Shown here: positions 1 through 64,000 of the stretch, piece after piece | Position numbering within the stretch: the stretch's first letter is position 1 | Layout: every line of letters starts with the position of its first letter | Source of the DNA: Bifidobacterium vansinderenii | GTDB taxonomy: Bacteria > Actinomycetota > Actinomycetes > Actinomycetales > Bifidobacteriaceae | Reading direction: 5' to 3' | Length of the DNA: 64,000 bases | Assembly (NCBI RefSeq): GCF_002234915.1 | Contig: NZ_NEWD01000021.1 | Location: 1 to 64,000 of the forward strand | Position numbers and translations under genes: made by a program | Notes under the pieces: model-generated | What the model saw: only the letters and a program-made list of their open reading frames with translations | What the model was told of the DNA's origin: nothing | The model's database searches: none

Positions 1-391
1 TGGCTGACATGGCATCGCGCAACGTAGACGGCCTGAGCGCCGGCGCGATGCTGAACTCACCAAGGCTCGCGCCCATGATCGAGGGTTTGAAGGAGACTCC
101 GGCGATTCTGCTCGGCTCGGGGGCTATCCGGGAGATGAGTCGATCGACCAATCCCTCGGATGCCGTCTCGTCGACAACCATCCAGCGATGCTTCGAGGCC
201 ATTTTGCCAAGTTCCGTGAGCATCACCGTCTTGCCGCTGCCGCGCGGTCCGGTGATAAGCATGAGCCGGTCGGGGGCGCCGGGGCCGTCGCCAAGTCCCT
301 CATCGAAATCGTCGATGACCGATTCTCGCCCGATCAATACCGGAGGCATGACTCCGGCTGTCGGTTTGAACGGATTTGCCGGAAACGTCAT
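1..391 (-). CDS. AAA-type P-loop ATPase, 3' end cut by window
   Basis: The reverse strand from the ATG at 391 reads open to the window edge (130 codons). An AAGGGAG ribosome binding site lies just upstream of this start. Residues 43-60 carry a Walker A motif (ITGPRGSGKTVML), followed by a KHRWMVVDE segment, as in ATPases that load or sense a partner through a short N-terminal tail (archaeal ATPase / ORC-like AAA proteins). The opening MTFPANPFKPTAG tail with VLIGRE before the P-loop is typical of that group. The C-terminal part lies outside the window, so neither Walker B nor a DNA-binding domain can be checked. Partner and substrate are unknown. Family call fairly sure, function not. Confidence 0.72.
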   Translation of the reverse strand, partial: MTFPANPFKPTAGVMPPVLIGRESVIDDFDEGLGDGPGAPDRLMLITGPRGSGKTVMLTELGKMASKHRWMVVDETASEGLVDRLISRIAPEPSRIAGVSFKPSIMGASLGEFSIAPALRPSTLRDAMSA

Positions 392-442
392 AGAGGTCTC
401 CCTTCTTTATATTCAGGGCGAATATTTTCCCATTATACCCAA

Positions 443-570
443 AAATAGAACATATAGAAAATTAATAGAATAGTATGCAGTATCCAAACGATATGAGCGA
501 GAATGTCTTGTATTGCAATGATACTGGCGATTTCTATGTAGAAATATAGAACAAATAGAACAAATAGAAC
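443..570. repeat. Two clusters of 9-bp AAATAGAAC-type repeats in an AT-rich spacer
   Basis: The gap 392-668 is strikingly AT-rich compared with its neighbours. It holds three head-to-tail copies at 443-470 (AAATAGAAC, ATATAGAAA, TTAATAGAA) and three more at 543-570 (AATATAGAAC, AAATAGAAC, AAATAGAAC), both in the same orientation and about 75 bp apart. They sit upstream of the divergent ATPase gene and the small ORF at 669, so they may be operator sites. They resemble iterons in form only; no replication gene is present. Confidence 0.6.
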
Positions 571-668
571 ATTGTGCCGAGTGCATCTCATCTCCGTGCC
601 GCAATGCCCCGTTCGTCATCGATCGTAGGTAAACTGCCCCGTAACAACTCCAGCGAGGGAGTACAGCA

Positions 669-785
669 ATGGAGAACTTCGATTTCGTGCGCGACGTGTT
701 TCCGGGTACGAACATCATCGACGACATGCTTGCGATTCTCGATAGCGTCAAGCGATCCGCGATTCCGCTGAGCAAGGCCGCGTGA
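669..785 (+). CDS. Small ORF, 38 residues, unknown
   Basis: ATG at 669 follows a good GAGGGAG site with a 7-nt spacer and runs to TGA at 785. The peptide begins MENFDFVRDVFPGTNIIDDM and ends IPLSKAA, mildly acidic, with no signal peptide or membrane segment. I do not recognise it. The ribosome binding site argues for translation, but it could be a remnant of a decayed gene, since it stands alone next to an AT-rich tract. Low confidence. Confidence 0.35.
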   Translation: MENFDFVRDVFPGTNIIDDMLAILDSVKRSAIPLSKAA

Positions 786-935
786 CCGTGTTCGGGCGTT
801 CGTGTGTGACGTTGCCTCGAGGAGTCCTCTCCTCCGTGAGGTGATACATCCTCCACGGCGGTGCTGATTACGATATATCCATGCAAGCGCTATCACTCAA
901 GTGATTGCTGAGATTTGATCGTTCTGACACGCCAA

Positions 936-955
936 TTATCGAACCGGTTTGATAA
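936..955. promoter_or_regulatory. LacI-type operator upstream of GH13 gene
   Basis: TTATCGAACCGGTTTGATAA is a 20-bp palindrome with one mismatched pair and a central CCGG, the classic LacI/GalR operator form. It overlaps the -35 element of the promoter at 949-977, so binding would block transcription. A second palindrome, ATCACT-CA-AGTGAT, lies at 892-905. The cognate regulator is not adjacent. Confidence 0.65.
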
Positions 956-977
956 ACGTGTTCGCTGAGAGTACACT
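949..977 (+). promoter_or_regulatory. Predicted promoter of GH13 gene
   Basis: TTGATA (949-954) and TACACT (972-977) are separated by exactly 17 nt, giving a predicted start near 984 and a leader of about 40 nt to the ATG at 1025. Confidence 0.6.
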
Positions 978-1024
978 GAATTTCGACCACACACATGCGT
1001 CAGACTGGAACGAAGGAGTTTCCC

Positions 1025-2851
1025 ATGGCCAAAGCAGCCAAGTCCGCAACCGATTCCGTGTACAACGACCGTCTCGCCCGCCACTCCGCCGAACTCGACT
1101 GGCTGTTCATGGAGCTGTACAACGATCGTGCCGCTCTCGATGATCTCAAGGCCGCCATGGCCGACGCCTACGCCGCCCGCCCCGCCGACCTCAAGAAGCT
1201 CGACGCCAAGCGCGAGGCCGACCCCGACTGGTACAAGCGCGGCGACATGTTCGGCATGACCATGTACACCGACCTGTTCGCCGGCGACCTCAAGAAGCTC
1301 GCCGACCGCGTGCCCTACCTCGAGGAGCAGAAGCTCACCTACCTGCACCTCATGCCGCTGCTGCAGATGCCGCACCCGCAGAACGACGGCGGCTACGCCG
1401 TGGAGGACTTCGACAACGTCGATCCGACGCTCGGCACCAACGAGGACCTCGCCGCGCTCACCGCCAAGCTGCGCAAGGCCGGCATCAGCCTCTGTCTCGA
1501 CTTCGTGATGAACCATACCGCGTCGAGCCACCGTTGGGCCAAGGCCGCACAGGCCGGCGACCCCGAGTACCAGGACTACTACTTCTGCTACGACGACCGC
1601 ACCATCCCCGACCAGTACGACGCCGTGGTGCCGCAGGTGTTCCCCGGCACCGCGCCTGGCAACTTCAGCTGGAACGAGCAGATGGGCAAGTGGGTCATGA
1701 CCCAGTTCTACCCGTTCCAGTGGGATCTCAACTACCGCAACCCCAAGGTGCTCATCGCCATGCTCTCCAGCGCGCTGCACCTCGCCAACCTCGGTGTTGA
1801 GGTGCTGCGCATCGACGCCGTGCCGTACATCTGGAAGGTGCTCGGCACCAACTGCCGCAACCTGCCCGAGGTGCACACCATCGTGCGCATGCTGCGCATC
1901 GCGCTCGAATGCGTCTGCCCGGCCGTGGTGCTCAAGGGCGAGGTCGTCATGGCCCCCAAGGAGCTCGCCGCCTACTTCGGCACCCCCGAGGCGCCCGAGT
2001 GCCACATGCTGTACAACGTGTCGATCATGGTGAACCTGTGGAGCGCGCTCGCCAGCCAGGACGTGCGTCTGCTCAAGACGCAGATCGACAAGCTCAACGC
2101 CCTGCCCGAGAACTGCTGGTTCGTCAACTACCTGCGCTGCCACGACGACATCGGCTGGGGTCTCGACGAGGACGTGGAGAAGGAGATCGGCATCGATCCG
2201 CTCAAGCACAAGGAATTCCTCTACCACTTCTACGAGGGATGCGTGCCCGGCAGCTGGTCCATGGGCGAGCTGTACAACTACGATCCAGCCACCAGCGACG
2301 CCCGCAGCTGCGGCACCACCGCCAGCCTGTGCGGCGTGGAGAAGGCGATCATCACGCATGACAAGCCGGCGCTCGAGATCGCCGTGGACCGCGACCTGCT
2401 CATGCATCGCGCCATGTCGTTCCTGCGCGGCTTCCCGATGCTCAACTGCGGCGATGAGATCGGCCAGCTCAACGGCTGGGACTACAAGGAGGATCCGGAC
2501 CGCGTGGAGGACAGCCGCAACCTGCACCGCAGCAAGTTCGACTGGGAGAAGGCCGCGCTGCGCGAGGAGCCCGGCACCCTGCAGAACCAGCTGTGGGAAG
2601 GCATGGAGGGCCTGCGCGAGATGCGCGACGACCCGTGCTTCGCGCCCGACGCCTGGGTGTCCACTTGGGACACGCACAACGACGCCGTGCTCGCCGTGGT
2701 GCGCAAGTCCGGTGCGGACACGCTCGTTGGCCTGTTCAACTTCTCCCGCGCGACGCAGAACGTGTGGCTCGACGGTGCTGACGGCCTGATGCCGCGCAAC
2801 GGTGCCGAGCTCGCTCCGTACGAGGCGCGCCTGGTCCGCTTCCACAACTGA
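1025..2851 (+). CDS. GH13 alpha-glucan enzyme, amylosucrase-like
   Basis: 608-residue glycoside hydrolase family 13 protein with no signal peptide, so probably cytosolic. The GH13 conserved regions are visible: DFVMNHT (D159), VLRIDAVPYIW with nucleophile D264, VLKGEVVM with acid/base E306, and RCHDDIGW (H373-D374). The N-terminal helical part before the barrel, the FLHLMPLL-like segment (YLHLMPLLQMP) and the HDDIGWG motif match amylosucrases and sucrose-acting GH13 enzymes better than alpha-amylases. The start at 1025 is chosen because GAAGGAG precedes it at the right distance; the ATG at 995 has no site. A LacI-type operator overlaps the promoter, so sugar induction is likely. Amylosucrase versus a related sucrose or maltose hydrolase cannot be settled by reading. 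Confidence 0.85.
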   Translation: MAKAAKSATDSVYNDRLARHSAELDWLFMELYNDRAALDDLKAAMADAYAARPADLKKLDAKREADPDWYKRGDMFGMTMYTDLFAGDLKKLADRVPYLEEQKLTYLHLMPLLQMPHPQNDGGYAVEDFDNVDPTLGTNEDLAALTAKLRKAGISLCLDFVMNHTASSHRWAKAAQAGDPEYQDYYFCYDDRTIPDQYDAVVPQVFPGTAPGNFSWNEQMGKWVMTQFYPFQWDLNYRNPKVLIAMLSSALHLANLGVEVLRIDAVPYIWKVLGTNCRNLPEVHTIVRMLRIALECVCPAVVLKGEVVMAPKELAAYFGTPEAPECHMLYNVSIMVNLWSALASQDVRLLKTQIDKLNALPENCWFVNYLRCHDDIGWGLDEDVEKEIGIDPLKHKEFLYHFYEGCVPGSWSMGELYNYDPATSDARSCGTTASLCGVEKAIITHDKPALEIAVDRDLLMHRAMSFLRGFPMLNCGDEIGQLNGWDYKEDPDRVEDSRNLHRSKFDWEKAALREEPGTLQNQLWEGMEGLREMRDDPCFAPDAWVSTWDTHNDAVLAVVRKSGADTLVGLFNFSRATQNVWLDGADGLMPRNGAELAPYEARLVRFHN

Positions 2852-2873
2852 GCGGTCGGCTGAAGACTGAAGC

Positions 2874-2909
2874 AAGTCCCCGAACCTCCCCCGAGGTCCG
2901 GGGACTTTT
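2874..2909 (+). terminator. Rho-independent terminator after GH13 gene
   Basis: AAGTCCCCG ... CGGGGACTT hairpin followed directly by TTT, 22 nt after the GH13 stop codon. Confidence 0.85.
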
Positions 2910-2958
2910 GCGTGTGAGGAGTGGGACGTGCCGGCCGCGCGTAGGGCATTGTAGCTGT

Positions 2959-3019
2959 GGCTCCCCTCCCCTCGGAGAGGGGAGCTGGCTGCCGGAGGCA
3001 GACTGAGGGGAGGGCTCCC
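2959..3019. repeat. Family A palindromic repeat
   Basis: One unit: a GGCTCCCCTC/GAGGGGAGC hairpin, then a CTGCCGGAGGCAG mini-hairpin, then ACTGAGGGGAGGG. It sits between the GH13 terminator and acpS. The rest of this gap (2852-3173) shows nothing else recognisable. Confidence 0.85.
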
Positions 3020-3173
3020 ATCCCATCCGCCGAAATACCCTTCCGGCACTACTCTGATCTCAGAAACCAAAACATCGTGAATCGCCCCGCGTGTGGATGA
3101 GCTCCCCGCTTTTCCCCGTATCGCCGTATCGCGATCGCCGTAGCCACACCGTAACCATACAAAGGAGCAACCA

Positions 3174-3635
3174 ATGCCGATCCTGGGACTGGGCCATGAC
3201 GTGGTGGACGTGGTGGCATTCTCCGAGCAGCTGGGCGAGCCAGGCGGCGGCATGCGGCGGCTCTTCTCCGCGCGGGAACTTCGACAGGCCTCCATGCGCG
3301 CGCGTGCGAAGCATGATGGTGAGGCCGTGCATCTGGCCGCGCGCTGGGCCGGCAAGGAGGCGGTGCTCAAGGCATGGTGCGAGGCTCTGGGAGACGGCCC
3401 TGCACCCTATACGCTCGATGACTTCCCGTGGGCCTTCATCGAAATCCTCGACGACTCGCGAGGCCGTCCGCAGGTTACGCTTGCAGCCCCTGTGCGGCAG
3501 GCTCTTGAGGCCTCGATTCCTTCTATGGGCGGCACTCTGCCTACGCCGGCAGCCACTCTCATCTGGCATATCTCTCTGAGCCACGACGGGCCGATCGCCT
3601 CCGCGGTGGCCATACTCGAAACACTTGAACACTGA
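3174..3635 (+). CDS. acpS: Holo-[acyl-carrier-protein] synthase
   Basis: 153-residue AcpS-type phosphopantetheinyl transferase, which moves 4'-phosphopantetheine from CoA to the conserved Ser of an acyl carrier protein. Visible motifs are GLGHDVVDV near the N-terminus (metal-binding D9), FSARE (31-35), RWAGKEAVLKA (metal ligand E62) and the C-terminal HISLSHDGPIASAVAIL strand. Length is slightly above the usual 120-130 residues. AAAGGAGC lies 5 nt before the ATG. In many actinobacteria this gene adjoins the type I fatty acid synthase; no FAS gene is seen here. Confidence 0.93.
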   Translation: MPILGLGHDVVDVVAFSEQLGEPGGGMRRLFSARELRQASMRARAKHDGEAVHLAARWAGKEAVLKAWCEALGDGPAPYTLDDFPWAFIEILDDSRGRPQVTLAAPVRQALEASIPSMGGTLPTPAATLIWHISLSHDGPIASAVAILETLEH

Positions 3636-3790
3636 GGTGCCGTTGCCGTGCAAGGCAGTAGTGAGGCGACAGAAACGCGAAGGCTGTCGATACCCTTTCC
3701 GGTCTCGGGTTCCTAGACTTTGTCATACCGATCAATCGTGAGAGGCGGGGCCTCGAACACGGTTCCGCCGCCGTGAAAGGAGGAACCACG

Positions 3791-4501
3791 ATGACCAACT
3801 CCCATGGGTATCCCAATGATCCCAATCGTCCCAACTTCAATGGCACTCCCGGCGGTGGTCCCTCCGGCAGCGGTGCAGGCCCCGATCCCCGCGGTGAAGG
3901 CCCGTTCACGTCGGACAGCATCTACCAGCCGGTGGATCCGTTCCGCCTGATCGTTGAGGATCTGCCCCGCCGCGCCACGAACATCATCCGTTCGATCTAC
4001 GGCGTGGTGGGTGCCGTGGCCATTCTCGCCGGACTCGCACTGTTGATCATGCCGGGCAAGACCATGCGCGTGGTGGCCGTGGTGCTCGGCATCTACTTCA
4101 TCGTCTCCGGAGCGATGCGCGCGATCGGCGCCCTCGTCGAACCGTTCCTGCCCGGTGGCTGGCGCGTGCTCGACCTGCTGCTCGGCACCCTGCTGGTGAT
4201 CGGCGGCGTGGTGATCATGAAGGACACCGCATTCTCGTCCGAGGCGCTCGCCCTGGTGGTGACCATCACCGTGGGTATCGGCTGGATCATCGAAGGCATT
4301 CTCACCTTGGCCGAATCGTGGGCGCTGCCAAGGTCCGGCTGGGCCATTGCGGCGGCGATCCTTTCGATTCTGGCCGGAGTGATCGTGCTGGTCAGTCCGG
4401 TGCAGTCCACCGTGTGGCTGGTCATGTTCGCCGCCTGCGCGCTGATCGTGCTCGGCGTGGTCTCCTGCGTGCGATCCTTCACCTTCGGCCGCAGCAAGTA
4501 G
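3791..4501 (+). CDS. DUF308 / HdeD-like membrane protein
   Basis: 236 residues. The first 45 or so are Pro/Gly/Asn-rich and polar (NDPNRPNFNGTPGGGPSGSG), followed by about six transmembrane helices in the paired pattern of DUF308 proteins (YGVVGAVAILAGLALLIMPG, VVLGIYFIVSGAMRAIGALV, and so on). HdeD is linked to acid resistance in enterobacteria, but that role should not be assumed here. Start 3791 is supported by AAAGGAGG at 3776-3783; a GTG at 3773 lies upstream of that site and is less likely. A strong hairpin follows the stop. Confidence 0.82.
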   Translation: MTNSHGYPNDPNRPNFNGTPGGGPSGSGAGPDPRGEGPFTSDSIYQPVDPFRLIVEDLPRRATNIIRSIYGVVGAVAILAGLALLIMPGKTMRVVAVVLGIYFIVSGAMRAIGALVEPFLPGGWRVLDLLLGTLLVIGGVVIMKDTAFSSEALALVVTITVGIGWIIEGILTLAESWALPRSGWAIAAAILSILAGVIVLVSPVQSTVWLVMFAACALIVLGVVSCVRSFTFGRSK

Positions 4502-4511
4502 CGCAATGGTT

Positions 4512-4538
4512 GAGGCTCCCCTCAGCGAGGGGAGCCTC
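4512..4538. terminator. Perfect 12-bp hairpin after DUF308 gene
   Basis: GAGGCTCCCCTC AGC GAGGGGAGCCTC begins 11 nt after the stop codon. It is the core of a family A repeat and lacks a clear T-run, so terminator function is likely but not certain. Confidence 0.6.
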
Positions 4539-4561
4539 AGCGGGTTTGCGTGTTGCTAACC

Positions 4562-4707
4562 CACCTCATCCGTCACGCTTCGCGTGCCACCTTCTTCGGC
4601 AAGAATTGACGGACTTCGTCCGGCGTGTTCCCGCTCGCCTGTCAGCTCGCCTGAGTCCTACAAACGCCGCTGGCGTTTGCTATACGGACTCAGCCTTAGG
4701 GGAAGGA
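4562..4707. repeat. Composite family B repeat (long form), copy 1
   Basis: It begins with CACCTCATCCGTC and the ACGCTTCGCGT hairpin and ends with CCTTAGGGGAAGG, as in ordinary family B units. The apical part, however, is expanded by about 110 nt containing GACGGACTTCGTCC, AAACGCCGCTGGCGTTT and GACTCAG segments. The same insert occurs inverted at 10799-10943 and 44031-44174. Confidence 0.85.
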
Positions 4708-4756
4708 TATGTATGGTGTCTTCCTCAACGAGCGAAGTCACGCAGTTGGCTCGTCC

Positions 4757-5965
4757 TCAGAACACGTATTCGCTCAGGCGGTGCATGGCTTCCTCCACGC
4801 GCGACTTGGGCAGCGCCAGGTTCATGCGGATCGCGCACGGATGCTGGAACTGGCGTCCGTCCTGCCACGCCACGCCCACATCCGAACCGCGCTTCTCCAG
4901 CTCCTCAAGCGTCACGCCATGTGCCGCACACCAATCCGTGCAGTCGAGGAACAGCATGTACGTGCCCTCCGGCTTGGCCACGCGAATCCCCTCGAAATGC
5001 GAACGAATGTAGTCCACCGCATACTCCACATTCTCGGTGAGCACGGCCCGCAGCTCGTCCACCCACACGTGCCCCTCGGGCCGGTACGCGCCGATCAGTG
5101 CGTGCATGGACAGCACGTTCATCGCGTTGTAGTGCGTCTTGCCGCTCACCGCGAGCACGCGGTCGCGCAGATACTCGCTGTAGATGATGTGGTAGCTGCC
5201 CACGAGTCCGGCCAGATTGAACGTCTTGCTCGGCGCATAGAACGCGATCGTCCGGTTGCGCGCGTCGTCGCTCACCGACTGCGTGGGAATGTGCTTGTGG
5301 CCGCCGAGGATGATGTCGGACCAGATTTCGTCGGAGATCACCACGCAGTCGTTGGCGCGGTACACCTCCATCGCCCTCTCGATCTCCCAGCGTTCCCACA
5401 CGCGGCCGCACGGGTTGTGTGGACTGCAGAACACGGCCACATGGATGTTGTTCTCCTTGATTTTGCGATCCATGTCGTCGAAGTCCATGCGCCACACGCC
5501 GTCGGCGTCACGCACGAGCGGGCTGTGCACGATCCGGTAGCCGTTGTCACCGATCGAATGCGTGAACCCGATGTACGTGGGGGAGTGCAGCAGCACCGCG
5601 TCGCCGGGCGTGGCGAACGCCTTGAGCGCGCTGACCACACCGCCGAGCACGCCGTTCTCGTAGCCGATGTGCTCCGCGGCGAGTCCGGTCACGCCGTTGC
5701 GAGTGCGCTGCCAGTCGATGATCGCGTTGAAATACTCGTCGGTCGGCTGGAAGTAGCCGAACATCGGGTGCTGCGCGCGACGAATGATCTCCTCCTGGAT
5801 CGTCGGCACGGTCGGGAAGTTCATGTCGGCCACCCACATGGGGATCACGTCGAATCCGGGTTTGGGCGCGGCCGGCGCCATGCCGGGCACGCGTCCCACG
5901 CCGTCCACCGCGATGGCGTCCTTGCCGTGTCGGTCGATGATCGAAGTGAAATCGTACGTGCTCAT
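4757..5965 (-). CDS. MalY/PatB-family PLP-dependent C-S lyase or aminotransferase
   Basis: 402-residue fold-type I PLP enzyme. Visible signatures are the MWVADMNFPTVP start typical of MalY/PatB cystathionine beta-lyases, ENGVLGGVVSAL, HNPCGRVW, VISDEIWSDI and the PLP-binding lysine in APSKTFNLAGL (K247). Members cleave cystathionine or cysteine to pyruvate, ammonia and a thiol; some act as aminotransferases or regulators. The start at 5965 has AAAGGAGCTGAC immediately upstream; ATGs further out lack a site. Transcribed alone, convergent with the DUF308 gene. Family assignment is strong, substrate is not. Confidence 0.87.
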   Translation of the reverse strand: MSTYDFTSIIDRHGKDAIAVDGVGRVPGMAPAAPKPGFDVIPMWVADMNFPTVPTIQEEIIRRAQHPMFGYFQPTDEYFNAIIDWQRTRNGVTGLAAEHIGYENGVLGGVVSALKAFATPGDAVLLHSPTYIGFTHSIGDNGYRIVHSPLVRDADGVWRMDFDDMDRKIKENNIHVAVFCSPHNPCGRVWERWEIERAMEVYRANDCVVISDEIWSDIILGGHKHIPTQSVSDDARNRTIAFYAPSKTFNLAGLVGSYHIIYSEYLRDRVLAVSGKTHYNAMNVLSMHALIGAYRPEGHVWVDELRAVLTENVEYAVDYIRSHFEGIRVAKPEGTYMLFLDCTDWCAAHGVTLEELEKRGSDVGVAWQDGRQFQHPCAIRMNLALPKSRVEEAMHRLSEYVF

Positions 5966-6243
5966 GTCAGCTCCTTTACTTCGTGGACGGGCCGCCGCGT
6001 GCGGTCCCGCATGGCCGTGTGTCGTGCCGTGTGTGGCGCTCCGACGTCCTTCGTCGTCGGAGGGCGCGGGGAAACAGGGCCATTGTACGGGGCGAACATC
6101 GTGCGTGTGCGAATCTTTCCACGGAATGCCATGCGTCGCCGCGAACGACTGATCGTGTGGAACACGCGGTCCGCGCACGGTTTGGCAAAATCGCGCAGGT
6201 ATGTAATAATCGTGACTCGGAAGTTTGACTTGTCGACTTTCAC

Positions 6244-6317
6244 GCGGATGTAGCTCAATGGTAGAGCCTCAGTCTTCCAAACTGATTACGCGGGTTCGAT
6301 TCCCGTCATCCGCTCCA
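6244..6317 (+). tRNA. tRNA-Gly (anticodon TCC)
   Basis: A full 74-nt cloverleaf: acceptor GCGGATG/CATCCGC, D arm GCTC-AATGGTA-GAGC, anticodon stem TCAGT/ACTGA with loop CTTCCAA (anticodon TCC), T arm GCGGG-TTCGATT-CCCGT, discriminator T, and an encoded CCA. It reads GGA and other GGN codons. Confidence 0.97.
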
Positions 6318-6320
6318 GAG

Positions 6321-6347
6321 AACCGTTGGGAAGCCAACGGTTTTTTT
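6321..6347 (+). terminator. Terminator after tRNA-Gly
   Basis: AACCGTTGG-GAAG-CCAACGGTT with seven T residues, starting 4 nt after the tRNA. Confidence 0.92.
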
Positions 6348-6438
6348 GTATCCGGCGTGCACCCGCCGCGTGCGTTGACGACGGACGGCCACGGCGCGAC
6401 GGATGACGACCCGCGACGACCGACCTTCCGGAGGGCAC

Positions 6439-7185
6439 ATGGCAACCGAACAGCAGTCCACAGCACAGCAGTCCGCGGATTCCATGGAAACGGATCCGGC
6501 GACAACGAATTCTCCGACGACCGATCCGGCGACGACCGATCCGGACACGCAGATCGGCCCCGGACACCGTCCCGTCAAACGCACCGACCCGCGCGCCTCG
6601 CACCCGCGAGCGCTGTCGATGGCCGAGCGCGAACGCAAGGAATGGCACAAGGGCCGCTGGATCGTGTTCATCGTTTCGCTGCTCGTGGCGATCATCGTGC
6701 CGTACTGGGTGGGCCGATACATGGCCATGAACGGCACTCAGACCGTGGTCGACGCGATCTCGCCGATCGACCCGCGCGGCGCCGCGCTCATCTCGTGGGT
6801 GGTCACGTCGATGACGTTCATGACGCTCGGCATGGCGGTGATGGAGACGCGCAAGGTGATCTGGCGCGTGCTGTTCATCCTGTCGCTGGCCGTGGAGCAG
6901 CTGATCGCCGGCGTGTGTCTGCTGCGATTCAACTTCTGGTATTCCACGTACGTGGTGTACGGCAACGCGTCGCCGCCGATCAACGCGGCGAACCTCGGCA
7001 TCCTCGCGTCGGCGATCGGCCTGGCCGTGTTCGCCGTGCTGTATGTGGGTCTGCTCGTGCTGATCCGTAAGGACTCGCCGCTCAACGTGCTCACGCGCAG
7101 CTGGTCGGCGCTCGCGATCTTCTTCGTGATCGAGCTGGCGGCGCTCGCGGTGGTGATGTTCGGCGGTCTCGTCACCGCGGTGTGA
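6439..7185 (+). CDS. Hypothetical multi-pass membrane protein
   Basis: 248 residues. A disordered Thr/Asp/Pro-rich N-terminus of about 70 residues (TDPATTDPDTQ and similar repeats) is followed by a basic SMAERERKEWHKGRW segment and about five hydrophobic helices (IVFIVSLLVAIIVPYWVG, VVTSMTFMTLGMAV, VLFILSLAVEQLIAGVCLL, LGILASAIGLAVFAVLYVGLLVL, ALAIFFVIELAALAVVMFGG). No family recognised. Start 6439 is chosen because GGAGGGCAC precedes it; the in-frame ATG at 6403 has no site. It stands alone between tRNA-Gly and rpsO. Confidence 0.75.
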   Translation: MATEQQSTAQQSADSMETDPATTNSPTTDPATTDPDTQIGPGHRPVKRTDPRASHPRALSMAERERKEWHKGRWIVFIVSLLVAIIVPYWVGRYMAMNGTQTVVDAISPIDPRGAALISWVVTSMTFMTLGMAVMETRKVIWRVLFILSLAVEQLIAGVCLLRFNFWYSTYVVYGNASPPINAANLGILASAIGLAVFAVLYVGLLVLIRKDSPLNVLTRSWSALAIFFVIELAALAVVMFGGLVTAV

Positions 7186-7197
7186 CCTCGTTTTCTT

Positions 7198-7232
7198 CCT
7201 CTCCGCCGGATCGCGCTGACGGGTCGGAGAGG
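7198..7232. terminator. Possible hairpin terminator after membrane protein gene
   Basis: CCTCTCCG and CGGAGAGG form an 8-bp stem 12 nt after the stop codon, with a 19-nt loop and no T-run. Weak candidate. Confidence 0.35.
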
Positions 7233-7357
7233 GGAACGCGAGTCGTGGTCCGAGGGGTGTGTATACTTGAATTTTGGCGTGTTTCGCCCGCGGATAGAGA
7301 GCGCCATGAGTATTCCGCTGATGGCACCGCGCAACAAACCAGACATAAGGAGGAGCT

Positions 7358-7627
7358 GTGGCTCTTAGCACCGCTGAAAAGCAGGCAATCATTTCCGAGT
7401 ACGCTACGCACGAGGGCGACACCGGCTCGCCCGAGGTCCAGGTGGCGCTGCTGTCCAAGCGTATTTCCGACCTGACCGAGCACCTCAAGCAGCACAAGCA
7501 CGATCACCACTCCCGTCGTGGCATGCAGCTGATGATCGGTGACCGTCGTCGTCTTCTCGACTACCTGAAGCGCAACGACATCGAGCGTTACCGTTCCCTG
7601 ATCGAGCGCCTCGGTCTGCGCCGATAA
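7358..7627 (+). CDS. rpsO: 30S ribosomal protein S15
   Basis: 89 residues, full length for S15. The family features are visible: [31 protein letters not shown] and [16 protein letters not shown]. It binds 16S rRNA in the central domain of the small subunit. The start is GTG at 7358 after AAGGAGGAGCT. A consensus-like -10 (TATACT, 7262-7267) gives a leader of about 85 nt, long enough for the S15 autoregulation known in other bacteria. pnp lies downstream, the usual order, but a strong terminator separates them. Confidence 0.98.
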
Positions 7628-7637
7628 TGTATTCTTC

Positions 7638-7667
7638 CGCCCGAGCATAACCTGCTCGGGCGCTTTT
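7638..7667 (+). terminator. Terminator after rpsO
   Basis: CGCCCGAGCA-TAACC-TGCTCGGGCG followed by CTTTT, 11 nt after the rpsO stop. Confidence 0.92.
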
Positions 7668-7952
7668 GCATGCCGGCTTTCGGACGGTGGGATGACAAAC
7701 ATGAGGGGCCCCGAGAGGTTAGTGAGGGGCCGGGGAAGTATGGAATTCTGATGCGAGGAGCACGCGGCCAGGTATGCCGCGCCCGGTGTGCTGAGATGGT
7801 GAAGCGAACGGCCGACGGAACGAATGCGGCCGAAAACTGAACAAATCGCAATAATTGAATACATCGCGATAACTGAAGAACTTCAATAACTGAAGAACAA
7901 ACAAGAACACGCAATAATCAAGCAAGTTCGAGTACGAAAAAAGGAGGAACCC
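7668..7952 (+). promoter_or_regulatory. Leader region of pnp
   Basis: 285 nt between the rpsO terminator and pnp. The last 110 nt are AT-rich and contain a run of related words (AACTGAACAAA, AATTGAATAC, ATAACTGAAGAAC, ATAACTGAAGAAC). In other bacteria pnp leaders are processed by RNase III and bound by PNPase; no long stem is obvious here. Confidence 0.4.
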
Positions 7953-10637
7953 GTGGAGGGTCCCGAAATCAAGGCCGTAGAGGCCGTAATCGACAATGGT
8001 TCATTCGGCAAGCGCACGCTGCGCTTCGAGACCGGTCTTCTCGCCCAGCAGGCGGACGGCGCCGTCGCCGCCTATCTTGACGATGATTCGATGATTCTGT
8101 CTACCACCACCGCCGGCTCCAGCCCGAAGGAGAACTACGACTTCTTCCCGCTGACCGTGGACGTGGAGGAGAAGATGTACGCCGCCGGCAAGATCCCCGG
8201 CTCCTTCTTCCGCCGCGAGGGTCGCCCGAGCTCCGAGGCCATCCTGGCCTGCCGCATCATCGACCGCCCGCTGCGCCCGCTGTTTCCGCACACGCTGCGC
8301 AACGAGGTGCAGGTCGTGGAGACCGTGCTCGCCGTCAACCCCGACGACGCGTACGACGTGATTGCCCTGAACGCCGCCTCCGCCTCCACCATGATCTCCG
8401 GCCTGCCCTTCGAGGGCCCGGTGTCCGGTGTGCGTCTGGCCCTGATCGACGGCCAGTGGGTCGCCTTCCCGCGCTGGAGCGAGCGCGAGCGCGCCGTGTT
8501 CGAGATCGTGGTCGCCGGCCGCGTGATCGAGAACGGTGACGTCGCCATCGCCATGATCGAGGCCGGCGCCGGCAAGAACGCCTGGAAGCTCATCTACGAG
8601 GACGGCCAGATCAAGCCCGACGAGACCGTCGTGGCCGGTGGTCTCGAGGCCGCCAAGCCGTTCATCAAGACCATCTGCGAGGCCCAGGACGAGCTCAAGC
8701 GCATCGCCGCCAAGGAGACCAAGGAGTTCCAGCTCTTCCCGGAGTACACCGACGATCTGTACAACCGCATCGACCAGATCGCGCACGGCGACCTCGACGA
8801 GGCCCTGTCCATCGCGGAGAAGCTGCCGCGTCAGGACCGCATCGCCGAGATCAAGCAGCACGTGAAGGACACCCTTGCCGGCGAGTTCACCGAGATGGAC
8901 GACGCCGAGAAGGAAAAGGAGATCGGCAACGCGTTCAAGGAGCTGCAGCGCCAGATCGTGCGTCGCCGCATCCTCACCCAGGACTACCGCATCGACGGCC
9001 GTGGCCTGCGCGACATCCGCACCCTGTCCGCCGAGGTGGACATCGTGCCCCGCGTGCACGGCTCCGCCCTCTTCCAGCGTGGCGAGACCCAGATCCTGGG
9101 CGTCACCACGCTGAACATGCTCAAGATGGAGCAGCAGATCGACGCGCTGTCCGGTCCGACCACCAAGCGCTACATGCACAACTACGAGATGCCGCCGTAC
9201 TCCACCGGTGAGACCGGCCGCGTTGGCTCCCCGAAGCGCCGCGAGATCGGCCACGGCGCCCTCGCCGAGAAGGCCATCGTGCCGGTGCTGCCGGATCGCG
9301 AGGAGTTCCCCTACGCCATCCGCCAGGTCTCCGAGGCCATCGGCTCCAACGGCTCCACCTCCATGGGCTCCGTGTGCGCCTCCACCCTGTCGCTGCTCGC
9401 GGCGGGCGTGCCGCTGAAGGCCCCGGTGGCGGGCATCGCCATGGGTCTGGTCTCCGGCGACGTGGACGGCCAGCACATCTACAAGACGCTCACCGACATC
9501 CTGGGCGCCGAGGACGCGTTCGGCGACATGGACTTCAAGGTCGCCGGTACTTCCGAGTTCATCACCGCCCTGCAGCTTGACACCAAGCTCGACGGTATCC
9601 CGGCCGACATCCTGGCCGCCGCCCTGCAGCAGGCGCACGAGGCCCGCGCCACGATCCTCGACCTGATCAACGAGTGCATCGACGAGCCGGCCGAGATGAG
9701 CGAGTTCGCCCCGCGCATCATCACCACCACCGTTCCGGTTGAGAAGATCGGCGAGGTCATCGGCCCGAAGGGCAAGATGATCAACCAGATCCAGGAGGAC
9801 ACCGGCGCCGAGATCGCCATCGAGGATGACGGTACCGTGTTCATCTCCTCCGAGGGTGGCGAGGCCGCCGAGAAGGCCAAGGCCATCATCGACCAGATCG
9901 CCAACCCGCACGTGCCGGAGGCCGGCGAGCAGTACAACGGCAAGGTCGTGAAGACCACGTCGTTCGGAGCGTTCGTGAACCTGACCCCGGGCACCGACGG
10001 TCTGCTGCACATCAGCCAGATCCGCAACCTCGCCAACGGCGAGCGCATCGACGCCGTCGAGGACGTGCTCAAGGAAGGCGACACCGTCGAGGTGGTCGTG
10101 CAGGGCGTGGACGATCGCGGCAAGATCTCGCTGGCCATCCCCGGCTTCGAGGACCAGGAGTCCGGCGCCGGCCGTGGCGCCTCCCGCGGTGGTGACCGTC
10201 GTGAGCGCGATGACCGTCGTGGCGGACGCCGCGATGACCGTCGTGACGACCGTCGCCGTGACGATCGCGAGGATCGTCGTCCGCGTCGTCGTCGCTACGA
10301 TGACGATCGTTACGATCACGACGATCGCGACTACGATCGCGATGACCGTCGCCGTGGCGACCGTTACGATCACGATGATCGTGATGATCGTCGTGGCCGT
10401 CGTGATGACCGTTACGATCGCGATGACCGTCGTGGTGGCCGCCGTGACCGTGATGACCGTTACGATCGCGATGATCGCCGTGATGACCGTCGTGGTGGCC
10501 GTGGCCGTCGTGATGACCGCAACCCGCGCTACGCCGTGGATGACTCCTATGACGAGTACCGCGCCGACCGCGAGGAGCGTTCCGAGCGTCCGCGCCGTCG
10601 TGTGCGCCGCGACTTCGACCCCTTCGACGAGGACTGA
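7953..10637 (+). CDS. pnp: Polyribonucleotide nucleotidyltransferase (PNPase) with Arg/Asp-rich tail
   Basis: 894 residues. PNPase degrades RNA 3' to 5' by phosphorolysis and can add 3' tails. Domains in order: first RNase PH core (about 20-150), helical linker, second RNase PH core (about 340-560, with [13 protein letters not shown] and the [16 protein letters not shown] catalytic region), KH domain (about 588-650, [13 protein letters not shown]) and S1 domain (about 657-730, [15 protein letters not shown]). Residues 735 onward are a low-complexity Arg/Asp/Tyr tail that makes the protein some 150-190 residues longer than enterobacterial PNPase (about 710). The GTG start at 7953 follows AAAAAAGGAGGAAC. 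Confidence 0.97.
10180..10530 (+). repeat. Internal coding repeats in the pnp tail
   Basis: Short in-frame repeats built from CGTGATGACCGT and TACGATCGCGATGAC blocks encode [11 protein letters not shown] and YDHDDR. The tract looks prone to length change by slippage or unequal recombination. Confidence 0.85.
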
Positions 10638-10729
10638 TCGCATCGGTCGCGTGATTGCAGTGTGATCGTGCCGACCGCGTCAGTCGTGTGACTGCGCGTT
10701 CGCACGATCGCGTAATCTGATCCCGTAAT

Positions 10730-10773
10730 GCAAAGCCCGCCTAGACTCGACTCCCGAGCCAGGCGGGCTTTGC
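10730..10773. terminator. Strong hairpin after pnp
   Basis: GCAAAGCCCGCCT and AGGCGGGCTTTGC form a perfect 13-bp stem with an 18-nt loop. The A- and T-rich stem ends could act in both directions. Confidence 0.7.
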
Positions 10774-10798
10774 CGTATCCGATACGGCCGATCCTTAT

Positions 10799-10943
10799 CC
10801 TTCCCCTAAGGCTGAGTCCGTGCAGCAAATGCCAACGGCGTTTGTAGGACTCAGACGAGCCGACAGGCGAGCGGGAACGCGCCGGACGCAGTCCGTCAAT
10901 TCTTGCCGAAGAAGGTGTCAGCCGGCGGCTGACGGATGAGGTG
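10799..10943. repeat. Composite family B repeat (long form), copy 2, inverted
   Basis: It starts CCTTCCCCTAAGGCTGAGTCCG and ends GCTGACGGATGAGGTG, the reverse complement of the element at 4562-4707 with moderate divergence. It contains the same AACGGCGTTTGTAGGACTCAG, GCCGACAGGCGAGCGGGAAC and GACGCAGTCCGTCAATTCTTG modules. Confidence 0.85.
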
Positions 10944-10991
10944 CTACCTGATTGGATCCTGAACCTCCTGTGCACGTACCGTCTCTGCACC

Positions 10992-11134
10992 AAACTTGGT
11001 AGTCAATCCGAACCATTTTGGTAGTCACAACGAACTTGGAAGTCCAAACGCGACACTTTTCAGCATTTGTGCACGCTCACACGTCTCGTTTCGACTACTA
11101 AATCACAATGCGCGTCTCGTTCGGACTCCGAAAA
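10992..11134. repeat. Cluster of TTGGTAGTC-type boxes upstream of aldo-keto reductase
   Basis: Three forward imperfect copies (AAACTTGGTAGTCAATCCG at 10992, AACCATTTTGGTAGTCACAA at 11011, AACTTGGAAGTCCAAACG at 11033) are followed by two copies that read the other way (CGTTTCGACTACTAAAT near 11088 and CGTTCGGACTCCGAAAAT near 11118). The cluster lies 150-290 bp before the gene at 11283 and may be an operator array. The rest of the gap to 11282 shows nothing further. Confidence 0.55.
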
Positions 11135-11282
11135 TCGTCAGCCTGCCCAAATCCAGCGCTTTTTCTACGCTGAACGTGGGTGCGGCCGCGCGTTCGGATG
11201 CTTCGAAAGTCCGACGCAGTCGCGGTTTTCGCACAGGACGGCACAGGACGTCGTGAACGACGACATGAACGAAGGAGCCAAT

Positions 11283-12152
11283 ATGACGTTGCAGCGCAAC
11301 ATCGGACCGTTTACTACTACGGCCATCGGCATCGGCGAGATGGGTCTGACCATCGAGGGCTATCCGAGCCACGAGCAGGCGCTGGAGACGATCCACGCCG
11401 GACTCGACGCCGGCGCCCGCATGATCGACACCGCGTGGGCGTACTATGCGCCGGGCGAGGAGGAGCAGACCGGCGAGAAGCTCACCCGCGAGGCGCTTGA
11501 CAGCTGGAACGGCCCGCGCGACGAGGTGCTGGTCGCCACCAAGATCGGTCTGCGCCGCGACTTCGACGAGAACGGCAAGCCGATCTGGCCGCGTGACGGC
11601 AAGCCCGAGCATCTGCTCGAGTACGGCAAGCAGTCGGCGATGGCGCTCGGCGTCGACACGATCGACCTGCTGTACATGCACCGCCACGATCCGGAGGTGC
11701 CGTACAGCGAGTCGATCGAGGCGGTCCGCCAGCTGCTCGACGAGGGCGTGGCCCGCTACGCCGGCGTCTCCAACGTGACGATCGAACAGCTCGACATCGC
11801 GCGCGGCATTCTCGGCGACCGTCTGATCGCCGTGCAGAACCAGTATTCGCCGGTGCACCGCGAGACTCGTGACACGCTCGACTACTGCGCGAAGCTGGGA
11901 CTGGCGTTCGTGTGCTGGAGTCCGCTCGGCGGCTTCCGCCACCCGTACGACGAGCACCTGTTCGACCCGTTCCGCGAGGTGGCGGCCGCGCGCGGCGTGA
12001 GCTACCAGCAGGTCACGCTTGCCTGGGAGCTGGCGCAGGGCGACCACATGTTCGTGATCCCCGGATGCCACCGTCCGGCCACGTTCCTCGATTCCTTCAA
12101 GGCCGGCGATCTCGTCCTCACCGACGAGGAGCTTGCCAAGCTCAACGCCTGA
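11283..12152 (+). CDS. Aldo/keto reductase
   Basis: 289-residue NAD(P)H-dependent aldo-keto reductase of the TIM-barrel AKR superfamily. The catalytic tetrad is visible: D and Y in MIDTAWAYYAPGEEE, K in VLVATKIGL and H in LLYMHRHDPE. Later motifs GVSNVTIEQLDIAR and QNQYSPVHRE match the family. The start at 11283 follows GAAGGAG; upstream in-frame ATGs lack a site and would add a sequence unlike the family N-terminus. Likely cytosolic; substrate cannot be inferred. The upstream box cluster suggests specific regulation. Confidence 0.9.
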   Translation: MTLQRNIGPFTTTAIGIGEMGLTIEGYPSHEQALETIHAGLDAGARMIDTAWAYYAPGEEEQTGEKLTREALDSWNGPRDEVLVATKIGLRRDFDENGKPIWPRDGKPEHLLEYGKQSAMALGVDTIDLLYMHRHDPEVPYSESIEAVRQLLDEGVARYAGVSNVTIEQLDIARGILGDRLIAVQNQYSPVHRETRDTLDYCAKLGLAFVCWSPLGGFRHPYDEHLFDPFREVAAARGVSYQQVTLAWELAQGDHMFVIPGCHRPATFLDSFKAGDLVLTDEELAKLNA

Positions 12153-12182
12153 GCGTGCTCCGGCGTGGTTCATTGCTTAGGT

Positions 12183-12230
12183 CACCTCATCCGTCAGCCT
12201 TCGGCTGCCACCTTCCCCTCGAGGGGAAGG
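12183..12230. repeat. Family B palindromic repeat
   Basis: CACCTCATCCGTC, the AGCCTTCGGCT mini-hairpin, then CACCTTCCCCTC-GAGGGGAAGG. Confidence 0.85.
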
Positions 12231-12253
12231 AAAGTGCGGAGCATTATGGTGTT

Positions 12254-12275
12254 GGCTCCCCTCCGGAGGGGAGCC
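12254..12275. terminator. GGCTCCCC palindrome between convergent genes
   Basis: GGCTCCCCTCC-GGAGGGGAGCC is a perfect 22-bp palindrome 12 nt beyond the stop of the opposite-strand MocR gene. It probably acts as a bidirectional terminator and belongs to the family A core. Confidence 0.55.
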
Positions 12276-12286
12276 TGCGCAAGGTG

Positions 12287-13864
12287 CTATAGCCCGCGCA
12301 CCACGTCTGCGAGCTTGCGGGCGGCGGTCTCGAATTCCTCGGGCGTGGTGTACGCGTAGCTCAGACGCAGCGAATTGTCGCCCTCGAAGTCGTAGATGTC
12401 ACCGGGGTTGAGCAGTATGCCCGCCTCCACGGCCTTGGTGAACAGCCGGTTCATCGGCATCGGCCGGTCGAACGTCAGCCAGATGTAGAAGCCGCCGTCC
12501 GGCACCGTCCAATGCGCACGGCATGCGTCGTCGGCACTCACTCCGTCGGCGCCCGCGCCGTCGTACATGCCGCACGTACCGTCCAGACCATTCCCGCCGA
12601 ACAGGCGGCCAAGCGTATCCGACGCACTGTCGCGCCGGCGACGCAGCTCGGTCTTGAGTCCCGCCAGATACTCGTCGTACATGCCATTAGTGAGGAACCG
12701 GGCGAACACCCACTGTGAGAGCAGGCTCGCGCCGTAATCCATCTGCATCTTCACGTCGGCCATGCGATGCACGATCGGCTCGGGTGCCACGATCCACCCG
12801 ATGCGCAGACCGGGGGCGAGCGCCTTCGACGCGCTGCCGAGGTAGATCACCATGCCGGTCTCGTCCATGGCCTTGAGCGGCAGCGGCTGACGGTCGCCGA
12901 AATACAGGTCCTGATACGCGCCGTCCTCGATGATCGGCAGACGGTGCGTCACGCAGCATTCGATGAGTTCGCGTCGCCGCGCCTCGCTCATCGTGCGTCC
13001 GGTGGGATTGTGGTTCGTTGGGATCGTGTACAGCACCGACCCCGATCCGCGTCGCCGTGCGCCCGCCGTGGCGCCGCTTCCGTTGCCGACGCCGCCTCCG
13101 CCGAGCGCTTCCGCCAGCCGGGTCACGTTCAGACCGTCGCCGTCCATGGGCACGCCCGTCAGATGCATGCCCGCCGACTGGAACACCTGCAGCGACTTGA
13201 TGTAGCTGGGTGCCTCCGCGAACACGGTGGAGCCGGCGCCGAGCAGGCTCACCGAGATGATCTGCAGCGCCTGCAGCGCGCCGGACGTGACGAGGATCTG
13301 CGAGGCGTCGGTCTCGATGCCGAGTCCGCGCATGTGCTTGGCGATCGCCTCGCGCAGTTCGGGAATGCCCTCCGGTTCCGGGTATCCCATGGAATCGATC
13401 TCGTCGGCCGCCTGACGCATTACCGTGCGCCACATGTCGGTGGGGAACAGGCGCGGATCGAGTTCGCCGGTGCCGAGGCGGGCCATGTTCGGTTCGAATT
13501 CGAGACGGTTGATCGCCTGGATCGTGTCGTTGTTCGCCTTGAAGAAGCCGGACGACACGTAGTCGGCCCAGTCCGGCGCGCCGGGCAGCATGAGCGACCA
13601 CGTGTTGCTTACGATGCGTGTGCCGGCGCCGTGCGCGCCCTCCACGATGCCGTAGTCGGCGAGCTCGTTCACGGCGGCGATCACGGTGGAGCGGTTCACT
13701 CCGAACCCGTCGGCCAGCGCGCGCTGCGAGGGCAATCGCGATCCGATGGGCCACGCGCCGCTGGAGACCTGCCGGCACATGTATTGCACGATCTGTTCGG
13801 TCACCGGCACGTTGAGCGTGCGGTCCGGTTTCCAGTCGATGACGAGCGGCGCCGGTCTGGCCAT
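12287..13864 (-). CDS. MocR-family regulator (GntR HTH fused to aminotransferase domain)
   Basis: 525 residues. An N-terminal winged helix of GntR type (about 15-85, with GSRLPSQRALADGFGVNRSTV) is followed by a fold-type I aminotransferase-like domain with TSGALQALQ, PTNHNPTGRTMS, IEDGAYQDLYF and the PLP lysine in GSASKALAPGLRIGW (K347). MocR proteins bind PLP or derived aldimines as effectors and usually regulate a neighbouring gene. The divergent LysE-type exporter at 14116 is the natural target. AAAGGGGA precedes the ATG at 13864. A Gly/Ala/Arg-rich insert (GGGGVGNGSGATAGARRRG) sits inside the effector domain. Confidence 0.9.
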   Translation of the reverse strand: MARPAPLVIDWKPDRTLNVPVTEQIVQYMCRQVSSGAWPIGSRLPSQRALADGFGVNRSTVIAAVNELADYGIVEGAHGAGTRIVSNTWSLMLPGAPDWADYVSSGFFKANNDTIQAINRLEFEPNMARLGTGELDPRLFPTDMWRTVMRQAADEIDSMGYPEPEGIPELREAIAKHMRGLGIETDASQILVTSGALQALQIISVSLLGAGSTVFAEAPSYIKSLQVFQSAGMHLTGVPMDGDGLNVTRLAEALGGGGVGNGSGATAGARRRGSGSVLYTIPTNHNPTGRTMSEARRRELIECCVTHRLPIIEDGAYQDLYFGDRQPLPLKAMDETGMVIYLGSASKALAPGLRIGWIVAPEPIVHRMADVKMQMDYGASLLSQWVFARFLTNGMYDEYLAGLKTELRRRRDSASDTLGRLFGGNGLDGTCGMYDGAGADGVSADDACRAHWTVPDGGFYIWLTFDRPMPMNRLFTKAVEAGILLNPGDIYDFEGDNSLRLSYAYTTPEEFETAARKLADVVRGL

Positions 13865-13892
13865 GATTCCCCTTTGTCTGGTTTCGTTTCTA

Positions 13893-14066
13893 TTTTGGTT
13901 GGCTATTTGGCTGACGTGCCAAACATATTTTGGCTGGTTGCCAATTGTAATGTCACCCATAGAATGATGGATAGAAATTGACTGATTGCACTGTTTGCAA
14001 CGATTGTGATCGTTGATGAATGGTGTGGAATAACGATTTTGGCTGAGTGTGTTTAATCCAACCAAA
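13893..14066. promoter_or_regulatory. Cluster of TTTTGGYTGG boxes, probable MocR operators
   Basis: TTTTGGTTGGCT at 13893, TTTGGCTGA at 13906, GCCAAACATATTTTGGC (inverted repeat, 13918-13934) running into TGGTTGCC, TTTTGGCTGAG at 14037 and the inverted AATCCAACCAAAG at 14055. Direct repeats of this kind, some in inverted pairs, are usual for MocR binding regions between divergent genes. Confidence 0.6.
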
Positions 14067-14115
14067 GCGATGTTGGATGACGCTGCGGCCGTGCTTGGAT
14101 GGGAAGCGACAACTC

Positions 14116-14802
14116 ATGGGATTCTACCTTCAGGGACTCACGATGGGATTGGCGTACATTGCGCCGATCGGCATGCAGAATCTGTTCGTCATCAACTCGG
14201 CGCTCACCAAGACGCGTCGCCACGCGCTCATGACCGCGCTGATCGTGATCGTATTTGATGTGTCGCTGTCGCTGTCATGCTTCTTCGGCATCGGCGCGCT
14301 CATGCAGCGTTACGACTGGCTGCGTCTGGCCGTGCTGGCCATCGGCGGCGCGGTGGTGATCGGCATCGGCGGCGGGCTCATGCGCCAGCGCGTGGACAAT
14401 ACGGCGCATGCCTCCGGCGTCGCGAAGGGCTCTGAGGGTGCTTCGGGTGCCAAGGACACGGGTGCGGCCGTCGCCAAGATCGAATCCCATGGCGACATGG
14501 CGCTGGGCAAGACCATCTCCACCGCATGCGTGGTCACCTGGTGCAATCCGCAGGCCATCATCGACGGCACGCTGATGCTCGGCGCGTTCTCCGCCACGCT
14601 CACCGCCGCCGAATCCACGCCGTTCATCGGGGGAGTGGAGACCGCATCCGTCGCATGGTTCATCGGGGTGACGCTGCTTGTCTCCGCGCTTCGTGACCGG
14701 TTCAGCTCCAAGGCGATCGGCGTGCTCAACAAGGTGTGCGGCGCGGTGATCATCGCCTACGGCATCAAGCTGCTCATCCAGTTCGCGCTCGCCGTGTTCT
14801 AG
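14116..14802 (+). CDS. LysE/ArgO-family amino acid exporter
   Basis: 228-residue inner-membrane protein. The N-terminal GLTMGLAYIAPIGMQNLFVI segment is the family hallmark (helix 1 with the P-G-M-Q motif), and VVTWCNPQAIIDG marks the later conserved helix. About six helices are visible. A polar loop of about 40 residues after helix 3 (ASGVAKGSEGASGAKDTG) is longer than usual. The start at 14116 aligns with the family; GGAAGCGAC upstream is a modest site, and the in-frame ATG at 14047 would add an atypical Cys/Arg-rich leader. Divergent from the MocR regulator, probably under its control. Substrate could be Lys, Arg or another amino acid. Confidence 0.88.
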   Translation: MGFYLQGLTMGLAYIAPIGMQNLFVINSALTKTRRHALMTALIVIVFDVSLSLSCFFGIGALMQRYDWLRLAVLAIGGAVVIGIGGGLMRQRVDNTAHASGVAKGSEGASGAKDTGAAVAKIESHGDMALGKTISTACVVTWCNPQAIIDGTLMLGAFSATLTAAESTPFIGGVETASVAWFIGVTLLVSALRDRFSSKAIGVLNKVCGAVIIAYGIKLLIQFALAVF

Positions 14803-14951
14803 GGCGCCGCAGCCTACCTTTGCAGCTTCCGACCTTGCGCTCGCCGTGTTCCGGACTCGTTCCTTGGACGCGAGCCCCGTTTTTGGGCTTGTGTGTGGAA
14901 TTGAGCGCATTTTTGGGAGGGAATGTTTGGTTTTTGGGAAGTGTGGTTGTT

Positions 14952-15033
14952 GGACCATTCAGAACTTGGAGATTGCTCCCTGATTCCCCCGAATTTGAGG
15001 AGCAATCTTCGAGTTCTGAATGGTCCTGTTTTT
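14952..15033. other. Long 28-bp hairpin of unknown function
   Basis: The arm at 14952-14979 pairs with 14999-15026 with only two mismatches across a 19-nt loop, and a TGTTTTT tail follows. It lies 150 nt after the LysE gene in a gap (14803-15244) with no other gene. It could be a terminator, an RNA or a small mobile palindrome. Confidence 0.75.
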
Positions 15034-15093
15034 ACACCCCAATATCCACGTTCAAAACCTCACATTCCCGCCCATAATATGGTGGGTTTTGTT

Positions 15094-15103
15094 CCCCCCC
15101 CCC
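15094..15103 (+). repeat. Ten-C homopolymer
   Basis: An unbroken run of ten C residues lies about 140 nt before the U32 gene. Such tracts slip during replication. A small GAGCGTC/GACGCTC hairpin follows at 15184-15206. Confidence 0.9.
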
Positions 15104-15244
15104 TGAAGCCTCTGAAGGAGTAACGGTCAACGACCCCGCTCCCAAGGTCGTAAAAGGTCATCAAAACCAGGGCCGAGGATTCCCGAGCGTCTCCCTGGGA
15201 CGCTCGCCGCCCTGCCTGTGCCTGACGCTAGACTTATGGGCGCT

Positions 15245-16702
15245 ATGAACGTTATGAATGAATCCCTGAACACCGCGCCGGCCATGATCCGCCGCACCTC
15301 GCCCGAGGTGCTCGCCCCCGCCGGCAACCTCAAGTCCTTCAAGGCCGCCATCGACTTCGGCGCCGACGCCGTCTACTGCTCCGGCAAGATGTTCGGCATG
15401 CGCTCGGCCCCCAAGAACCTCTCTCTCGAGGAGATCGCCGAGGCCCGAGACTACGCCCACGCCCGCGGCGCCCGCATCTACATCACCTGCAACATCCTGC
15501 CCCGCAACGAGGAGATCGAGGGCATCCGCGAATACATCGGCCAGCTCGCCGACATCGGCGTGGACGCGATCATCGTCACCGACATCGGCGTGATGATGAT
15601 GGCCCACCGCATCGCCCCGAACATGGAGCTCCACGTGAGCACGCAGGCCGGTGTGACCAACTGGCTCGCCGCGAACGAGCTGCACGAGCTCGGCGCCAAG
15701 CGCGTGGTCCTCGCCCGCGAGCTCAGCCTCGACACCGTGCGCGGCATCCGCGCCAACGTGCCCGACGACCTCGACATCGAGGCGTTCGTGCACGGCTCGA
15801 TGTGCATGGCGTTCTCCGGCCGCTGCCTCATCTCCAACTACTTGACCGGCCGCGACGGCAACCACGGCGAATGCGCCCAGCCCTGCCGCTGGAAGTACCA
15901 TCTGGTGGAGGAGAAGCGCCCCGGCCAGTACTTCCCGATCGAGGAGACCGACAAGGGCTCCTACATCTTCAACTCGCAGGACATGTGCATGCTCGAACAT
16001 ATTGGCGACGTGATCGACGCCGGCGTGACCAGCCTCAAGATCGAGGGCCGCGCCAAGAGCGTCTACTACATCTCCGCCATGACCAACGCGTACAAGTGCG
16101 CCGTCAACCTGTGCATGGAGGCCGACGACCCGCGCGACGTGCAGCTGCCCGACTGGCTCAAGGCCGAACCGTACAAGGTGTCGCACCGCGACTACAGCAC
16201 CGGCTTCTGGTACCCCGAGCACAAGGTCGCGCAGAACGCCGACCGCAACGGCTACTACCGCGACTGGGTGCTCGTCGGCGAGACTCGCAGCTGGCAGGAC
16301 GGCCGACTCACGTTCATGGGCCACAACAAGATCACGCCCGGCCAGACCGTGGAGATCCTTCGCCCCGGCCAGCCCCCGGTGCGCATCGAATCGGCCGACG
16401 ACTCGTTCCTCGACGCGGACGGCGTACCCGTCGCCGCGGCCGCATACCCCACGCGCACGTTCTCCATGGCATGCCCCGAGCCGGTGGCGGACGGCCTCAT
16501 GATGCGCTCGCCCGCACCCAACCGCACCCTCAGGCCGAATGATCCGGGCGGCCGAACACTTGATAATCGAATAGTTCAACGACTGAATAAACGAGATAAG
16601 GACCATACATGTCCAACGACAACACCACTGAATACGACAACGAAATCCTCAACAGCAGCACGATTCCCAGCCACGACAAGGCCGGCCGCCCCATCCCGGT
16701 GA
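15245..16702 (+). CDS. Peptidase U32-family protein (TrhP/YegQ type)
   Basis: About 485 residues. The U32 signature EAFVHGSMCMAFSGRCLIS is at 179-197, followed by the Cys-rich HGECAQPCRWKY segment, and LAPAGNLKSFKAAIDFGADAVYC opens the barrel. Characterised relatives act in tRNA uridine hydroxylation (TrhP) or 23S rRNA hydroxylation rather than as proteases. No Shine-Dalgarno site is visible; ATGs at 15236, 15245 and 15254 are in frame, and TAGACT at 15229-15234 could be a -10, so a very short or absent leader is possible. The last 94 nt overlap yfiH in another frame and encode a Thr/Pro-rich tail (PTTTPLNTTTKSS) that does not look like family sequence. Confidence 0.88.
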   Translation: MNVMNESLNTAPAMIRRTSPEVLAPAGNLKSFKAAIDFGADAVYCSGKMFGMRSAPKNLSLEEIAEARDYAHARGARIYITCNILPRNEEIEGIREYIGQLADIGVDAIIVTDIGVMMMAHRIAPNMELHVSTQAGVTNWLAANELHELGAKRVVLARELSLDTVRGIRANVPDDLDIEAFVHGSMCMAFSGRCLISNYLTGRDGNHGECAQPCRWKYHLVEEKRPGQYFPIEETDKGSYIFNSQDMCMLEHIGDVIDAGVTSLKIEGRAKSVYYISAMTNAYKCAVNLCMEADDPRDVQLPDWLKAEPYKVSHRDYSTGFWYPEHKVAQNADRNGYYRDWVLVGETRSWQDGRLTFMGHNKITPGQTVEILRPGQPPVRIESADDSFLDADGVPVAAAAYPTRTFSMACPEPVADGLMMRSPAPNRTLRPNDPGGRTLDNRIVQRLNKRDKDHTCPTTTPLNTTTKSSTAARFPATTRPAAPSR

Positions 16703-17607
16703 CCATCCCGATCCAGCTCGCCCCCGGCATCAAGGTCGTGTATACCACCCGACTCGGCGGCGTCTCCACCGGCGACTGGGCCGGCCTCAACCTCGGCGGA
16801 CGCGGCGGCGACAACCCTGCGCACGTGGCCGCCAACCGCCAGGCGCTCGCCGACGAACTCGGCGTGAAGCTCTCCCTGATCGGCCAGGTGCACTCCGGCC
16901 TCGCCGTGGACGCCGACGAACTCTGGGAGGAGAACGCCCCCTACGGCTTCGACGCCTCCGGCACCGCCCTGCCCGACGGCACCGAGGCCCGTCGCGTGGA
17001 GGCCGACGGCCAGGTGACCAGCCAGCGCGGCGTGGCCCTCGGCATGTTCGCCGCCGACTGCCTGCCCGTGCTGTTCGCCGACCCCGAATCCGGCGTGATC
17101 GGCGCCGCCCACTGCGGCCGTCGCGGCCTGCAGCGCGGCGTGATCGGCGCCACCGTGGATCTCATGGTGGCTAAGGGCGCCAAGCGCGAATCCATCGTCG
17201 CCACGCTCGGCCCGTGCATCTGCGGCGAATGCTACGAGGTGGGCGAGGAGATTGCCGAGGACTTCCAGAAGCGCTTCCCGCTCACGCGCACGGTCACGCG
17301 CTTCGGCGGTGCCGGCGTGGACCTCAATGAGGCCGCGATGATCGACCTCGCCTTCGCCGGCGTGACCAAGGTGGGCCAGTCCCTGCCGCGCGTGAACGCC
17401 GCCACCCAGTACCTCGACGCCGACGAGGAGCTCGCCGAGCTGTGCCGCACCGACGGCGAAGGCCCCGAAACGCTGCGCGAACGCCTCGAGCAGATCCGCC
17501 ACAGCATGTGCACGCTCGAGAACCCGCTGTGGTACTCGCACCGCCGCGCCACGCTCGCCGGCAAAACCCACGAAGGCCGCCTCCTAGCCCTGATCGTCCG
17601 CGAATAA
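16609..17607 (+). CDS. YfiH / LACC1-family multicopper-like purine nucleoside enzyme
   Basis: 332 residues of the YfiH family, whose characterised members act as purine nucleoside phosphorylase and adenosine deaminase using a Zn site; older records call them polyphenol oxidases. Motifs: TTRLGGVSTGDWAGLNLG, GQVHSG, ADCLPVLFAD, AAHCGRRGLQRGV and GPCICGECYEVG, with the Cys and His metal ligands present. AAGGACC precedes the ATG. Overlaps the end of the U32 gene by 94 nt in another frame, so the two are probably cotranscribed. In actinobacteria this family often lies near cell division genes. Confidence 0.9.
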   Translation: MSNDNTTEYDNEILNSSTIPSHDKAGRPIPVTIPIQLAPGIKVVYTTRLGGVSTGDWAGLNLGGRGGDNPAHVAANRQALADELGVKLSLIGQVHSGLAVDADELWEENAPYGFDASGTALPDGTEARRVEADGQVTSQRGVALGMFAADCLPVLFADPESGVIGAAHCGRRGLQRGVIGATVDLMVAKGAKRESIVATLGPCICGECYEVGEEIAEDFQKRFPLTRTVTRFGGAGVDLNEAAMIDLAFAGVTKVGQSLPRVNAATQYLDADEELAELCRTDGEGPETLRERLEQIRHSMCTLENPLWYSHRRATLAGKTHEGRLLALIVRE

Positions 17608-17642
17608 CTGCCCTCCCCGCTCCGAGGCCGGGGCCACCGTGA

Positions 17643-17721
17643 TTTCCCAAAGGGAAGAGCCCACCCGCTACGCCCCATATACCTCGTATCGGAACGGCCG
17701 CAATTTCCCAACGGGAAGAGC
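17643..17721. repeat. Pair of TTTCCCAA-MGGGAAGAGC repeats
   Basis: TTTCCCAAAGGGAAGAGC at 17643-17660 recurs at 17704-17721 with one change. Each copy is itself a palindrome (TTTCCC/GGGAA). Confidence 0.8.
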
Positions 17722-17725
17722 GAAA

Positions 17726-17837
17726 GGCCGGCATATGGTGCTCGACTGTATCAGCGGAGGCGATGTGATACGCTCTGCGATCACATCGCCGGAGCGAGGC
17801 CAAACGGCCCGAGTGTGTCGAGCACCATATGCCGGCC
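17726..17837. repeat. 112-bp element with perfect 21-bp terminal inverted repeats
   Basis: Arms at 17726-17746 and 17817-17837 are exact inverted copies (GGCCGGCATATGGTGCTCGA...). Nested inside is a second inverted repeat, GGCGATGTGAT (17759-17769) with ATCACATCGCC (17780-17790). There is no ORF. The layout resembles a miniature inverted-repeat element or a cruciform. Confidence 0.8.
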
Positions 17838-17927
17838 TGCAGCGCCCCTCCATCGCCTGCAGCGCCCCTCCATCGCCTGCAGCGCCCCTCCATCAACCTT
17901 CGCAATCCCAAACCTTCGCAATCCTAC
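17835..17927. repeat. 20-bp tandem repeat (3 copies) plus 17-bp tandem repeat (2 copies)
   Basis: GCCTGCAGCGCCCCTCCATC occurs three times without gaps at 17835-17894. It is followed by AACCTTCGCAATCC twice (17895-17927). The remainder up to ispD (17928-18050) is C-rich without a clear feature. Confidence 0.9.
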
Positions 17928-18050
17928 CCAGCCTCCGCCCGCCCCAACCCCGCCCCCATACCTTCGAACACATCCGAACACCTCCGCACATCGCAAGTGA
18001 AAAATTCGGGCAGTTGTCGGCGGGTGGGCGTGGCATCCCCCCGAAGCGGC

Positions 18051-18056
18051 TACGGT
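18051..18056 (+). promoter_or_regulatory. -10 element for leaderless ispD
   Basis: TACGGT ends 7 nt before the ATG at 18064, which would place the transcript start on the start codon itself. There is no good ribosome binding site between them. Confidence 0.5.
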
Positions 18057-18063
18057 GGTGCCC

Positions 18064-18927
18064 ATGTGTGAGAAGAGCGATGTTTCCCAGAACGATGTGA
18101 CCGTCCAGCAGCCGTCCGAACAGCTGCCGACCGACGTGCCCGTGGTGGCCGTGGTCCTGGCCGCCGGATTCGGCACCCGCTTCGATCCGGACAACCCCAA
18201 GCAGCTGGTGTCGGTGGGCGGCAAGGAGATCGTGCTCTGGTCCATCGAGGCGTTCGAACACAATCCGCTTGTTTCCGATATCGTCGTCGTGGTCAATCCG
18301 CGCGTGCACGAGCAGGTGGAGAATCTGATTATCTCCAACGGCATGAGCAAGGTGCGCATGGTGATCGAAGGCGGCGCCGAGCGTTCCGACAGCACGCAGA
18401 TCGCATTGCAGACGCTGGCCGACGCCGGCATTCCCGGCGATGCGAAGGTACTGATCCACGACGCCGTCCGTCCGTTCGTCGAACAGTCCGCCATCCGTGG
18501 ATGCATCGAGACGCTTAATCAGTTCCGCGCCGCAACCGTGGCCGTCCCGTCCACCGACACCGTGCTGCTGACGCAGGATCTCGGCGACCGCAAGATCATT
18601 TCGTCGGTGCCCGAACGTCCCGACACGTTCCGTGCGCAGACCCCGCAGGCGTTCCGTTTCTCCACGATCCGCGAGGCGTACGCCAAGGCGATGGGCGACC
18701 CCGACTTCCATCCCACCGACGACACGCGTGTGGTGGTCGACTATCTGCCCGGCACTCCGGTGGCCATCGTGGCGGGCGCCGACACGAATCTCAAGATCAC
18801 CACCCTCGCCGACATCCCCGTGGCGGAGAGCATCGCTTCGAACCTGACCCAGGGCATGTCGAAGGAGGAGGCGCGCGCCCGCATGCACGCCATGCTGTCC
18901 GGCGCGCTCGACCAGATGCGTCGTTGA
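18064..18927 (+). CDS. ispD: 2-C-methyl-D-erythritol 4-phosphate cytidylyltransferase
   Basis: 287 residues. IspD joins CTP and MEP to give CDP-ME in the non-mevalonate isoprenoid pathway. Visible motifs are VVLAAGFGTRF (31-40, nucleotide binding), GGAERSDST, IHDAVRPFV and RAQTPQAFRF, with ADTNLKITTLADI near the C-terminus. It carries about 24 extra residues before the Rossmann strand. ATG 18064 is chosen over GTG 18055/18058 because those overlap or abut the predicted -10. A related ribitol-phosphate cytidylyltransferase is possible but no teichoic acid genes are nearby. Confidence 0.9.
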   Translation: MCEKSDVSQNDVTVQQPSEQLPTDVPVVAVVLAAGFGTRFDPDNPKQLVSVGGKEIVLWSIEAFEHNPLVSDIVVVVNPRVHEQVENLIISNGMSKVRMVIEGGAERSDSTQIALQTLADAGIPGDAKVLIHDAVRPFVEQSAIRGCIETLNQFRAATVAVPSTDTVLLTQDLGDRKIISSVPERPDTFRAQTPQAFRFSTIREAYAKAMGDPDFHPTDDTRVVVDYLPGTPVAIVAGADTNLKITTLADIPVAESIASNLTQGMSKEEARARMHAMLSGALDQMRR

Positions 18928-18948
18928 TCGTGCGATTGCAACGGTAGT

Positions 18949-18954
18949 TACACT
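18949..18954 (+). promoter_or_regulatory. -10 element for leaderless downstream gene
   Basis: TACACT ends exactly 7 nt before the ATG at 18962, the same geometry as at ispD. Confidence 0.5.
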
Positions 18955-18961
18955 AGGAAAT

Positions 18962-19621
18962 ATGCAAGAATTCAACGTCGTCATTTCCGGATTCGACCAT
19001 TACGAAGACATCGACATCAATCCGTCGGCCGAAGTGTGCGCGGCGCTGGAATCGCGCGGCGTGGAACCGTCTGAGGACAGTGCCGGCGACGTGCGCATCA
19101 ACGTCACGTCCGTGCTGATTCCGCTGAGCTTCCAGAACGCGTGGCCCACGCTGCTGGAAACGATCGACCGCGTGCATCCGGACATGGTGCTTGCCACCGG
19201 ACTCAAGACGCACGCGCACTCCGTGGCGTTGGAACGTTGCGCCACGAATCTGATCGACGCCACGCGCCCCGACGCGGACAACATCCAGCCGCGTCGCGCG
19301 CCGATCGACCCGGACGGTCCGGCCGCCTACTGGACGCGTCTGCCGTTGCGTACGATCCTGCACGACTTCTCCGACCAGAACATTCCCGCCACGTTGAGTT
19401 CCGACGCCGGCACGTTCGTGTGCAATTCGCTGTTCTACCGTCTGCTGGACTGGAACTCCACGCAGTCCACGGCGCTGTCCGGATTCCTGAGCTTCCCCAA
19501 GGTGAACGATGGCGGCAAGTACGGCTCTGGTCTGTCGTTGGATCAGATGATCGCTGCCGCGCAGGATGTGATCCGCGCCACCGTGGACTATGCGGTCCGT
19601 CCCGTTTCCGACGAGATCTGA
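18962..19621 (+). CDS. Pyroglutamyl-peptidase I (C15) homologue lacking catalytic His
   Basis: 219 residues, normal length for peptidase C15, which removes N-terminal pyroglutamate. The Glu of the triad is in ALERCATN (E91) and the nucleophile in SSDAGTFVCN (C154). At the place of the third residue, where the family has GFIHVP, this protein reads GFLSFP, so Ser177 replaces His. GFDHYEDIDINPS matches the family N-terminus. It may be inactive, changed in function, or use another His. The gene starts 34 nt after ispD with its own -10 and no clear ribosome binding site. Confidence 0.8.
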   Translation: MQEFNVVISGFDHYEDIDINPSAEVCAALESRGVEPSEDSAGDVRINVTSVLIPLSFQNAWPTLLETIDRVHPDMVLATGLKTHAHSVALERCATNLIDATRPDADNIQPRRAPIDPDGPAAYWTRLPLRTILHDFSDQNIPATLSSDAGTFVCNSLFYRLLDWNSTQSTALSGFLSFPKVNDGGKYGSGLSLDQMIAAAQDVIRATVDYAVRPVSDEI

Positions 19622-19698
19622 TCGCGGTCCGTCGAATCGGCGGAATCGGTGGAAATTCTGACGAGAATCGACGGTACTGGACCGACGATCCAAGCAAT

Positions 19699-19734
19699 AT
19701 TCAGGCCTGATGCGACCTCGTGTCGGGCCTGATT
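19699..19734 (+). terminator. Possible hairpin after C15 gene
   Basis: TCAGGCC and GGCCTGA pair across an 18-nt loop. Short T content only. The rest of the gap 19622-19943 holds a TAAAGT -10 candidate near 19868 and nothing else clear. Confidence 0.4.
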
Positions 19735-19943
19735 CAGTGATGCCGACCGCGATGTCGACGATAGCGTTAACAGCGGGCGATGACGCCCATCGAACAGCCT
19801 GTGATAAGTGTGTGTGACATCTGTGCCGAGTATGAGCGGTTGCGGCGCGGCAGAACGATGTGTGCGCTAAAGTTCCAAGCAGTCGGGGGTGAATTCATGC
19901 TCCCGTGCAATCGATCGAAGGTAGTGGCAAGGCAGGAGCTGTT

Positions 19944-21404
19944 ATGGCAGAGGAATTCCCCGTCGTTCTGCGTGGATATGACAAGGAGAGGGTCGACCAG
20001 GCGATGGCCGGCATGCGCGAGAACACCGAGCGCATGCGCGAGCAGATCAAGGCGTACGATCAGCGTATTTTGCAGCTGGAGGCCGAGCTGCGTGAGGAGA
20101 AGTCCCGCAAGGCCGCTCCTCAGAAGAACTCCTTCGCTTCGCTGGGCGCCTCCGCCCAGCAGCTGCTCGCCTCCGCCGAGCAGACCAGCCGTGAACTGCT
20201 CGACCGTGCCAAGCAGGACGCGGCCCGCATCCGCAAGACGGCCCAGGAGAAGGCCGACACGATGCTCAACAACGCTTCGATCGACGCCTCGCAGGTGCAG
20301 GATGACGCCAAGACCGAGGCCGACGCCCTTCTGGCCAAGGCGCACACCGAGGCCGACACCATTCTTGCCTCCGCCAAGCAGACCGCCCAGCAGCTCAAGT
20401 CCGTGGCCGAGAAGCGCGCCTCCGAACAGCATGAGACCCTGCAGCTTGAGCTCGCCACCGCCCGTTCCGATCAGGAGAAGCAGCTGGCCGCCGAGAAGGC
20501 CGAGCATGAGCGCAAGCTCGCCGAACAGCGCACCGAACTGACCCGTGAGATCGCCGAGCAGCGCAAGACCGCCGACGAGGAGATCGCCAAGAAGAAGGCC
20601 GAATCCGACGACCGTATCCAGAAGGCGCTGGATCAGGCCAACGTGCGTCTCAACGAGATGCGCGACCAGGCCGGCAAGATGCTGTCGGACGCCAAGCGTC
20701 AGTCCGGTGAGATTCTTGAGAAGGCTCGCGCCGACGCCCGTCGTCTCACCGACGCCGCCGACGTGGAGCGCGCCGACAAGCTCGCCAAGGTGGGCGCCGA
20801 GGTGGAGCAGATCCGCAAGGACATCGCCGCCCAGCAGGACGAGGCCACCGAGAAGGTGAAGGAGGTGCTCGCCAACGTCAAGGAGCGTAGCGAGCAGGCC
20901 CGCCGCGAGGCTGAGGAGCTGCTGGCGCAGGCCAAGAAGGCTCGTTCCCAGGCCGACGACTACTCCGCGTCCAAGCATGCCGAGGCCGACAAGCAGACCA
21001 AGGAGCTGATCGAGGAGGCCACCCGCAAGGCCGAGGCCCAGGTTGAGCAGCGTCGTCAGGCCGCCGAGAAGGAGATCAACGGCCTGCAGGAGCACATCAC
21101 CGCGCTGCAGAACCGCGAGGCGTCCATCACCGCGCGTGTGGACGAGCTGCGTTCGATCTTCGCCAACGCGTTCGGTTTCGGTGGCGTGGCCGGTGCCGCG
21201 GCCGGTGTGTTCGGTGCCGCCAGCGCCGAGAAGGAGGCCGTCGAGGGCGCCGCGTCCGAGGTGGCCGCTGCCGCCAAGTCCGATGACGAGGCCGCCGAGG
21301 ATGAGGCCGCACTGTCCAAGTCCCAGGGTGAGGCTCCGGACGTGCCGGTGGCCAACGCCGTGGCCGAGCCCGAGCAGGTCGAGGAATCCAAGGAGAACCG
21401 CTGA
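19944..21404 (+). CDS. DivIVA-like long coiled-coil protein
   Basis: 486 residues. The N-terminal FPVVLRGYDKERVDQAMAGM segment has the DivIVA-type membrane/pole-binding pattern. About 380 residues of Ala/Glu/Lys-rich coiled coil follow (EQRKTADEEIAKKKAESDD, ATRKAEAQVEQRRQAAEKE), then a Gly/Ala hydrophobic stretch (GFGGVAGAAAGVFGAAS) and an acidic tail. In actinobacteria such proteins organise polar growth or septation. Start 19944 follows AGGAGC; an upstream in-frame start lacks a site. The stop codon overlaps the pepC start (TGATG), so the two are translationally coupled. Confidence 0.82.
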   Translation: MAEEFPVVLRGYDKERVDQAMAGMRENTERMREQIKAYDQRILQLEAELREEKSRKAAPQKNSFASLGASAQQLLASAEQTSRELLDRAKQDAARIRKTAQEKADTMLNNASIDASQVQDDAKTEADALLAKAHTEADTILASAKQTAQQLKSVAEKRASEQHETLQLELATARSDQEKQLAAEKAEHERKLAEQRTELTREIAEQRKTADEEIAKKKAESDDRIQKALDQANVRLNEMRDQAGKMLSDAKRQSGEILEKARADARRLTDAADVERADKLAKVGAEVEQIRKDIAAQQDEATEKVKEVLANVKERSEQARREAEELLAQAKKARSQADDYSASKHAEADKQTKELIEEATRKAEAQVEQRRQAAEKEINGLQEHITALQNREASITARVDELRSIFANAFGFGGVAGAAAGVFGAASAEKEAVEGAASEVAAAAKSDDEAAEDEAALSKSQGEAPDVPVANAVAEPEQVEESKENR

Positions 21405-22750
21405 TGGGCAACACCGCTGATTTCGCTCCGCTGTCCGACGCCCGGCTGGCCGAGCTGCGCGAGGGCTTCGACTCCCGTGAGGCCAACCGCATCGCTATGA
21501 ACGCGGTCACCGACGCCGGCATCGACAAGGTGGCCCGCAACTTCGACCGTGCCCGTCTGCTGCAGCGTCGATTCTCCGTCACCGTGGACAACGGCCAGGT
21601 CACCTCGCAGGCGCGTTCCGGCCGCTGCTGGCTGTTCAGCTCGCTCAACGTGGCCCGCTTCGTGGCCAAGAAGAACCTCGGCATCAAGGACTTCGAGTTC
21701 TCGCAGAGCTACGCCATGTACTTCGACAAGCTCGAACGCGTGAACTACTTCATGCAGGACGTGGCCGCGCTCGTGGCCGCCGGCGAGCCGTCCGACTCCC
21801 GTCTGGTGCAGCACCTGCTGCACGACGTGATGGGCGACGGTGGCCAGTGGACCATGGCGCTCAACGTGTACGTCAAGCATGGCGCCGTTCCCAAGGACCT
21901 GTTCCCGGAGACCGCGTCCAGTCAGAACACCGGTCAGATGAACACGAATCTGCGTGCGCTGCTGCGTGGCGCCGTGTGCAAGCTGTACGCGGGCGAGGAC
22001 GCGCAGTCGGTGATCGACGAGACGCTGGCCGCCGCGCATCGCATTCTGACGATTCATCTCGGCACTCCGCCCACCAGCTTCGACTGGGAGTGGACGGACG
22101 ACGATGGTGAGTTCCACCGCGTTGGCGAGATCACGCCCGTCGAGTTCTGGCACAAGTACGTGGACGCCGGTCTTGAGGACTACGTGTGCCTGGTGGACGA
22201 TCCGCGTGCCGAGCATCCGAAGGGTCGGAAGATCGGCATCGAGCATCTGGGCAACGTGGTGGGCGGCGTCCCCACCGAGTACCTGAACGTGCCGGTCGAG
22301 TTCATGAAGGACTGCGCGCGCAGGATCATGTCCGAGCAGGGCATTCCCGTGTGGTTCGGTGCCGACTGCCATCCGATGATGGACCGCGAGAACGGTGCGT
22401 GGGCCACCGACCTGTTCGAGTACGGCCGCGTGTACGACGTGGATTACGCGATGGACAAGGAGGAGCGCGTGCGCTTCGCCGACTCCGCCATGAACCATGC
22501 GATGGCGTTCGTGGGCGTTGATGTGGCCGACGACGGCACGACCACTCGTCGTTGGCGTGTGGAGAACTCGTGGGGCGACAAGATCGCCGACAAGGGCTAC
22601 TTCACGATGAGCGACGACTGGTTCAGCGAGTACGTGTACGTGTACGAGGTCGCCGTCCCCAAGTCCATGCTCCCCAAGGAATACCAGGAAGCCCTAACCC
22701 AGCCCGCCCTAATGCTCCCGGCCTGGGACCCGATGGGCGCGCTGGCCTGA
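21404..22750 (+). CDS. pepC: Aminopeptidase C (C1B, bleomycin hydrolase family)
   Basis: 448 residues, full length. Cytosolic papain-like aminopeptidase that trims peptides. Catalytic residues are visible: C75 in SGRCWLFSS, H365 in MNHAMAFVG and N388 in WRVENSWGD. The family C-terminal segment, whose last residues enter the active site, ends PAWDPMGALA. The start overlaps the previous stop by one base and an AAGGAGAAC site lies inside the upstream gene. The pairing with a coiled-coil division protein has no obvious functional meaning. Confidence 0.96.
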   Translation: MGNTADFAPLSDARLAELREGFDSREANRIAMNAVTDAGIDKVARNFDRARLLQRRFSVTVDNGQVTSQARSGRCWLFSSLNVARFVAKKNLGIKDFEFSQSYAMYFDKLERVNYFMQDVAALVAAGEPSDSRLVQHLLHDVMGDGGQWTMALNVYVKHGAVPKDLFPETASSQNTGQMNTNLRALLRGAVCKLYAGEDAQSVIDETLAAAHRILTIHLGTPPTSFDWEWTDDDGEFHRVGEITPVEFWHKYVDAGLEDYVCLVDDPRAEHPKGRKIGIEHLGNVVGGVPTEYLNVPVEFMKDCARRIMSEQGIPVWFGADCHPMMDRENGAWATDLFEYGRVYDVDYAMDKEERVRFADSAMNHAMAFVGVDVADDGTTTRRWRVENSWGDKIADKGYFTMSDDWFSEYVYVYEVAVPKSMLPKEYQEALTQPALMLPAWDPMGALA

Positions 22751-22775
22751 CGCCGAAGGTGGCAGGCCAGCGCGA

Positions 22776-22822
22776 GGAAACCGTAAAGCGAAACAGTCCA
22801 GTGGACTGTTTCGTAGGTTTCC
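22776..22822. repeat. Family C palindrome, copy 1 (extended)
   Basis: The core ACAGTCCAGTGGACTGT (22793-22809) is nested inside outer GGAAACC/GGTTTCC arms, giving a full cruciform. Confidence 0.85.
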
Positions 22823-22915
22823 CGTGGTGAATTGCCGACGCAATTCACCACAAACGCTTTGGTCCGATGCAGCGGCATAGCCTCGCGTCGGCCAATACGC
22901 GCGGAGGCGTTGGGA

Positions 22916-22934
22916 GACAGTCCAGTGGACTGTC
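22916..22934. repeat. Family C palindrome, copy 2
   Basis: GACAGTCCAGTGGACTGTC, a perfect palindrome around a central A. Confidence 0.85.
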
Positions 22935-23030
22935 GAGTAGCCGACCACGGAGTGCCGCCCGCCAAGGGCGGCACGCAGTCAGTAATACTGCCGGCCTATG
23001 GCCGTCAGTATGGAGGAAACCGTAAAGCGA

Positions 23031-23049
23031 AACAGTCCGGTGGACTGTT
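23031..23049. repeat. Family C palindrome, copy 3
   Basis: AACAGTCCGGTGGACTGTT, preceded by GGAAACCGTAAAGCGA exactly as in copy 1, so the repeat unit is longer than the palindrome. Confidence 0.85.
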
Positions 23050-23067
23050 GATGCAATTGAGCGCATT

Positions 23068-23187
23068 CCCTCCCTCAGTCACGCTTCGCGTGACAGCTCC
23101 CTCCCGTGGAGGGAGCACTCGCCATATACCAATGTGCTCCCTCCACGGGAGGGAGCTGGCCAGCCGAAGGCTGGTCTGAGGGAGGGA
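23068..23187. repeat. Two family A repeats, head to head
   Basis: CCCTCCCTCAGTC ... GGAGGGAGCAC (23068-23118) faces an inverted copy ending CTGAGGGAGGG (23135-23187). Together they can form one large stem. The whole gap 22751-23332 carries repeats and no gene. Confidence 0.88.
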
Positions 23188-23251
23188 TACGCTCAAATCC
23201 CTCGCAATGACATAGGTCTGTGGTCGATGCCATTGCATCTGGCACATACAC

Positions 23252-23294
23252 AATGAGGTCTCGATCCGCATGTAACGGATCGAGACCTCATTTT
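23252..23294. terminator. Perfect 17-bp terminator hairpin after prs
   Basis: AATGAGGTCTCGATCCG pairs with CGGATCGAGACCTCATT around a 7-nt loop. The A/T-rich base lets it work for prs (minus strand) and for reads from the other side. Confidence 0.9.
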
Positions 23295-23332
23295 CGTATA
23301 TCGACGGACTCTCCGCAGCCGGAGAGTCTAAA

Positions 23333-24346
23333 TCACGCGTAGATGTTGCGGGCGCGCATGTCGCTGGGCAGACCTTCAAGCAGGTGGGTCACGGAATCGC
23401 TTTCGAACACGGAGCGGATGCCGGCGGCCAGCAGCGGGGCGATGGACAGCACGGTCACGCCGTCGAAACGCTTCTCGGCGGGCACCGGAACGGTGTCGGT
23501 GAGGATGATCTCACGGGCGCCGCAGGCCTTGAGTCGTTCCACGGCCGGGCCGGACAGCAGGCCGTGCGTGGCCACAAGCGTCACGCTCTTGGCGCCGGCG
23601 CCGCGCAGCACCTTCACGGCCTCACAGATCGTGCCGGCGGTGTCGATCATGTCGTCGACGACGATGCAGTCGCGGCCTTCGACCTCGCCGATGATGCCAT
23701 GCGCCTCGGCGTGGTTCGGGCGGGTGATGTCGCGGGACTTGTGGATGAACGCAAGCGGACGGTTGTCGAGCTTGGCGGCCCAACGCTCGGAGACCTTGAT
23801 TCGGCCGGCGTCGGGGGAGACGATGGTCACGTTGTCGAGCTCGCAGTGGTTGCGCACGTAGTCGATGAGGATCGGCATGGCGGTGAGGTGGTCGACGACG
23901 CCGTCGAAGAAGCCCTGCTCCTGCGAGGCGTGCAGGTCCACGGTCATGATGCGGTCCGCGCCGGCGGTCTTGAACAGGTCGAACACCAGTCGTGCGGTGA
24001 TGGGCTCGCGGCCCTGGTGCTTCTTGTCCTGACGGGAGTAGCCAAGGAACGGCACGACGGCGGTGATGGAACGGGCGGACGCGCGCTTGAGGGCGTCGAT
24101 CATGATGAGCTGTTCCATGATCCACTTGTTGATCGGATCAGTGTGGCTCTGGATCACGAACACGTCGGCGCCGCGCACGGGCTGGGTGAATCGCACGTAC
24201 ATCTCGCCGTTGGCGAAGTCGTAGGCGGTCGTCGGAAGAATGTCAAGTCCCAGACATTTCGCCACTGCCTCGGAGAGTTCCGGGTATGCGCGTCCAGTCA
24301 CGACGGCGAGTTTGCGAATGGGGGTTTCTTCCAATACCGTGGCCAT
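23333..24346 (-). CDS. prs: Ribose-phosphate pyrophosphokinase
   Basis: 337 residues. Makes PRPP from ribose 5-phosphate and ATP for nucleotide, His and Trp synthesis. Motifs: FANGEMYVRF, the ATP-binding YSRQDKKHQGREPITARLV flexible loop, DLHASQEQGFFD, and the PRPP-binding CIVVDDMIDTAGTI. AAAGGAG precedes the ATG at 24346. It is transcribed divergently from the DAHP synthase gene; the shared 367-nt gap contains two perfect palindromes. Confidence 0.97.
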   Translation of the reverse strand: MATVLEETPIRKLAVVTGRAYPELSEAVAKCLGLDILPTTAYDFANGEMYVRFTQPVRGADVFVIQSHTDPINKWIMEQLIMIDALKRASARSITAVVPFLGYSRQDKKHQGREPITARLVFDLFKTAGADRIMTVDLHASQEQGFFDGVVDHLTAMPILIDYVRNHCELDNVTIVSPDAGRIKVSERWAAKLDNRPLAFIHKSRDITRPNHAEAHGIIGEVEGRDCIVVDDMIDTAGTICEAVKVLRGAGAKSVTLVATHGLLSGPAVERLKACGAREIILTDTVPVPAEKRFDGVTVLSIAPLLAAGIRSVFESDSVTHLLEGLPSDMRARNIYA

Positions 24347-24495
24347 GTTGGCGATCTCCTTTCGACCTCAAGACATAGTAGTAGGTCGGCGCGTCATTTC
24401 CTCTATACAGGGTACGGGAATCTGTGGCGCGAATGGCCGAGGTCAGGCTTTTTCGTCAAACTCGTCCACGTTACGCACACGTAACCATTCGTTCA

Positions 24496-24510
24496 TCCCA
24501 CATTGTGGGA
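24496..24510. promoter_or_regulatory. Perfect palindrome TCCCACATTGTGGGA
   Basis: 15-bp palindrome between prs and the first DAHP synthase gene. A GTTAC/GTAAC inverted pair lies just upstream (around 24469-24484). Likely operator. Confidence 0.5.
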
Positions 24511-24535
24511 CTTGGCTGCGTTTCGATCATCACTC

Positions 24536-24555
24536 CTCAGTGTGATCACACTGAG
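24536..24555. promoter_or_regulatory. Perfect 20-bp palindrome CTCAGTGTGATCACACTGAG
   Basis: Uninterrupted dyad 159 nt before the DAHP synthase start and 190 nt before prs. A TATAGT -10 candidate for the DAHP synthase lies at 24609. Good candidate for a dimeric repressor site. Confidence 0.6.
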
Positions 24556-24713
24556 AAAACCGAACGGCGAGAATGTGAGACAAAACGGCGGTTCCCGCAA
24601 CGGTCGTCTATAGTGGGGGAGTCCGTGCCCATGGGAGGGACGGTGATCGCGGGCGGTTCCCGCGACGATACGAATGCTATCCAACACATAGCAGTTTGAA
24701 AGAGGTGAGAAAT

Positions 24714-25871
24714 ATGGCAGCTCTTCGCGGACCTGACAGCAGCGAAGACGAACGGCGCAATCTCTCGGAGCGCGCGGTTTTTCCCGAAACGATGGATGTG
24801 AACATCTATCAGCTTGACCCTATTCCGGCACCTCGCTCCTTTATCCGTGACATCCCGCTGTCCGACAAGCAGCTTGATCTGGTGGCGCGTTCCCGTCAGG
24901 AGATCCGCGACGTGCTGCACGGCCGTGACGACCGTCTGCTTGTGGTGGTGGGGCCGTGCTCGATCCACGATCCGAAGGCTGCGCACGACTACGCGCAGCG
25001 TCTGGCCGGTCTCAAGAAGGAACTCGCCGACGATCTGGTGATCGTGATGCGCGTGTACTTCGAGAAGCCGCGTACCACGATCGGCTGGAAGGGTCTGATC
25101 AACGACCCCGATCTGGACGGCACGTTCAACATTCGCAAGGGCATGTTCCTGGCACGCAAGGTGCTGTCGGACGTGCTCGATCTGGGCGTTCCGGCGGCCA
25201 CCGAATGGCTCGACCCGATCACCCCGCAGTACCTGTCCGACGCGATCAGCTGGGGCGCGATCGGCGCGCGTAACACCGAAAGCCAGGTGCATCGCGAGCT
25301 GGCCAGCGGCCTGTCGATGCCGGTGGGCTTCAAGAACTCCACCGACGGCTCGATCAAGGCGGCCGCCGACTCCTGCTACGCGTCGAGCTTCGAACACCAC
25401 TTCCTGTCGATCAACCTCGACGGTCATGTGATCGCCGCCGAGACGAAGGGCAACCCCGACTGCCATCTGATCCTGCGCGGTTCGAGTCAGGGTCCGAACT
25501 ACGACGCTGAATCGGTGGCCGCCTCGCTCGAGGCGCTGCGCAAGGCGAACGCGCCCGGCCCGAGCAAGGTCGGCCTGATCGTGGACGCCGCACACGGCAA
25601 CTGCGGCAAGGACGAGGTGGTGGAGGCCCAGGTGGTCGAGAACCTCGCCGAGCGCCTCGCTGCGGGCGAGCGCGGCATCACCGGCATCATGATGGAGAGC
25701 TTCATCGAGGCCGGATCGCAGAAGCCGGCGCCGCTCGACCAGCTGGTGTACGGCAAGTCCGTGACCGATCGTTGCGTGCCGTGGGATCGCACCGCCGAAC
25801 TGCTGCGCACGCTGGCCAAGGCCGTGCGCACCCGCCGCGAGAACGGCATCGACGTCACCGTCGCCGAGTAG
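24714..25871 (+). CDS. DAHP synthase (type I, AroG-like), paralogue 1
   Basis: 385 residues. Condenses PEP and erythrose 4-phosphate, the first step of aromatic synthesis. Motifs: VVVGPCSIHDPKAA, MRVYFEKPRTTIGWKG, GARNTESQVHRE, NPDCHLILRGSSQGPNYD, DAAHGNCGKD and GIMMESFIEAG. The N-terminal extension before the barrel, which carries feedback control in AroF/G/H enzymes, is present. Start 24714 follows AAAGAGGTGAG. The second paralogue lies at 29183, so the pair may respond to different end products. Confidence 0.94.
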   Translation: MAALRGPDSSEDERRNLSERAVFPETMDVNIYQLDPIPAPRSFIRDIPLSDKQLDLVARSRQEIRDVLHGRDDRLLVVVGPCSIHDPKAAHDYAQRLAGLKKELADDLVIVMRVYFEKPRTTIGWKGLINDPDLDGTFNIRKGMFLARKVLSDVLDLGVPAATEWLDPITPQYLSDAISWGAIGARNTESQVHRELASGLSMPVGFKNSTDGSIKAAADSCYASSFEHHFLSINLDGHVIAAETKGNPDCHLILRGSSQGPNYDAESVAASLEALRKANAPGPSKVGLIVDAAHGNCGKDEVVEAQVVENLAERLAAGERGITGIMMESFIEAGSQKPAPLDQLVYGKSVTDRCVPWDRTAELLRTLAKAVRTRRENGIDVTVAE

Positions 25872-25890
25872 CGGGGACCTGATTGGGGAT

Positions 25891-26014
25891 CTGGGTATAA
25901 CCGGATCACGAAGAGACCGATATGTCGTCCTTCATGATGCGGTTATACCCAGATTCGTTTGTAATCATGCGGTTTGACCCAGAACCAGTGTCCGTTTGAC
26001 CCAGAACCCTGGTA
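25891..26014. repeat. Family D repeat, copy 1
   Basis: Hairpin CTGGGTATAACCGGATCA ... TGATGCGGTTATACCCAG (25891-25952), then two GTTTGACCCAGAACC direct repeats. The most diverged of three copies. It fills most of the gap before the GH78 gene. Confidence 0.82.
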
Positions 26015-26166
26015 GAACTCCGGCAGAATTCCGGCCGTTCACGGCGAACCGCTGAATTCCTTGCCAATTTTTGGCAACATGCGGCATTGTCATACTGGCG
26101 TTGGGCACGTTCTGCGAGACAATGAGTACGGCAATAATCATTTCCATGCGAAGAGGCAGAGAGAAT

Positions 26167-29046
26167 ATGAGTAACGAGACAGTCGTCGTGGTAGTGGAGA
26201 GCAAGGCCCCCACCAAGTTGAAGATCAATGATCGCAACCAACCGGTCGATCTGGAGCCGGGCAGCGTGCCCGTGCTGCGCTGGACGGTGCCGCTGGTGGA
26301 CGTGGGCGTGGTCGTCGCAGGGGATGAAGCGACCGCGATCAACACTGTCGTGGCGTATCAGGTGATCGTGTCGTCCACGTACGACAAGGCCGAATCCGGT
26401 CATGGCGACGTGTGGGACTCCGGTCGCGTGGACGACAACGGATTCAATGGCGTGGCGCTCACCGATCTCGACATGTCGGCCAGCCGCCGCTACTGGGCGT
26501 CCGTGCGCGTGTGGCGCGGCACCGAGGACTCCAGCAAGCCCACCGCGTGGAGCGAACCCACCACGTTCGGCACCGGCGCGGGCGAGCACTGGTCCGCAGC
26601 CGAGCCGATCTGGGCCGATCCGCTCACCGCCAGCCCGTACCAGACCGTGGAACTGCCCGAGTCGATCGCCGGCGAGAACCGCGAGATCAGCACCGACGAC
26701 CAGTTCGCCAAGCGCCCCGAACCCATGACCAGCGAACACAACTCGCGCGGCTGGGCGCTGTTCCGCGGCCGCATCACGCTGCCGAAGAAGCCGATCCGCT
26801 GGGCCACGCTCAACGCCACCGCATCCAGCGGCGCCCGCGCCCGCCAGTTCGTCTACCGCATGTGGCTCAACGGCCACTTCGTGGGCTTCGGCCCCACCTT
26901 CCCGATCGACGGCGAGACCCGCTACGACGGCTACGACGTGACCAGGTATCTGGTGTCCGGCCGCGACAACTTCGTGGGCGTGATCGCCTACGCGCTCGAG
27001 GATCAGCGCTTCATGGCGCAGCTCGACGTCATGTACGAGGACGGCACGCTCGCCCACTTCGGCACCGGCGAGGACTGGCTGTCCCGTGTGGGCAACAACG
27101 TGTGGTTCGACGGCGCCACCGTGGGCACGCATGTGTACGAGCTGCCCGCCGAGAACATTCAGGCCGCCGTCTACCCGCGCGGCATGTCCGAAGTCGGCTA
27201 TGACGACATTGACTGGGCCGTCTCCAAGGTCAAGCCGGCCTTTGACGATCTCAAGGCCACGCCGTTCGACAAGCCCACCCTGCGCGAGCGCGAGGCCGTG
27301 AAGAAGTGGATCACCGACGATGGTCGTCTGATCGTCGACTTTGGTCGTGCGGTGGCCGGCGGCATCCGTCTGGCCGCGCGCGTGAGCCGTCCCACCGATC
27401 TGGTCATCCGATTCGGCGAGCGCCTGAACGATCAGGGAACCGTGCAGTACCGTCTCGACGCGTACAACGAGTACCAGGACGTATGGCATTACGTGCCGAA
27501 CAAGCTCAACGTGCCGGTCACCGCACGCACGTGGGGACTGCGCGTGTTCCGCTACGTGGAGATCCTGCCCACGGAGAACAACGATGAGAACGCCGCGCTG
27601 CTGCGCGAACTGCTCGACAGCGACACCGCGCTCGAGGCGCAGGCCCTGCTCTACCCGTTCCACGGCCCGACAGACGGCTTCACGTCGAACAACGACACGC
27701 TCAACCAGGTGTGGCAGCTGTGCCGCAACACCGTCGAATCGCTCAACGTGAACATGTACGTGGACTCGTGGACTCGCGAACGCATTCCGTACGAGGCCGA
27801 CGCATGGCTGCAGCAGCGCGCGCACATGTCGTTGGACGCCGACTCCAGGCTGGGCGAATACTCCATCGACTACCTGCTCGCCAACCGCACATGGCCCACT
27901 GAATGGCCGCTGTATCTGGTGCTCGCCGTGTACGACGCGTGGGTGCAGACCGGCTCTCTGCAGCAGGCCGCCGAGCAGTGGGACAGGATCGTCGCGATGC
28001 TGCCCGACAAGTATCTTGACGACAAGACCGGCCTGATCATGAAGGATCCCGGCAAGAGCAGCACCACGGACGGCGATCTGGTGGACTGGCCGCCGGTCGA
28101 GCGTGACGGGTTCGTCTTCGGCCGCGTGAATACGGTGATCAACGCGCTCGCCGCGCAGAGCTATGGCTGCGCTGGTGTGCTCGCCATGAGGCTCGGCAAG
28201 ATCGACGAGGGCCGCAGGTACACGCGCATCGCGTCCCGTATGCGCAAGGCCATCAACAAGTATCTGTGGAACGACGAGGTGGGCGCCTACGCCGACGGTC
28301 TTGACACCGGCGTGGACGGCAAGCAGATCGCGCACTGCTCCGAGCATGCGTCCGCGTTCGCGCTGGCGTTCGCGCACGTGCCGGCCGACCGTCTGCCGCG
28401 CGTGGGCGCGTTCATCCGTTCCAAGGGCATGGCGTGCAGCGTGTACGTGGCGGCCGTGCTGCTCGAAGGTCTGTATAAGGGCGGTCAGGGCGTGTACGCG
28501 AACGAGCTGATCGCCGCATCCGAGGGCGAGCGTACGTGGAAGCACATGATCGATGCGGGTGCGGGCGCCACCATGGAGGCGTGGAGCCACGAGCTGAAGA
28601 GCAACACCACGTATTCGCATCCGTGGGCCGCGTCGCCGGCGTTCCTGCTGCCGCGCTACATGGTGGGCGTGCACCCGCTGGAGCCCGGATTCAGCGAGTT
28701 CGTGGTGGCGCCGCAGCCCGGTTCCATCAGCGAGGCGAGCGCCAAGGTGCCGATCGAATCGGGTGTGATCGAGGCCGGATACAAGGTGCTGGGCGACACC
28801 GTGCCCACGGCCGAGGACCAGACGGTGGACGGCATCGAGATCACGCTGGTCGTGCCGATCGGAACGACCGCCGACGTGATCGTGCCGCCGACCAAGTCCG
28901 GTGCGCCGATCGTGCTTGACGGCGTGGAGACCGTGGTCGCCGACGCGCGCTACGGCATTCCGTCCACGATTCCGCAGGGCGCGTACCCGGAGGGCGCTCG
29001 CCGCATCCACGGTCTGACCGCGGGTCGCCACGTCATTCAGGCGTAG
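26167..29046 (+). CDS. GH78 alpha-L-rhamnosidase
   Basis: 959 residues, no signal peptide, so cytosolic. An N-terminal Fn3-like region (VAYQVIVSSTYDKA, GDVWDSGRV) and beta-sandwich domains precede an (alpha/alpha)6 barrel with NVNMYVDSWTRERIPYEAD (acidic residues E538 and D545), followed by ATMEAWSHE (E804) and SHPWAASPAFLLPRYMVGV, then a C-terminal beta domain. GH78 enzymes remove terminal alpha-L-rhamnose from flavonoid glycosides, pectin or gum side chains. Start 26167 gives the family-like opening, although the AAGAGG site is weak and ATG 26146 is possible. It stands between the two DAHP synthase genes with no transporter or regulator of its own. Confidence 0.9.
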   Translation: MSNETVVVVVESKAPTKLKINDRNQPVDLEPGSVPVLRWTVPLVDVGVVVAGDEATAINTVVAYQVIVSSTYDKAESGHGDVWDSGRVDDNGFNGVALTDLDMSASRRYWASVRVWRGTEDSSKPTAWSEPTTFGTGAGEHWSAAEPIWADPLTASPYQTVELPESIAGENREISTDDQFAKRPEPMTSEHNSRGWALFRGRITLPKKPIRWATLNATASSGARARQFVYRMWLNGHFVGFGPTFPIDGETRYDGYDVTRYLVSGRDNFVGVIAYALEDQRFMAQLDVMYEDGTLAHFGTGEDWLSRVGNNVWFDGATVGTHVYELPAENIQAAVYPRGMSEVGYDDIDWAVSKVKPAFDDLKATPFDKPTLREREAVKKWITDDGRLIVDFGRAVAGGIRLAARVSRPTDLVIRFGERLNDQGTVQYRLDAYNEYQDVWHYVPNKLNVPVTARTWGLRVFRYVEILPTENNDENAALLRELLDSDTALEAQALLYPFHGPTDGFTSNNDTLNQVWQLCRNTVESLNVNMYVDSWTRERIPYEADAWLQQRAHMSLDADSRLGEYSIDYLLANRTWPTEWPLYLVLAVYDAWVQTGSLQQAAEQWDRIVAMLPDKYLDDKTGLIMKDPGKSSTTDGDLVDWPPVERDGFVFGRVNTVINALAAQSYGCAGVLAMRLGKIDEGRRYTRIASRMRKAINKYLWNDEVGAYADGLDTGVDGKQIAHCSEHASAFALAFAHVPADRLPRVGAFIRSKGMACSVYVAAVLLEGLYKGGQGVYANELIAASEGERTWKHMIDAGAGATMEAWSHELKSNTTYSHPWAASPAFLLPRYMVGVHPLEPGFSEFVVAPQPGSISEASAKVPIESGVIEAGYKVLGDTVPTAEDQTVDGIEITLVVPIGTTADVIVPPTKSGAPIVLDGVETVVADARYGIPSTIPQGAYPEGARRIHGLTAGRHVIQA

Positions 29047-29071
29047 CGGCTTTCGGAGCCTTGGGCTTTTC

Positions 29072-29123
29072 GCTCCCCTCATTGCATGGATCCGCACGAT
29101 TCGTACAATGAAGGGAGCTTTTT
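29072..29123 (+). terminator. Terminator after GH78 gene
   Basis: GCTCCCCTCATTG pairs with CAATGAAGGGAGC (one mismatch) and is followed by TTTTT. Confidence 0.85.
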
Positions 29124-29182
29124 CATATGAGACATGTGCATGATTGACGTGACGGTGATCGTCATGTCGGGGGAGGAACGCG

Positions 29183-30415
29183 ATGACGGAGAATATTGAG
29201 CATACGGAACATACGGTGAGCGGGGCGAATGGCGGGGAGTCCGCCGACCGAGGCGAGGAGCTGCGTGCCATCCGTCGGGCTCTGGGCGAGGGCAAGAACC
29301 CGCTCAACGTGCAGGGCATTCCGCGTTGGGAAGACCAGGTGGGCATCAGCCGCATCGTCAACCGACGCATCATGGAGCTCGACCCGCTGCCCACGCCGGC
29401 CGAGGTGCTGTCCAATCAGCCGTTGGAGGGTGCGGCCCGCGAACTGGTCGCATCCTCTCGTGACGAGGTACGCGCCTGCCTGTACGGTCAGGACGATCGC
29501 CTGCTTGTGATCGTCGGCCCCTGCTCGGTGCACGATCCCAAGGCCGCGCTCGACTACGCGCGTCGGCTTTCCGCACTCAACAAGGAGCTCGACGGCGAAC
29601 TCATGATCGTGATGCGCGTGTACTTCGAGAAGCCGCGCACCACCGTCGGCTGGAAGGGCCTGATCAATGATCCCGACGTGGACGGCAGCCACAACATCCG
29701 CAAGGGTCTGCTGCTCGCCCGTCAGATTCTGCTCGACGTGCTGGACGCCGGCCTGCCCGCCGCCACTGAGTTCCTGGAGCCCACCTCGCCGCAGTTCATC
29801 TCTGACGCCGTGACATGGGGCGCGATCGGCGCGCGCAACACCGAAAGCCAGATCCACCGTCAGCTTGCCAGCGGCCTGTCCATGCCCGTCGGATTCAAGA
29901 ACGCGACCGACGGATCCGTCAAGGCGGCCATCAACGGCTGCTACGCGGCCGCGCAGGAGCACACGTTCTTCGGCATCGACCACATGGGTCGTGCCGCCGC
30001 CGTCGAAACGCTCGGCAACCCCGACTGCCATGTGGTGCTGCGCGGTTCGAGCCACGGCCCGAACTACGACGCCGAATCCGTGCGCGTCGCCATGGACGCG
30101 ATCCGCGACGAGATGCCCGCCGACTCCGCCGCCGCCCACGGGCTCGTGATCGACGCCTCGCACGGCAACTCCGGCAAGGACGAGCATCGTCAGGCCGAAG
30201 TGGTGCGCAACATCGCCGCACGCGTGGCCGCAGGAGAGACCGGCATCACCGGCATCATGATGGAAAGCTTCATCGAGGGCGGCAACCAGCCGGCCGCGCC
30301 GCTGCCGCAGCTCGTGTACGGCAAGTCCATCACCGACAAGTGCATCTCCTGGCCCGAAACCGAGAAGCTGCTGCGCGAGCTCGCCGCCGCCGTGAGCGAG
30401 CGCCGTTGGAGGTGA
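29183..30415 (+). CDS. DAHP synthase (type I), paralogue 2
   Basis: 410 residues, clearly homologous to paralogue 1 over its whole length (VIVGPCSVHDPKAALDYARRL, MRVYFEKPRTTVGWKG, GARNTESQIHRQLASGLSMP, DASHGNSGKDEHRQ). It has a longer polar N-terminus and two small changes in otherwise invariant segments (HGNSGKD for HGNCGKD, CSVHD for CSIHD). GGGAGGAACGCG precedes the ATG. Likely the isoenzyme with a different feedback inhibitor; which aromatic controls which cannot be read from sequence. Confidence 0.94.
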   Translation: MTENIEHTEHTVSGANGGESADRGEELRAIRRALGEGKNPLNVQGIPRWEDQVGISRIVNRRIMELDPLPTPAEVLSNQPLEGAARELVASSRDEVRACLYGQDDRLLVIVGPCSVHDPKAALDYARRLSALNKELDGELMIVMRVYFEKPRTTVGWKGLINDPDVDGSHNIRKGLLLARQILLDVLDAGLPAATEFLEPTSPQFISDAVTWGAIGARNTESQIHRQLASGLSMPVGFKNATDGSVKAAINGCYAAAQEHTFFGIDHMGRAAAVETLGNPDCHVVLRGSSHGPNYDAESVRVAMDAIRDEMPADSAAAHGLVIDASHGNSGKDEHRQAEVVRNIAARVAAGETGITGIMMESFIEGGNQPAAPLPQLVYGKSITDKCISWPETEKLLRELAAAVSERRWR

Positions 30416-30511
30416 ACGGCCTGAGCCGCCTGCGGGTGGCTAAGCTGTGGCTAAGCTGTTGCGTGAATACAACCGAGTGAAATATATGAATATATGCGCA
30501 AAGGAGACGCT

Positions 30512-31207
30512 ATGAGCAGGACGATCGCGATCATCGGAGCCATGGACGAGGAGGTCGCGTTCATCGCGCGCTCGCTGACCGGCGCCGCGACGCATGCCGA
30601 AGCCGGACTGAACGTCACCGAGGGCACGTTCGTCGGCGGTGAGGGCGAGACGCTGCATGTGGTCGCCACCGTCGCCGGCATGGGCACGGTCAACGCGGCC
30701 GCCACCACGCAGCATCTGATCGATGTGTACTCTCCCGAGGCCGTGATCTTCTCCGGCATCGCCGGCAACCTCAACAAGGATCTGCACATCAACGACGTGG
30801 TGCTCGGCGGCACGCTGCGCTATCTTGACACCGACATGCGCCTGATCGCCCAGTCCGCGCCCAAGACCGATGAGTTCCACTCCGATCCGCATCTGCTGGC
30901 CGTGGCGGGCGAGGCACTGGACGAGATGGGCATCACGCACATCACCGGCGTGATCGCCACCGGCAACTACTTCGTGGAGGGCGACGAGAACACCGCCAAG
31001 GTGAAGGCCGCCACCGGCGCCGATGCCGTGGAGATGGAGGGCGCCGCCGTGGCGCACGTGGCCGCGCGCAACGAAGTGCCCGCGCTGGTGATCCGCGCGC
31101 TGAGCGACAACGCCGACACCGAATACGAGACGTTCAAGGACTTCGACATCAGCGAGTACGCCGACACCGCCGCCAAGCTCGTGATCAACATCCTCGGCCG
31201 TTTGTAG
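30512..31207 (+). CDS. mtnN: 5'-methylthioadenosine/S-adenosylhomocysteine nucleosidase
   Basis: 231 residues. Cleaves MTA and SAH to adenine and the thioribose or ribosyl-homocysteine. Family motifs: IAIIGAMDEEV, VATVAGMGTVNAAATTQ, GIAGNLN, VIATGNYFVEGDE and DAVEMEGAAVAHVA with the catalytic D in RALSDNAD. The start at 30512 has AAAGGAGACGCT before it; an in-frame ATG at 30494 lies upstream of that site. It follows DAHP synthase 2 by 96 nt. Confidence 0.95.
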   Translation: MSRTIAIIGAMDEEVAFIARSLTGAATHAEAGLNVTEGTFVGGEGETLHVVATVAGMGTVNAAATTQHLIDVYSPEAVIFSGIAGNLNKDLHINDVVLGGTLRYLDTDMRLIAQSAPKTDEFHSDPHLLAVAGEALDEMGITHITGVIATGNYFVEGDENTAKVKAATGADAVEMEGAAVAHVAARNEVPALVIRALSDNADTEYETFKDFDISEYADTAAKLVINILGRL

Positions 31208-31229
31208 ATTTCCCGGTTCTTCCTCTCAT

Positions 31230-31426
31230 CCTTCCCCTTGAGGGGAAGGTGTCAGCCGGCAGGCTGACTGATGAGGTGACAAACGGGTTGGCTGATCACC
31301 TCATCCGTCGGCTCCGCCGACACCTTCCCCTCAAGGGGAAGGCGGCATATGGCTATTCGATCTCATACGGATAAGCCGGCTTCCCCTTGAGGGGAAGCTG
31401 TCAGTCGAAGACTGACTGATGAGGTG
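31230..31426. repeat. Three family B repeats in a row
   Basis: CTTCCCCTTGAGGGGAAGG ... CTGATGAGGTG at 31230-31278, CACCTCATCCGTCGG ... AAGGGGAAGG at 31297-31342, and an inverted copy at 31380-31426. Confidence 0.88.
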
Positions 31427-31575
31427 GCCGACCGACCAGTTCGGCACCATAACAATCGAAACTGGGTATATCCGTATCATTTGGAGACCGAAAATGGGGT
31501 CTACATGATGCGGATATACCCAGTTTTGTCGTTTGTGTCCGGTTTTACCCAGAAATAATGATCCGGTTTTACCCA
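31297..31575. repeat. Left flanking block (about 280 bp) of the PAP2 gene
   Basis: Two facing family B units, a conserved GACCGACCAGT linker and a family D unit in fixed order. The same order and spacing recur at 34823-35111 on the other side of the PAP2 gene in the same orientation. Confidence 0.8.
31459..31575. repeat. Family D repeat, copy 2
   Basis: Arms 31459-31480 and 31505-31526 (AAACTGGGTATATCCGTATC...) form a 22-bp stem with one mismatch. Two TCCGGTTTTACCCA direct repeats follow at 31538 and 31562. Confidence 0.88.
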
Positions 31576-31769
31576 CATTCGATCCAACCGAAAACCGAAT
31601 GATGAACGAACGGTGAATCATGGTGAACGGAGGGTAGCGCAGTACTGATTTCTTCCTATCCGCCGGTGTGGGGCGCGCACGGCTGGCCCACACTGGAACC
31701 GCAGTATGCCGATGACGCCAAGAGGAGCGCATCGGCATTTTCCATATTCACTGTGAGGATTGGAAGATC

Positions 31770-34700
31770 ATGACACATGCAGCAATCACAGCCAAGGCGA
31801 TGAAGGGGGCCCTCGCCGGGTTCGTCGCCGTGGCCATGCTGACGCCGCTCGCCGCATCCACGGCGTCGGCCGCCACCACCGACGCGACCGCCGGCAACCA
31901 GCAGAGCTTCATCCAGTACGACGTGGCCAAGAGCCCGGCCGCCGACTCCGGCAAGGGAATCACCTCCCTGCTCACCGATTTCACCACCTACTGGACGCCG
32001 AACAAGGGCGTGACCGACGGCGGAGTCGCCACCCTGCAGCACGACGACGAGCTGACCGAAAGCATCAACAACGCCGCGTACGGCGCCGACGGCAAGACCG
32101 CGCAGGACCAGCGTGCCCTGTCCGACGCCCAGATGAACTCCACCAACACGCTGTACGACGCGCTCGGCCCCACCATCGGCGGCTACTTCAAGGCCGACAT
32201 GGAGGCCGGCAAGCTGCCCAAGACCGCCGCCTACCTTAAGGCCATGAACAAGTCCGCAAGCACCGGCGACGCCAAGGGCACCTACGCGCACCCGCGTCCG
32301 TACGTGGACCGCGCCAACTACAAGGGCGAGCAGCTCGACCTCAAGGGCCTCAAGAGCACGCTCGACATCAAGAAGGTCCCCGGCTACGAGAACTTCGACT
32401 GGGGTGACGGCGAAGCCCCCGACAACGAGTACGAGGGTCTGGCCGAATCCGGATCCTTCCCGTCCGGCCACACCACGTTCGCGTTCACGCAGGGCGTGGG
32501 CCTGTCCGCCATCCTGCCTGAACTCGGTCCGCAGATCATGACGCGTGTGTCCGAGGCGGGCAACAACCGCATCGTGCTCGGCGTGCACTACCCGCTCGAC
32601 ATCATGGGCGGCCACATCGCCGGCACCTACGGCGTGGCCACCGCGTTGAGCGATCCCGCCACTGCCAAGCAGGCTCAGGAGGCCCGCGCCGAACTGCAGT
32701 CCGTGCTTGGTGCCGACTGCCAGGCCAACAAGGTGACCAAGGACGCCGGCCTGCACTCCTGCATCAACGCGACCAACGCCAACGGCCAGTCCAGCAAGCA
32801 GCCGTACGGCGGCTACACCAACTCCTTCACCGACGCCGTGTCCACCAAGCCCGTCACCGACGAGGCCTCCGCGCTCGACGCGTACACCGCCCGCATGACC
32901 TACGGATTCAAGCAGACCGGCGACACTTCCAAGCGTCCGGTCGTGCCCGAGGGCGCCGAGAACCTGCTCGCCAACGTCGACTACTTCAACACCGACGATC
33001 CGGCCAACGGCAAGCTCAAGCTCAGCACCGACGAACTGCGTCAGGTGATCGCCGCCAGCGAGATCCAGTCCGGCTACCCGCTCGACGCGAGCAGCGACGG
33101 CTGGGGCCGCATCAACCTCGCGAAGATCTACACCGCGCGCGTGACCTTCGACAAGGCCGACCCCGCCACCCGCAAGATCACCGACATCTCCTTCGGTCAC
33201 CACCGCGACGAGGTCGTGGTGCCCACGGTGCCGACCCAGCCCAAGGCCGACGCCCTGTCCAACCTGCTCAAGGACTACAACACGTACTTCGACTTCTACA
33301 GCGCCAACGGCGTGCAGAACACCGAGGTCGCCAAGTCCACGACCAAGCACGACGACGATCTGACCGCCGCCATCAACAACAAGGCGTTCGGCGTCGACGG
33401 CAATACCGCGCAGGACCAGCGTGCCCTGTCCGACGCCCAGATGAACTCCACGAACACGCTGTACGACGCGCTCGGCCCGGTGCTCGGCCAGTACTACAAG
33501 ACCGCCATGGACAACGGCAAGCTGCCGCAGACCAAGGCGTTCCTCGCCGAGATGAACAAGTCGGCGAGCACCGGCACGGCCAAGGCCTACTACCAGCACC
33601 CGCGCCCGTACATCGACCGCGTGAACTTCCAGGGCAAGACCCTGAACATCGACAACACGCTGCAGAACCGCATCAAGAAGGCCCCGGGCTACGAGAACTT
33701 CGACTGGGGTGACGGCGAGGCTCCCGACAACGAGTACGAGGGTCTGGCGAACTCCGGTTCGTTCCCGTCCGGCCACACCACGTTCGCGTTCACGCAGGGC
33801 GCCGGCCTGTCCTACATCCTGCCCGAGCTCGGCCCGGAGATCATGACGCGTGTGTCCGAGGCGGGCAACAACCGCATCGTGCTCGGCGTGCACTACCCGC
33901 TCGACATCATGGGCGGCCATATCGCCGGACAGTACGGCGTGGCCACCGCAGTCAGCAGCAACGACCAGGCCAAGGCCGACGCCGCCGCAGCCCGCACCGA
34001 GCTCGTGAACTACCTCACCGCCCAGTGCAAGGCCGACGGCCACGGCGACACCCTCGACGCCTGCATCGCCAACACCGGCGCCAACAACGACAAGGGCTAC
34101 GCCAACGACTTCACCGACGACGTGGTGAAGACCGCCGTGACCGACCGCAAGAGCGCCATCGACGCCTACACCGCCCGCATGACCTACGGCTTCGTCCAGA
34201 CCGGCAAGTCCGGACAGGACGCCGTGGTGCCCGACGCCGCCGTGAGCATGCTCGACAACGTGGCCGCGTTCAAGAACCTCACCGCCGACCAGAAGAAGGC
34301 CGTGCTCGCCGCAACCGAAGGCGACTCCGGCTACCCGCTCGACGCCAGCAGCGAAGGCTGGGCCCGCATCAACCTCGCCAAGGCGTACAGCGCCAAGGTG
34401 ACGCTCGACAAGAGCGGCAAGGTCGTCAAGGTTGAGCCCGGCCAGACCGAGCCGTCCGTCGTGACCGCCGGTGACAACGGCAACAACGGTGGTCAGAATG
34501 GCGGCCAGAACAACGGCGGCCAGTCCGGTGAGAACAACGGCCAGCAGAACGGTCAGAACGGCAACAGCCAGAACCAGAACGGTTCCACCAACAACGGCGC
34601 CGCATCCAACGGTTCCAACGGCCAGAACGGCGGTTCCAACGGTTCCAAGACCCCGGCCAGCGCCACCGGTAAGACCACGGCCAAGACCGGCAAGCTCAGC

Positions 34701-34793
34701 CGCACCGGTACCGCCGTCGCGGGCATCGCGGTCGCCGTCGCGGTGATCGCACTCGCCGGCATGACCCTGGTCATCCGCCGCCGCAACGCCTGA
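31770..34793 (+). CDS. Cell-wall-anchored protein with two PAP2 acid phosphatase domains
   Basis: 1007 residues. A signal peptide ends near ASTASAA. Two homologous class A acid phosphatase-type PAP2 domains follow (about 60-470 and 500-890). Each has the motifs HPRPY, SFPSGHTTFAFTQG and NNRIVLGVHYPLDIMGGH, which supply the conserved Arg and two catalytic His of the family. A Gln/Asn/Gly linker (GQNGGQNNGGQSG) leads to LSRTG near residue 976, a transmembrane helix and RRRNA, a sortase signal. It would hydrolyse phosphomonoesters or lipid phosphates at the surface. GGAAG precedes the ATG. Flanked by matching repeat blocks. Confidence 0.88.
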   Translation: MTHAAITAKAMKGALAGFVAVAMLTPLAASTASAATTDATAGNQQSFIQYDVAKSPAADSGKGITSLLTDFTTYWTPNKGVTDGGVATLQHDDELTESINNAAYGADGKTAQDQRALSDAQMNSTNTLYDALGPTIGGYFKADMEAGKLPKTAAYLKAMNKSASTGDAKGTYAHPRPYVDRANYKGEQLDLKGLKSTLDIKKVPGYENFDWGDGEAPDNEYEGLAESGSFPSGHTTFAFTQGVGLSAILPELGPQIMTRVSEAGNNRIVLGVHYPLDIMGGHIAGTYGVATALSDPATAKQAQEARAELQSVLGADCQANKVTKDAGLHSCINATNANGQSSKQPYGGYTNSFTDAVSTKPVTDEASALDAYTARMTYGFKQTGDTSKRPVVPEGAENLLANVDYFNTDDPANGKLKLSTDELRQVIAASEIQSGYPLDASSDGWGRINLAKIYTARVTFDKADPATRKITDISFGHHRDEVVVPTVPTQPKADALSNLLKDYNTYFDFYSANGVQNTEVAKSTTKHDDDLTAAINNKAFGVDGNTAQDQRALSDAQMNSTNTLYDALGPVLGQYYKTAMDNGKLPQTKAFLAEMNKSASTGTAKAYYQHPRPYIDRVNFQGKTLNIDNTLQNRIKKAPGYENFDWGDGEAPDNEYEGLANSGSFPSGHTTFAFTQGAGLSYILPELGPEIMTRVSEAGNNRIVLGVHYPLDIMGGHIAGQYGVATAVSSNDQAKADAAAARTELVNYLTAQCKADGHGDTLDACIANTGANNDKGYANDFTDDVVKTAVTDRKSAIDAYTARMTYGFVQTGKSGQDAVVPDAAVSMLDNVAAFKNLTADQKKAVLAATEGDSGYPLDASSEGWARINLAKAYSAKVTLDKSGKVVKVEPGQTEPSVVTAGDNGNNGGQNGGQNNGGQSGENNGQQNGQNGNSQNQNGSTNNGAASNGSNGQNGGSNGSKTPASATGKTTAKTGKLSRTGTAVAGIAVAVAVIALAGMTLVIRRRNA

Positions 34794-34822
34794 TCTGGGA
34801 GGATCGGGGCTGGTTGGCAGGT

Positions 34823-34955
34823 CACCTCATCCGTCCGGCTTCGCCGGCCACCTTCCCCTCAAGGGGAAGGCTGCCTATAACCATTCAGGCTCATGCGGTT
34901 AAGCCGGCTTCCCCTTGAGGGGAAGCTGTCAGCCGACAGGCTGACTGATGAGGTG
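34823..34955. repeat. Two family B repeats facing each other
   Basis: 34823-34870 (CACCTCATCCGTCCGGC ... AAGGGGAAGG) and the inverted 34908-34955. Confidence 0.88.
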
Positions 34956-34994
34956 ATCGACCGACCAGTCCGCCACCATCACCATCACAAACTG

Positions 34995-35111
34995 AAACTG
35001 GGTATATCCGCATCATAAAGAGGCCGAAAACAGGCCTTTCATGATGCGGATATACCCAGTTTGCTGTTTAACGTCCGGTTTTACCCAGAGATAATGGGTC
35101 GGTTATGCCCA
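34995..35111. repeat. Family D repeat, copy 3
   Basis: Arms 34995-35016 and 35041-35062 are a perfect 22-bp inverted repeat. TCCGGTTTTACCCA follows at 35074, with a degenerate TCGGTTATGCCCA at 35099. Confidence 0.9.
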
Positions 35112-35133
35112 CGAACTGACCTAGGGGGCGAAC

Positions 35134-36441
35134 CTAGTCCCCGATCGTGGCGACGGAGCCGCGGTCGATCAGACGCGGGTCGATCATGATGTGACGAGCC
35201 GGCCAGTCGGGATGCTCGAGACGCCACAGCAGCGTGTTCAGGCATTCGGCGGCGAACTCATGCTGCGGGGAACGCAGCACGGTCAGCGGGCGAGAGCTCG
35301 GCGTGGCATAGCCGTCCACCGAGATGATCGAGATGTCCGCGGGCACACGCTTGCCATGCCGTTCGAGCGACTGGGCGAGCGCGATCGCCAGATAATCGGA
35401 GTGCACGAGCAGACCGGTCACGTCGGAATCGATTGTGCGTTCCACGATCTCCTCCACGCCATGCGTGTCGTAGGGCTGGATGCCGTCGAACACGAACGGG
35501 CATTCCAGCAGGTTCGTCTTGTCGACGAGCTGATGCCACGCCTCCTCGATGATCTCCGAGGTCGGCGTAAGCGTGAACGCAGCCGCCACGTGACGGTGTC
35601 CGCGCTCGCGGAAGTGGTTGATGGCCTTGCGTACGCCGTACGGATGGTTGGTGCGCACGGAGTCGTGGAACACGTTGGACGAGTACGGCTGGTCGCGCTC
35701 GGCCACGACCACGGGCACGGGGGAGTGGTCGATCCAGTTCCACGACGCCTGCGAGACGTCCTCCTCGGAGCTGGGGCAGGCGATGATGCCGCGCAGGTTC
35801 GGCACCGAGCCGAAGGTGTCGAGGATCTCGTTCTCGCGGATGCGCTCGTAGGAGGATTCGCGGATCTCCACGCGGTATCCGAGCTTGGCGGCCTCGGTGT
35901 GGATCTCGGCGATCACGGTGGGCCAGAAGAAGCTGGGTTCGGGGAACATGAGGCCGATCACGCCCTTGTCGCGGCTGTCGCGCTGGGGGATGACGGGCTG
36001 TGGGACGCCGATGTGCATGTCGCGCAGATCCTCGTCGTTCAGCGGCAGGATGGTGCGGTCGAGCTGGTCGATGGTGTCGGTGTTGAGCAGCGGTTCGACC
36101 GTCGGAGTGGTGGCGGATGCGGTCGGGGTCGTGCCACCCGATGCGGCGGTCTTCGAAGAGGGGGACTGAGCGCCCGGGGTGGCGGGCGAGCCGTCGGTGC
36201 CGTTGCTGCCCACCGACATGGCGCCGCCGCGTACCCTGCGCAGCAGTCCGGCCTCGGCAAGCACGGACAGGTCTCGTCGCACGGTGATTTCGGTGGTATT
36301 GAGGTACTTCGCCAACGCGGGGACGGTCACCACGTTTTCACGGGTGAGCAGGCTCAGGATCATATCCTGGCGTTCTGCGGGCAGATAGCTGCGCTGCGGT
36401 GCGGCTGCGTTGCCGTCCGAGGAGGCGTGAGGGGTGGGCAT
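35134..36441 (-). CDS. Chimeric transcriptional regulator: DeoR-type HTH plus LacI-type sensor domain
   Basis: 435 residues. The N-terminus (about 14-70) is a DeoR-family HTH (PAERQDMILSLLTRENVVTV, TTEITVRRDLSVLAEAGLLRRVRGG). A Ser/Thr/Ala/Pro-rich linker follows, then a periplasmic-binding-like domain of LacI/GalR type (VIGLMFPEPSFFWPTVIAEI, GIIACPSSEED, GLLVHSDYLAIAL, ISIISVDGYATPSSRPLTV). AAGGAA precedes the ATG at 36441. Divergent from the first GH30 gene and therefore its likely repressor, with TATGATCGAAG boxes as candidate sites. Confidence 0.85.
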   Translation of the reverse strand: MPTPHASSDGNAAAPQRSYLPAERQDMILSLLTRENVVTVPALAKYLNTTEITVRRDLSVLAEAGLLRRVRGGAMSVGSNGTDGSPATPGAQSPSSKTAASGGTTPTASATTPTVEPLLNTDTIDQLDRTILPLNDEDLRDMHIGVPQPVIPQRDSRDKGVIGLMFPEPSFFWPTVIAEIHTEAAKLGYRVEIRESSYERIRENEILDTFGSVPNLRGIIACPSSEEDVSQASWNWIDHSPVPVVVAERDQPYSSNVFHDSVRTNHPYGVRKAINHFRERGHRHVAAAFTLTPTSEIIEEAWHQLVDKTNLLECPFVFDGIQPYDTHGVEEIVERTIDSDVTGLLVHSDYLAIALAQSLERHGKRVPADISIISVDGYATPSSRPLTVLRSPQHEFAAECLNTLLWRLEHPDWPARHIMIDPRLIDRGSVATIGD

Positions 36442-36634
36442 GATGATTCCTTGCACTACTGTTTTCGTCGAATGTTCATCGAACTGTATATAAGTATACC
36501 GTTTTGATCACAAACAATCATACCAGCACGAGAGAAAATGATGATCGATATTGTCTATTTTCTTTGAAATTACAATGATTTTTAACGGTTGTCAGATGTC
36601 TTATTTTCCTATTCTGCACCTATGGCAGTGTGTC

Positions 36635-36655
36635 GTTATGATCGAAGGCAAAACA
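36635..36655. promoter_or_regulatory. TATGATCGAAGGCAAAAC box upstream of GH30 gene
   Basis: Nearly the same word as at 40349-40365 before the binding-protein gene. A TATACT -10 for the GH30 gene lies downstream at 36703-36708. The rest of the gap 36442-36775 is AT-rich, with a TTTTGATCACAAAC word near 36502. Confidence 0.5.
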
Positions 36656-36775
36656 AACTGTGGAAAATGATTAAAAGTGATTATTGCTGAACAAAAGTGC
36701 GTTATACTGGAGTGGTCAGCAATGGAAGAGCGTGGTCGGCAACGAGGCGACCGCGAAACAAGACAAAGGACAGTC

Positions 36776-38365
36776 ATGGCAGACGATTCCGTACTCACCG
36801 CAGCACAGGCCCGATACGCCAATGAATTCTGGACGGCCACCTCCGGTGACCTCAAGCAGCGTCGCGAAACGATCAGCGCTCCCGAGTATGTCGCCGAACC
36901 CGGCGACGCCACCCCGATCGTGATCGATCCGGCCGACCGCAAGCAGCCGTGGATCGGTGCGGGCGCGGCCATCACCGACGCCGCCGCATCCCTGATCTGG
37001 GGATCCATGGACGCCGAGCAGCGTCACGCATTCCTCGACGACTGCTTCAACCCGGCCAAGGGCGGCTTCTCCGTGATCCGCATCCCGCTCGGCTCCTGCG
37101 AACCCAGCGCCCAGCCGTACTACACGTACGATGACCTGCCCTTCGGTGAGCACGACAACGCGCTCACCAAGTTCTCGCTCGGCACCGGCGAACCCGGCGC
37201 GCCCGACGCAACCAAGGACTTCAAGTACATCATCCCCGTGGTGCTCGAGATCCTCAAGATCAACCCGGCCGTGAAGATCATCGCCTCCCCGTGGAGTGCC
37301 CCCGCGTGGATGAAGAACACCGGCCACCTGTGCCAGGGCGGCCACCTGCGCTTCGACGAGTGGACCGGCAACGGCTTCGACCCGATGCTCGACAGCTTCG
37401 AGGGCTGCTACGCCCGCTACTTCGTCAAGTACGTCGAGGAGATGGCCAAGATCGGCATTCCGATCTGGGGCGTGACCGTGCAGAACGAGCCGAGCAACGC
37501 GCCGAAGTGGCCCGCCATGATGTGGACGCTCAAGCAGCAGGCCGAGTTCGCGCACAAGTTCCTGCGTCCGGCCATGAACGCCAAGTTCCCGGAGATGCGC
37601 ATCTTCATCAACGACGACTCCACGCACAACATCCTGTGGCCGGTCAACGAGATCGTCACCCCGCAGCAGGCGGCCAGCATCGACGGCTTCACCGTGCACA
37701 CCTACGAGGGCCCGTACTCCAACTTCTTCAACGCCTCCCGCTCGTTCCCGCACTGGATGTTCGGCATGACCGAACGTCGCTGCATGATCGACGAGACGCC
37801 CGAGGACGCCGCGCACATCATGCTCGGCATCATCGGCAACTGGCTCGTGCGCAACGGCGAGAGCTTCATCGCGCTGTGGAACCTCGCGCTCGACGAGCGC
37901 GGTCTGCCGAACCAGGTGGGGGCCACCGGCCGCCGCGGCGTGGTGACGATCCAGCATGAGACCGGCGAGGTGATCCGCAACCTCGAGTACTTCATGCTCC
38001 GCGCGTTCGGTCAGGACGTCAAGCCCGGCTCCGTGGTGGTGCGCTCCACCAACCACACGCCCGACGGATGGTCCGGCGGTCTGGGCTCGGTCGCGTTCCT
38101 CTCTCCCGAGGGCGACGTGGCCGCCCACGTGTACAACCCGACCGGCGAGCCGATCGAGGCCGCGGTGACGATCAACGGCCAGGGCGGCGCGTGGCAGAAG
38201 GTTACCGTGCCGGCGTGGGGCGTGGTCACCGTGCACAAGTCCAATGGCGCGATCAACGTGAGCGAGCCGCCGGCCGACGACGAGTTCGAGCTCAACCCCG
38301 CACCCAAGCACCTGCTCGGCGACGTGGCTCCCGGCAAGGTCCGCGTCTGGGGTCAGGACGAGTAA
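36776..38365 (+). CDS. GH30 glycoside hydrolase, enzyme 1
   Basis: 529 residues, no signal peptide. (beta/alpha)8 barrel plus C-terminal beta-sandwich typical of GH30. The acid/base is E238 in TVQNEPSN and the probable nucleophile is E333 in GMTERRCM; GAGAAITDAAASLIW and IIASPWSAPAWMK are further family motifs. GH30 includes glucosylceramidases, beta-1,6-galactanases, beta-1,6-glucanases and xylanases; the subfamily is not settled here. Start 36776 follows AAAGGA; the in-frame ATG at 36722 is less likely. The gene converges with a second GH30 at 38530. Confidence 0.9.
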   Translation: MADDSVLTAAQARYANEFWTATSGDLKQRRETISAPEYVAEPGDATPIVIDPADRKQPWIGAGAAITDAAASLIWGSMDAEQRHAFLDDCFNPAKGGFSVIRIPLGSCEPSAQPYYTYDDLPFGEHDNALTKFSLGTGEPGAPDATKDFKYIIPVVLEILKINPAVKIIASPWSAPAWMKNTGHLCQGGHLRFDEWTGNGFDPMLDSFEGCYARYFVKYVEEMAKIGIPIWGVTVQNEPSNAPKWPAMMWTLKQQAEFAHKFLRPAMNAKFPEMRIFINDDSTHNILWPVNEIVTPQQAASIDGFTVHTYEGPYSNFFNASRSFPHWMFGMTERRCMIDETPEDAAHIMLGIIGNWLVRNGESFIALWNLALDERGLPNQVGATGRRGVVTIQHETGEVIRNLEYFMLRAFGQDVKPGSVVVRSTNHTPDGWSGGLGSVAFLSPEGDVAAHVYNPTGEPIEAAVTINGQGGAWQKVTVPAWGVVTVHKSNGAINVSEPPADDEFELNPAPKHLLGDVAPGKVRVWGQDE

Positions 38366-38380
38366 GGTTCCGTTATCGTA

Positions 38381-38402
38381 GGCTCCCCTCTGAGGGGAGC
38401 CT
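38381..38402. repeat. GGCTCCCC hairpin (family A core)
   Basis: GGCTCCCCTC-TGAGGGGAGCC, 15 nt after the GH30 stop. Confidence 0.75.
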
Positions 38403-38411
38403 GTGTATGTA

Positions 38412-38445
38412 GGGTCCGCCCGGGTGTCGTGCTCGGTGCGGACCC
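38412..38445 (+). terminator. Hairpin GGGTCCGC/GCGGACCC
   Basis: 8-bp stem followed by GTTTG, second hairpin behind GH30 enzyme 1. Confidence 0.5.
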
Positions 38446-38458
38446 GTTTGCATATATG

Positions 38459-38500
38459 AATAAACCCGCAGCGGGGGAGATTCCCCACTGCGGGTTTATT
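38459..38500. terminator. Bidirectional terminator between the two GH30 genes
   Basis: AATAAACCCGCA pairs with TGCGGGTTTATT, with an inner GGGG/CCCC pair. The A-run and T-run at the two ends suit both convergent genes. Confidence 0.88.
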
Positions 38501-38529
38501 AATGCTCGGCGACGATCCCTACCCGAGTG

Positions 38530-40077
38530 CTACTCGAAGATGGTCTCGTCGTGATCGTCGGCGGGATGCGGCGTGTAGGTGATCTCGAACTCGTCGTCCG
38601 CCGGGGCCTGTGTGGTGTTCACGGACTCCTCGTTGGACTTGTGGAAGCTCACCGTGCCGTAGGCGGGTACGGTCACCGTCTGCCAGCGGGCGCCGTTGCC
38701 GTTCACCGTCACCGCGGCCTCGATGTCGGCGCCGGTCGGGTTGTACAGGAAGCCGGCCAGATCACCGTTCGGCGCGAGGAACGCGACCGATCCGAGTCCG
38801 CCGTGGCGTCCGTCGGGCGTGTGATTGGTGGAGGCCACGCGGCGGGAGCCCACGGCCACGTCCTGACCGTAGTTGCGCAGCATGAAATACTCGAGGTTGC
38901 GCTTCACCTTGCCGGTGCCCGAATCGATGGTGATCACGCCGCGGCGACCGGAGGTACCGGCCCACGACGGGAAGCCCTGCTCGTCGAGCGCCATGTTCCA
39001 CAGGTTGATCAGCCCCACGCCGTTGCGCACGAGCCAGGTGCCGATCTCGCCGAACATCACGTGCGACGCCTCGGCCACGGTCTCGTCGAGCATGCAGCGG
39101 CGCTCGGTCATGGCGGCCTTCCACTGCGGGAACTGACGGGTGCCGTTGTGCACCCAGTGCGGCAGTCCGGAGTAGGTGTGGAACGCGGCACCGGCGAACG
39201 CCTGCGCCTGCGCGGGGGTCATGTATTCGCTGGCCGGGCGCTGCCAGAAGCGCAGCGAGTCGTCGCCGAAGTAGATCTCCACGTCGGGGTAGGTCTTGTC
39301 GAGCGCCGGGCGCAGGTAGTTCACGCCCCACGCGGTGAGTTCCTCGGGCGTCCAGACGGTGATCGGCCACGGGCAGCCGTTGCTCGGCTCGTTCTGCATG
39401 GTCACGGACGTGATCGGGATGCCATAGGACTCGTAGGCGGCGATGAACTTGACGAAGTACTGCGCGTACACGTAGTCGATGGTGTCCTGATAGCGGTAGC
39501 CGTTGCCCACGTATTCGCCGAGACGCAGACGTCCGGCGCCATCGAGACGGCCGCTGGTCTTCATCCACGCGGGCGCGCTCCACGGGGAGGCCATGACCTT
39601 GACGGCCGGGTTGATCGAGAGGATCTCCTGCAGCACGGGCACCACGTTCTTCAGATCCTTGGTGGCGTTCGGCGCGCCGGGCTCGCCCTCGCCGATGGAG
39701 AAGTAGTCGAGCGCGGCGTCTGCCGCCACGCCCTCGGGCAGATCGTCGTAGGAGTAGTAGGCCTGGCTGGAGAAGTCGCAGGCGCCGATGGAGATGCGCA
39801 CGGAGGAGAAGCCGCCCTGCTCGGGGTCGAACATCTCGGTGAGGATGGCGTGGCGCTGCTCGGGGCTCATGGACTGCATGAACAGCGAGGCGCTGGAGTC
39901 GGTGATGGCCGCGCCGGCGCCCTCCCACAGCTGGTATTGACGGGTGGGGTCGATCACGATCCTGACGGCGTCCGCGGCGGCGTCGTTGCCCTGCACTTCC
40001 GGGGTGGGGATCGGCGCGCGACGGTCGGCGAGATCGCCGCTGGTGCGCGTCCAGTATTCCGTGCGGTAGCTGGTCAT
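38530..40077 (-). CDS. GH30 glycoside hydrolase, enzyme 2
   Basis: 515 residues, no signal peptide, homologous to enzyme 1 over its full length. Catalytic candidates are E230 in TMQNEPSN and E325 in AMTERRCM; GAGAAITDSSASLFM and VMASPWSAPAWMK are shared with enzyme 1. The two differ enough (for example around the YSGLPHWVHNG loop) to suggest different substrates. Both ATGs at 40080 and 40077 fit; AAGGAGCA spacing favours 40077. Divergent from the ABC importer, so both may be controlled from the gap 40078-40465. Confidence 0.9.
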   Translation of the reverse strand: MTSYRTEYWTRTSGDLADRRAPIPTPEVQGNDAAADAVRIVIDPTRQYQLWEGAGAAITDSSASLFMQSMSPEQRHAILTEMFDPEQGGFSSVRISIGACDFSSQAYYSYDDLPEGVAADAALDYFSIGEGEPGAPNATKDLKNVVPVLQEILSINPAVKVMASPWSAPAWMKTSGRLDGAGRLRLGEYVGNGYRYQDTIDYVYAQYFVKFIAAYESYGIPITSVTMQNEPSNGCPWPITVWTPEELTAWGVNYLRPALDKTYPDVEIYFGDDSLRFWQRPASEYMTPAQAQAFAGAAFHTYSGLPHWVHNGTRQFPQWKAAMTERRCMLDETVAEASHVMFGEIGTWLVRNGVGLINLWNMALDEQGFPSWAGTSGRRGVITIDSGTGKVKRNLEYFMLRNYGQDVAVGSRRVASTNHTPDGRHGGLGSVAFLAPNGDLAGFLYNPTGADIEAAVTVNGNGARWQTVTVPAYGTVSFHKSNEESVNTTQAPADDEFEITYTPHPADDHDETIFE

Positions 40078-40200
40078 CATTGCTCCTTCTGCTTCCGATA
40101 TATCAGGTGAGTGAGTTCATCATTGAACGATCTGCATTGATAAACTTACAATCAAATATAATCACGAATGAACATGCTTGAGATTGATCATTCGGCGTGT

Positions 40201-40365
40201 CGTGATCGAAAATGCACCCCCTGATGCCGTATGATCCTTAGAAAACAGTGGAGTTTTTCTCGATCATAACCGTGATCAAAACATGATGATCATGAAAATA
40301 ATGGAGACAAATTTTGGCAACATTCCGAAGTGATCACAAATGAGCGTGTATGATCGAAGACAACA
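40201..40365. promoter_or_regulatory. Operator cluster (TGATCGAA boxes) between GH30 enzyme 2 and ABC importer
   Basis: CGTGATCGAAAATGC at 40201, an inverted copy TTTTTCTCGATCATAAC at 40254, GTGATCAAAAC at 40272, AAGTGATCACAAATG at 40329 and TATGATCGAAGACAACA at 40349-40365. The last is shared with the site before GH30 enzyme 1 (36637). The gap is AT-rich and holds no gene. Confidence 0.55.
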
Positions 40366-40465
40366 GATAACGAAAGACCCGACGGACGAACCGGCAGGCT
40401 GGTTCGGATGGGTTGACGGGACTCTGGAAACGGCAATGCAGCCGAAGTAAACGAAAGGAAGAACA

Positions 40466-41818
40466 ATGAAGTTGAATCGCGTATTCAAGGCTGTCGCGGT
40501 AGCTTCTGTCCTGGGTCTGGCTCTGACCGGATGCGGTGGCGGTGGCGACTCCGCAGCCTCCAGCGGCTCTGACTCCTTCGATAAGAACGCCAAGACCGAG
40601 ATCACCTTCGCCGGTTGGTCCCTGAGCTCCACCCCGGAGTTCCAGACCCTCGCCGACGCCTTCATGGCCAAGTACCCGAACGTCAAGGTGAACGTCAAGG
40701 AATACTCCGCCGACGATTACGACAAGCAGCTGACCGCCGATATCTCCTCCGGCTCCCAGCCCGACGTCTTCCCGATCAAGAACCTGCAGAAGTACTACAC
40801 GTACTCCCAGTCCGGCGGTCTGGCCGATCTCGCCGACATCGCCAGCACCTACAAGTCCGACAAGAACATCGACATCTCCAACTACGAGCTGGACGGCAAG
40901 TACTACGCCATGCCGTACCGTCAGGATTCCTGGGTCCTCTTCTACAACAAGGACATGATGGAGAAGGCCGGTGTGGCCACTCCGGACGGCACCTGGACGT
41001 GGGACGACTACACCAAGGCCGCCGAGGAACTCAAGGATAAGCTGCCCGCTGCCGGCTACGACGCCAACTCCGTCTACCCGATCTACCAGCACAACTGGCA
41101 GTCCGTGGTCCAGGCCTTCGCTCTGGCCCAGACCGGCTACAAGCCCGACACCAACTTCTTCAAGGCCAAGTTCGACTACATGAAGCCGTTCTACCAGCGC
41201 GCTCTGAAGTGGCAGGACGAGAAGCTGACCATCGACTGGAACACCTCCAACACCACCTCCGTGCAGTACCAGGCTCAGTTCGGTACGCAGAAGGCCGCCA
41301 TGATGCCGATGGGCACCTGGTACGCCGCCACGCTGGTGAAGCAGCAGAAGTCCGGTGACGCCGACCAGTTCACTTGGGGCATCGCTCCGATCCCGCAGAA
41401 CCCGGATTCCAAGACCAAGTCCGACAAGCCGGTGACCTTCGGCGATCCGACCGGTCTGGCCGTCTCCTCCAAGGCCACCGGCCAGAAGCTGGCCGCCGCC
41501 AAGGAGTTCGTGAAGTTCTGCGCCGGTGAAGGCAGCGCCGAGGCCCTCGCCAAGATCGCCACCACCCCCGCCTACTTCTCCGATAACGTCGCCAAGACCT
41601 ACTTCTCCGTGGATGGCATGGCCACCGACGACCTGACCAAGCAGGCCTGGCAGGAGCACGACACCAAGCCGGAGAACCCGGTTGGTGAGGGTTCCGATAC
41701 CATCATCTCCCTGCTCAAGGATGCTCACTCCTCGATCATGACCGAGACTTCCAATGTGAACGACGCCCTCGCCAAGGCGACGCAGAACATCAAGGATCAG
41801 GGTCTGGTCACCGAGTGA
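40466..41818 (+). CDS. ABC transporter sugar-binding lipoprotein
   Basis: 450 residues. Lipoprotein signal with lipobox LTGC (Cys23) and a Gly/Ser linker. Type 1 extracellular solute-binding protein: EITFAGWSLSSTPEFQTLADAFMAKYPNVKV, ADISSGSQPDVFPIKN, MPYRQDSWVLFYNKDM, PMGTWYAATLV. Such proteins deliver oligosaccharides to two permeases, which follow. AAAGGAAGAACA precedes the ATG. A hairpin after the gene may keep its mRNA more abundant than the permease part. Confidence 0.93.
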   Translation: MKLNRVFKAVAVASVLGLALTGCGGGGDSAASSGSDSFDKNAKTEITFAGWSLSSTPEFQTLADAFMAKYPNVKVNVKEYSADDYDKQLTADISSGSQPDVFPIKNLQKYYTYSQSGGLADLADIASTYKSDKNIDISNYELDGKYYAMPYRQDSWVLFYNKDMMEKAGVATPDGTWTWDDYTKAAEELKDKLPAAGYDANSVYPIYQHNWQSVVQAFALAQTGYKPDTNFFKAKFDYMKPFYQRALKWQDEKLTIDWNTSNTTSVQYQAQFGTQKAAMMPMGTWYAATLVKQQKSGDADQFTWGIAPIPQNPDSKTKSDKPVTFGDPTGLAVSSKATGQKLAAAKEFVKFCAGEGSAEALAKIATTPAYFSDNVAKTYFSVDGMATDDLTKQAWQEHDTKPENPVGEGSDTIISLLKDAHSSIMTETSNVNDALAKATQNIKDQGLVTE

Positions 41819-41826
41819 TGACACTC

Positions 41827-41854
41827 TTGGTCCCCGCCTAATGGCGGGGACCAA
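41827..41854 (+). terminator. Stable hairpin after binding-protein gene
   Basis: TTGGTCCCCGCC-TAAT-GGCGGGGACCAA, 12-bp perfect stem 9 nt after the stop, without a T-run. It fits a 3' stabiliser or attenuator. Confidence 0.75.
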
Positions 41855-41905
41855 CCCCACAACCTAACCTCTCTTCATATCTCTCCTAATTTCCTCTTTC
41901 CTCAC

Positions 41906-41944
41906 AGGCACGGTCCTGGCTCATAACCCGGGCCGTGCCTTTTT
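41906..41944 (+). terminator. Second hairpin with T-run before permease genes
   Basis: AGGCACGGTCC pairs with GGGCCGTGCCT and runs into TTTTT. Partial termination here would reduce permease expression relative to the binding protein. Confidence 0.82.
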
Positions 41945-42031
41945 AATGCCATAAATCGATCGCGAACCGCACAAAGTATAGAAAAACGAACAACATTGAC
42001 GATGCGGTTCAAGCGAAAGGAGTCAGCGGTC

Positions 42032-42991
42032 ATGTCCCACACGGCTGCACCGGCCGATTCGAAGACGGCCACTCGCGGGGGCGGGAACAAGCCCCAGCAC
42101 AACAAGGGGAAGATGTCGAGCGCAGCTATTGCGCGGCGTAACTTCCTGCACGGCGTGGCGTTCATCACGCCGAACTTCCTTGGATTCGTCTTCCTTATGC
42201 TCATCCCTGTCTGCGTGCTGTTCTACATCGCGAATACACGCTGGAGCGCATTCGGAAGCCCGGTCTGGACCGGCATCACCAACTGGAAGCGTCTCCTTCA
42301 TGACGATGTGTTCAAGGACGCCTTCTGGAACACCATCTACTACTCGGTCGTCCACATCCCGCTGACGCTGATCATCGCCTTCGGTCTGGCGGTGCTCCTC
42401 AACTCCAAGCTCAAGGGCCGCGCGTTCTTCCGTACGGTCGCCTTCTTCCCCTACATCACCTCGATCGTGGCCGTCGCCCAGGTGTGGAACATGCTGTTCG
42501 ACGCCAAGACCGGTGTGATCAACCAGTTCCTCGGCATCTTCACCGACAACCTGCCTGGCTGGCTCGGATCCACTACGTGGGCAATGCCCGCCGTGATCAT
42601 CGTGGCCACCTGGCGTGAGGCCGGCTACTTCATGATCCTGCTGCTCGCCGGTCTGCAGACCATTCCGAGCGAACTCTACGAGGCAGCCGAACTCGACGGT
42701 GCCAACGCCTGGCAGCGCTTCTGGAAGGTCACCGTGCCCTGCATGCGACCGACCCTGTTCTTCGTGATGGTCACCCTGACCATCGGCTCCTTCAAGATCC
42801 TTGATCTGACCCTGGTCATGACCAACGGTGGACCTGGTACCAGCACCTTGGTGCTCGCACAATACGTCTACCGTGTGGCATTCGAACGTAGCGACTTCGG
42901 CTACGCCAGCACGGTCTCGATGGTGCTGTTCGCGCTCTGCATGATCATCACCCTGATTCAGTTCTGGTACAACAACGCTAAGGAGAAGTGA
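42032..42991 (+). CDS. ABC sugar permease 1 (MalF-like)
   Basis: 319 residues, six transmembrane helices after a polar N-terminus. The EAA loop that contacts the ATPase is EAAELDGANAWQRFWKVTVP, and VMTNGGPGTSTLVLAQYVY is typical of the family. AAAGGAG precedes the ATG at 42032 (9-nt spacer). One base separates it from the next permease gene. No ATPase gene is nearby; bifidobacteria and streptococci commonly share one MsmK-like ATPase among several sugar importers. Confidence 0.93.
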   Translation: MSHTAAPADSKTATRGGGNKPQHNKGKMSSAAIARRNFLHGVAFITPNFLGFVFLMLIPVCVLFYIANTRWSAFGSPVWTGITNWKRLLHDDVFKDAFWNTIYYSVVHIPLTLIIAFGLAVLLNSKLKGRAFFRTVAFFPYITSIVAVAQVWNMLFDAKTGVINQFLGIFTDNLPGWLGSTTWAMPAVIIVATWREAGYFMILLLAGLQTIPSELYEAAELDGANAWQRFWKVTVPCMRPTLFFVMVTLTIGSFKILDLTLVMTNGGPGTSTLVLAQYVYRVAFERSDFGYASTVSMVLFALCMIITLIQFWYNNAKEK

Positions 42992-42992
42992 G

Positions 42993-43886
42993 ATGACTGC
43001 ACAGACTGCATACCCGAACGCGGTCAGCTCCGCCGACGTTCCCTTCAATAAGAAGCCCACATCGCCCGCCAAGATCATCGGCACCGTCATCGGCTATGTC
43101 GCCATGATCGCGTGCTCCCTGTTCGTCCTGCTGCCGTTCATCTGGATGACGCTCGCCTCCGTGAAGCCCAACAACGAGGTCTTCATGGTCCCGATGAAGT
43201 GGCTGCCGAGCGTGTGGCACTGGGAGAACTACGTTAACATCTGGTCCGACTCCAACATGCTCACCTGGGTGGGCAACACGGTGTTCTTCGCCATCTGCGT
43301 GACGTTCCTGCAGGTGTTCACCGGTTCGTTCGCCGCCTACGGCTTCTCCAAGGTCAAGTTCCGCGGCCGCAACGTGCTGTTCCTGATCTACATCGCCACT
43401 TTGGCCGTCCCGTGGCAGGCCTACATGATCCCGCAGTTCAAGATCCTGTCCGCCATCGGCCTGTCCGACACCCGCTGGTCCATCATCCTGCTCCAGGCAT
43501 TCGGCGCGTTCGGTGTGTTCATGATGAAGCAGTTCTACGACACCATCCCCGAGGAGCTTTCCGAGGCCGCCCGACTCGATGGTCTGTCGGAGTTCGGCAT
43601 CTACCGCAGGATCGTGCTGCCGCTGTCCGGCCCGTCGATCGCCGCACTGGGCATCATCACCTTCACGAACACGTGGAACGACTACATGGGCCCGTTGATC
43701 TACCTGCGTAGCCCGAACCTCTACACCATCCAGCTTGGTCTGAAGACGTTCATCTCGCAGAACTCCGCGGATTACGCCATGATCATGACCGGCTCCGTGA
43801 TGTCCGTGCTCCCGATCCTGGTGGTCTTCCTCATCGGTCAGAAGCAGTTCATCGAAGGCATCGCCACCTCGGGTATGAAGGGCTGA
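42993..43886 (+). CDS. ABC sugar permease 2 (MalG-like)
   Basis: 297 residues, six helices. EAA loop EAARLDGLSEFGIYRRIVLP; also FIWMTLASVKPNNEVFM and NTWNDYMGPLIYL, both family hallmarks. An AAGGAG site lies in the end of the previous gene. Last gene of the importer operon. Confidence 0.93.
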   Translation: MTAQTAYPNAVSSADVPFNKKPTSPAKIIGTVIGYVAMIACSLFVLLPFIWMTLASVKPNNEVFMVPMKWLPSVWHWENYVNIWSDSNMLTWVGNTVFFAICVTFLQVFTGSFAAYGFSKVKFRGRNVLFLIYIATLAVPWQAYMIPQFKILSAIGLSDTRWSIILLQAFGAFGVFMMKQFYDTIPEELSEAARLDGLSEFGIYRRIVLPLSGPSIAALGIITFTNTWNDYMGPLIYLRSPNLYTIQLGLKTFISQNSADYAMIMTGSVMSVLPILVVFLIGQKQFIEGIATSGMKG

Positions 43887-43896
43887 CGGGCACAAA

Positions 43897-43915
43897 GACA
43901 GTCCGGTGGACTGTC
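43897..43915. repeat. Family C palindrome, copy 4
   Basis: GACAGTCCGGTGGACTGTC, 10 nt after the permease stop. Same family as 22793, 22916 and 23031. Confidence 0.85.
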
Positions 43916-44030
43916 GACTGCCCGTCAGGCGAAGGCCGCCCCGACGGGCGGCCGAAGCCAGCCAAACGGTGGCCAAAAGCCACTCCCCACTTGCGGGAGC
44001 GCCCCAACCACCGCCCACCTTCAACCCCTT

Positions 44031-44174
44031 GCTTCCCCTTGGGCTGAGCCCGTCAAGCAAACACCAGAGGTGTTTGTAGGGCTCAGACGAGCCGACAGGC
44101 GAGGAGAAGAAACGTCGGACGCAGTCCGGCAACTCTTGCTGAGAAGCTGTCGACGAAGTCGACTGATGAGGTGG
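44031..44174. repeat. Composite family B repeat (long form), copy 3
   Basis: Runs from GCTTCCCCTTGGGCTGAGCC to GACTGATGAGGTGG in the orientation of 10799-10943. Contains the GTTTGTAGGGCTCAGACGAG, GCCGACAGGCGAG and GACGCAGTCCGGCAACTCTTG modules. Confidence 0.85.
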
Positions 44175-44231
44175 TCCGGCGTCAGCCGGAGAAAAAACTG
44201 AATCGCCTTCGGCGATACAAATTCCATTCGC

Positions 44232-44279
44232 CACCTCATCCGTCCGGCTGTGCCGGACACCTTCCCCTCAAGGGGAAGG
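44232..44279. repeat. Family B palindromic repeat
   Basis: CACCTCATCCGTCCGGC ... CACCTTCCCCTCAAGGGGAAGG, facing the composite element 57 nt away. Confidence 0.87.
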
Positions 44280-44374
44280 AAAACGTGCCAAGCAAATCTA
44301 CCCACCCATCCAATCTCTTTTCCCTCCCACGAACAAAACGCGCAACCGTGTTTCTTCCTTCCTGTGGTTGCGCC

Positions 44375-44422
44375 GGCCGTTTTCGGAAGACCGCCTGCCA
44401 AATCGGCCTTTCGAAAACGGCC
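44375..44422. other. Inverted repeat GGCCGTTTTCG/CGAAAACGGCC
   Basis: 11-bp perfect arms around a 26-nt loop, 128 nt before the DUF624 gene. Possible operator or leader structure. Nothing else is seen in the gap 43887-44549 apart from the repeats listed. Confidence 0.55.
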
Positions 44423-44549
44423 TCTTCCATATCTGGCCGCATATTCGGCCCGCCGCTACGCATCGCCTACCCGCATCCGACGTCCATCGTCCGCACCTAT
44501 AAAACCGCACCCATCGTCCACCCGCCCATTCCAACCGTGAAGGAGTACC

Positions 44550-45449
44550 ATGACGGCCATGGCAGAAAACACTCCGCAGAAGCAGTCGTCCTCGTCCTCG
44601 AATTTCGCCGGCACGTTTCTCACCGTGGCGAATTCCATCTTCGTGATCCTCGCGCTCGGATGGTGCACGCTGGTGGGCATGCTGCCGCTACTGCTGGTGT
44701 CGGGATTCGTGCACGACGTCACCTACTATCCGCTCTATCTGACCGCGCTCGCGTTGAGCGCACCGGGCATCGCCGCCCTGTTCGCCGTGTTCCGCGACCA
44801 GCCCACCCTGTTCTCCGGCAATTCCGCGCTGCGCGCCAAGGTGTGGCAGGACCACGCCGACGAGAAGGACTTCCCGCCGGACTGGATCGCCCAGCCGTAC
44901 GTGGACCCGAACCACAACGCCGCCGTGATCAAGCCGTATTTCCGCGCCTACGCCCGCGTGTTCAAGCGCTCGCTGGCCATGGGATTCACGTTCGCCGTGC
45001 TCGCGTTCTGCTTCCTGTACAACATGCAGATCTTCGCGCAGATGCCGTTCGGCGTGTATGTGACGCCGATGCTGGCCGTATGCCTGGTGTTCCTCGCGCA
45101 GGCGCTGCTCATCGCGCTCGTGCTCGTGGTGGAGTATCCGAAGGCGAAGTGGCTGGTCACGCTCAAGAACGCGGTGATGCTCTCGGTGCGCCGCTTCTAC
45201 ATGATCTTCGTGTCGGGCATCGTGCTGGGCGCGTTCGGATTCGCGCTGGTCACGTGGAGCCCGATCCTGTTCCTGCTGCTCGGCACCGGCGTGGTGGGCT
45301 ACATGCTGTGGGCGTCCGCCCGCTGGCAGGCCGACAAGCTGTTCGTGCTCATGGCCAACGAAAGCAAGGACAAGCGCATCATCGACATGTACAGCGCGCA
45401 GAGCCGCGGCAACAACTTCTTCAACGCCCAGTCCGACTGGCAGCAGTGA
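44550..45449 (+). CDS. DUF624 (YesL-like) membrane protein
   Basis: 299 residues with five or six transmembrane helices (NSIFVILALGWCTLVGMLPLLL, MGFTFAVLAFCFLYNMQIF, VLVVEYPKAKWLVTLKNAVML, FYMIFVSGIVLGAFGFALV, PILFLLLGTGVVGYML). DUF624 proteins are almost always found in carbohydrate loci beside binding-protein importers and glycosidases; their role is unproven. GAAGGAG precedes the ATG. Its place between the importer and the GH59 gene fits that pattern. Confidence 0.85.
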   Translation: MTAMAENTPQKQSSSSSNFAGTFLTVANSIFVILALGWCTLVGMLPLLLVSGFVHDVTYYPLYLTALALSAPGIAALFAVFRDQPTLFSGNSALRAKVWQDHADEKDFPPDWIAQPYVDPNHNAAVIKPYFRAYARVFKRSLAMGFTFAVLAFCFLYNMQIFAQMPFGVYVTPMLAVCLVFLAQALLIALVLVVEYPKAKWLVTLKNAVMLSVRRFYMIFVSGIVLGAFGFALVTWSPILFLLLGTGVVGYMLWASARWQADKLFVLMANESKDKRIIDMYSAQSRGNNFFNAQSDWQQ

Positions 45450-45460
45450 GCGGGGGAGAA

Positions 45461-45578
45461 CCCTCCCTCAGTCCGCCGTTGGCGGCCAGCTCCCTCCCGA
45501 GGAGGGAGCACAGGCTCAGCTCCTACGTGCTCCCTCCCCGGGAGGGAGCTGTCACGCGAATGCGTGACTGAGGGAGGG
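45461..45578. repeat. Two family A repeats, head to head
   Basis: CCCTCCCTCAGTCCGCC ... GGAGGGAGCAC (45461-45509) and inverted GTGCTCCCTCC ... GACTGAGGGAGGG (45528-45578). Confidence 0.88.
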
Positions 45579-45702
45579 GCACGTAACCAGTCCCTCTCCC
45601 TCTACAATCCGTCACGTCCGTCTCCGTCGTCTTCATCTACGCAGTGTCAGCGGCGTTCGCTTGGCGCCGATCATCAGCCATCAACACAATCAGGGGGTAA
45701 TC

Positions 45703-48489
45703 ATGGCATCGGTTTCCGAATCATCGCGGTCGGCGCAGTCGTCGTCGCCGCTCGGCACGGTCGACATCCTCATCGACGGCGACGCGGTGCGCAACGCCAC
45801 GGCCAGCCGCCACGGTCTGACGTTCAAGGGATTCGGCGTGCTGTCCGGCAACGCCACGTCGAGCCTGCTCATGGACTACAAGGCCGAGCATCCGTCCGAC
45901 TACTGGCGTCTGGTGGAGACGCTGTTCGGCGGCCCGCGCCCGATCATGAACCTCGTCAAGGTGGAGATGGGCAACGACCGCAACAATTCCACCGGCCCGA
46001 ACGTGGCCACCATGCGCGACCGCGACGAATACCCGGCCGTACGCCGCGAGCCCGGATTCCAGCTCGCCGCCGACGCCCGCCGCTACCAGCCCGGCCTGCA
46101 CGTGAGCATGCTGCGCTGGCACGCACCCACATGGGTCCGCACGAACGACGACGTCTACCACTGGTACAAGAACACGATTCTGGCCGCCTACCGCGAATAC
46201 GGCTACATGGTCGACACGGTGAACCCCGACGTGAACGAACGAACCGCCGATCTGGCATGGGTGGCCGAGTTCAAGCGCCGCGTGGCCACCGACGAGACCG
46301 GCTTCATCGGCAACGGTCCGGACGACCCCAACGCCGGATTCCACAGCGAGCGCGAGCGCGAACTGTTCCACCGCATCCGCGTGATCACGTCCGACGAGGA
46401 GGTGACCGGCACGTTCGGCGGCGATCTGGTGGCCGATCGCGAACTGCGCGAGACGATCGACATCGCCGCCTACCACTACAGCGTGCGCGACGACGACGAG
46501 GGCAACTTCACCCGTCTGGCCGACGAGTTCGACAAGGAGATCTGGAATTCCGAGGCGCAGGCCACGTTCTCGAACTCCGCCGACCGTCCGAACAATACGA
46601 TGGACGACGGTCGTGGCGCCGGCCGTGTGGGCACCCGACTGGGCGGCATCGGCTCGCCGCTGGAGATGGGCAACACGATCATCAAGGGATTCGTGAAGTC
46701 CCGCCGCACGAACGCGATCTACCAGCCGGCCATCGGCTCGTTCTGCGAGGGGCTCGAATACTCGCACAAGGAGCTGATCTCCGCGCGCGACCCGTGGAGC
46801 GGCTGGGTGTACTACGACGCCGGTCTGGCCGTGCTCGAGCATTTCTGCCGGTTCGCCGACCTCGGCTACGGCGAGCGCGCGTGGCGTGCGGTGCCCGAGT
46901 CGAGCGTGTGCGAGGTGGAGGGCAACAATCCGGTGTGCGGCGCCCGCCATGGCGAGCCGTCCGCGCTGACTTTGGTGTCGCCCGACGCGGCGGACTATTC
47001 CACGGTGATCGTGAACGACAGCGGCTACGAGCGCGTCTATCGCATCGCCGCACGTGACTTCGCTGGCGCCGGCCGTCCGCTCAACGTGTGGCGGACTCGT
47101 GCCGCCGAACCGGGCCGTCCGTACGACAGCGAGTATCTGCTGTTCAACGGCACCGTCGAGGCCGCGGACGACGTGTGCACGATCGTGGTGGAACCGTGGT
47201 CGGTGGTGACCGCCACCACGCTTTCGAAGGACGATGTTCCCGCGTTGGGCGTGCCGCATACGGACGAGCGCACGCGCGACGTGCTCGACATCGATCCGAA
47301 CGGCACGTTGCTGTACGCCGACGACTTCAACTACGCCGACCAGCCGCCGGTGAACGTGTTCAAGCGCGACGCCCTGGTGGAGGAGGATTATCTGACCAGC
47401 CGCGGCGGCGACACGGGCGCATCCGCACGGTACACGACCGACACGAACGGCGCGTTCGAGATCGTATCCACCGATCTGCTGGTGGACAACGGGTACATCA
47501 CTGGGGATAAGTCGCAGGGCCACGGCGGTCACCTGCTGCGCCAGCAGATCGACTGGAACCATGCGGGCAACGCGTGGATCGAAGGCGACCCGCGCACGTC
47601 GATCGGCGACCTGCGCTGGGCCAACTACCGTGTGGGCGTGGACGTGCTGTTCGAGGAGTACCCCGGCCGCGCGCCGTACGTGCTGATCGGCGCCCGTGAG
47701 ATGGGCGGCTCCAAGTTCAGCACCGATCTGGCCGCCTACGACTTCAAGCTGCGCGCCGACGGCGTGTGGCTGCTGCGCAACTACGGCAACGAGGTGCGTC
47801 GCGGGCACGGTGTGGACCTGGACCTCGACGGCACCGGATTCAGGCCGGGCGCGGGGGAGTGGAACCGCGTTGAACTCGAGGTGGCCGGCGACACGATCAC
47901 CGTGTTCGTCAACGGCGTGCGCGTGACCTCGTGGCGCGACCCGCATCCGCAGACCGCCGGACGCGTGCAGCTGGGCACCAGCTTCGACCACGTGCTGTTC
48001 GACGACCTGCGCGTGGAACGAGTGGCCGGGTTCGCGCCGTACTATCGTCATCTGATCGACGACATGCACATGACCTCGTGGGAGGGTTCCGACGACGGTC
48101 TTGTTGGAGACGCCTGCGCCGACGGCGTCGACGAATCCGACGTCGTGGTGCCGACGCTCGACTATGCGGGAGAGTGGACGCACGACAACGGCAAGGGCAT
48201 GTATACGTATCAGCGCACCGCGTCGGTGGCGCTCGCGGCCGGCGCCACGGTGAGTCTGACGACCGACGGCTCCGGCGCGGACCTGTTCGGTCCGAGCGAC
48301 GGCAGCGCGCGGCTCAACGCGTATGTGGACGGGACGCTGGTGCGTTCCGGCATGACGGCGCATCCGACCGCGGCCTCGCTGCGCACGGCGTTCCAGCTGC
48401 GGGGCCTGCCCGCCGGCACGCATCGTGTGACCTTTGAGCTCGCCGCCGGCAGTACTCCCTTCACCCTTGACGCCGTAGGCGTGCTGTAA
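45703..48489 (+). CDS. GH59 glycoside hydrolase (galactosylceramidase-family beta-galactosidase)
   Basis: 928 residues, no signal peptide. The opening GLTFKGFGVLSGNATSSLLMDY, then NLVKVEMGNDRNNSTGPN and LRWHAPTWV follow the GALC barrel pattern. Acid/base candidate E179 in NPDVNERT and nucleophile candidate E284 in EIWNSEAQATFSNS sit at spacings like those of human GALC. A beta-sandwich follows, then a lectin-like domain (about 560-790, WRDPHPQTAGRVQLGTSFDH) and a C-terminal jelly roll. Expected to cleave terminal beta-galactose. AGGGGG precedes the ATG. The cytosolic location argues for an imported oligosaccharide rather than a membrane lipid. Confidence 0.82.
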   Translation: MASVSESSRSAQSSSPLGTVDILIDGDAVRNATASRHGLTFKGFGVLSGNATSSLLMDYKAEHPSDYWRLVETLFGGPRPIMNLVKVEMGNDRNNSTGPNVATMRDRDEYPAVRREPGFQLAADARRYQPGLHVSMLRWHAPTWVRTNDDVYHWYKNTILAAYREYGYMVDTVNPDVNERTADLAWVAEFKRRVATDETGFIGNGPDDPNAGFHSERERELFHRIRVITSDEEVTGTFGGDLVADRELRETIDIAAYHYSVRDDDEGNFTRLADEFDKEIWNSEAQATFSNSADRPNNTMDDGRGAGRVGTRLGGIGSPLEMGNTIIKGFVKSRRTNAIYQPAIGSFCEGLEYSHKELISARDPWSGWVYYDAGLAVLEHFCRFADLGYGERAWRAVPESSVCEVEGNNPVCGARHGEPSALTLVSPDAADYSTVIVNDSGYERVYRIAARDFAGAGRPLNVWRTRAAEPGRPYDSEYLLFNGTVEAADDVCTIVVEPWSVVTATTLSKDDVPALGVPHTDERTRDVLDIDPNGTLLYADDFNYADQPPVNVFKRDALVEEDYLTSRGGDTGASARYTTDTNGAFEIVSTDLLVDNGYITGDKSQGHGGHLLRQQIDWNHAGNAWIEGDPRTSIGDLRWANYRVGVDVLFEEYPGRAPYVLIGAREMGGSKFSTDLAAYDFKLRADGVWLLRNYGNEVRRGHGVDLDLDGTGFRPGAGEWNRVELEVAGDTITVFVNGVRVTSWRDPHPQTAGRVQLGTSFDHVLFDDLRVERVAGFAPYYRHLIDDMHMTSWEGSDDGLVGDACADGVDESDVVVPTLDYAGEWTHDNGKGMYTYQRTASVALAAGATVSLTTDGSGADLFGPSDGSARLNAYVDGTLVRSGMTAHPTAASLRTAFQLRGLPAGTHRVTFELAAGSTPFTLDAVGVL

Positions 48490-48504
48490 CGCCCATTCCG
48501 GTGT

Positions 48505-48685
48505 TCTCTCTCCGAGGGAGGGAGATGTCGCGGCGTATGCCGTGACAGAGGGAGGGATTTGGAGCTGGTTGGTTCCGTTCCCTCCCTCAGTCCGCCTTTG
48601 GCGGCCAGCTCCCTCCCTCGGAGGGAGCACGAGGGTGCCTCCCTTCAGTCGGGTATGCCGACAGCTCCCTCCCTGGGAGGGAGCA
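48505..48685. repeat. Three family A repeats
   Basis: Units at 48505-48556 (inverted), 48579-48628 and 48638-48685. They fill the gap between the convergent GH59 and LacI genes. Confidence 0.87.
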
Positions 48686-48707
48686 CGGAGGGGGAGCCAC
48701 GAAGGGG

Positions 48708-49853
48708 TTACCGCACGCGCAGGAGGTGGATGTCGGGGGAGGCGGGCGCGGTGCTGGCGCGCGGAATGAACGACGACTTGAGGAACTTCGTCGACGGCAT
48801 GACCGACTCGGTCTGCGCGTGACGCAGCTGCGCGATGATCTCGTCGACCGCCTGCTCGGCCGGCTCCTTGCGAGGCAGACGAACCGTGGACAGCGCCGGC
48901 GCCACCAGCGAACTGATCGGGGTGTCGTCGATGCCGATCACGCTCACCTCCTCCGGCACACGGATGCCCTTGGCCTGCAACGCCTTGATGAACCCGATGC
49001 CCACGATGTCGTTGTACGCCATCACCGCGGTGGTCGGATTACGCATGAACTCGTCGGAATACCGGTATCCGCCGCTGTACGACGGCGCCTTGTACGCAAT
49101 GCGGCGCAGACGCATGCCCGCCTTCGCACAGTACTGCGACAGCACGCGCCAGCGTCGGCCGTCCTGCCACGACGCCTCCGGTCCGGACAGGTACGTCAGC
49201 TCCGTATGGCCCAGCTTCATCAGATACTCCACCGCTTCGGCCACGCCCTGCTGCGCGTCGGGAACGATCGAATGCACGCCGCGAATCGGACGGTTCAGCA
49301 CGATCAGCGGCTTGATCTCGGCGAGCTTACGAATCGTGGCGTCCGACGAGCGCGACGACGTGAGGATCAGGCCGTCCACATGATGCATGGCCAGCTTCAA
49401 TGCCTTGCGTTCGATCAGATGCGTCTCCTCGAAATCGATGACCAGCAGTCCGAACCCCTTGCGCAGACACTGATGCTGCGCGCTCTTCACGTAGTCCGCG
49501 AAGATCGGATTGCCCAGATCGGCCACGGTGATGGCCAACAGACCGTTGAGCTGTCCGGTGTCGGTCATGTTCAGCGACGTGATCGCCTTGGCGCGATAGC
49601 CGAGCCGGTCGGCCGCGTCACGGATGCGGCGTGCGGTCTCCGCGCTCACACGACCCGGACGGGCGAACGCGCGGGACACCGTGGACGGCGAGACTCCCAC
49701 CGCCTTGGCCACATCGCGGATCGTCGCGCTCTTGCGTCGGCCGTCGTTGGCGTCATCGCCGTCGATCACGCCGCCATTGGTCGCGATATCGTCCGTATCA
49801 TTGGGATTTTCGTTGGTCTCGGGGTCTTCATTGGCGTCCATCGACGAGGTCAT
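48708..49853 (-). CDS. LacI-family repressor, probably of the glucuronate genes
   Basis: 381 residues. HTH at about 43-65 (ATIRDVAKAVGVSPSTVSRAF) with the hinge helix, then a sugar-sensing domain (LLAITVADLGNPIFADYV, HHVDGLILTSS, AVMAYNDIVGIGFIKAL, VIGIDDTPISSLVAPALSTVRL). An unusual acidic/Asn-rich leader of 40 residues precedes the HTH (DPETNENPNDTDDI). AGGAG lies 9 nt before the ATG at 49853. Divergent from uxaC; shared GGCAAACCATGGC-like words before uxaC and uxuB are candidate operators. Confidence 0.9.
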   Translation of the reverse strand: MTSSMDANEDPETNENPNDTDDIATNGGVIDGDDANDGRRKSATIRDVAKAVGVSPSTVSRAFARPGRVSAETARRIRDAADRLGYRAKAITSLNMTDTGQLNGLLAITVADLGNPIFADYVKSAQHQCLRKGFGLLVIDFEETHLIERKALKLAMHHVDGLILTSSRSSDATIRKLAEIKPLIVLNRPIRGVHSIVPDAQQGVAEAVEYLMKLGHTELTYLSGPEASWQDGRRWRVLSQYCAKAGMRLRRIAYKAPSYSGGYRYSDEFMRNPTTAVMAYNDIVGIGFIKALQAKGIRVPEEVSVIGIDDTPISSLVAPALSTVRLPRKEPAEQAVDEIIAQLRHAQTESVMPSTKFLKSSFIPRASTAPASPDIHLLRVR

Positions 49854-49970
49854 TACTGTTCACTCCTGATCGTTCTGTACTGATTTCTTACTTTAGCGGC
49901 ACTGCCCAAAGTTCTCCATAAGCCATACGAACACATCAATGTGAACGATAACCGGACCATGACAACAGTC

Positions 49971-50010
49971 GTTGCCAAACCATGGCGAACAGTCGGCAAA
50001 TAGTGGCAAC
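49971..50010. promoter_or_regulatory. Candidate operator before uxaC
   Basis: GTTGCCA (49971) and TGGCAAC (50004) are inverted, and GCCAAACCATGGC (49974-49986) recurs almost exactly before uxuB. Confidence 0.55.
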
Positions 50011-50076
50011 ACCGGAATGAATATGAACGGTCAACCCATAATCAAAAAGGAGGATATAGCAAACAAAGGAGTTTCC

Positions 50077-51483
50077 ATGGTTAACGCTGATAGGCTGTTC
50101 CCCGCCGATCCCGCGCTGCGCGACATCACGCGCGAACTGTACGCGGAAGTCAAGGATCTGCCGATCATCTCCCCCCACGGCCACGTGCCGATCGAATGGT
50201 TCCACGACAAGGACTACCACTTCGCCAACCCCACCGAACTGTTCATCACGCCCGACCACTACGTGACCCGCATCATGCACTCGCAGGGCGTTGAGCTCAA
50301 GGATCTGGGCGTGAACCAGAAGGAGTTCACCCCGGAGCAGTCCAAGCACGCGTTCGAACTGTTCGGCAAGTACTGGTACGCCTACGCCGGCACCCCGATG
50401 CGCTACTGGTTCGAAGACGCGCTCGCTAACGTGTTCGGCATCGACAAGGAGTTCGGCCCCGACACCGCCGGCGAGATCTACGACGAGCTCGACGCGCTGC
50501 TGAAGACCGACGAGTTCTCCACTCGCGCCCTGGTCAAGAAGTTCAACCTCGAGTTCATCTCCACCACCGACGACACGTTCGACGACCTGCACCTGCACGA
50601 CGAGACCAACGCCGACCCCGACTTCCCGGCCCGCCTGGCCCCGGCGTTCCGCCCCGACAAGCTGCTCGAGCCCAAGAAGACCCCGGACTGGGCCGCCCAG
50701 GTGGCCAAGCTCGGCGAGGTGACCGGCGAGGACACCTCCACCTACGAGGGCTTCTTCGAGGCCATGCGCAAGCGCCGCCTGTACTTCAAGGAGCATGGCG
50801 CCGTGCTGTCCGACCACTCGCATGACGACGTGCGTTCCGACCGTGTGCCGGACGACGAGCTGCCCGCCCTGTACAAGGAGGCTCTCGACGGCACGATCAG
50901 CGAAGAGGACGCCACCCGTCTGCGTCGCACGTTCTTCAACGATCAGATCCGCCTCGCCCAGGAGGACGGCCTGGTCATGACCGTGCACCCGTCCGTGTTC
51001 CGCAGCTATGACAAGGGCAACCTGGCCGTGTACGGTCCCGACACCGGCGCCGACATCCCGGCCCGCGCCGAGTTCGCCGCCGCCCTGCAGCCCATGCTCA
51101 ACCAGTACGGCTCCAACAAGGACTTCCACTTCGTGGCCTTCACCATGGACGAGACCGTGTACTCCCGCGAGCTCGCCCCGCTGGCCGGCTTCTACCCCGG
51201 CTTCTACGTGGGCGCCCCGTGGTGGTTCATCGACTCCCCGGAGCCGATCCTGCGCTACCTGAACGCCGTGACCACCGCCGCCGGCTTCACCAAGCTGTCC
51301 GGCTTCATCGACGACACGCGCGCCCTGTGCTCCATCCCGGCCCGTCACGACATGAACCGTCGTCTGACCTGCCGCTTCGTCGCCGGACTGGTGGCCGACC
51401 ACCGTCTGAGCCTCGAGGAGGGCAAGCGCGTGGTTCGCGACTCCGTGCAGGCCGTTCCGCGCAAGGTCTTCAAGCTCGACTGA
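50077..51483 (+). CDS. uxaC: Glucuronate isomerase
   Basis: 468 residues, amidohydrolase-fold uronate isomerase: D-glucuronate to D-fructuronate. Motifs: ISPHGHVPIEWF (metal-site HxH), PTELFITPDHYVTRIMHSQG, RYWFEDALANVFG, VHPSVFRSYD and the C-terminal GAPWWFIDSPE. Start 50077 follows AAAGGAGTTTCC; a second purine-rich tract (AAAAAGGAGG) lies 25 nt further upstream. First of three consecutive uronate genes, each with its own leader. Confidence 0.96.
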   Translation: MVNADRLFPADPALRDITRELYAEVKDLPIISPHGHVPIEWFHDKDYHFANPTELFITPDHYVTRIMHSQGVELKDLGVNQKEFTPEQSKHAFELFGKYWYAYAGTPMRYWFEDALANVFGIDKEFGPDTAGEIYDELDALLKTDEFSTRALVKKFNLEFISTTDDTFDDLHLHDETNADPDFPARLAPAFRPDKLLEPKKTPDWAAQVAKLGEVTGEDTSTYEGFFEAMRKRRLYFKEHGAVLSDHSHDDVRSDRVPDDELPALYKEALDGTISEEDATRLRRTFFNDQIRLAQEDGLVMTVHPSVFRSYDKGNLAVYGPDTGADIPARAEFAAALQPMLNQYGSNKDFHFVAFTMDETVYSRELAPLAGFYPGFYVGAPWWFIDSPEPILRYLNAVTTAAGFTKLSGFIDDTRALCSIPARHDMNRRLTCRFVAGLVADHRLSLEEGKRVVRDSVQAVPRKVFKLD

Positions 51484-51566
51484 GCTGATTGATTCGGCCT
51501 GTGACCGATGCGGGGGAGAACGCCTCCGCACACCGGTCACGGGCCACTTTCATGCCGCATCCTTGT

Positions 51567-51579
51567 GGCAAACCATGGC
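51567..51579. promoter_or_regulatory. Candidate operator before uxuB
   Basis: GGCAAACCATGGC differs by one base from the word at 49974, and a TAGACT -10 candidate follows near 51608. Confidence 0.5.
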
Positions 51580-51675
51580 TACTTGCCGATATCGAACACG
51601 AATTCACATAGACTGAGAATCAGCGACACACGCCAACGACGGTGCGTGCCAATCAATGGAAGGAAAACGTCACTT

Positions 51676-53313
51676 ATGGTTCTTCATCTGACCGATGACT
51701 TCAAGGCCAACGCCGCCGAATGGGAAGCAGCGGGCGTTGCTCTGCCGCAGTACGATCCGGAGGCCGTGAAGGCCTACACCGCCGAACACCCCTACTGGGT
51801 GCACTTCGGCGCCGGCAACCTGTTCCGTGAGGTCCACGCGCTCATCGCCCAGAGCCTGCTCAACCAGGGTCTGACCAAGTCCGGCGTGATCGTCGCCGAA
51901 ACCTTCGACGCAGACATCGTCACCGACGCGTTCAAGCCGTTCGACAACCGCGGCCTGTCCGTCATCCTCAAGTCTGACGGCTCCATCGAAACCGAACTCG
52001 TGGCCTCCGTCGCCGAATCCTTCGGCGTCAAGAAGCACGACGAGGTGTGGGACGGTCTGGTCAAGGTCTTCACCAACCCCGAACTGCAGTTCGTCACCGT
52101 CACCATCACCGAGAAGGGCTACTCGATCAAGAACAACGACGGCGAGCTGCTGCCGTGGATCAAGCCCGAGGTCGAGAACGGCCCCGACTCCGCCGTGTCC
52201 GCCATGGGCGCCATCACCGCCCTGCTGTTCGAGCGCTTCAAGGCCGGCGCCAAGCCGATCGCCATGGTCAGCACCGACAACTTCTCCCAGAACGGCGACC
52301 GCTTCCGCGCCGTGATCGTCGAATTCGCCCAGCTGTGGGCCGAGAAGGGCTTCGTGCCGGACGACTTCGTCGCCTACGTGGACGACCCCGACAAGGTGGC
52401 CTTCCCGCTGAGCATGATCGACCGCATCACCCCGAACCCGGCCGAGTCCGTCTCCAAGCTGCTCGCCGAGAAGGGATTCGCCGACCACGAGATCTTCCAC
52501 ACCGCCCGCGGCACCAACGTGGCGCCGTTCGCCAACTCCGAGGAGACCTGGTACCTGGTGATCGAGGACACGTTCCCGAACGGACGCCCCGAGCTCGAGA
52601 AGGCCGGCGTGTTCCTGGGCGACCGCGACACCGTGAATGACTCCGACGAGATGAAGGTCACCACCTGCCTCAACCCGGTGCACACCGCGCTGGCCACCAC
52701 CGGTCGCCTGATGAGCTACGACTCCATGAGCAAGACCATCGCCGACCCGGATCTCAAGGCTCTGGCCGAGCGCCTGTCCTACGTGGAGGGCCTGCCGGTC
52801 GTGGCCGACCCGGGCATCTTCTCCCCGAAGGAGTTCGCCGAGAAGGTCATCGACGTGCGCGTGCCGAACCCGAGCCTGCCCGACTCCCCGGCCCGCATCT
52901 CCACCGACACCTCGCAGAAGGTGCCGATCCGCTACGGCGTGACCATCAAGAAGTACATCGAGTCCCCGGACCACGACGTGAACGACCTGGTCGCCATCCC
53001 GCTGGCCATCGCCGCATGGCTGCGCCTGCTGCTCGGCAAGGACGGCAAGGCCACCGACGACAACGGCAACGAGATCACCCTGAGCCCGGATCCGCGCATG
53101 GCCGAACTGCAGGACGCCCTGAGCCCGCTCAAGCTGGGCGGCGACCTGTCCAAGGCCGACGAGGTGCTCAAGCCGATCCTCGCCGACGAGACCCTGTGGA
53201 ACGTGGACCTCACCGAGACCCCGCTCGCCGCGAAGATCGTCAAGTACTTCAAGGAGTTCGCGGCCGGTACCGGCACCCTGCACCCCGTCCTCGAGAAGGA
53301 ACTCGGCCTCTGA
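51676..53313 (+). CDS. uxuB: Fructuronate reductase / mannitol dehydrogenase family
   Basis: 545 residues, long-chain polyol dehydrogenase: D-fructuronate + NADH to D-mannonate. Motifs: YWVHFGAGNLFREVHA (Rossmann start), VTVTITEKGYSI, MVSTDNFSQNGDRF, FPLSMIDRITP and the catalytic-region sequence KVTTCLNPVHTALATTG. Start 51676 is supported by GGAAGGAAAACG. Context between uxaC and uxuA makes UxuB the likely function rather than mannitol dehydrogenase. Confidence 0.92.
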   Translation: MVLHLTDDFKANAAEWEAAGVALPQYDPEAVKAYTAEHPYWVHFGAGNLFREVHALIAQSLLNQGLTKSGVIVAETFDADIVTDAFKPFDNRGLSVILKSDGSIETELVASVAESFGVKKHDEVWDGLVKVFTNPELQFVTVTITEKGYSIKNNDGELLPWIKPEVENGPDSAVSAMGAITALLFERFKAGAKPIAMVSTDNFSQNGDRFRAVIVEFAQLWAEKGFVPDDFVAYVDDPDKVAFPLSMIDRITPNPAESVSKLLAEKGFADHEIFHTARGTNVAPFANSEETWYLVIEDTFPNGRPELEKAGVFLGDRDTVNDSDEMKVTTCLNPVHTALATTGRLMSYDSMSKTIADPDLKALAERLSYVEGLPVVADPGIFSPKEFAEKVIDVRVPNPSLPDSPARISTDTSQKVPIRYGVTIKKYIESPDHDVNDLVAIPLAIAAWLRLLLGKDGKATDDNGNEITLSPDPRMAELQDALSPLKLGGDLSKADEVLKPILADETLWNVDLTETPLAAKIVKYFKEFAAGTGTLHPVLEKELGL

Positions 53314-53334
53314 GTCTCGGACTCCGTGCCCATA

Positions 53335-53387
53335 GGCTCCCCTCCAGGGGAGGGGAGCTGTCGGCGAAAGCCGACTGAGGGGAGGGA
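53335..53387. repeat. Family A repeat between uxuB and uxuA
   Basis: GGCTCCCCTCCAGGGGAGGGGAGC, the GTCGGCGAAAGCCGAC hairpin, then TGAGGGGAGGG. It lies inside the probable operon. Confidence 0.85.
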
Positions 53388-53461
53388 TCACATCCCTTCC
53401 CGCCTCTAACACGTAAAAAACAAAAACCGAACAAACCGACAACAAGCAAAGGATCACCACT

Positions 53462-54592
53462 ATGAAGATGGGTTTCCGCTGGTACGGCGAGGGTAACGAC
53501 ACCATTTCGCTGGACGACATCCGCCAGATCCCCGGCGTCGAAACGATCGTCTGGTCCCTGCACCACAAGCAGGCCGGCGAACTGTGGGAGCCGGAGGAGA
53601 TCGAGCATGAGATGAAGCTCATCACCGGTCTCTCCGAGGACGACCGCAAGCGCGGCGTCACCAAGACGTTCAACGCCGACGTCGTCGAATCCGTGAACGT
53701 GCACGAGTCCATCAAGACCGGCAAGACCATGCTCGGCATGAGCCGCGACGAGGCGCTCGACAACTACATCAAGACCATCGAGAACCTCGGCAAGGCCGGC
53801 GTGAAGGTCGTCACCTACAACTTCATGCCCGTGTTCGACTGGCTGCGCACCGACATGTTCCACCCGAGCCCGGACGGCTCCACCGCCCTCTACTACGACG
53901 CCCACAAGGTCGCCCAGCTCACCGACCCGCAGGCCCTGATCGACGAGACGCTCAACGGCGCCGGCAACCTGACCATGCCGGGCTGGGAGCCGGAGCGTCT
54001 GGCCCACCTGCCGGAGTTCATCGAGGCCTACAAGGGCATCGACCACGACAAGTACTACGAGAACTACAAGGTGTTCCTGGACGCCGTCATCCCCACCTGC
54101 GAGAAGTACGACGTCAAGCTCGCCGTGCACCCCGACGACCCGGCCTTCGACCTGTTCGGCTGGCCGCGCGTCGTGTCCTCCAAGGAAGGCATCCAGCGCG
54201 TGCTCGACCTCAACCCGAGCCCGTACAACGGCCTGTGCCTGTGCCTCGGCTCGTTCTCGTCCCGCCGCGGCAACGATCCGGTCGACGCCGTCAAGACGTT
54301 CATGGACCGCATCCACTTCAGCCACGTGCGCAACATCAAGTTCCTCGACGAGGCCGGCTCCTTCTCCGAGGTGGGCCACCGCGCATCCGAGGGCGACGTG
54401 GACACCATCGGCATCATGAAGGCGTACGCCGAGGCCGACTACCAGGGCTACATCCGTCCGGACCATGGCCGTCACCTGTGGAACGAGAACACCCCCGAGC
54501 ACCGTCCGCGTCCGGGCTACGGCCTGTACGATCGCGCCCTCGGCATCCAGTACCTGCTGGGCGTCTGGGACACCGTCAAGTACAACAAGTAG
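53462..54592 (+). CDS. uxuA: Mannonate dehydratase
   Basis: 376 residues: D-mannonate to 2-keto-3-deoxy-D-gluconate. Motifs: MGFRWYGEGND, IVWSLHHKQAGELW, VVESVNVHESIKTG, TYNFMPVFDWLRTD, AVHPDDPAF, LCLCLGSFSSR, HFSHVRNIKF and YIRPDHGRHLW; Cys and His metal ligands are in place. CAAAGGATCACCACT precedes the ATG. The product would need KDG kinase (a PfkB gene lies at 56779) and KDPG aldolase (not in this window). Confidence 0.96.
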   Translation: MKMGFRWYGEGNDTISLDDIRQIPGVETIVWSLHHKQAGELWEPEEIEHEMKLITGLSEDDRKRGVTKTFNADVVESVNVHESIKTGKTMLGMSRDEALDNYIKTIENLGKAGVKVVTYNFMPVFDWLRTDMFHPSPDGSTALYYDAHKVAQLTDPQALIDETLNGAGNLTMPGWEPERLAHLPEFIEAYKGIDHDKYYENYKVFLDAVIPTCEKYDVKLAVHPDDPAFDLFGWPRVVSSKEGIQRVLDLNPSPYNGLCLCLGSFSSRRGNDPVDAVKTFMDRIHFSHVRNIKFLDEAGSFSEVGHRASEGDVDTIGIMKAYAEADYQGYIRPDHGRHLWNENTPEHRPRPGYGLYDRALGIQYLLGVWDTVKYNK

Positions 54593-54705
54593 TCCGTCAG
54601 TCCGTTCCCGCCGGTCGACCCGACTGTCCGGCATCAGGACGGTTTTCTCCCACTCCAGTCGGCGCGGTCATGAATCGTCGCCACACCGACTGATCTTCCG
54701 TTGAT

Positions 54706-54745
54706 CGAAGGCCTCCCCGCGCATTCCCGCGCCGGGAGGCCTTCG
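54706..54745 (+). terminator. Terminator after uxuA
   Basis: CGAAGGCCTCCC pairs with GGGAGGCCTTCG around a 16-nt loop. Confidence 0.8.
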
Positions 54746-54928
54746 TCATATCCGCATCCGTCACGCTCGTCACGAACACGCGTCAAACCCGCACCGAGCG
54801 CACCGTTACGATGCGGTCGTCATGCGAGCGCAACGGACCCGCACTGAACGCGCCGAGTGCACCTCCACACTGCGGGTTCGTCGTTCATCCACGTCGGACC
54901 CGCACTGTAAGGCTCATTCGCTGCACGC

Positions 54929-55136
54929 GTGCGTCAAATGGGAACCGGACGTGACGCTACGGTGTTTATCCGACGCATGCGTGCGTCAAATACACCCTGA
55001 AATCGATCGTATGCGGCTTATTTGCCGCGTACGTGCGTCAAACAGGCCTCGGAAGCGTCTCTACGGTGTCTATCCGACGTATATGTGCGGCAAATAAGCA
55101 CCGAGAGTGTCTCTTGGCGTGCGTATGCCGTGCGAG
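54929..55136. repeat. Degenerate tandem array 1, period 52 nt, four units
   Basis: GTGCGTCAAA starts at 54929, 54981 and 55033, and GTGCGGCAAA at 55085, each exactly 52 nt apart. CTACGGTGT at 54957 and 55061, and TATCCGACG at 54967 and 55071, keep the same register. The core is an imperfect palindrome (TTTGCCGCGTACGTGCGTCAAA-like). Related CCCGCAC and GCGTCAAA words occur upstream from 54780 at irregular spacing. Confidence 0.85.
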
Positions 55137-55139
55137 GGG

Positions 55140-55396
55140 GCGCCACGATTACGTTCCGTTGCGTCCAATGAACGATACGCATCCGACGCGAGTGCTGCGA
55201 GTACGTTCCGATGGAGAAGCGAAACGGAACGTACTCGAAAAGGACGATACGGTTACGTTCCGTCGTGAGTGCGGGACGAAACGTAACCGAATGTAGTGCC
55301 ACGATTACGTTCTGGTGTGAGTATGAGACGAAACGTAACCAAACGTAGTGCCACGGTTACGCTCCGTTGCGGATGATGGACGGAACGTAACCGAAG
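55140..55396. repeat. Tandem hairpin array 2, period 52 nt, five units
   Basis: TACGTTCC-type words start at 55150, 55202, 55254, 55306 and 55358, exactly 52 nt apart. The matching GACGRAACGTAACC arms at 55275, 55327 and 55379 keep the same period. Unit 2 forms a perfect 12-bp stem (GAGTACGTTCCG/CGGAACGTACTC, 55199-55236). Units 3 and 5 form 13-14-bp stems with one mismatch. No ORF of note. Confidence 0.9.
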
Positions 55397-55399
55397 ATA

Positions 55400-55432
55400 C
55401 GAAAAAAGCTCCTCTCGGAGGGGAGAGGAGCT
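55400..55432 (-). terminator. Terminator of the hexulose-phosphate operon
   Basis: On the minus strand AGCTCCTCTC ... GAGAGGAGCT is followed by TTTTTT, 86 nt beyond the last gene of the operon. Confidence 0.9.
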
Positions 55433-55517
55433 GAGCTGTGCCACGACTACCGCGGTATGGGCTTATCTATCGGAGTGACTGAGCGTCCACGGTAGCGTTT
55501 GCCGAGGTGACCGAGCG

Positions 55518-56081
55518 TCACTCCACGTTGGCGTGATTGGCGTTGGCCTGGGCGTCGGACACGTTGTCGCGACGGGAGAGCATGAGGCACAGGGCGTCGA
55601 GTGCGATGTGCACGCTCTGGTCGAACAGCGAGCTCAGCAGCTGGATCGAACCGCCGGCCTCGCCCTTCACACGACCCGGCACCAGGATCACGGCGTCCGC
55701 GGCGGCGGCCAGCGGCGACTCTGGCTTGGACGTGACGGCGATCACCTTCACGCCGAGCTTCTTCGCGGCCTCGGCGTCCTCCACGGTCTTGCGGGTCTTG
55801 CCCGAACCGGAGATGGCGAGCAGCACGTCGCCTTCGTGCATGGACGGGCAGATCGTCTCGCCCATCATGTAGCTCGTGTAGCCGATGTGCATCATACGCA
55901 TGGCGAAGCTACGTGCCTGGAATCCGGAACGACCCTCGCCGGTGGCGTACACGCGGTCGTTGCGGCCGATCACATCGCGTGCGGCGGTCAGATCGGCCTC
56001 GTCCATCTTGGCGATGACGCCCTGGATCTCCTCAACGATCTGGTCGAGAATGCGCGGTTCGGTGGTGGTTTCGTTGGTCAT
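55518..56081 (-). CDS. hxlB: 6-phospho-3-hexuloisomerase
   Basis: 187-residue SIS-domain isomerase converting D-arabino-3-hexulose 6-phosphate to fructose 6-phosphate. The sequence YATGEGRSGFQARSFAMRMMHIG, then MGETICPSMHEGDVLLAISGSGKT and VTSKPESPLAAAADAVILVPGR is closely the PHI pattern. The start at 56081 has only a weak AAAGAGAA site; longer in-frame starts would add a His-rich leader unlike the family. Last gene of the operon, 80 nt after hxlA. Fructose 6-phosphate would feed the bifid shunt. Confidence 0.88.
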   Translation of the reverse strand: MTNETTTEPRILDQIVEEIQGVIAKMDEADLTAARDVIGRNDRVYATGEGRSGFQARSFAMRMMHIGYTSYMMGETICPSMHEGDVLLAISGSGKTRKTVEDAEAAKKLGVKVIAVTSKPESPLAAAADAVILVPGRVKGEAGGSIQLLSSLFDQSVHIALDALCLMLSRRDNVSDAQANANHANVE

Positions 56082-56161
56082 GATGATTCTCTTTTCTGTG
56101 TGATCTTTTCCGTGTGTGTGGTGAAGTGGATGATTGATTGACGACGAGGAATCGGCCCCGT

Positions 56162-56782
56162 TCAGCCGCACAGCCCCTTGCATTCGGCGCAGGCGGCGGC
56201 GATATCGTCGGCCTTGGTGATGGCCGAACCCATGATCGTGATCTCCACGCCCTCGGCGGCCAGTCCGGCGAGCTGGTCTTTCTTGATGCCGCCCGCGATG
56301 GCGATGCGACGGATCTGCGGATACTTCGCCTTGAACGCACGCACCTGGCCGACCGGATCAGCGGTTGCGCCCGAATCGATCGACGTATGCAGACAGTACA
56401 CGGCGTTCTCGAATCCGGAGATCTTCTCGATGCGATCCTCGTCGCACTCCAGAAGATCGATCATCATCACACCGTCGTGCGTTTCGGCCGACGCGTAGCA
56501 CACCTCGAGCGTGCCGAGCGATGACGAGCCCATCACGGTCAGGTACGCGAATCCGCAGTCGAAGCCGAGATCGAACTCGTACTTGCCCTCGTCGCACGTC
56601 TTGATGTCGCCGAGCACGGCGGTGCCGTCCGCGGCCTCGATCAGCGGGCCGAGCGCACGCACGCCGAACTCCTTGGTCAGCGACGTGCCGACCTCGATCA
56701 CATCGGCCGTACCGGCCACCTGACGAATGATCTCCACCGCGCGCGGGATGTCCACGCGGTCGATTGCAACCTGCAGTTTCAC
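56162..56782 (-). CDS. hxlA: 3-hexulose-6-phosphate synthase (OMPDC superfamily)
   Basis: 206 residues. The superfamily metal/phosphate motif DIKTCDEGKYE (D-x-K-x-x-D), TVMGSSSL, VYCLHTSID and IAGGIKKDQL are present. The HTxID segment is as in HPS; the related 3-keto-gulonate-phosphate decarboxylases have HRSRD there. HPS condenses ribulose 5-phosphate with formaldehyde or runs in reverse. The start is GTG at 56782, overlapping the previous TGA by 4 nt (GTGA), with AGGAAG 7 nt upstream. The adjacent PHI makes the pair a standard RuMP module. A changed substrate is possible. Confidence 0.82.
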   Translation of the reverse strand: MKLQVAIDRVDIPRAVEIIRQVAGTADVIEVGTSLTKEFGVRALGPLIEAADGTAVLGDIKTCDEGKYEFDLGFDCGFAYLTVMGSSSLGTLEVCYASAETHDGVMMIDLLECDEDRIEKISGFENAVYCLHTSIDSGATADPVGQVRAFKAKYPQIRRIAIAGGIKKDQLAGLAAEGVEITIMGSAITKADDIAAACAECKGLCG

Positions 56783-57750
56783 AGCGATACTTCCTTCCTG
56801 GGGGTGTTGGCGATGAACGATTCCAGCTGTTCGCGGGTGGGCAGGCCCTCCGAATCGGAGACGTTGGTCACCTGGATGGCGCCCACGGCGTTCGCGCGCT
56901 CAAGCAGACGCTCGGCCGGCAGACCCTCCAGCAGCGCGGTGATCGCACCGGATGCGAAGCCGTCGCCAGCGCCCACGGTGTCGACCACGTCCACCACGAA
57001 ACTGGGGACCACGGTCTCCACTCGCTCGCCGTCCGCGTTGCGGGAGAACAGTGCGGATCCGCTGGCGCCGAGCTTGATGATGACCTGCTTGACGCCCATG
57101 TCGAGATAGAAGTCGGCCACGTCGCGCGCGTTCTCGCGTCCGGAGAACATCTGGCCTTCGGACAGGCCCGGCATGAACACGTCGCACTTGGCGGCGAGCT
57201 TGTTGGTGGCGGCGATCATCTCCTCCTCGCTCGGCCACAGCGTAGGGCGCGGGTTCGGGTCGAACGTGACGAGCGCGCCGTGCACGCGGGCGGCGTTGAC
57301 CAGTCGCTCGATGGTCTCGTACGTGTTTTCGGCGAGGGCCGCGAACACGCCGGACACGTGCAGGATCTTCAGGCCGCTGAAGTCGATGCCGTCGACGATG
57401 TCGGGCGTGGTGCGGCTGGCGGCCGAGCCCTTGCGGAAGTAGATGACCTTGGGGTCGCCGTCGGGCAGGACCACCTTGAGCTGGGAGCCGGTGGCCGCCT
57501 CGTTGCTGCGGCGGATGTTGGCGGTGTCGATGCCGGCGTTGGTCATGTAGTCGACGATCATGTCGCCCTGCCAGTCGTTGCCGAGCGTGGTCACGTAGCT
57601 GACGGTGTGGCCTTGACGGCGTACGCCGATGGCGACGTTGAATTCGGCGCCGGCCATCTGGGTGGGCAGCGTGCGGGCTTCCATGTAGGTCTGGTCGGAG
57701 TCGGCGATGAGATTCACCATAGGTTCGCCGATGGTCATGACTTCGGTCAT
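56779..57750 (-). CDS. PfkB-family sugar kinase (KDG kinase-like)
   Basis: 323-residue ribokinase-fold kinase. Motifs: IGEPMVNLI, AGAEFNVAIGVRRQGH, DPNPRPTLWP, GLSEGQMF and the catalytic DTVGAGDGFASG. The FNVA and DPNPRP segments resemble 2-keto-3-deoxygluconate kinase, which would complete the uxaC-uxuB-uxuA route, but the operon position suggests it may act on the sugar imported by the linked transporter. AAGGAA precedes the ATG at 57750. Four-base overlap with hxlA implies coupled translation. Confidence 0.85.
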   Translation of the reverse strand: MTEVMTIGEPMVNLIADSDQTYMEARTLPTQMAGAEFNVAIGVRRQGHTVSYVTTLGNDWQGDMIVDYMTNAGIDTANIRRSNEAATGSQLKVVLPDGDPKVIYFRKGSAASRTTPDIVDGIDFSGLKILHVSGVFAALAENTYETIERLVNAARVHGALVTFDPNPRPTLWPSEEEMIAATNKLAAKCDVFMPGLSEGQMFSGRENARDVADFYLDMGVKQVIIKLGASGSALFSRNADGERVETVVPSFVVDVVDTVGAGDGFASGAITALLEGLPAERLLERANAVGAIQVTNVSDSEGLPTREQLESFIANTPRKEVSL

Positions 57751-57843
57751 TGCGGTTCCTTACGTGCGGGGATGTGTGTGGTGGGGGATGCGTGTGGGAG
57801 TGGTGGTGTGGGGGAAGGAAACGGGAGAGACAGGATTTCTGTG

Positions 57844-57991
57844 TGCTCCCTCCAGGGGAGGGAGCTGGCGTGCGAAGCACGACTGAGGGAGGGAAGTGAG
57901 AGCGGTGGCGGGGGAATGAAACCAACCGGCTTTGCCATCCCTCCCTCAGTCACGGCAATGCCGTGACAGCTCCCTCCCTCGGAAGGAGCAC
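57844..57991. repeat. Two family A repeats inside the operon
   Basis: GTGCTCCCTCC ... ACTGAGGGAGGG (57844-57894) and the inverted 57939-57991. They separate the kinase gene from the upstream isomerase gene and could lower downstream expression. Confidence 0.88.
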
Positions 57992-58005
57992 GCTGGGGAG
58001 AAGCC

Positions 58006-58755
58006 TTACGCCAGCGCGGCGCGGACCTGCTCGTACTGGGGGGCGACGTTTGCGGCGTCGATCGGGAACTCGAGGAACACGGGCACGCCGGCGGGCAGCT
58101 GTGCGAGCAGCGCCTTCCAGTCGATCACGCCGTCCTCGAGCATGGTGGTGGCGAGCTGGTCGCGCTCGGCCGCGCCGTTCACGTTCTTCAGGTGGAACAC
58201 GCTGATCGAATCCTTGAGCTCGTCGAACGCGGCGACCGGATCCTCGCCGCGCCAGAACCAGTTGCCGAGGTCGAACGTGTAGCCGATCGCGCTGCCGGCC
58301 GCGGCCACGTTGGCGAGCGAGGCGCGCGTGCAGTCAAGCGTGCCGTTCTCCGGGGTCTGGTCGTTCTCGATGGTCACGCTCACGCCGTACTTGGCGGCCA
58401 GTGCGTCGATTGTGTGCAGCACGTCGGCGGCCACGTCCTTCACGTCGCCCTGGTTGAGCTTCACGTTCTTGGCGCCCATGCGCTTGGCCTCGCCGAAGTA
58501 CTGTTCCAGCGCAGGGTTGGCGGCGCCGTTCGCGGTGATGACCTCGGGCACGGAGTAGAACAGGTCGAGTCCGCCGGCCTTGGCCGCGGCGGCGATGCGG
58601 TCGAATTCGACGTCGTCGGCGATGTATTCGCGGCGGACCTCGGCGAGCGTGACGCCCAGATCGGCGATGCGCGGCAGCACCACGGACTGCGGGGTGCCGT
58701 TGGCGAGGTCGGTCATGTAGACGAGGGTGTTGATGCCGATGGTGTGGGTGGTCAT
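58006..58755 (-). CDS. TIM-barrel sugar isomerase/epimerase
   Basis: 249 residues of the xylose isomerase-like TIM-barrel (AP endonuclease 2) family. Metal-binding positions are visible in SVTIENDQTPE, YTFDLGNWFWRGEDP, SVFHLKNVNG and FLEFPID; INTLVYM opens the barrel. Relatives include ketose 3-epimerases, hydroxypyruvate isomerase and inosose-pathway enzymes. AAAGGATTTTCC precedes the ATG. Between the transporter and the kinase, it probably isomerises or epimerises the incoming sugar before phosphorylation. Confidence 0.82.
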   Translation of the reverse strand: MTTHTIGINTLVYMTDLANGTPQSVVLPRIADLGVTLAEVRREYIADDVEFDRIAAAAKAGGLDLFYSVPEVITANGAANPALEQYFGEAKRMGAKNVKLNQGDVKDVAADVLHTIDALAAKYGVSVTIENDQTPENGTLDCTRASLANVAAAGSAIGYTFDLGNWFWRGEDPVAAFDELKDSISVFHLKNVNGAAERDQLATTMLEDGVIDWKALLAQLPAGVPVFLEFPIDAANVAPQYEQVRAALA

Positions 58756-58878
58756 GGAAAATCCTTTCGTAATGTTCGGTGCGGTTCCGGGACCGTGACC
58801 GTCGTGGTGATCGTCGCGGTGTTATCGCGGTCCCGGAATCGGTAGTAGTCGGGGGAGCGCCCAAGCCGGGCGGGGTAT

Positions 58879-60204
58879 CTAGAACAGCAGCAGTCCGGCG
58901 AGTCCCATGATCGGGAAGGTGCAGGCCCAGTAGACGGGCACGCCGTTCTTGAGGAAGGTCTTCGGCTCGAGTCCGGTGTAGCCCACCGACCAGGTGTTCC
59001 ACGACTGGGTGATGCAGGCGGAGATGCAGGTCATGGACGGCACCACGAGCAGGGCGAACAGGAACCAGGCGTTGAACATGCCGGTGGCCATGAAGATGCT
59101 GATCACCGCGGAGCCGGCGCCGTACAGTTCCAGCGGGCCGCGGAACAGGGCAAGCGGGGCGAGGATGCAGAACGCGAGGCCGAGGATGAACATGTTGTTC
59201 GGGATGAGCGGGGTGAGCACCGGGCCGAAGTCCTTCATCACGGTGACGGCGATCTCCTGGAAGAAGCGCAGCACGAGCAGCATGATGATCAGCGGGCCGA
59301 TGTCGCCGATGGCGGTCTTGGCGGTGGATTCGAGCATCTTGCCGAAGCCCTTGATCGACTTCATGTGGCCGGTGAACGCGAAGGTGAGGATGGTGGCGAG
59401 CATGAGGGCCGGCACGGCGTTCCACTGCAGGATGATGCACAGCGCCACGGGCACGATCGGCATGATGTAGGTCCACGCGGGCACGTCGGGGATGTTCGTC
59501 GGCTGCTCGTCGGGATCGCCCACCTCGTACGGGGTGCCGTTCTTGATGGCCTTGGAGTTGATGAGGATGAAGATGATCACGCCGAGCATCTGCACGAGCA
59601 GGGCGGCGATGCCGAAGCGCAGGTAGTGGGTGCCCCATTCGACCACGGATCCGTCGGGGGACTTGTAGTCCTGGTAGAAGGCGGCGAACTGGACGAACAG
59701 CACGCTGTTGACCCACATGGCGGCACCGATCGACAGGGTGAAGACGGGGACGGCCACGCGCTTGGGCACGCCGAGGCGGCCCATGATCGGGAAGAGGATC
59801 ACGCCGATGGCGATCGCGGAGCCCACGCCGTAGGCGCTGGTGAAGATGAGGCAGGTGACGGCGGCCATGCAGATGGTGGCGAGGACGGGGTTCTTCTCGC
59901 CCACCTTGGCGGTGCGGTAGGAGATGGACGATGCGATGCCGGTGTCCACGAGCACGCGGCCGAACCATGCGCCGCAGACGATCTGAATGATCGTGGGGCC
60001 GTAGGTGAGGGCCGGCTGTGCGAAGATGTCCTCCACCACGTCGAACGGTTCGCCGACGCCGAATGCCACGCCGAGGAAGTAGATGAGCAGCCAAACGATG
60101 GTCTGCACAAAGAATCCGATGGTGAGGTTGCCGCCCTTCATCGCGTACACCGCGAAGCAGACGAAGGAGAGGATGAGCAGTAAGCCCATGACGCCTGTGA
60201 TCAT
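58879..60204 (-). CDS. GntP-like / ion-transporter superfamily permease
   Basis: 441 residues with about 12 transmembrane helices and re-entrant-like segments (GPTIIQIVCGAWFGRVLVDTG, TSAYGVGSAIAIGVILFPIMG, RGPLELYGAGSAVISIFMATG). The pattern resembles gluconate/GntP and related anion or polyol permeases. It is not an ABC or MFS protein. AAGGAGGAGCAC precedes the ATG. First gene of the operon and therefore the likely uptake step. Substrate unknown; a sugar acid would fit the GntP likeness. Confidence 0.75.
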   Translation of the reverse strand: MITGVMGLLLILSFVCFAVYAMKGGNLTIGFFVQTIVWLLIYFLGVAFGVGEPFDVVEDIFAQPALTYGPTIIQIVCGAWFGRVLVDTGIASSISYRTAKVGEKNPVLATICMAAVTCLIFTSAYGVGSAIAIGVILFPIMGRLGVPKRVAVPVFTLSIGAAMWVNSVLFVQFAAFYQDYKSPDGSVVEWGTHYLRFGIAALLVQMLGVIIFILINSKAIKNGTPYEVGDPDEQPTNIPDVPAWTYIMPIVPVALCIILQWNAVPALMLATILTFAFTGHMKSIKGFGKMLESTAKTAIGDIGPLIIMLLVLRFFQEIAVTVMKDFGPVLTPLIPNNMFILGLAFCILAPLALFRGPLELYGAGSAVISIFMATGMFNAWFLFALLVVPSMTCISACITQSWNTWSVGYTGLEPKTFLKNGVPVYWACTFPIMGLAGLLLF

Positions 60205-60321
60205 TGTGCTCCTCCTTGAGCTGTTCTCTTTCCTTGAGTATGGAATTGCCGGCGGATCGGCTGTGCAGGTCGTTGCGTGTCCGCCGTTCCGTTGTTGCTG
60301 GTTTTGTTATCTGTTGTTGTT

Positions 60322-60392
60322 TGTGTACCGGTTTTGTGTACCGGTTAACAAGCGTTGATTAGAGTATGCCACGCTTATGTGTACCGGTCAAC
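60322..60392. promoter_or_regulatory. Three TGTGTACCGGT operators
   Basis: TGTGTACCGGTT (60322), TTGTGTACCGGTTAAC (60334-60349) and ATGTGTACCGGTCAAC (60377-60392), same orientation. The third covers the promoter -35, the others lie just downstream of the start point. ACCGGTTAAC also occurs inverted upstream of the LacI gene (62049). Confidence 0.75.
60363..60391 (-). promoter_or_regulatory. Predicted promoter of the transporter operon
   Basis: Reading the minus strand, TTGACC (60391-60386), 17 nt, CATACT (60368-60363). Start point near 60355, leader about 150 nt. Confidence 0.7.
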
Positions 60393-60500
60393 TAACGTTC
60401 ACCACGGCGTGTCGTTGATGCGGCTGGACGTGCCGAGAGGAGGTGGGGTGTGTGGCTGGGTGTGTGGGATGGGGCTATGGGTGTGGCTGGGTGCTTTTGA

Positions 60501-60615
60501 TCCCTCCCTCAGTCGCGCTTTGCGTGCCAGCTCCCTCCCTAGGAGGGAGCACGGAGGAATTGCTGATGGCTTCCCCTTGAGGGGAAGCTGGCGGCCGAAG
60601 GCCGACTGATGAGGT
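60501..60615. repeat. Family A repeat next to family B repeat
   Basis: CCCTCCCTCAGTCGCGC ... GGAGGGAGCAC (60501-60551) followed by CTTCCCCTTGAGGGGAAGC ... ACTGATGAGGTG (60569-60615). Both families side by side show that they share one architecture. GACCGCAGGTCGAT hairpin words follow up to 60722. Confidence 0.87.
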
Positions 60616-60722
60616 GATCGCGGCCGAACGACCGCGGAATATACGGCATCGACCGCAGGTCGATCCGCTTCAATCGTCGACACCCTCCAAGCTTTGAAAT
60701 CCCGAGGGTTGTGAGCCTCTCG

Positions 60723-61946
60723 CTACGCCGCAGTGGAGCCGAACACCCGCAGCTGCGCGGGAATCTCCACCAGTTGCGCGGGGGAGGAGTCGCCGTCGTA
60801 GATGCGGGCGATGAGTCGCGCCGCCGCCGTGCGTCCCATGAGCACCGGGTCCTGATCCACGCAGGTGATGCCCGGTCCGCTGTACCGTGCCCAGCGCTTG
60901 GTGGCGAACGCGCACAGGCCCACCGTCGTGCCCACGCCATTCACCGTGCCGGTGCCGTTTGACGTACCGGTCTCATCCGCCGCGCTGGTGTCGTTCGACA
61001 CGTCCGTGCCGTTTGCCGTGCCGGTGCCGTTCGCCGCGCCGCGCTCAGCTCCGTCCCCGGACGGCTGATCATGCGCCTCGCTCAGATCGGCCAGCACGGC
61101 GAACACGTCGCACATCGCATCCTCGTTGTTGGCGAACACGCACACGCGCTCGTCGTGATGCGCGTCGAGGATCGCGCCCAGTCGCACGGCGAGTCCGCTC
61201 TCGTTGCCTGACGTGGTCCGTGCCGCGTCGTCCGTGCAGTTCCCGCCGTCGCGCGGCGAATCGGCGTACTCCAGCACCTCGCCGGCAAGATCGTGCCCGG
61301 CGAAGTAGTCGAGCGCCGCGTCGGCGCGCGCACGCCTGGTGGTGATTCCGTCGATCGTCTGTGTCACGAACACCACGTAGTCGTATCCACGGTCGTGCAC
61401 ATGATCAAGCATCGTATCCACCGCGCCGGCGTTGTCGGTCACAATGCAGTCGCACACCGGCGGCGTGATCATACGGTCGAGCAGCACGATCGGCGGATTG
61501 CCGGCCGTATTCGCGAACGTCGTCAGGAACTCGTCGTTGCCGCCCACGGTGTTGACGATCAGGCCATCCACTTGCGAATCCATCAGCGATTCGATGGCCG
61601 TGCGCTCCAGCTTCGGATCGTCGTCGGCGTCGCTGACCAGCAGCTGGATGCCACGCTCGCGGCACACGGACTGCATGCCCTTGAGCAGCTGCGAGCTGAA
61701 CGGGTTGCTGATGTTTGCGATCGTCACGCCGATCATGCGGCTGTTCGTGGCCTTGAGTCCCTGCGCCATCTTGTTCGGCCGGTAGTCGAGTTCCCTGATC
61801 ACCGTTTCGATGCGTGACCGCGTGTCGGCGGACATGTAGTCGTATTCGCCATGCAGATACCGCGAGATCGTGGTCTTGGACACGCCCACCGCGGCAGCCA
61901 CGTCGGCGATGCTGGGCTTGCGCTTTCCCTTCGTGGGGCGACTCAT
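60723..61946 (-). CDS. LacI-family repressor with low-complexity insert
   Basis: 407 residues. HTH at about 11-35 (PSIADVAAAVGVSKTTISRYLHG) and LacI sensor domain (MIGVTIANISNPFSSQLLKGM, SQVDGLIVNTVGG, PPIVLLDRMITPP, GITCVDQDPVLMG). Residues about 296-338 are an Asn-Gly-Thr-rich insert (AANGTGTANGTDVSNDTSA) that lengthens the protein to 407 from the usual 330-350. AAGGAGGTTTCGA precedes the ATG at 61946. It lies upstream of the transporter operon and shares its operator word, so it probably controls both that operon and itself. Confidence 0.9.
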   Translation of the reverse strand: MSRPTKGKRKPSIADVAAAVGVSKTTISRYLHGEYDYMSADTRSRIETVIRELDYRPNKMAQGLKATNSRMIGVTIANISNPFSSQLLKGMQSVCRERGIQLLVSDADDDPKLERTAIESLMDSQVDGLIVNTVGGNDEFLTTFANTAGNPPIVLLDRMITPPVCDCIVTDNAGAVDTMLDHVHDRGYDYVVFVTQTIDGITTRRARADAALDYFAGHDLAGEVLEYADSPRDGGNCTDDAARTTSGNESGLAVRLGAILDAHHDERVCVFANNEDAMCDVFAVLADLSEAHDQPSGDGAERGAANGTGTANGTDVSNDTSAADETGTSNGTGTVNGVGTTVGLCAFATKRWARYSGPGITCVDQDPVLMGRTAAARLIARIYDGDSSPAQLVEIPAQLRVFGSTAA

Positions 61947-62036
61947 TCGAAACCTCCTTGAATGCCGTGCCCGTGCGTGGATGCGGTCGGGCGCGGCGTC
62001 GGACACGCGGATGGGTGACCTGCATGATTTTCCGCT

Positions 62037-64000
62037 CTATACGGTTATGTTAACCGGTTTCTCCCCGGGTTGCAGATGTTTTGCGTCGTCGGTTGCGTCA
62101 TTGTCGTCCTTCTCGATGTCGTTCGTGCCATCGGCCGCGTAATCGGCCGCGTGGTCGAGCCGCATCAGCGGAATCGCGGCGACGATCACCGCGCCGAACG
62201 CCAGCGTCCACGTATATCGCGTCTGATGGCCGGGCAGCAGCATCAGCGTGAGGATCGTCAGCGCCCACGGCGCGAACAGCACCAGATTGCGTCGCCGATC
62301 CGCGCCCGCAAGACAGCACAACGCCAACGCGGTCAGCGGCACGAACACCACGTACGTGGCCTCGCTCATCAGGAACGATACGCCGGGCATGTGCGCGAGC
62401 GCCTTGTAGATCGCCGCGCCATACCGCTGCGGCAGCGACTTCTGTGCGCCGCGGTCGGTGCTGTGGTACTCCGGCAGGATCACGCGCTGCGGATGCTCGC
62501 TCTCCCAACCCCAACGCACATACCAGCCCTCGTCGTAATACGAACTCATCGTGAACGGATCGCGCAGCCATGGCACGGCATGCAGATAGTCGCCGACATG
62601 CGTGACGCCGAGTCGCGCCCACAGCAGCAGGAACCGCGTCGCATCGCCGGTCGTGGCGTTGCGGTCGTAGCAGCGGTCCTTGATCGTGTCGGCGCTGCCG
62701 ATCTCCCGATTGCGGTGCGGTTCGATCAGCAGATACCGGCGCAGCTGGCTCGTGGTGCAGACGTTCACCGCGTCGACCACGGCGCGGTCATCGGCGGACA
62801 GCAGCGAGCCGGTGTCAGTGTCGTTGTTGGTGCCGTCCGCTGGTTGCATGCCCGACGGATAGCCGTCATACTTCGCCACGACGTACAGCGTCTGCTGCAG
62901 CGGAATGCTGATCATCTCCTGACGTCCGCCCGGCGCCACATGCAGCAGCGGAAACACGATAGCCGTGATCACGCTCACCAGTGCAACCGGTATCACGGCA
63001 AGCGACAGCGAGAGCAGGCGGCGGCCGCGCAACGCCACGGCGAACACGAGAAACGACGCGGCGATGATCTCCATCGCGATCTTGCGCGTCTCCGCGCAGA
63101 TCACCGCCAGCACCACGATGCCGACGATCAGCCACGGGCCGGGGCGATCGCCCGCGCGGGCCCGGCGCACATACTCGATCATGAGCACCATGAGTAGCAG
63201 GAAGAACGGCATCGACGTGGTGTCCTTCACGATCGCCATGGCCGTGCGACCGAAGCAGGGCGTAAGGCCGACGAACGCGAGCGCGGCGGTACAGTATTGC
63301 CACGGCACTCGCATCATGCCGCCCAGATACGTGAGCGTCACCGCGAGTGCGGCGGCGATGGCCAGCGTCTGCAGCACGGCCAGCAGATACAGGCCCCAGC
63401 GCTCGCTGCCCATGGTCAGACCGAGCTGGTCGAAGAAACCGTAGATCACGGTGTCGAGCCATGGATGCTGGTCGTTCATGGTGGAGCCGAGGTCCACTGC
63501 ACGCGACGACGGATCCCACACGTATCCCGAACGCACCCACATGATCTGGGCGATTGTGTCGGCTGCGATGTTGACCGGCCACAGCAGGATCATCCACGGC
63601 AGCCAGCAGACGGTGATCAGGGTTGTCGCGACGGCGACGTTACGGGCGGAGAGGCGTTGGAACAGTGTGGAAAAGAATGTGCGGAGGCGTGATGGTTGCG
63701 GATGGTTGACGTTGGCGGGGAGGCGTCGATCATCGTTGAGGCGTGCGCGGGTTATGGCGTTCGTGGCCCAGGTGAGCAGCAGCGTCATGGCGGCGATGGT
63801 GAGCAGCGCGAATCCCGCATAGCGCAGCAGCATGAACAGGTGGAACCATATGGTCCGGTATTGCGGTGCCACGTAGGGGAGCGTAGGCGTGGCCTGCGGG
63901 GGAGCGTGGCGGCCGGCGTCGTAGTGGGCGGGGATGGTGAGCGAGAGGGCGAACGCCAGGCCGGTGACCGTGGCCCACGCGCGGGTGGTTCGGCTCGGTT
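62037..64000 (-). CDS. Large multi-pass membrane protein, 5' end cut by window
   Basis: About 653 residues are visible and the frame stays open to the window edge, so the internal GTG at 63872 is probably not the start: the upstream sequence encodes a hydrophobic helix (GLAFALSLTIP) and continues smoothly. Around 11-13 helices, with a large extracytoplasmic region rich in polar residues in the C-terminal half (about 400 onward). The pattern NVAVATTLITVCWLPWMI, NDQHPWLDTVIYG, GRTAMAIVKDTTSMPFFL resembles bifidobacterial DUF6020-type proteins and GT-C-like glycosyltransferase folds. Function unknown. Its end lies 90 nt before the LacI start. Confidence 0.72.
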   Translation of the reverse strand, partial: PSRTTRAWATVTGLAFALSLTIPAHYDAGRHAPPQATPTLPYVAPQYRTIWFHLFMLLRYAGFALLTIAAMTLLLTWATNAITRARLNDDRRLPANVNHPQPSRLRTFFSTLFQRLSARNVAVATTLITVCWLPWMILLWPVNIAADTIAQIMWVRSGYVWDPSSRAVDLGSTMNDQHPWLDTVIYGFFDQLGLTMGSERWGLYLLAVLQTLAIAAALAVTLTYLGGMMRVPWQYCTAALAFVGLTPCFGRTAMAIVKDTTSMPFFLLLMVLMIEYVRRARAGDRPGPWLIVGIVVLAVICAETRKIAMEIIAASFLVFAVALRGRRLLSLSLAVIPVALVSVITAIVFPLLHVAPGGRQEMISIPLQQTLYVVAKYDGYPSGMQPADGTNNDTDTGSLLSADDRAVVDAVNVCTTSQLRRYLLIEPHRNREIGSADTIKDRCYDRNATTGDATRFLLLWARLGVTHVGDYLHAVPWLRDPFTMSSYYDEGWYVRWGWESEHPQRVILPEYHSTDRGAQKSLPQRYGAAIYKALAHMPGVSFLMSEATYVVFVPLTALALCCLAGADRRRNLVLFAPWALTILTLMLLPGHQTRYTWTLAFGAVIVAAIPLMRLDHAADYAADGTNDIEKDDNDATDDAKHLQPGEKPVNITV
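62049..62058. promoter_or_regulatory. Probable autoregulatory operator of the LacI gene
   Basis: GTTAACCGGT, exact inverse of ACCGGTTAAC at 60340-60349, about 100 nt before the LacI start and inside the last codons of the upstream membrane protein gene. Confidence 0.5.

Follow-up and report, generated by a model that had tools for sequence, protein, structure and literature searches.

The window analysed here is a 64,000-nucleotide stretch of the 3.1-Mb draft genome (G000) of a Bifidobacterium near B. callimiconis. It contains an array of about 630 bases between uxuA, encoding D-mannonate dehydratase (PF03786; 53462..54592, plus strand), and a convergent SIS-domain gene (PF01380; 55518..56081, minus strand), which may be 6-phospho-3-hexuloisomerase-like. 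A preliminary description of this DNA had placed the array between two terminators, and two terminator-like hairpins do flank it, one on the uxuA side (54706..54745, with 15 of 16 arm positions paired) and one with an A run on the SIS-gene side (55401..55432). Neither the hairpins nor the blocks of the array are assigned a strand.

The unit of the array is an inverted repeat of about 40 bp plus a spacer of about 12 bp, so that half-sites of about 16 bp flip orientation about every 26 bp. Of the two adjacent arrays originally described, the 52-nt step stands, but there are in fact three blocks, with an extra one (type C) upstream. The type C block (about 54765..54907) is degenerate and is built of half-sites around TGCGGGTTCGTC / GACGAACCCGCA; its best unit lies at 54868-54907 and holds an exact match to the two-arm pattern at 54871-54904. 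The type B block (about 54911..55103) has units at 54960-54999, 55012-55051 and 55064-55103, a step of 52, and the consensus over 24 type B units is CGGTGCTTATnnGACGCATGCnTGCGTCAAATAAGCACCG. The type A block (55146..55393) consists of five 40-nt units starting at 55146, 55198, 55250, 55302 and 55354, with 12-nt spacers, a step of exactly 52 and the half-site CGGTTACGTTCCGTTG; the second arm of its first unit is degenerate. The blocks are out of a common 52-nt phase, with unit starts (54868, 54960 and 55146) that are 92 and 186 apart. In each of the three types, 90% or more of the units keep T10 and G13. Mixed B/C units are present (as judged by eye), and the half-sites therefore appear to be modular. 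The repeated words picked out in the preliminary description recur at 52 and all 12 of their positions are correct (nine exact, and three, at 55085, 55306 and 55358, with one mismatch), but the actual repeat is the inverted-repeat unit with its alternating half-sites.

We used autocorrelation of 54760-55410 to examine the period, and the expected peak is present: the top lag is 52 (49% identity, z 12.9) and the next is 104 (z 9.7), set against a maximum z of 4.8 over lags 1-220 in 500 random Markov-1 sequences. No stronger periodicity was found in the window; for 650-base stretches taken every 100 bases, the best value over the array was 13.5 and the best elsewhere 12.3 (lag 9, near 10001). 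TRF detects only the final 2.8 copies, at 55249-55395.

A position-weight scan for type A half-sites, in which matches were retained only with a same-strand neighbour at 52 or an opposite-strand neighbour within 20-30, covered the window locus and 20 further loci and kept 140 of 148 half-sites, in 17 loci (nine of the 140 are supplied by a near-copy, L022). Neighbouring half-sites follow a +24/+28/52 lattice in 121 of 123 pairs, comprising 65 plus-minus pairs at 24, 52 minus-plus pairs at 28 and four same-strand pairs at 52; the two off-lattice pairs are at 23 and, between blocks, at 320. Since neighbours sit at 24 and 28 on opposite strands, type A cores alternate every 26 bp. With L022 dropped, mean half-site identity is 0.716 within a locus and 0.715 across all loci. 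Half-sites of one locus are thus as unlike as those drawn from all loci, which agrees with the earlier proposal of selection on spacing rather than recent duplication. Since copies from different loci resemble each other no more than expected by chance, recent spread is not indicated. Within the half-site, T5, A6, C7, G8 and T10 agree in 96-100% of random pairs and the other 11 positions in 30-86%. For the 16-pair stem of 61 type A units, 47 of 500 shuffles equalled or exceeded the observed covariation score and 45 of 500 the observed share of paired cells. At single pairs, two-sided changes occur in 17 and 8 of the 61 units at pairs 3 and 4, in 8 at pair 16, which is mostly unpaired, and in just 2, 3, 0 and 3 at pairs 9, 11, 12 and 14.

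Exact matches to the type A two-arm core number 31 in G000, where the type occupies 12 or so loci, 22 in B. callimiconis (G002) and none in seven other genomes of the genus, with one match (in G007) for the reversed control. Exact type C matches number 5 in G000 and 37 in both G002 and G007. A single type C match was also found in each of 8 of the remaining 186 family genomes, and these are taken as chance because the reversed control likewise gives single matches, in 6 genomes. A type D pattern, which was too strict, had no match in eight genomes. Near the ends of two contigs lies a near-identical type A array (L021:369-640 and L022:1-240; G000:C17 and C27), which may have broken the assembly or may be duplicated.

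BLASTN found matches to the region in its own genome and five others of the 39, all within the genus, and in G001, G004 and G008 the sole match was the terminator-like hairpin. Next to relatives of the SIS-domain gene, an array was found in 2 of 14 scanned named loci (out of 16), those of B. callimiconis, with a period of 52 (record NZ_QXGJ01000007, strain 2028B, the orthologous locus), and B. tissieri, with steps of 52 then 51 and types C and B; the loci were taken by their SIS-gene relative and may not all have uxuA as the neighbour. In B. primatium, a different sequence follows the SIS-domain gene. Because only two of the 14 loci carry an array, its presence at this gene is lineage-specific. 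The preliminary description had held that orthologous loci lacking the array would speak against its proposal; measured by that condition, the array here is confined to a lineage, although the class itself is spread over the family, as shown below.

In none of 27 arrays does the overlap with a predicted gene exceed 60 bp, in a set that includes some arrays chosen by eye below the scan thresholds and with gene predictions that are approximate codon-usage calls. The 24 arrays with both neighbours known lie in 7 convergent, 15 tandem and 2 divergent gaps, and the background gaps are 24 convergent, 98 tandem and 32 divergent; neither difference is significant (convergent p = 0.14, divergent p = 0.26). 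Of the 15 arrays between tandem genes, 13 are closer to the stop codon of the upstream gene (p = 0.007, counted by hand). In an earlier set of 23, chosen for resemblance to the window, 6 gaps were convergent, 9 tandem and 5 divergent, with 3 unclassed; four loci are counted there in both species and one array (L021/L022) twice. The neighbours are unrelated genes, among them rho, a purK-like gene, chorismate mutase and a DEAD-box helicase. A Pfam search of 20 neighbour genes for a shared binder candidate found none that recurs, a few broad domains aside; 4 of the 20 had no family, and rho is counted twice, one orthologous place having been taken from two species.

Five array loci are orthologous between G000 and B. 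callimiconis, and all were aligned. Three of the pairs (L026/L033, L027/L037 and L030/L032) align cleanly, and two (the window with L031, and L025/L036) align poorly. In the three clean pairs, 6 of 150 type A core bases have changed, in comparison with 77 of the 410 remaining half-site bases (18.8%), 84 of 390 array bases outside the half-sites (21.5%) and 122 of 1008 bases of flanking DNA (12.1%), giving p = 1e-7 for core against spacer and p = 0.002 for core against flank. Over all five pairs, the counts are 13 of 216 in the core and 181 of 657 outside the half-sites. Divergence in the spacers and outer half-site bases outpaces that of the flanks, so some unusual mutation or exchange also appears to be at work; from the clean alignments, array units may be shuffled or may be mutating faster. 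Two clean pairs have no indel in the array, and the third has a 52-bp gap inside the A block and two more, of 4 and 1, where the A and B blocks meet. Between the type A blocks of the window and L031, the whole-locus and the block alignment both likewise place a single gap of exactly 52. Both changes of unit number, in the type A blocks of two arrays, are therefore of exactly 52 bp. Where B or C stretches are missing or unalignable, the gaps measure 2, 3, 7, 49 and 92 in the window/L031 pair and 29 and 94 in L025/L036.

We then scanned for the geometry irrespective of sequence, over lags of 26-130 in 101 stretches (2.064 Mb) from 42 Bifidobacteriaceae genomes, with thresholds of zD 6 and zfold 4, on both of which the list of periods depends. 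The scan gave 171 periodic events, of which 22, from 13 of the 42 genomes, have inverted symmetry (zfold at least 4). Their lags are 51 (8 events), 52 (8), 61 (1), 62 (2), 63 (1), 73 (1) and 104 (1); two neighbouring blocks of the window are included, and we interpret the event at 104 as 2 x 52. Four more events at 52 or 61 with zfold below 4, one of them a CRISPR-like array, were left uncounted. In the remaining 149 events the lag is a multiple of 3 in 138, as expected for coding DNA. Two complete genomes of the survey show periods of 52 and 61 (G062) and of 61 (G091). Forty 3-mer-shuffled stretches gave no events. In E. coli K-12, 350 kb in seven stretches held 8 periodic events, none with inverted symmetry, where about 4 symmetric ones would be expected at the family rate. 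No array was seen in 29 of the 42 genomes, each sampled over 20-200 kb, so the class is not established as universal; one of the 29, G077, carries an array elsewhere. The half-sites are almost wholly different between species, as judged by eye (e.g. GGTTCCYGTCCGTTG, GGTTATAACGCATG, GTGCATGTTT, TCCGATTCTGG, CCCGAATATGTGCC). The persistence of the spacing in relatives despite drift, which the preliminary description had put forward as a test, is thus what we found.

Place can persist along with geometry. Behind rho, where 28 of 30 loci could be examined, four loci pass the thresholds (G002 with type A, G000 with B and A, G007 with B and G008 with J) and a fifth, in G005, falls just below them (lag 52, z 6.6, zfold 3.3) with units of type I; counting the latter, five species have four half-site types at this place, all with steps of 51-52 bp, and 23 loci have no array. 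At the same place, a type A unit lies within a longer palindrome (GCGCCGTACGG ... CCGTACGGCGC; L025:1750-1815 and L036:1305-1366) that resembles the terminator of rho, with the array unit seemingly turned into its tip. Upstream of the DEAD-box helicase gene, 3 of 29 loci examined (of 30) carry arrays, with periods of 52 in G077 (B. erythrocebi) and G093 (B. merycicum) and 61 in G062, and the other 26 carry none; by coordinates only, a type C array also lies immediately upstream of this gene in G002.

The period classes of 51-52, 61-63 and 73 bp are close to 5, 6 and 7 helical turns. A scan of step sizes from 6 to 20 bp over 16 half-site types fits best at 10.5 bp (R 0.935) but little worse on either side (R 0.917 at 10.0 and 0.921 at 11.0), and the types were named by eye, with periods entered by hand, and are not independent. 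When two extra period classes were placed randomly, the fit was as good in 362 of 20,000 draws. A helical-turn rule is therefore suggested rather than proved, as there are few independent classes, 51 and 61 are not whole numbers of turns at 10.5, and the 51-52 class may be a single ancestral choice. The helical phasing originally proposed thus gains from period classes about one turn apart and is limited by the flat fit and small number of types. Its corollary that palindromic sites all face one side of the helix proved too simple; inverted neighbours are 26 bp, or 2.5 turns, apart, and successive sites therefore face opposite sides alternately.

What the computation establishes, then, is a periodic inverted architecture that is dispersed and intergenic, often just behind stop codons, a core that is constrained between two species, two changes of unit number by exactly one period, and a place and geometry that persist while half-site sequences differ. 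We consider it probable that the feature is a selected DNA-binding array for a putative protein, often situated just behind genes. A cooperative DNA-binding protein on alternating half-sites would be expected to leave a near-invariant core, blocks that keep an exact spacing and vary by whole units, and no covariation over the stem as a whole. The local covariation at type A positions 3-4, however, is not predicted by plain protein binding and counts against this reading, as do the faster divergence of spacers and outer half-site bases, the gaps of lengths other than 52 and the failure of any binder candidate to recur among the 20 neighbour genes. Beyond a selected DNA-binding array as such, we infer a protein reader, its cooperative assembly and a structural or insulating role. 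A sequence-specific protein, probably one of a family of related proteins with differing specificity, would bind the half-sites of about 16 bp in orientations that alternate every 26 bp or so, and would build up an ordered nucleoprotein structure by assembling cooperatively along repeats of five turns (elsewhere six or seven). The several half-site types per genome suggest either paralogous binders or one modular binder. That the arrays lie behind genes points to a role in structure, topology or insulation, of the kind also proposed for BIMEs, and the structure might serve the chromosome as a boundary or topological sink rather than in local regulation. More broadly, and with rather less confidence than an even chance would warrant, we envisage a chromosome-organising system of bifidobacteria that is conserved in geometry and not in sequence, in which fast-evolving binders build ordered nucleoprotein blocks behind genes on inverted half-sites at 5, 6 or 7 turns, letters and specificity changing together and place and step being kept.

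Another way to view the arrays is as BIME-like, non-autonomous selfish palindromes that are copied and amplified by an enzyme other than RAYT and tolerated behind genes, where they do least harm. E. coli BIME-2 and Xanthomonas REP clusters are likewise dispersed, intergenic, regularly spaced, alternating and species-specific, and one report (PMC2817692) describes the same alternation in BIMEs and their interaction with gyrase and IHF. The arrays share the extragenic, regular and alternating arrangement, and several types cluster at the same places. However, the half-site is not itself palindromic, the period classes are separated by about one helical turn and recur with unrelated half-site sequences, and the stem does not appear to be kept by complementary changes: covariation over the whole stem is not above that of shuffles, and, apart from the weakly paired 16, only pairs 3 and 4 have at least 8 two-sided changes. 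Neither is there a RAYT gene; the Y1 transposase domain (PF01797) is absent from G000 and from 178 of 189 family genomes, and the 11 that have it include none of the 13 array genomes nor G002, G005 or G077. The RAYT/REP reading was rejected on this ground. Five arrays at orthologous places in two species, core bases constrained between species and copies that are no closer across loci than chance, with no recent spread seen, further argue against selfish copying, and we regard it as unlikely, if still worth some weight. The relic of a mobile element entertained in the preliminary description, or an origin in phage, is unsupported: the region has no blastn match among plasmids (PLSDB, 72,556 records) or phages (INPHARED, 50,697 records), and exact two-unit patterns of types A and C are absent from viral contigs.

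Inverted repeats of 40 bp behind genes could also be transcribed into RNA stem-loops that act as bidirectional terminators or stabilise mRNA ends, and the covariation at positions 3-4 and the nesting of a type A unit in a longer palindrome behind rho would both fit. We nevertheless disfavour transcribed hairpins as improbable, given the lack of covariation over the whole stem, the few two-sided changes at pairs 9, 11, 12 and 14 and the presence of arrays between divergent genes too (5 of 20 and 2 of 24 in the two sets), and because a step matched to the helix would have no obvious purpose in RNA. No Rfam family matches the region at gathering score, and the two matches with E up to 1 (19.4 of 40 and 17.2 of 70 bits) are taken as chance. 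LacI, DeoR and TetR family genes adjoin some arrays, as they might if these were operators through which local transcription factors regulate adjacent genes, but the genes flanked are unrelated and many arrays lie between convergent genes or behind stop codons, so we give operators little credence. Least plausible of all, and already disfavoured, is an old neutral tandem duplication that has drifted with its period retained. Such an origin is compatible with the 35-51% of bases that differ between tandem units at lag 52 and with a unit number that changes by one. Against it, near-invariant core positions adjoin freely varying ones, the core is constrained between species and the same lattice recurs with unrelated sequences in other species.

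Among other known systems, iteron and partition-site arrays and matS- and parS-type sites are likewise phased or dispersed sets bound by proteins with structural roles; in the arrays here, no known site is recognised, type A alone occupies 12 or so loci of G000 and the half-site sequence varies within a genome. CGTC-tagged repeats, which include Neisseria dRS3, are also palindromic, intergenic and without a dedicated transposase (PMC3733652), and are reported there from five phyla with Actinobacteria not among them. Their tag is unpaired at one end. In the arrays, the GTAG/CGTC tag word is absent from the type A consensus (61 units), and types B and C hold CGTC/GACG within the paired arms. CRISPR arrays have a fixed period too but combine near-identical repeats with unique spacers, whereas all units here have drifted, with a mean type A half-site identity of 0.72, and it is the inverted half-sites that are conserved. 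For contrast, the CRISPR-like array in G120 (L154:4851-5200) has near-identical repeats GTGTTCCCCGCCTACGCGGGGATGATCCC with a 61-bp period. Searches by topic and by six half-site strings found no description of the arrays in a literature that mostly excludes subscription journals, an absence that is not proof.

If the reading of a selected DNA-binding array is correct, a genus of major gut symbionts carries widespread protein-binding arrays whose geometry outlives their sequence, which would raise the question by what means bifidobacterial chromosomes are organised and insulated and would offer a natural case of sites and binder changing together at many loci. A double unit used as bait would then provide a handle for finding the protein. 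Similarity search alone misses such elements, as relatives share the step and not the letters. BLASTN of the B. erythrocebi array against 189 genomes (at most three candidates scored in each) returned only that array's own genome and one 32-base match in G000, within a stretch that looks coding by eye.

Additionally, we noticed several other repeats. The window holds a 20-bp unit in three perfect copies at 17835-17894 and a degenerate tandem region with periods of 9-48 bp at 10206-10519. Elsewhere in G000 (C66), L079:921-1165 and L080:12221-12475 carry a repeat with a period of about 102-104 bp, made of GAAGGCGTACNNNGGTACGTCGA-like words or their complement, that is unlike the 52-bp arrays. 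In G129, short tandem repeats resembling GAGATAACGC (L123:1140-1350) share a 20-kb stretch with three phased arrays.
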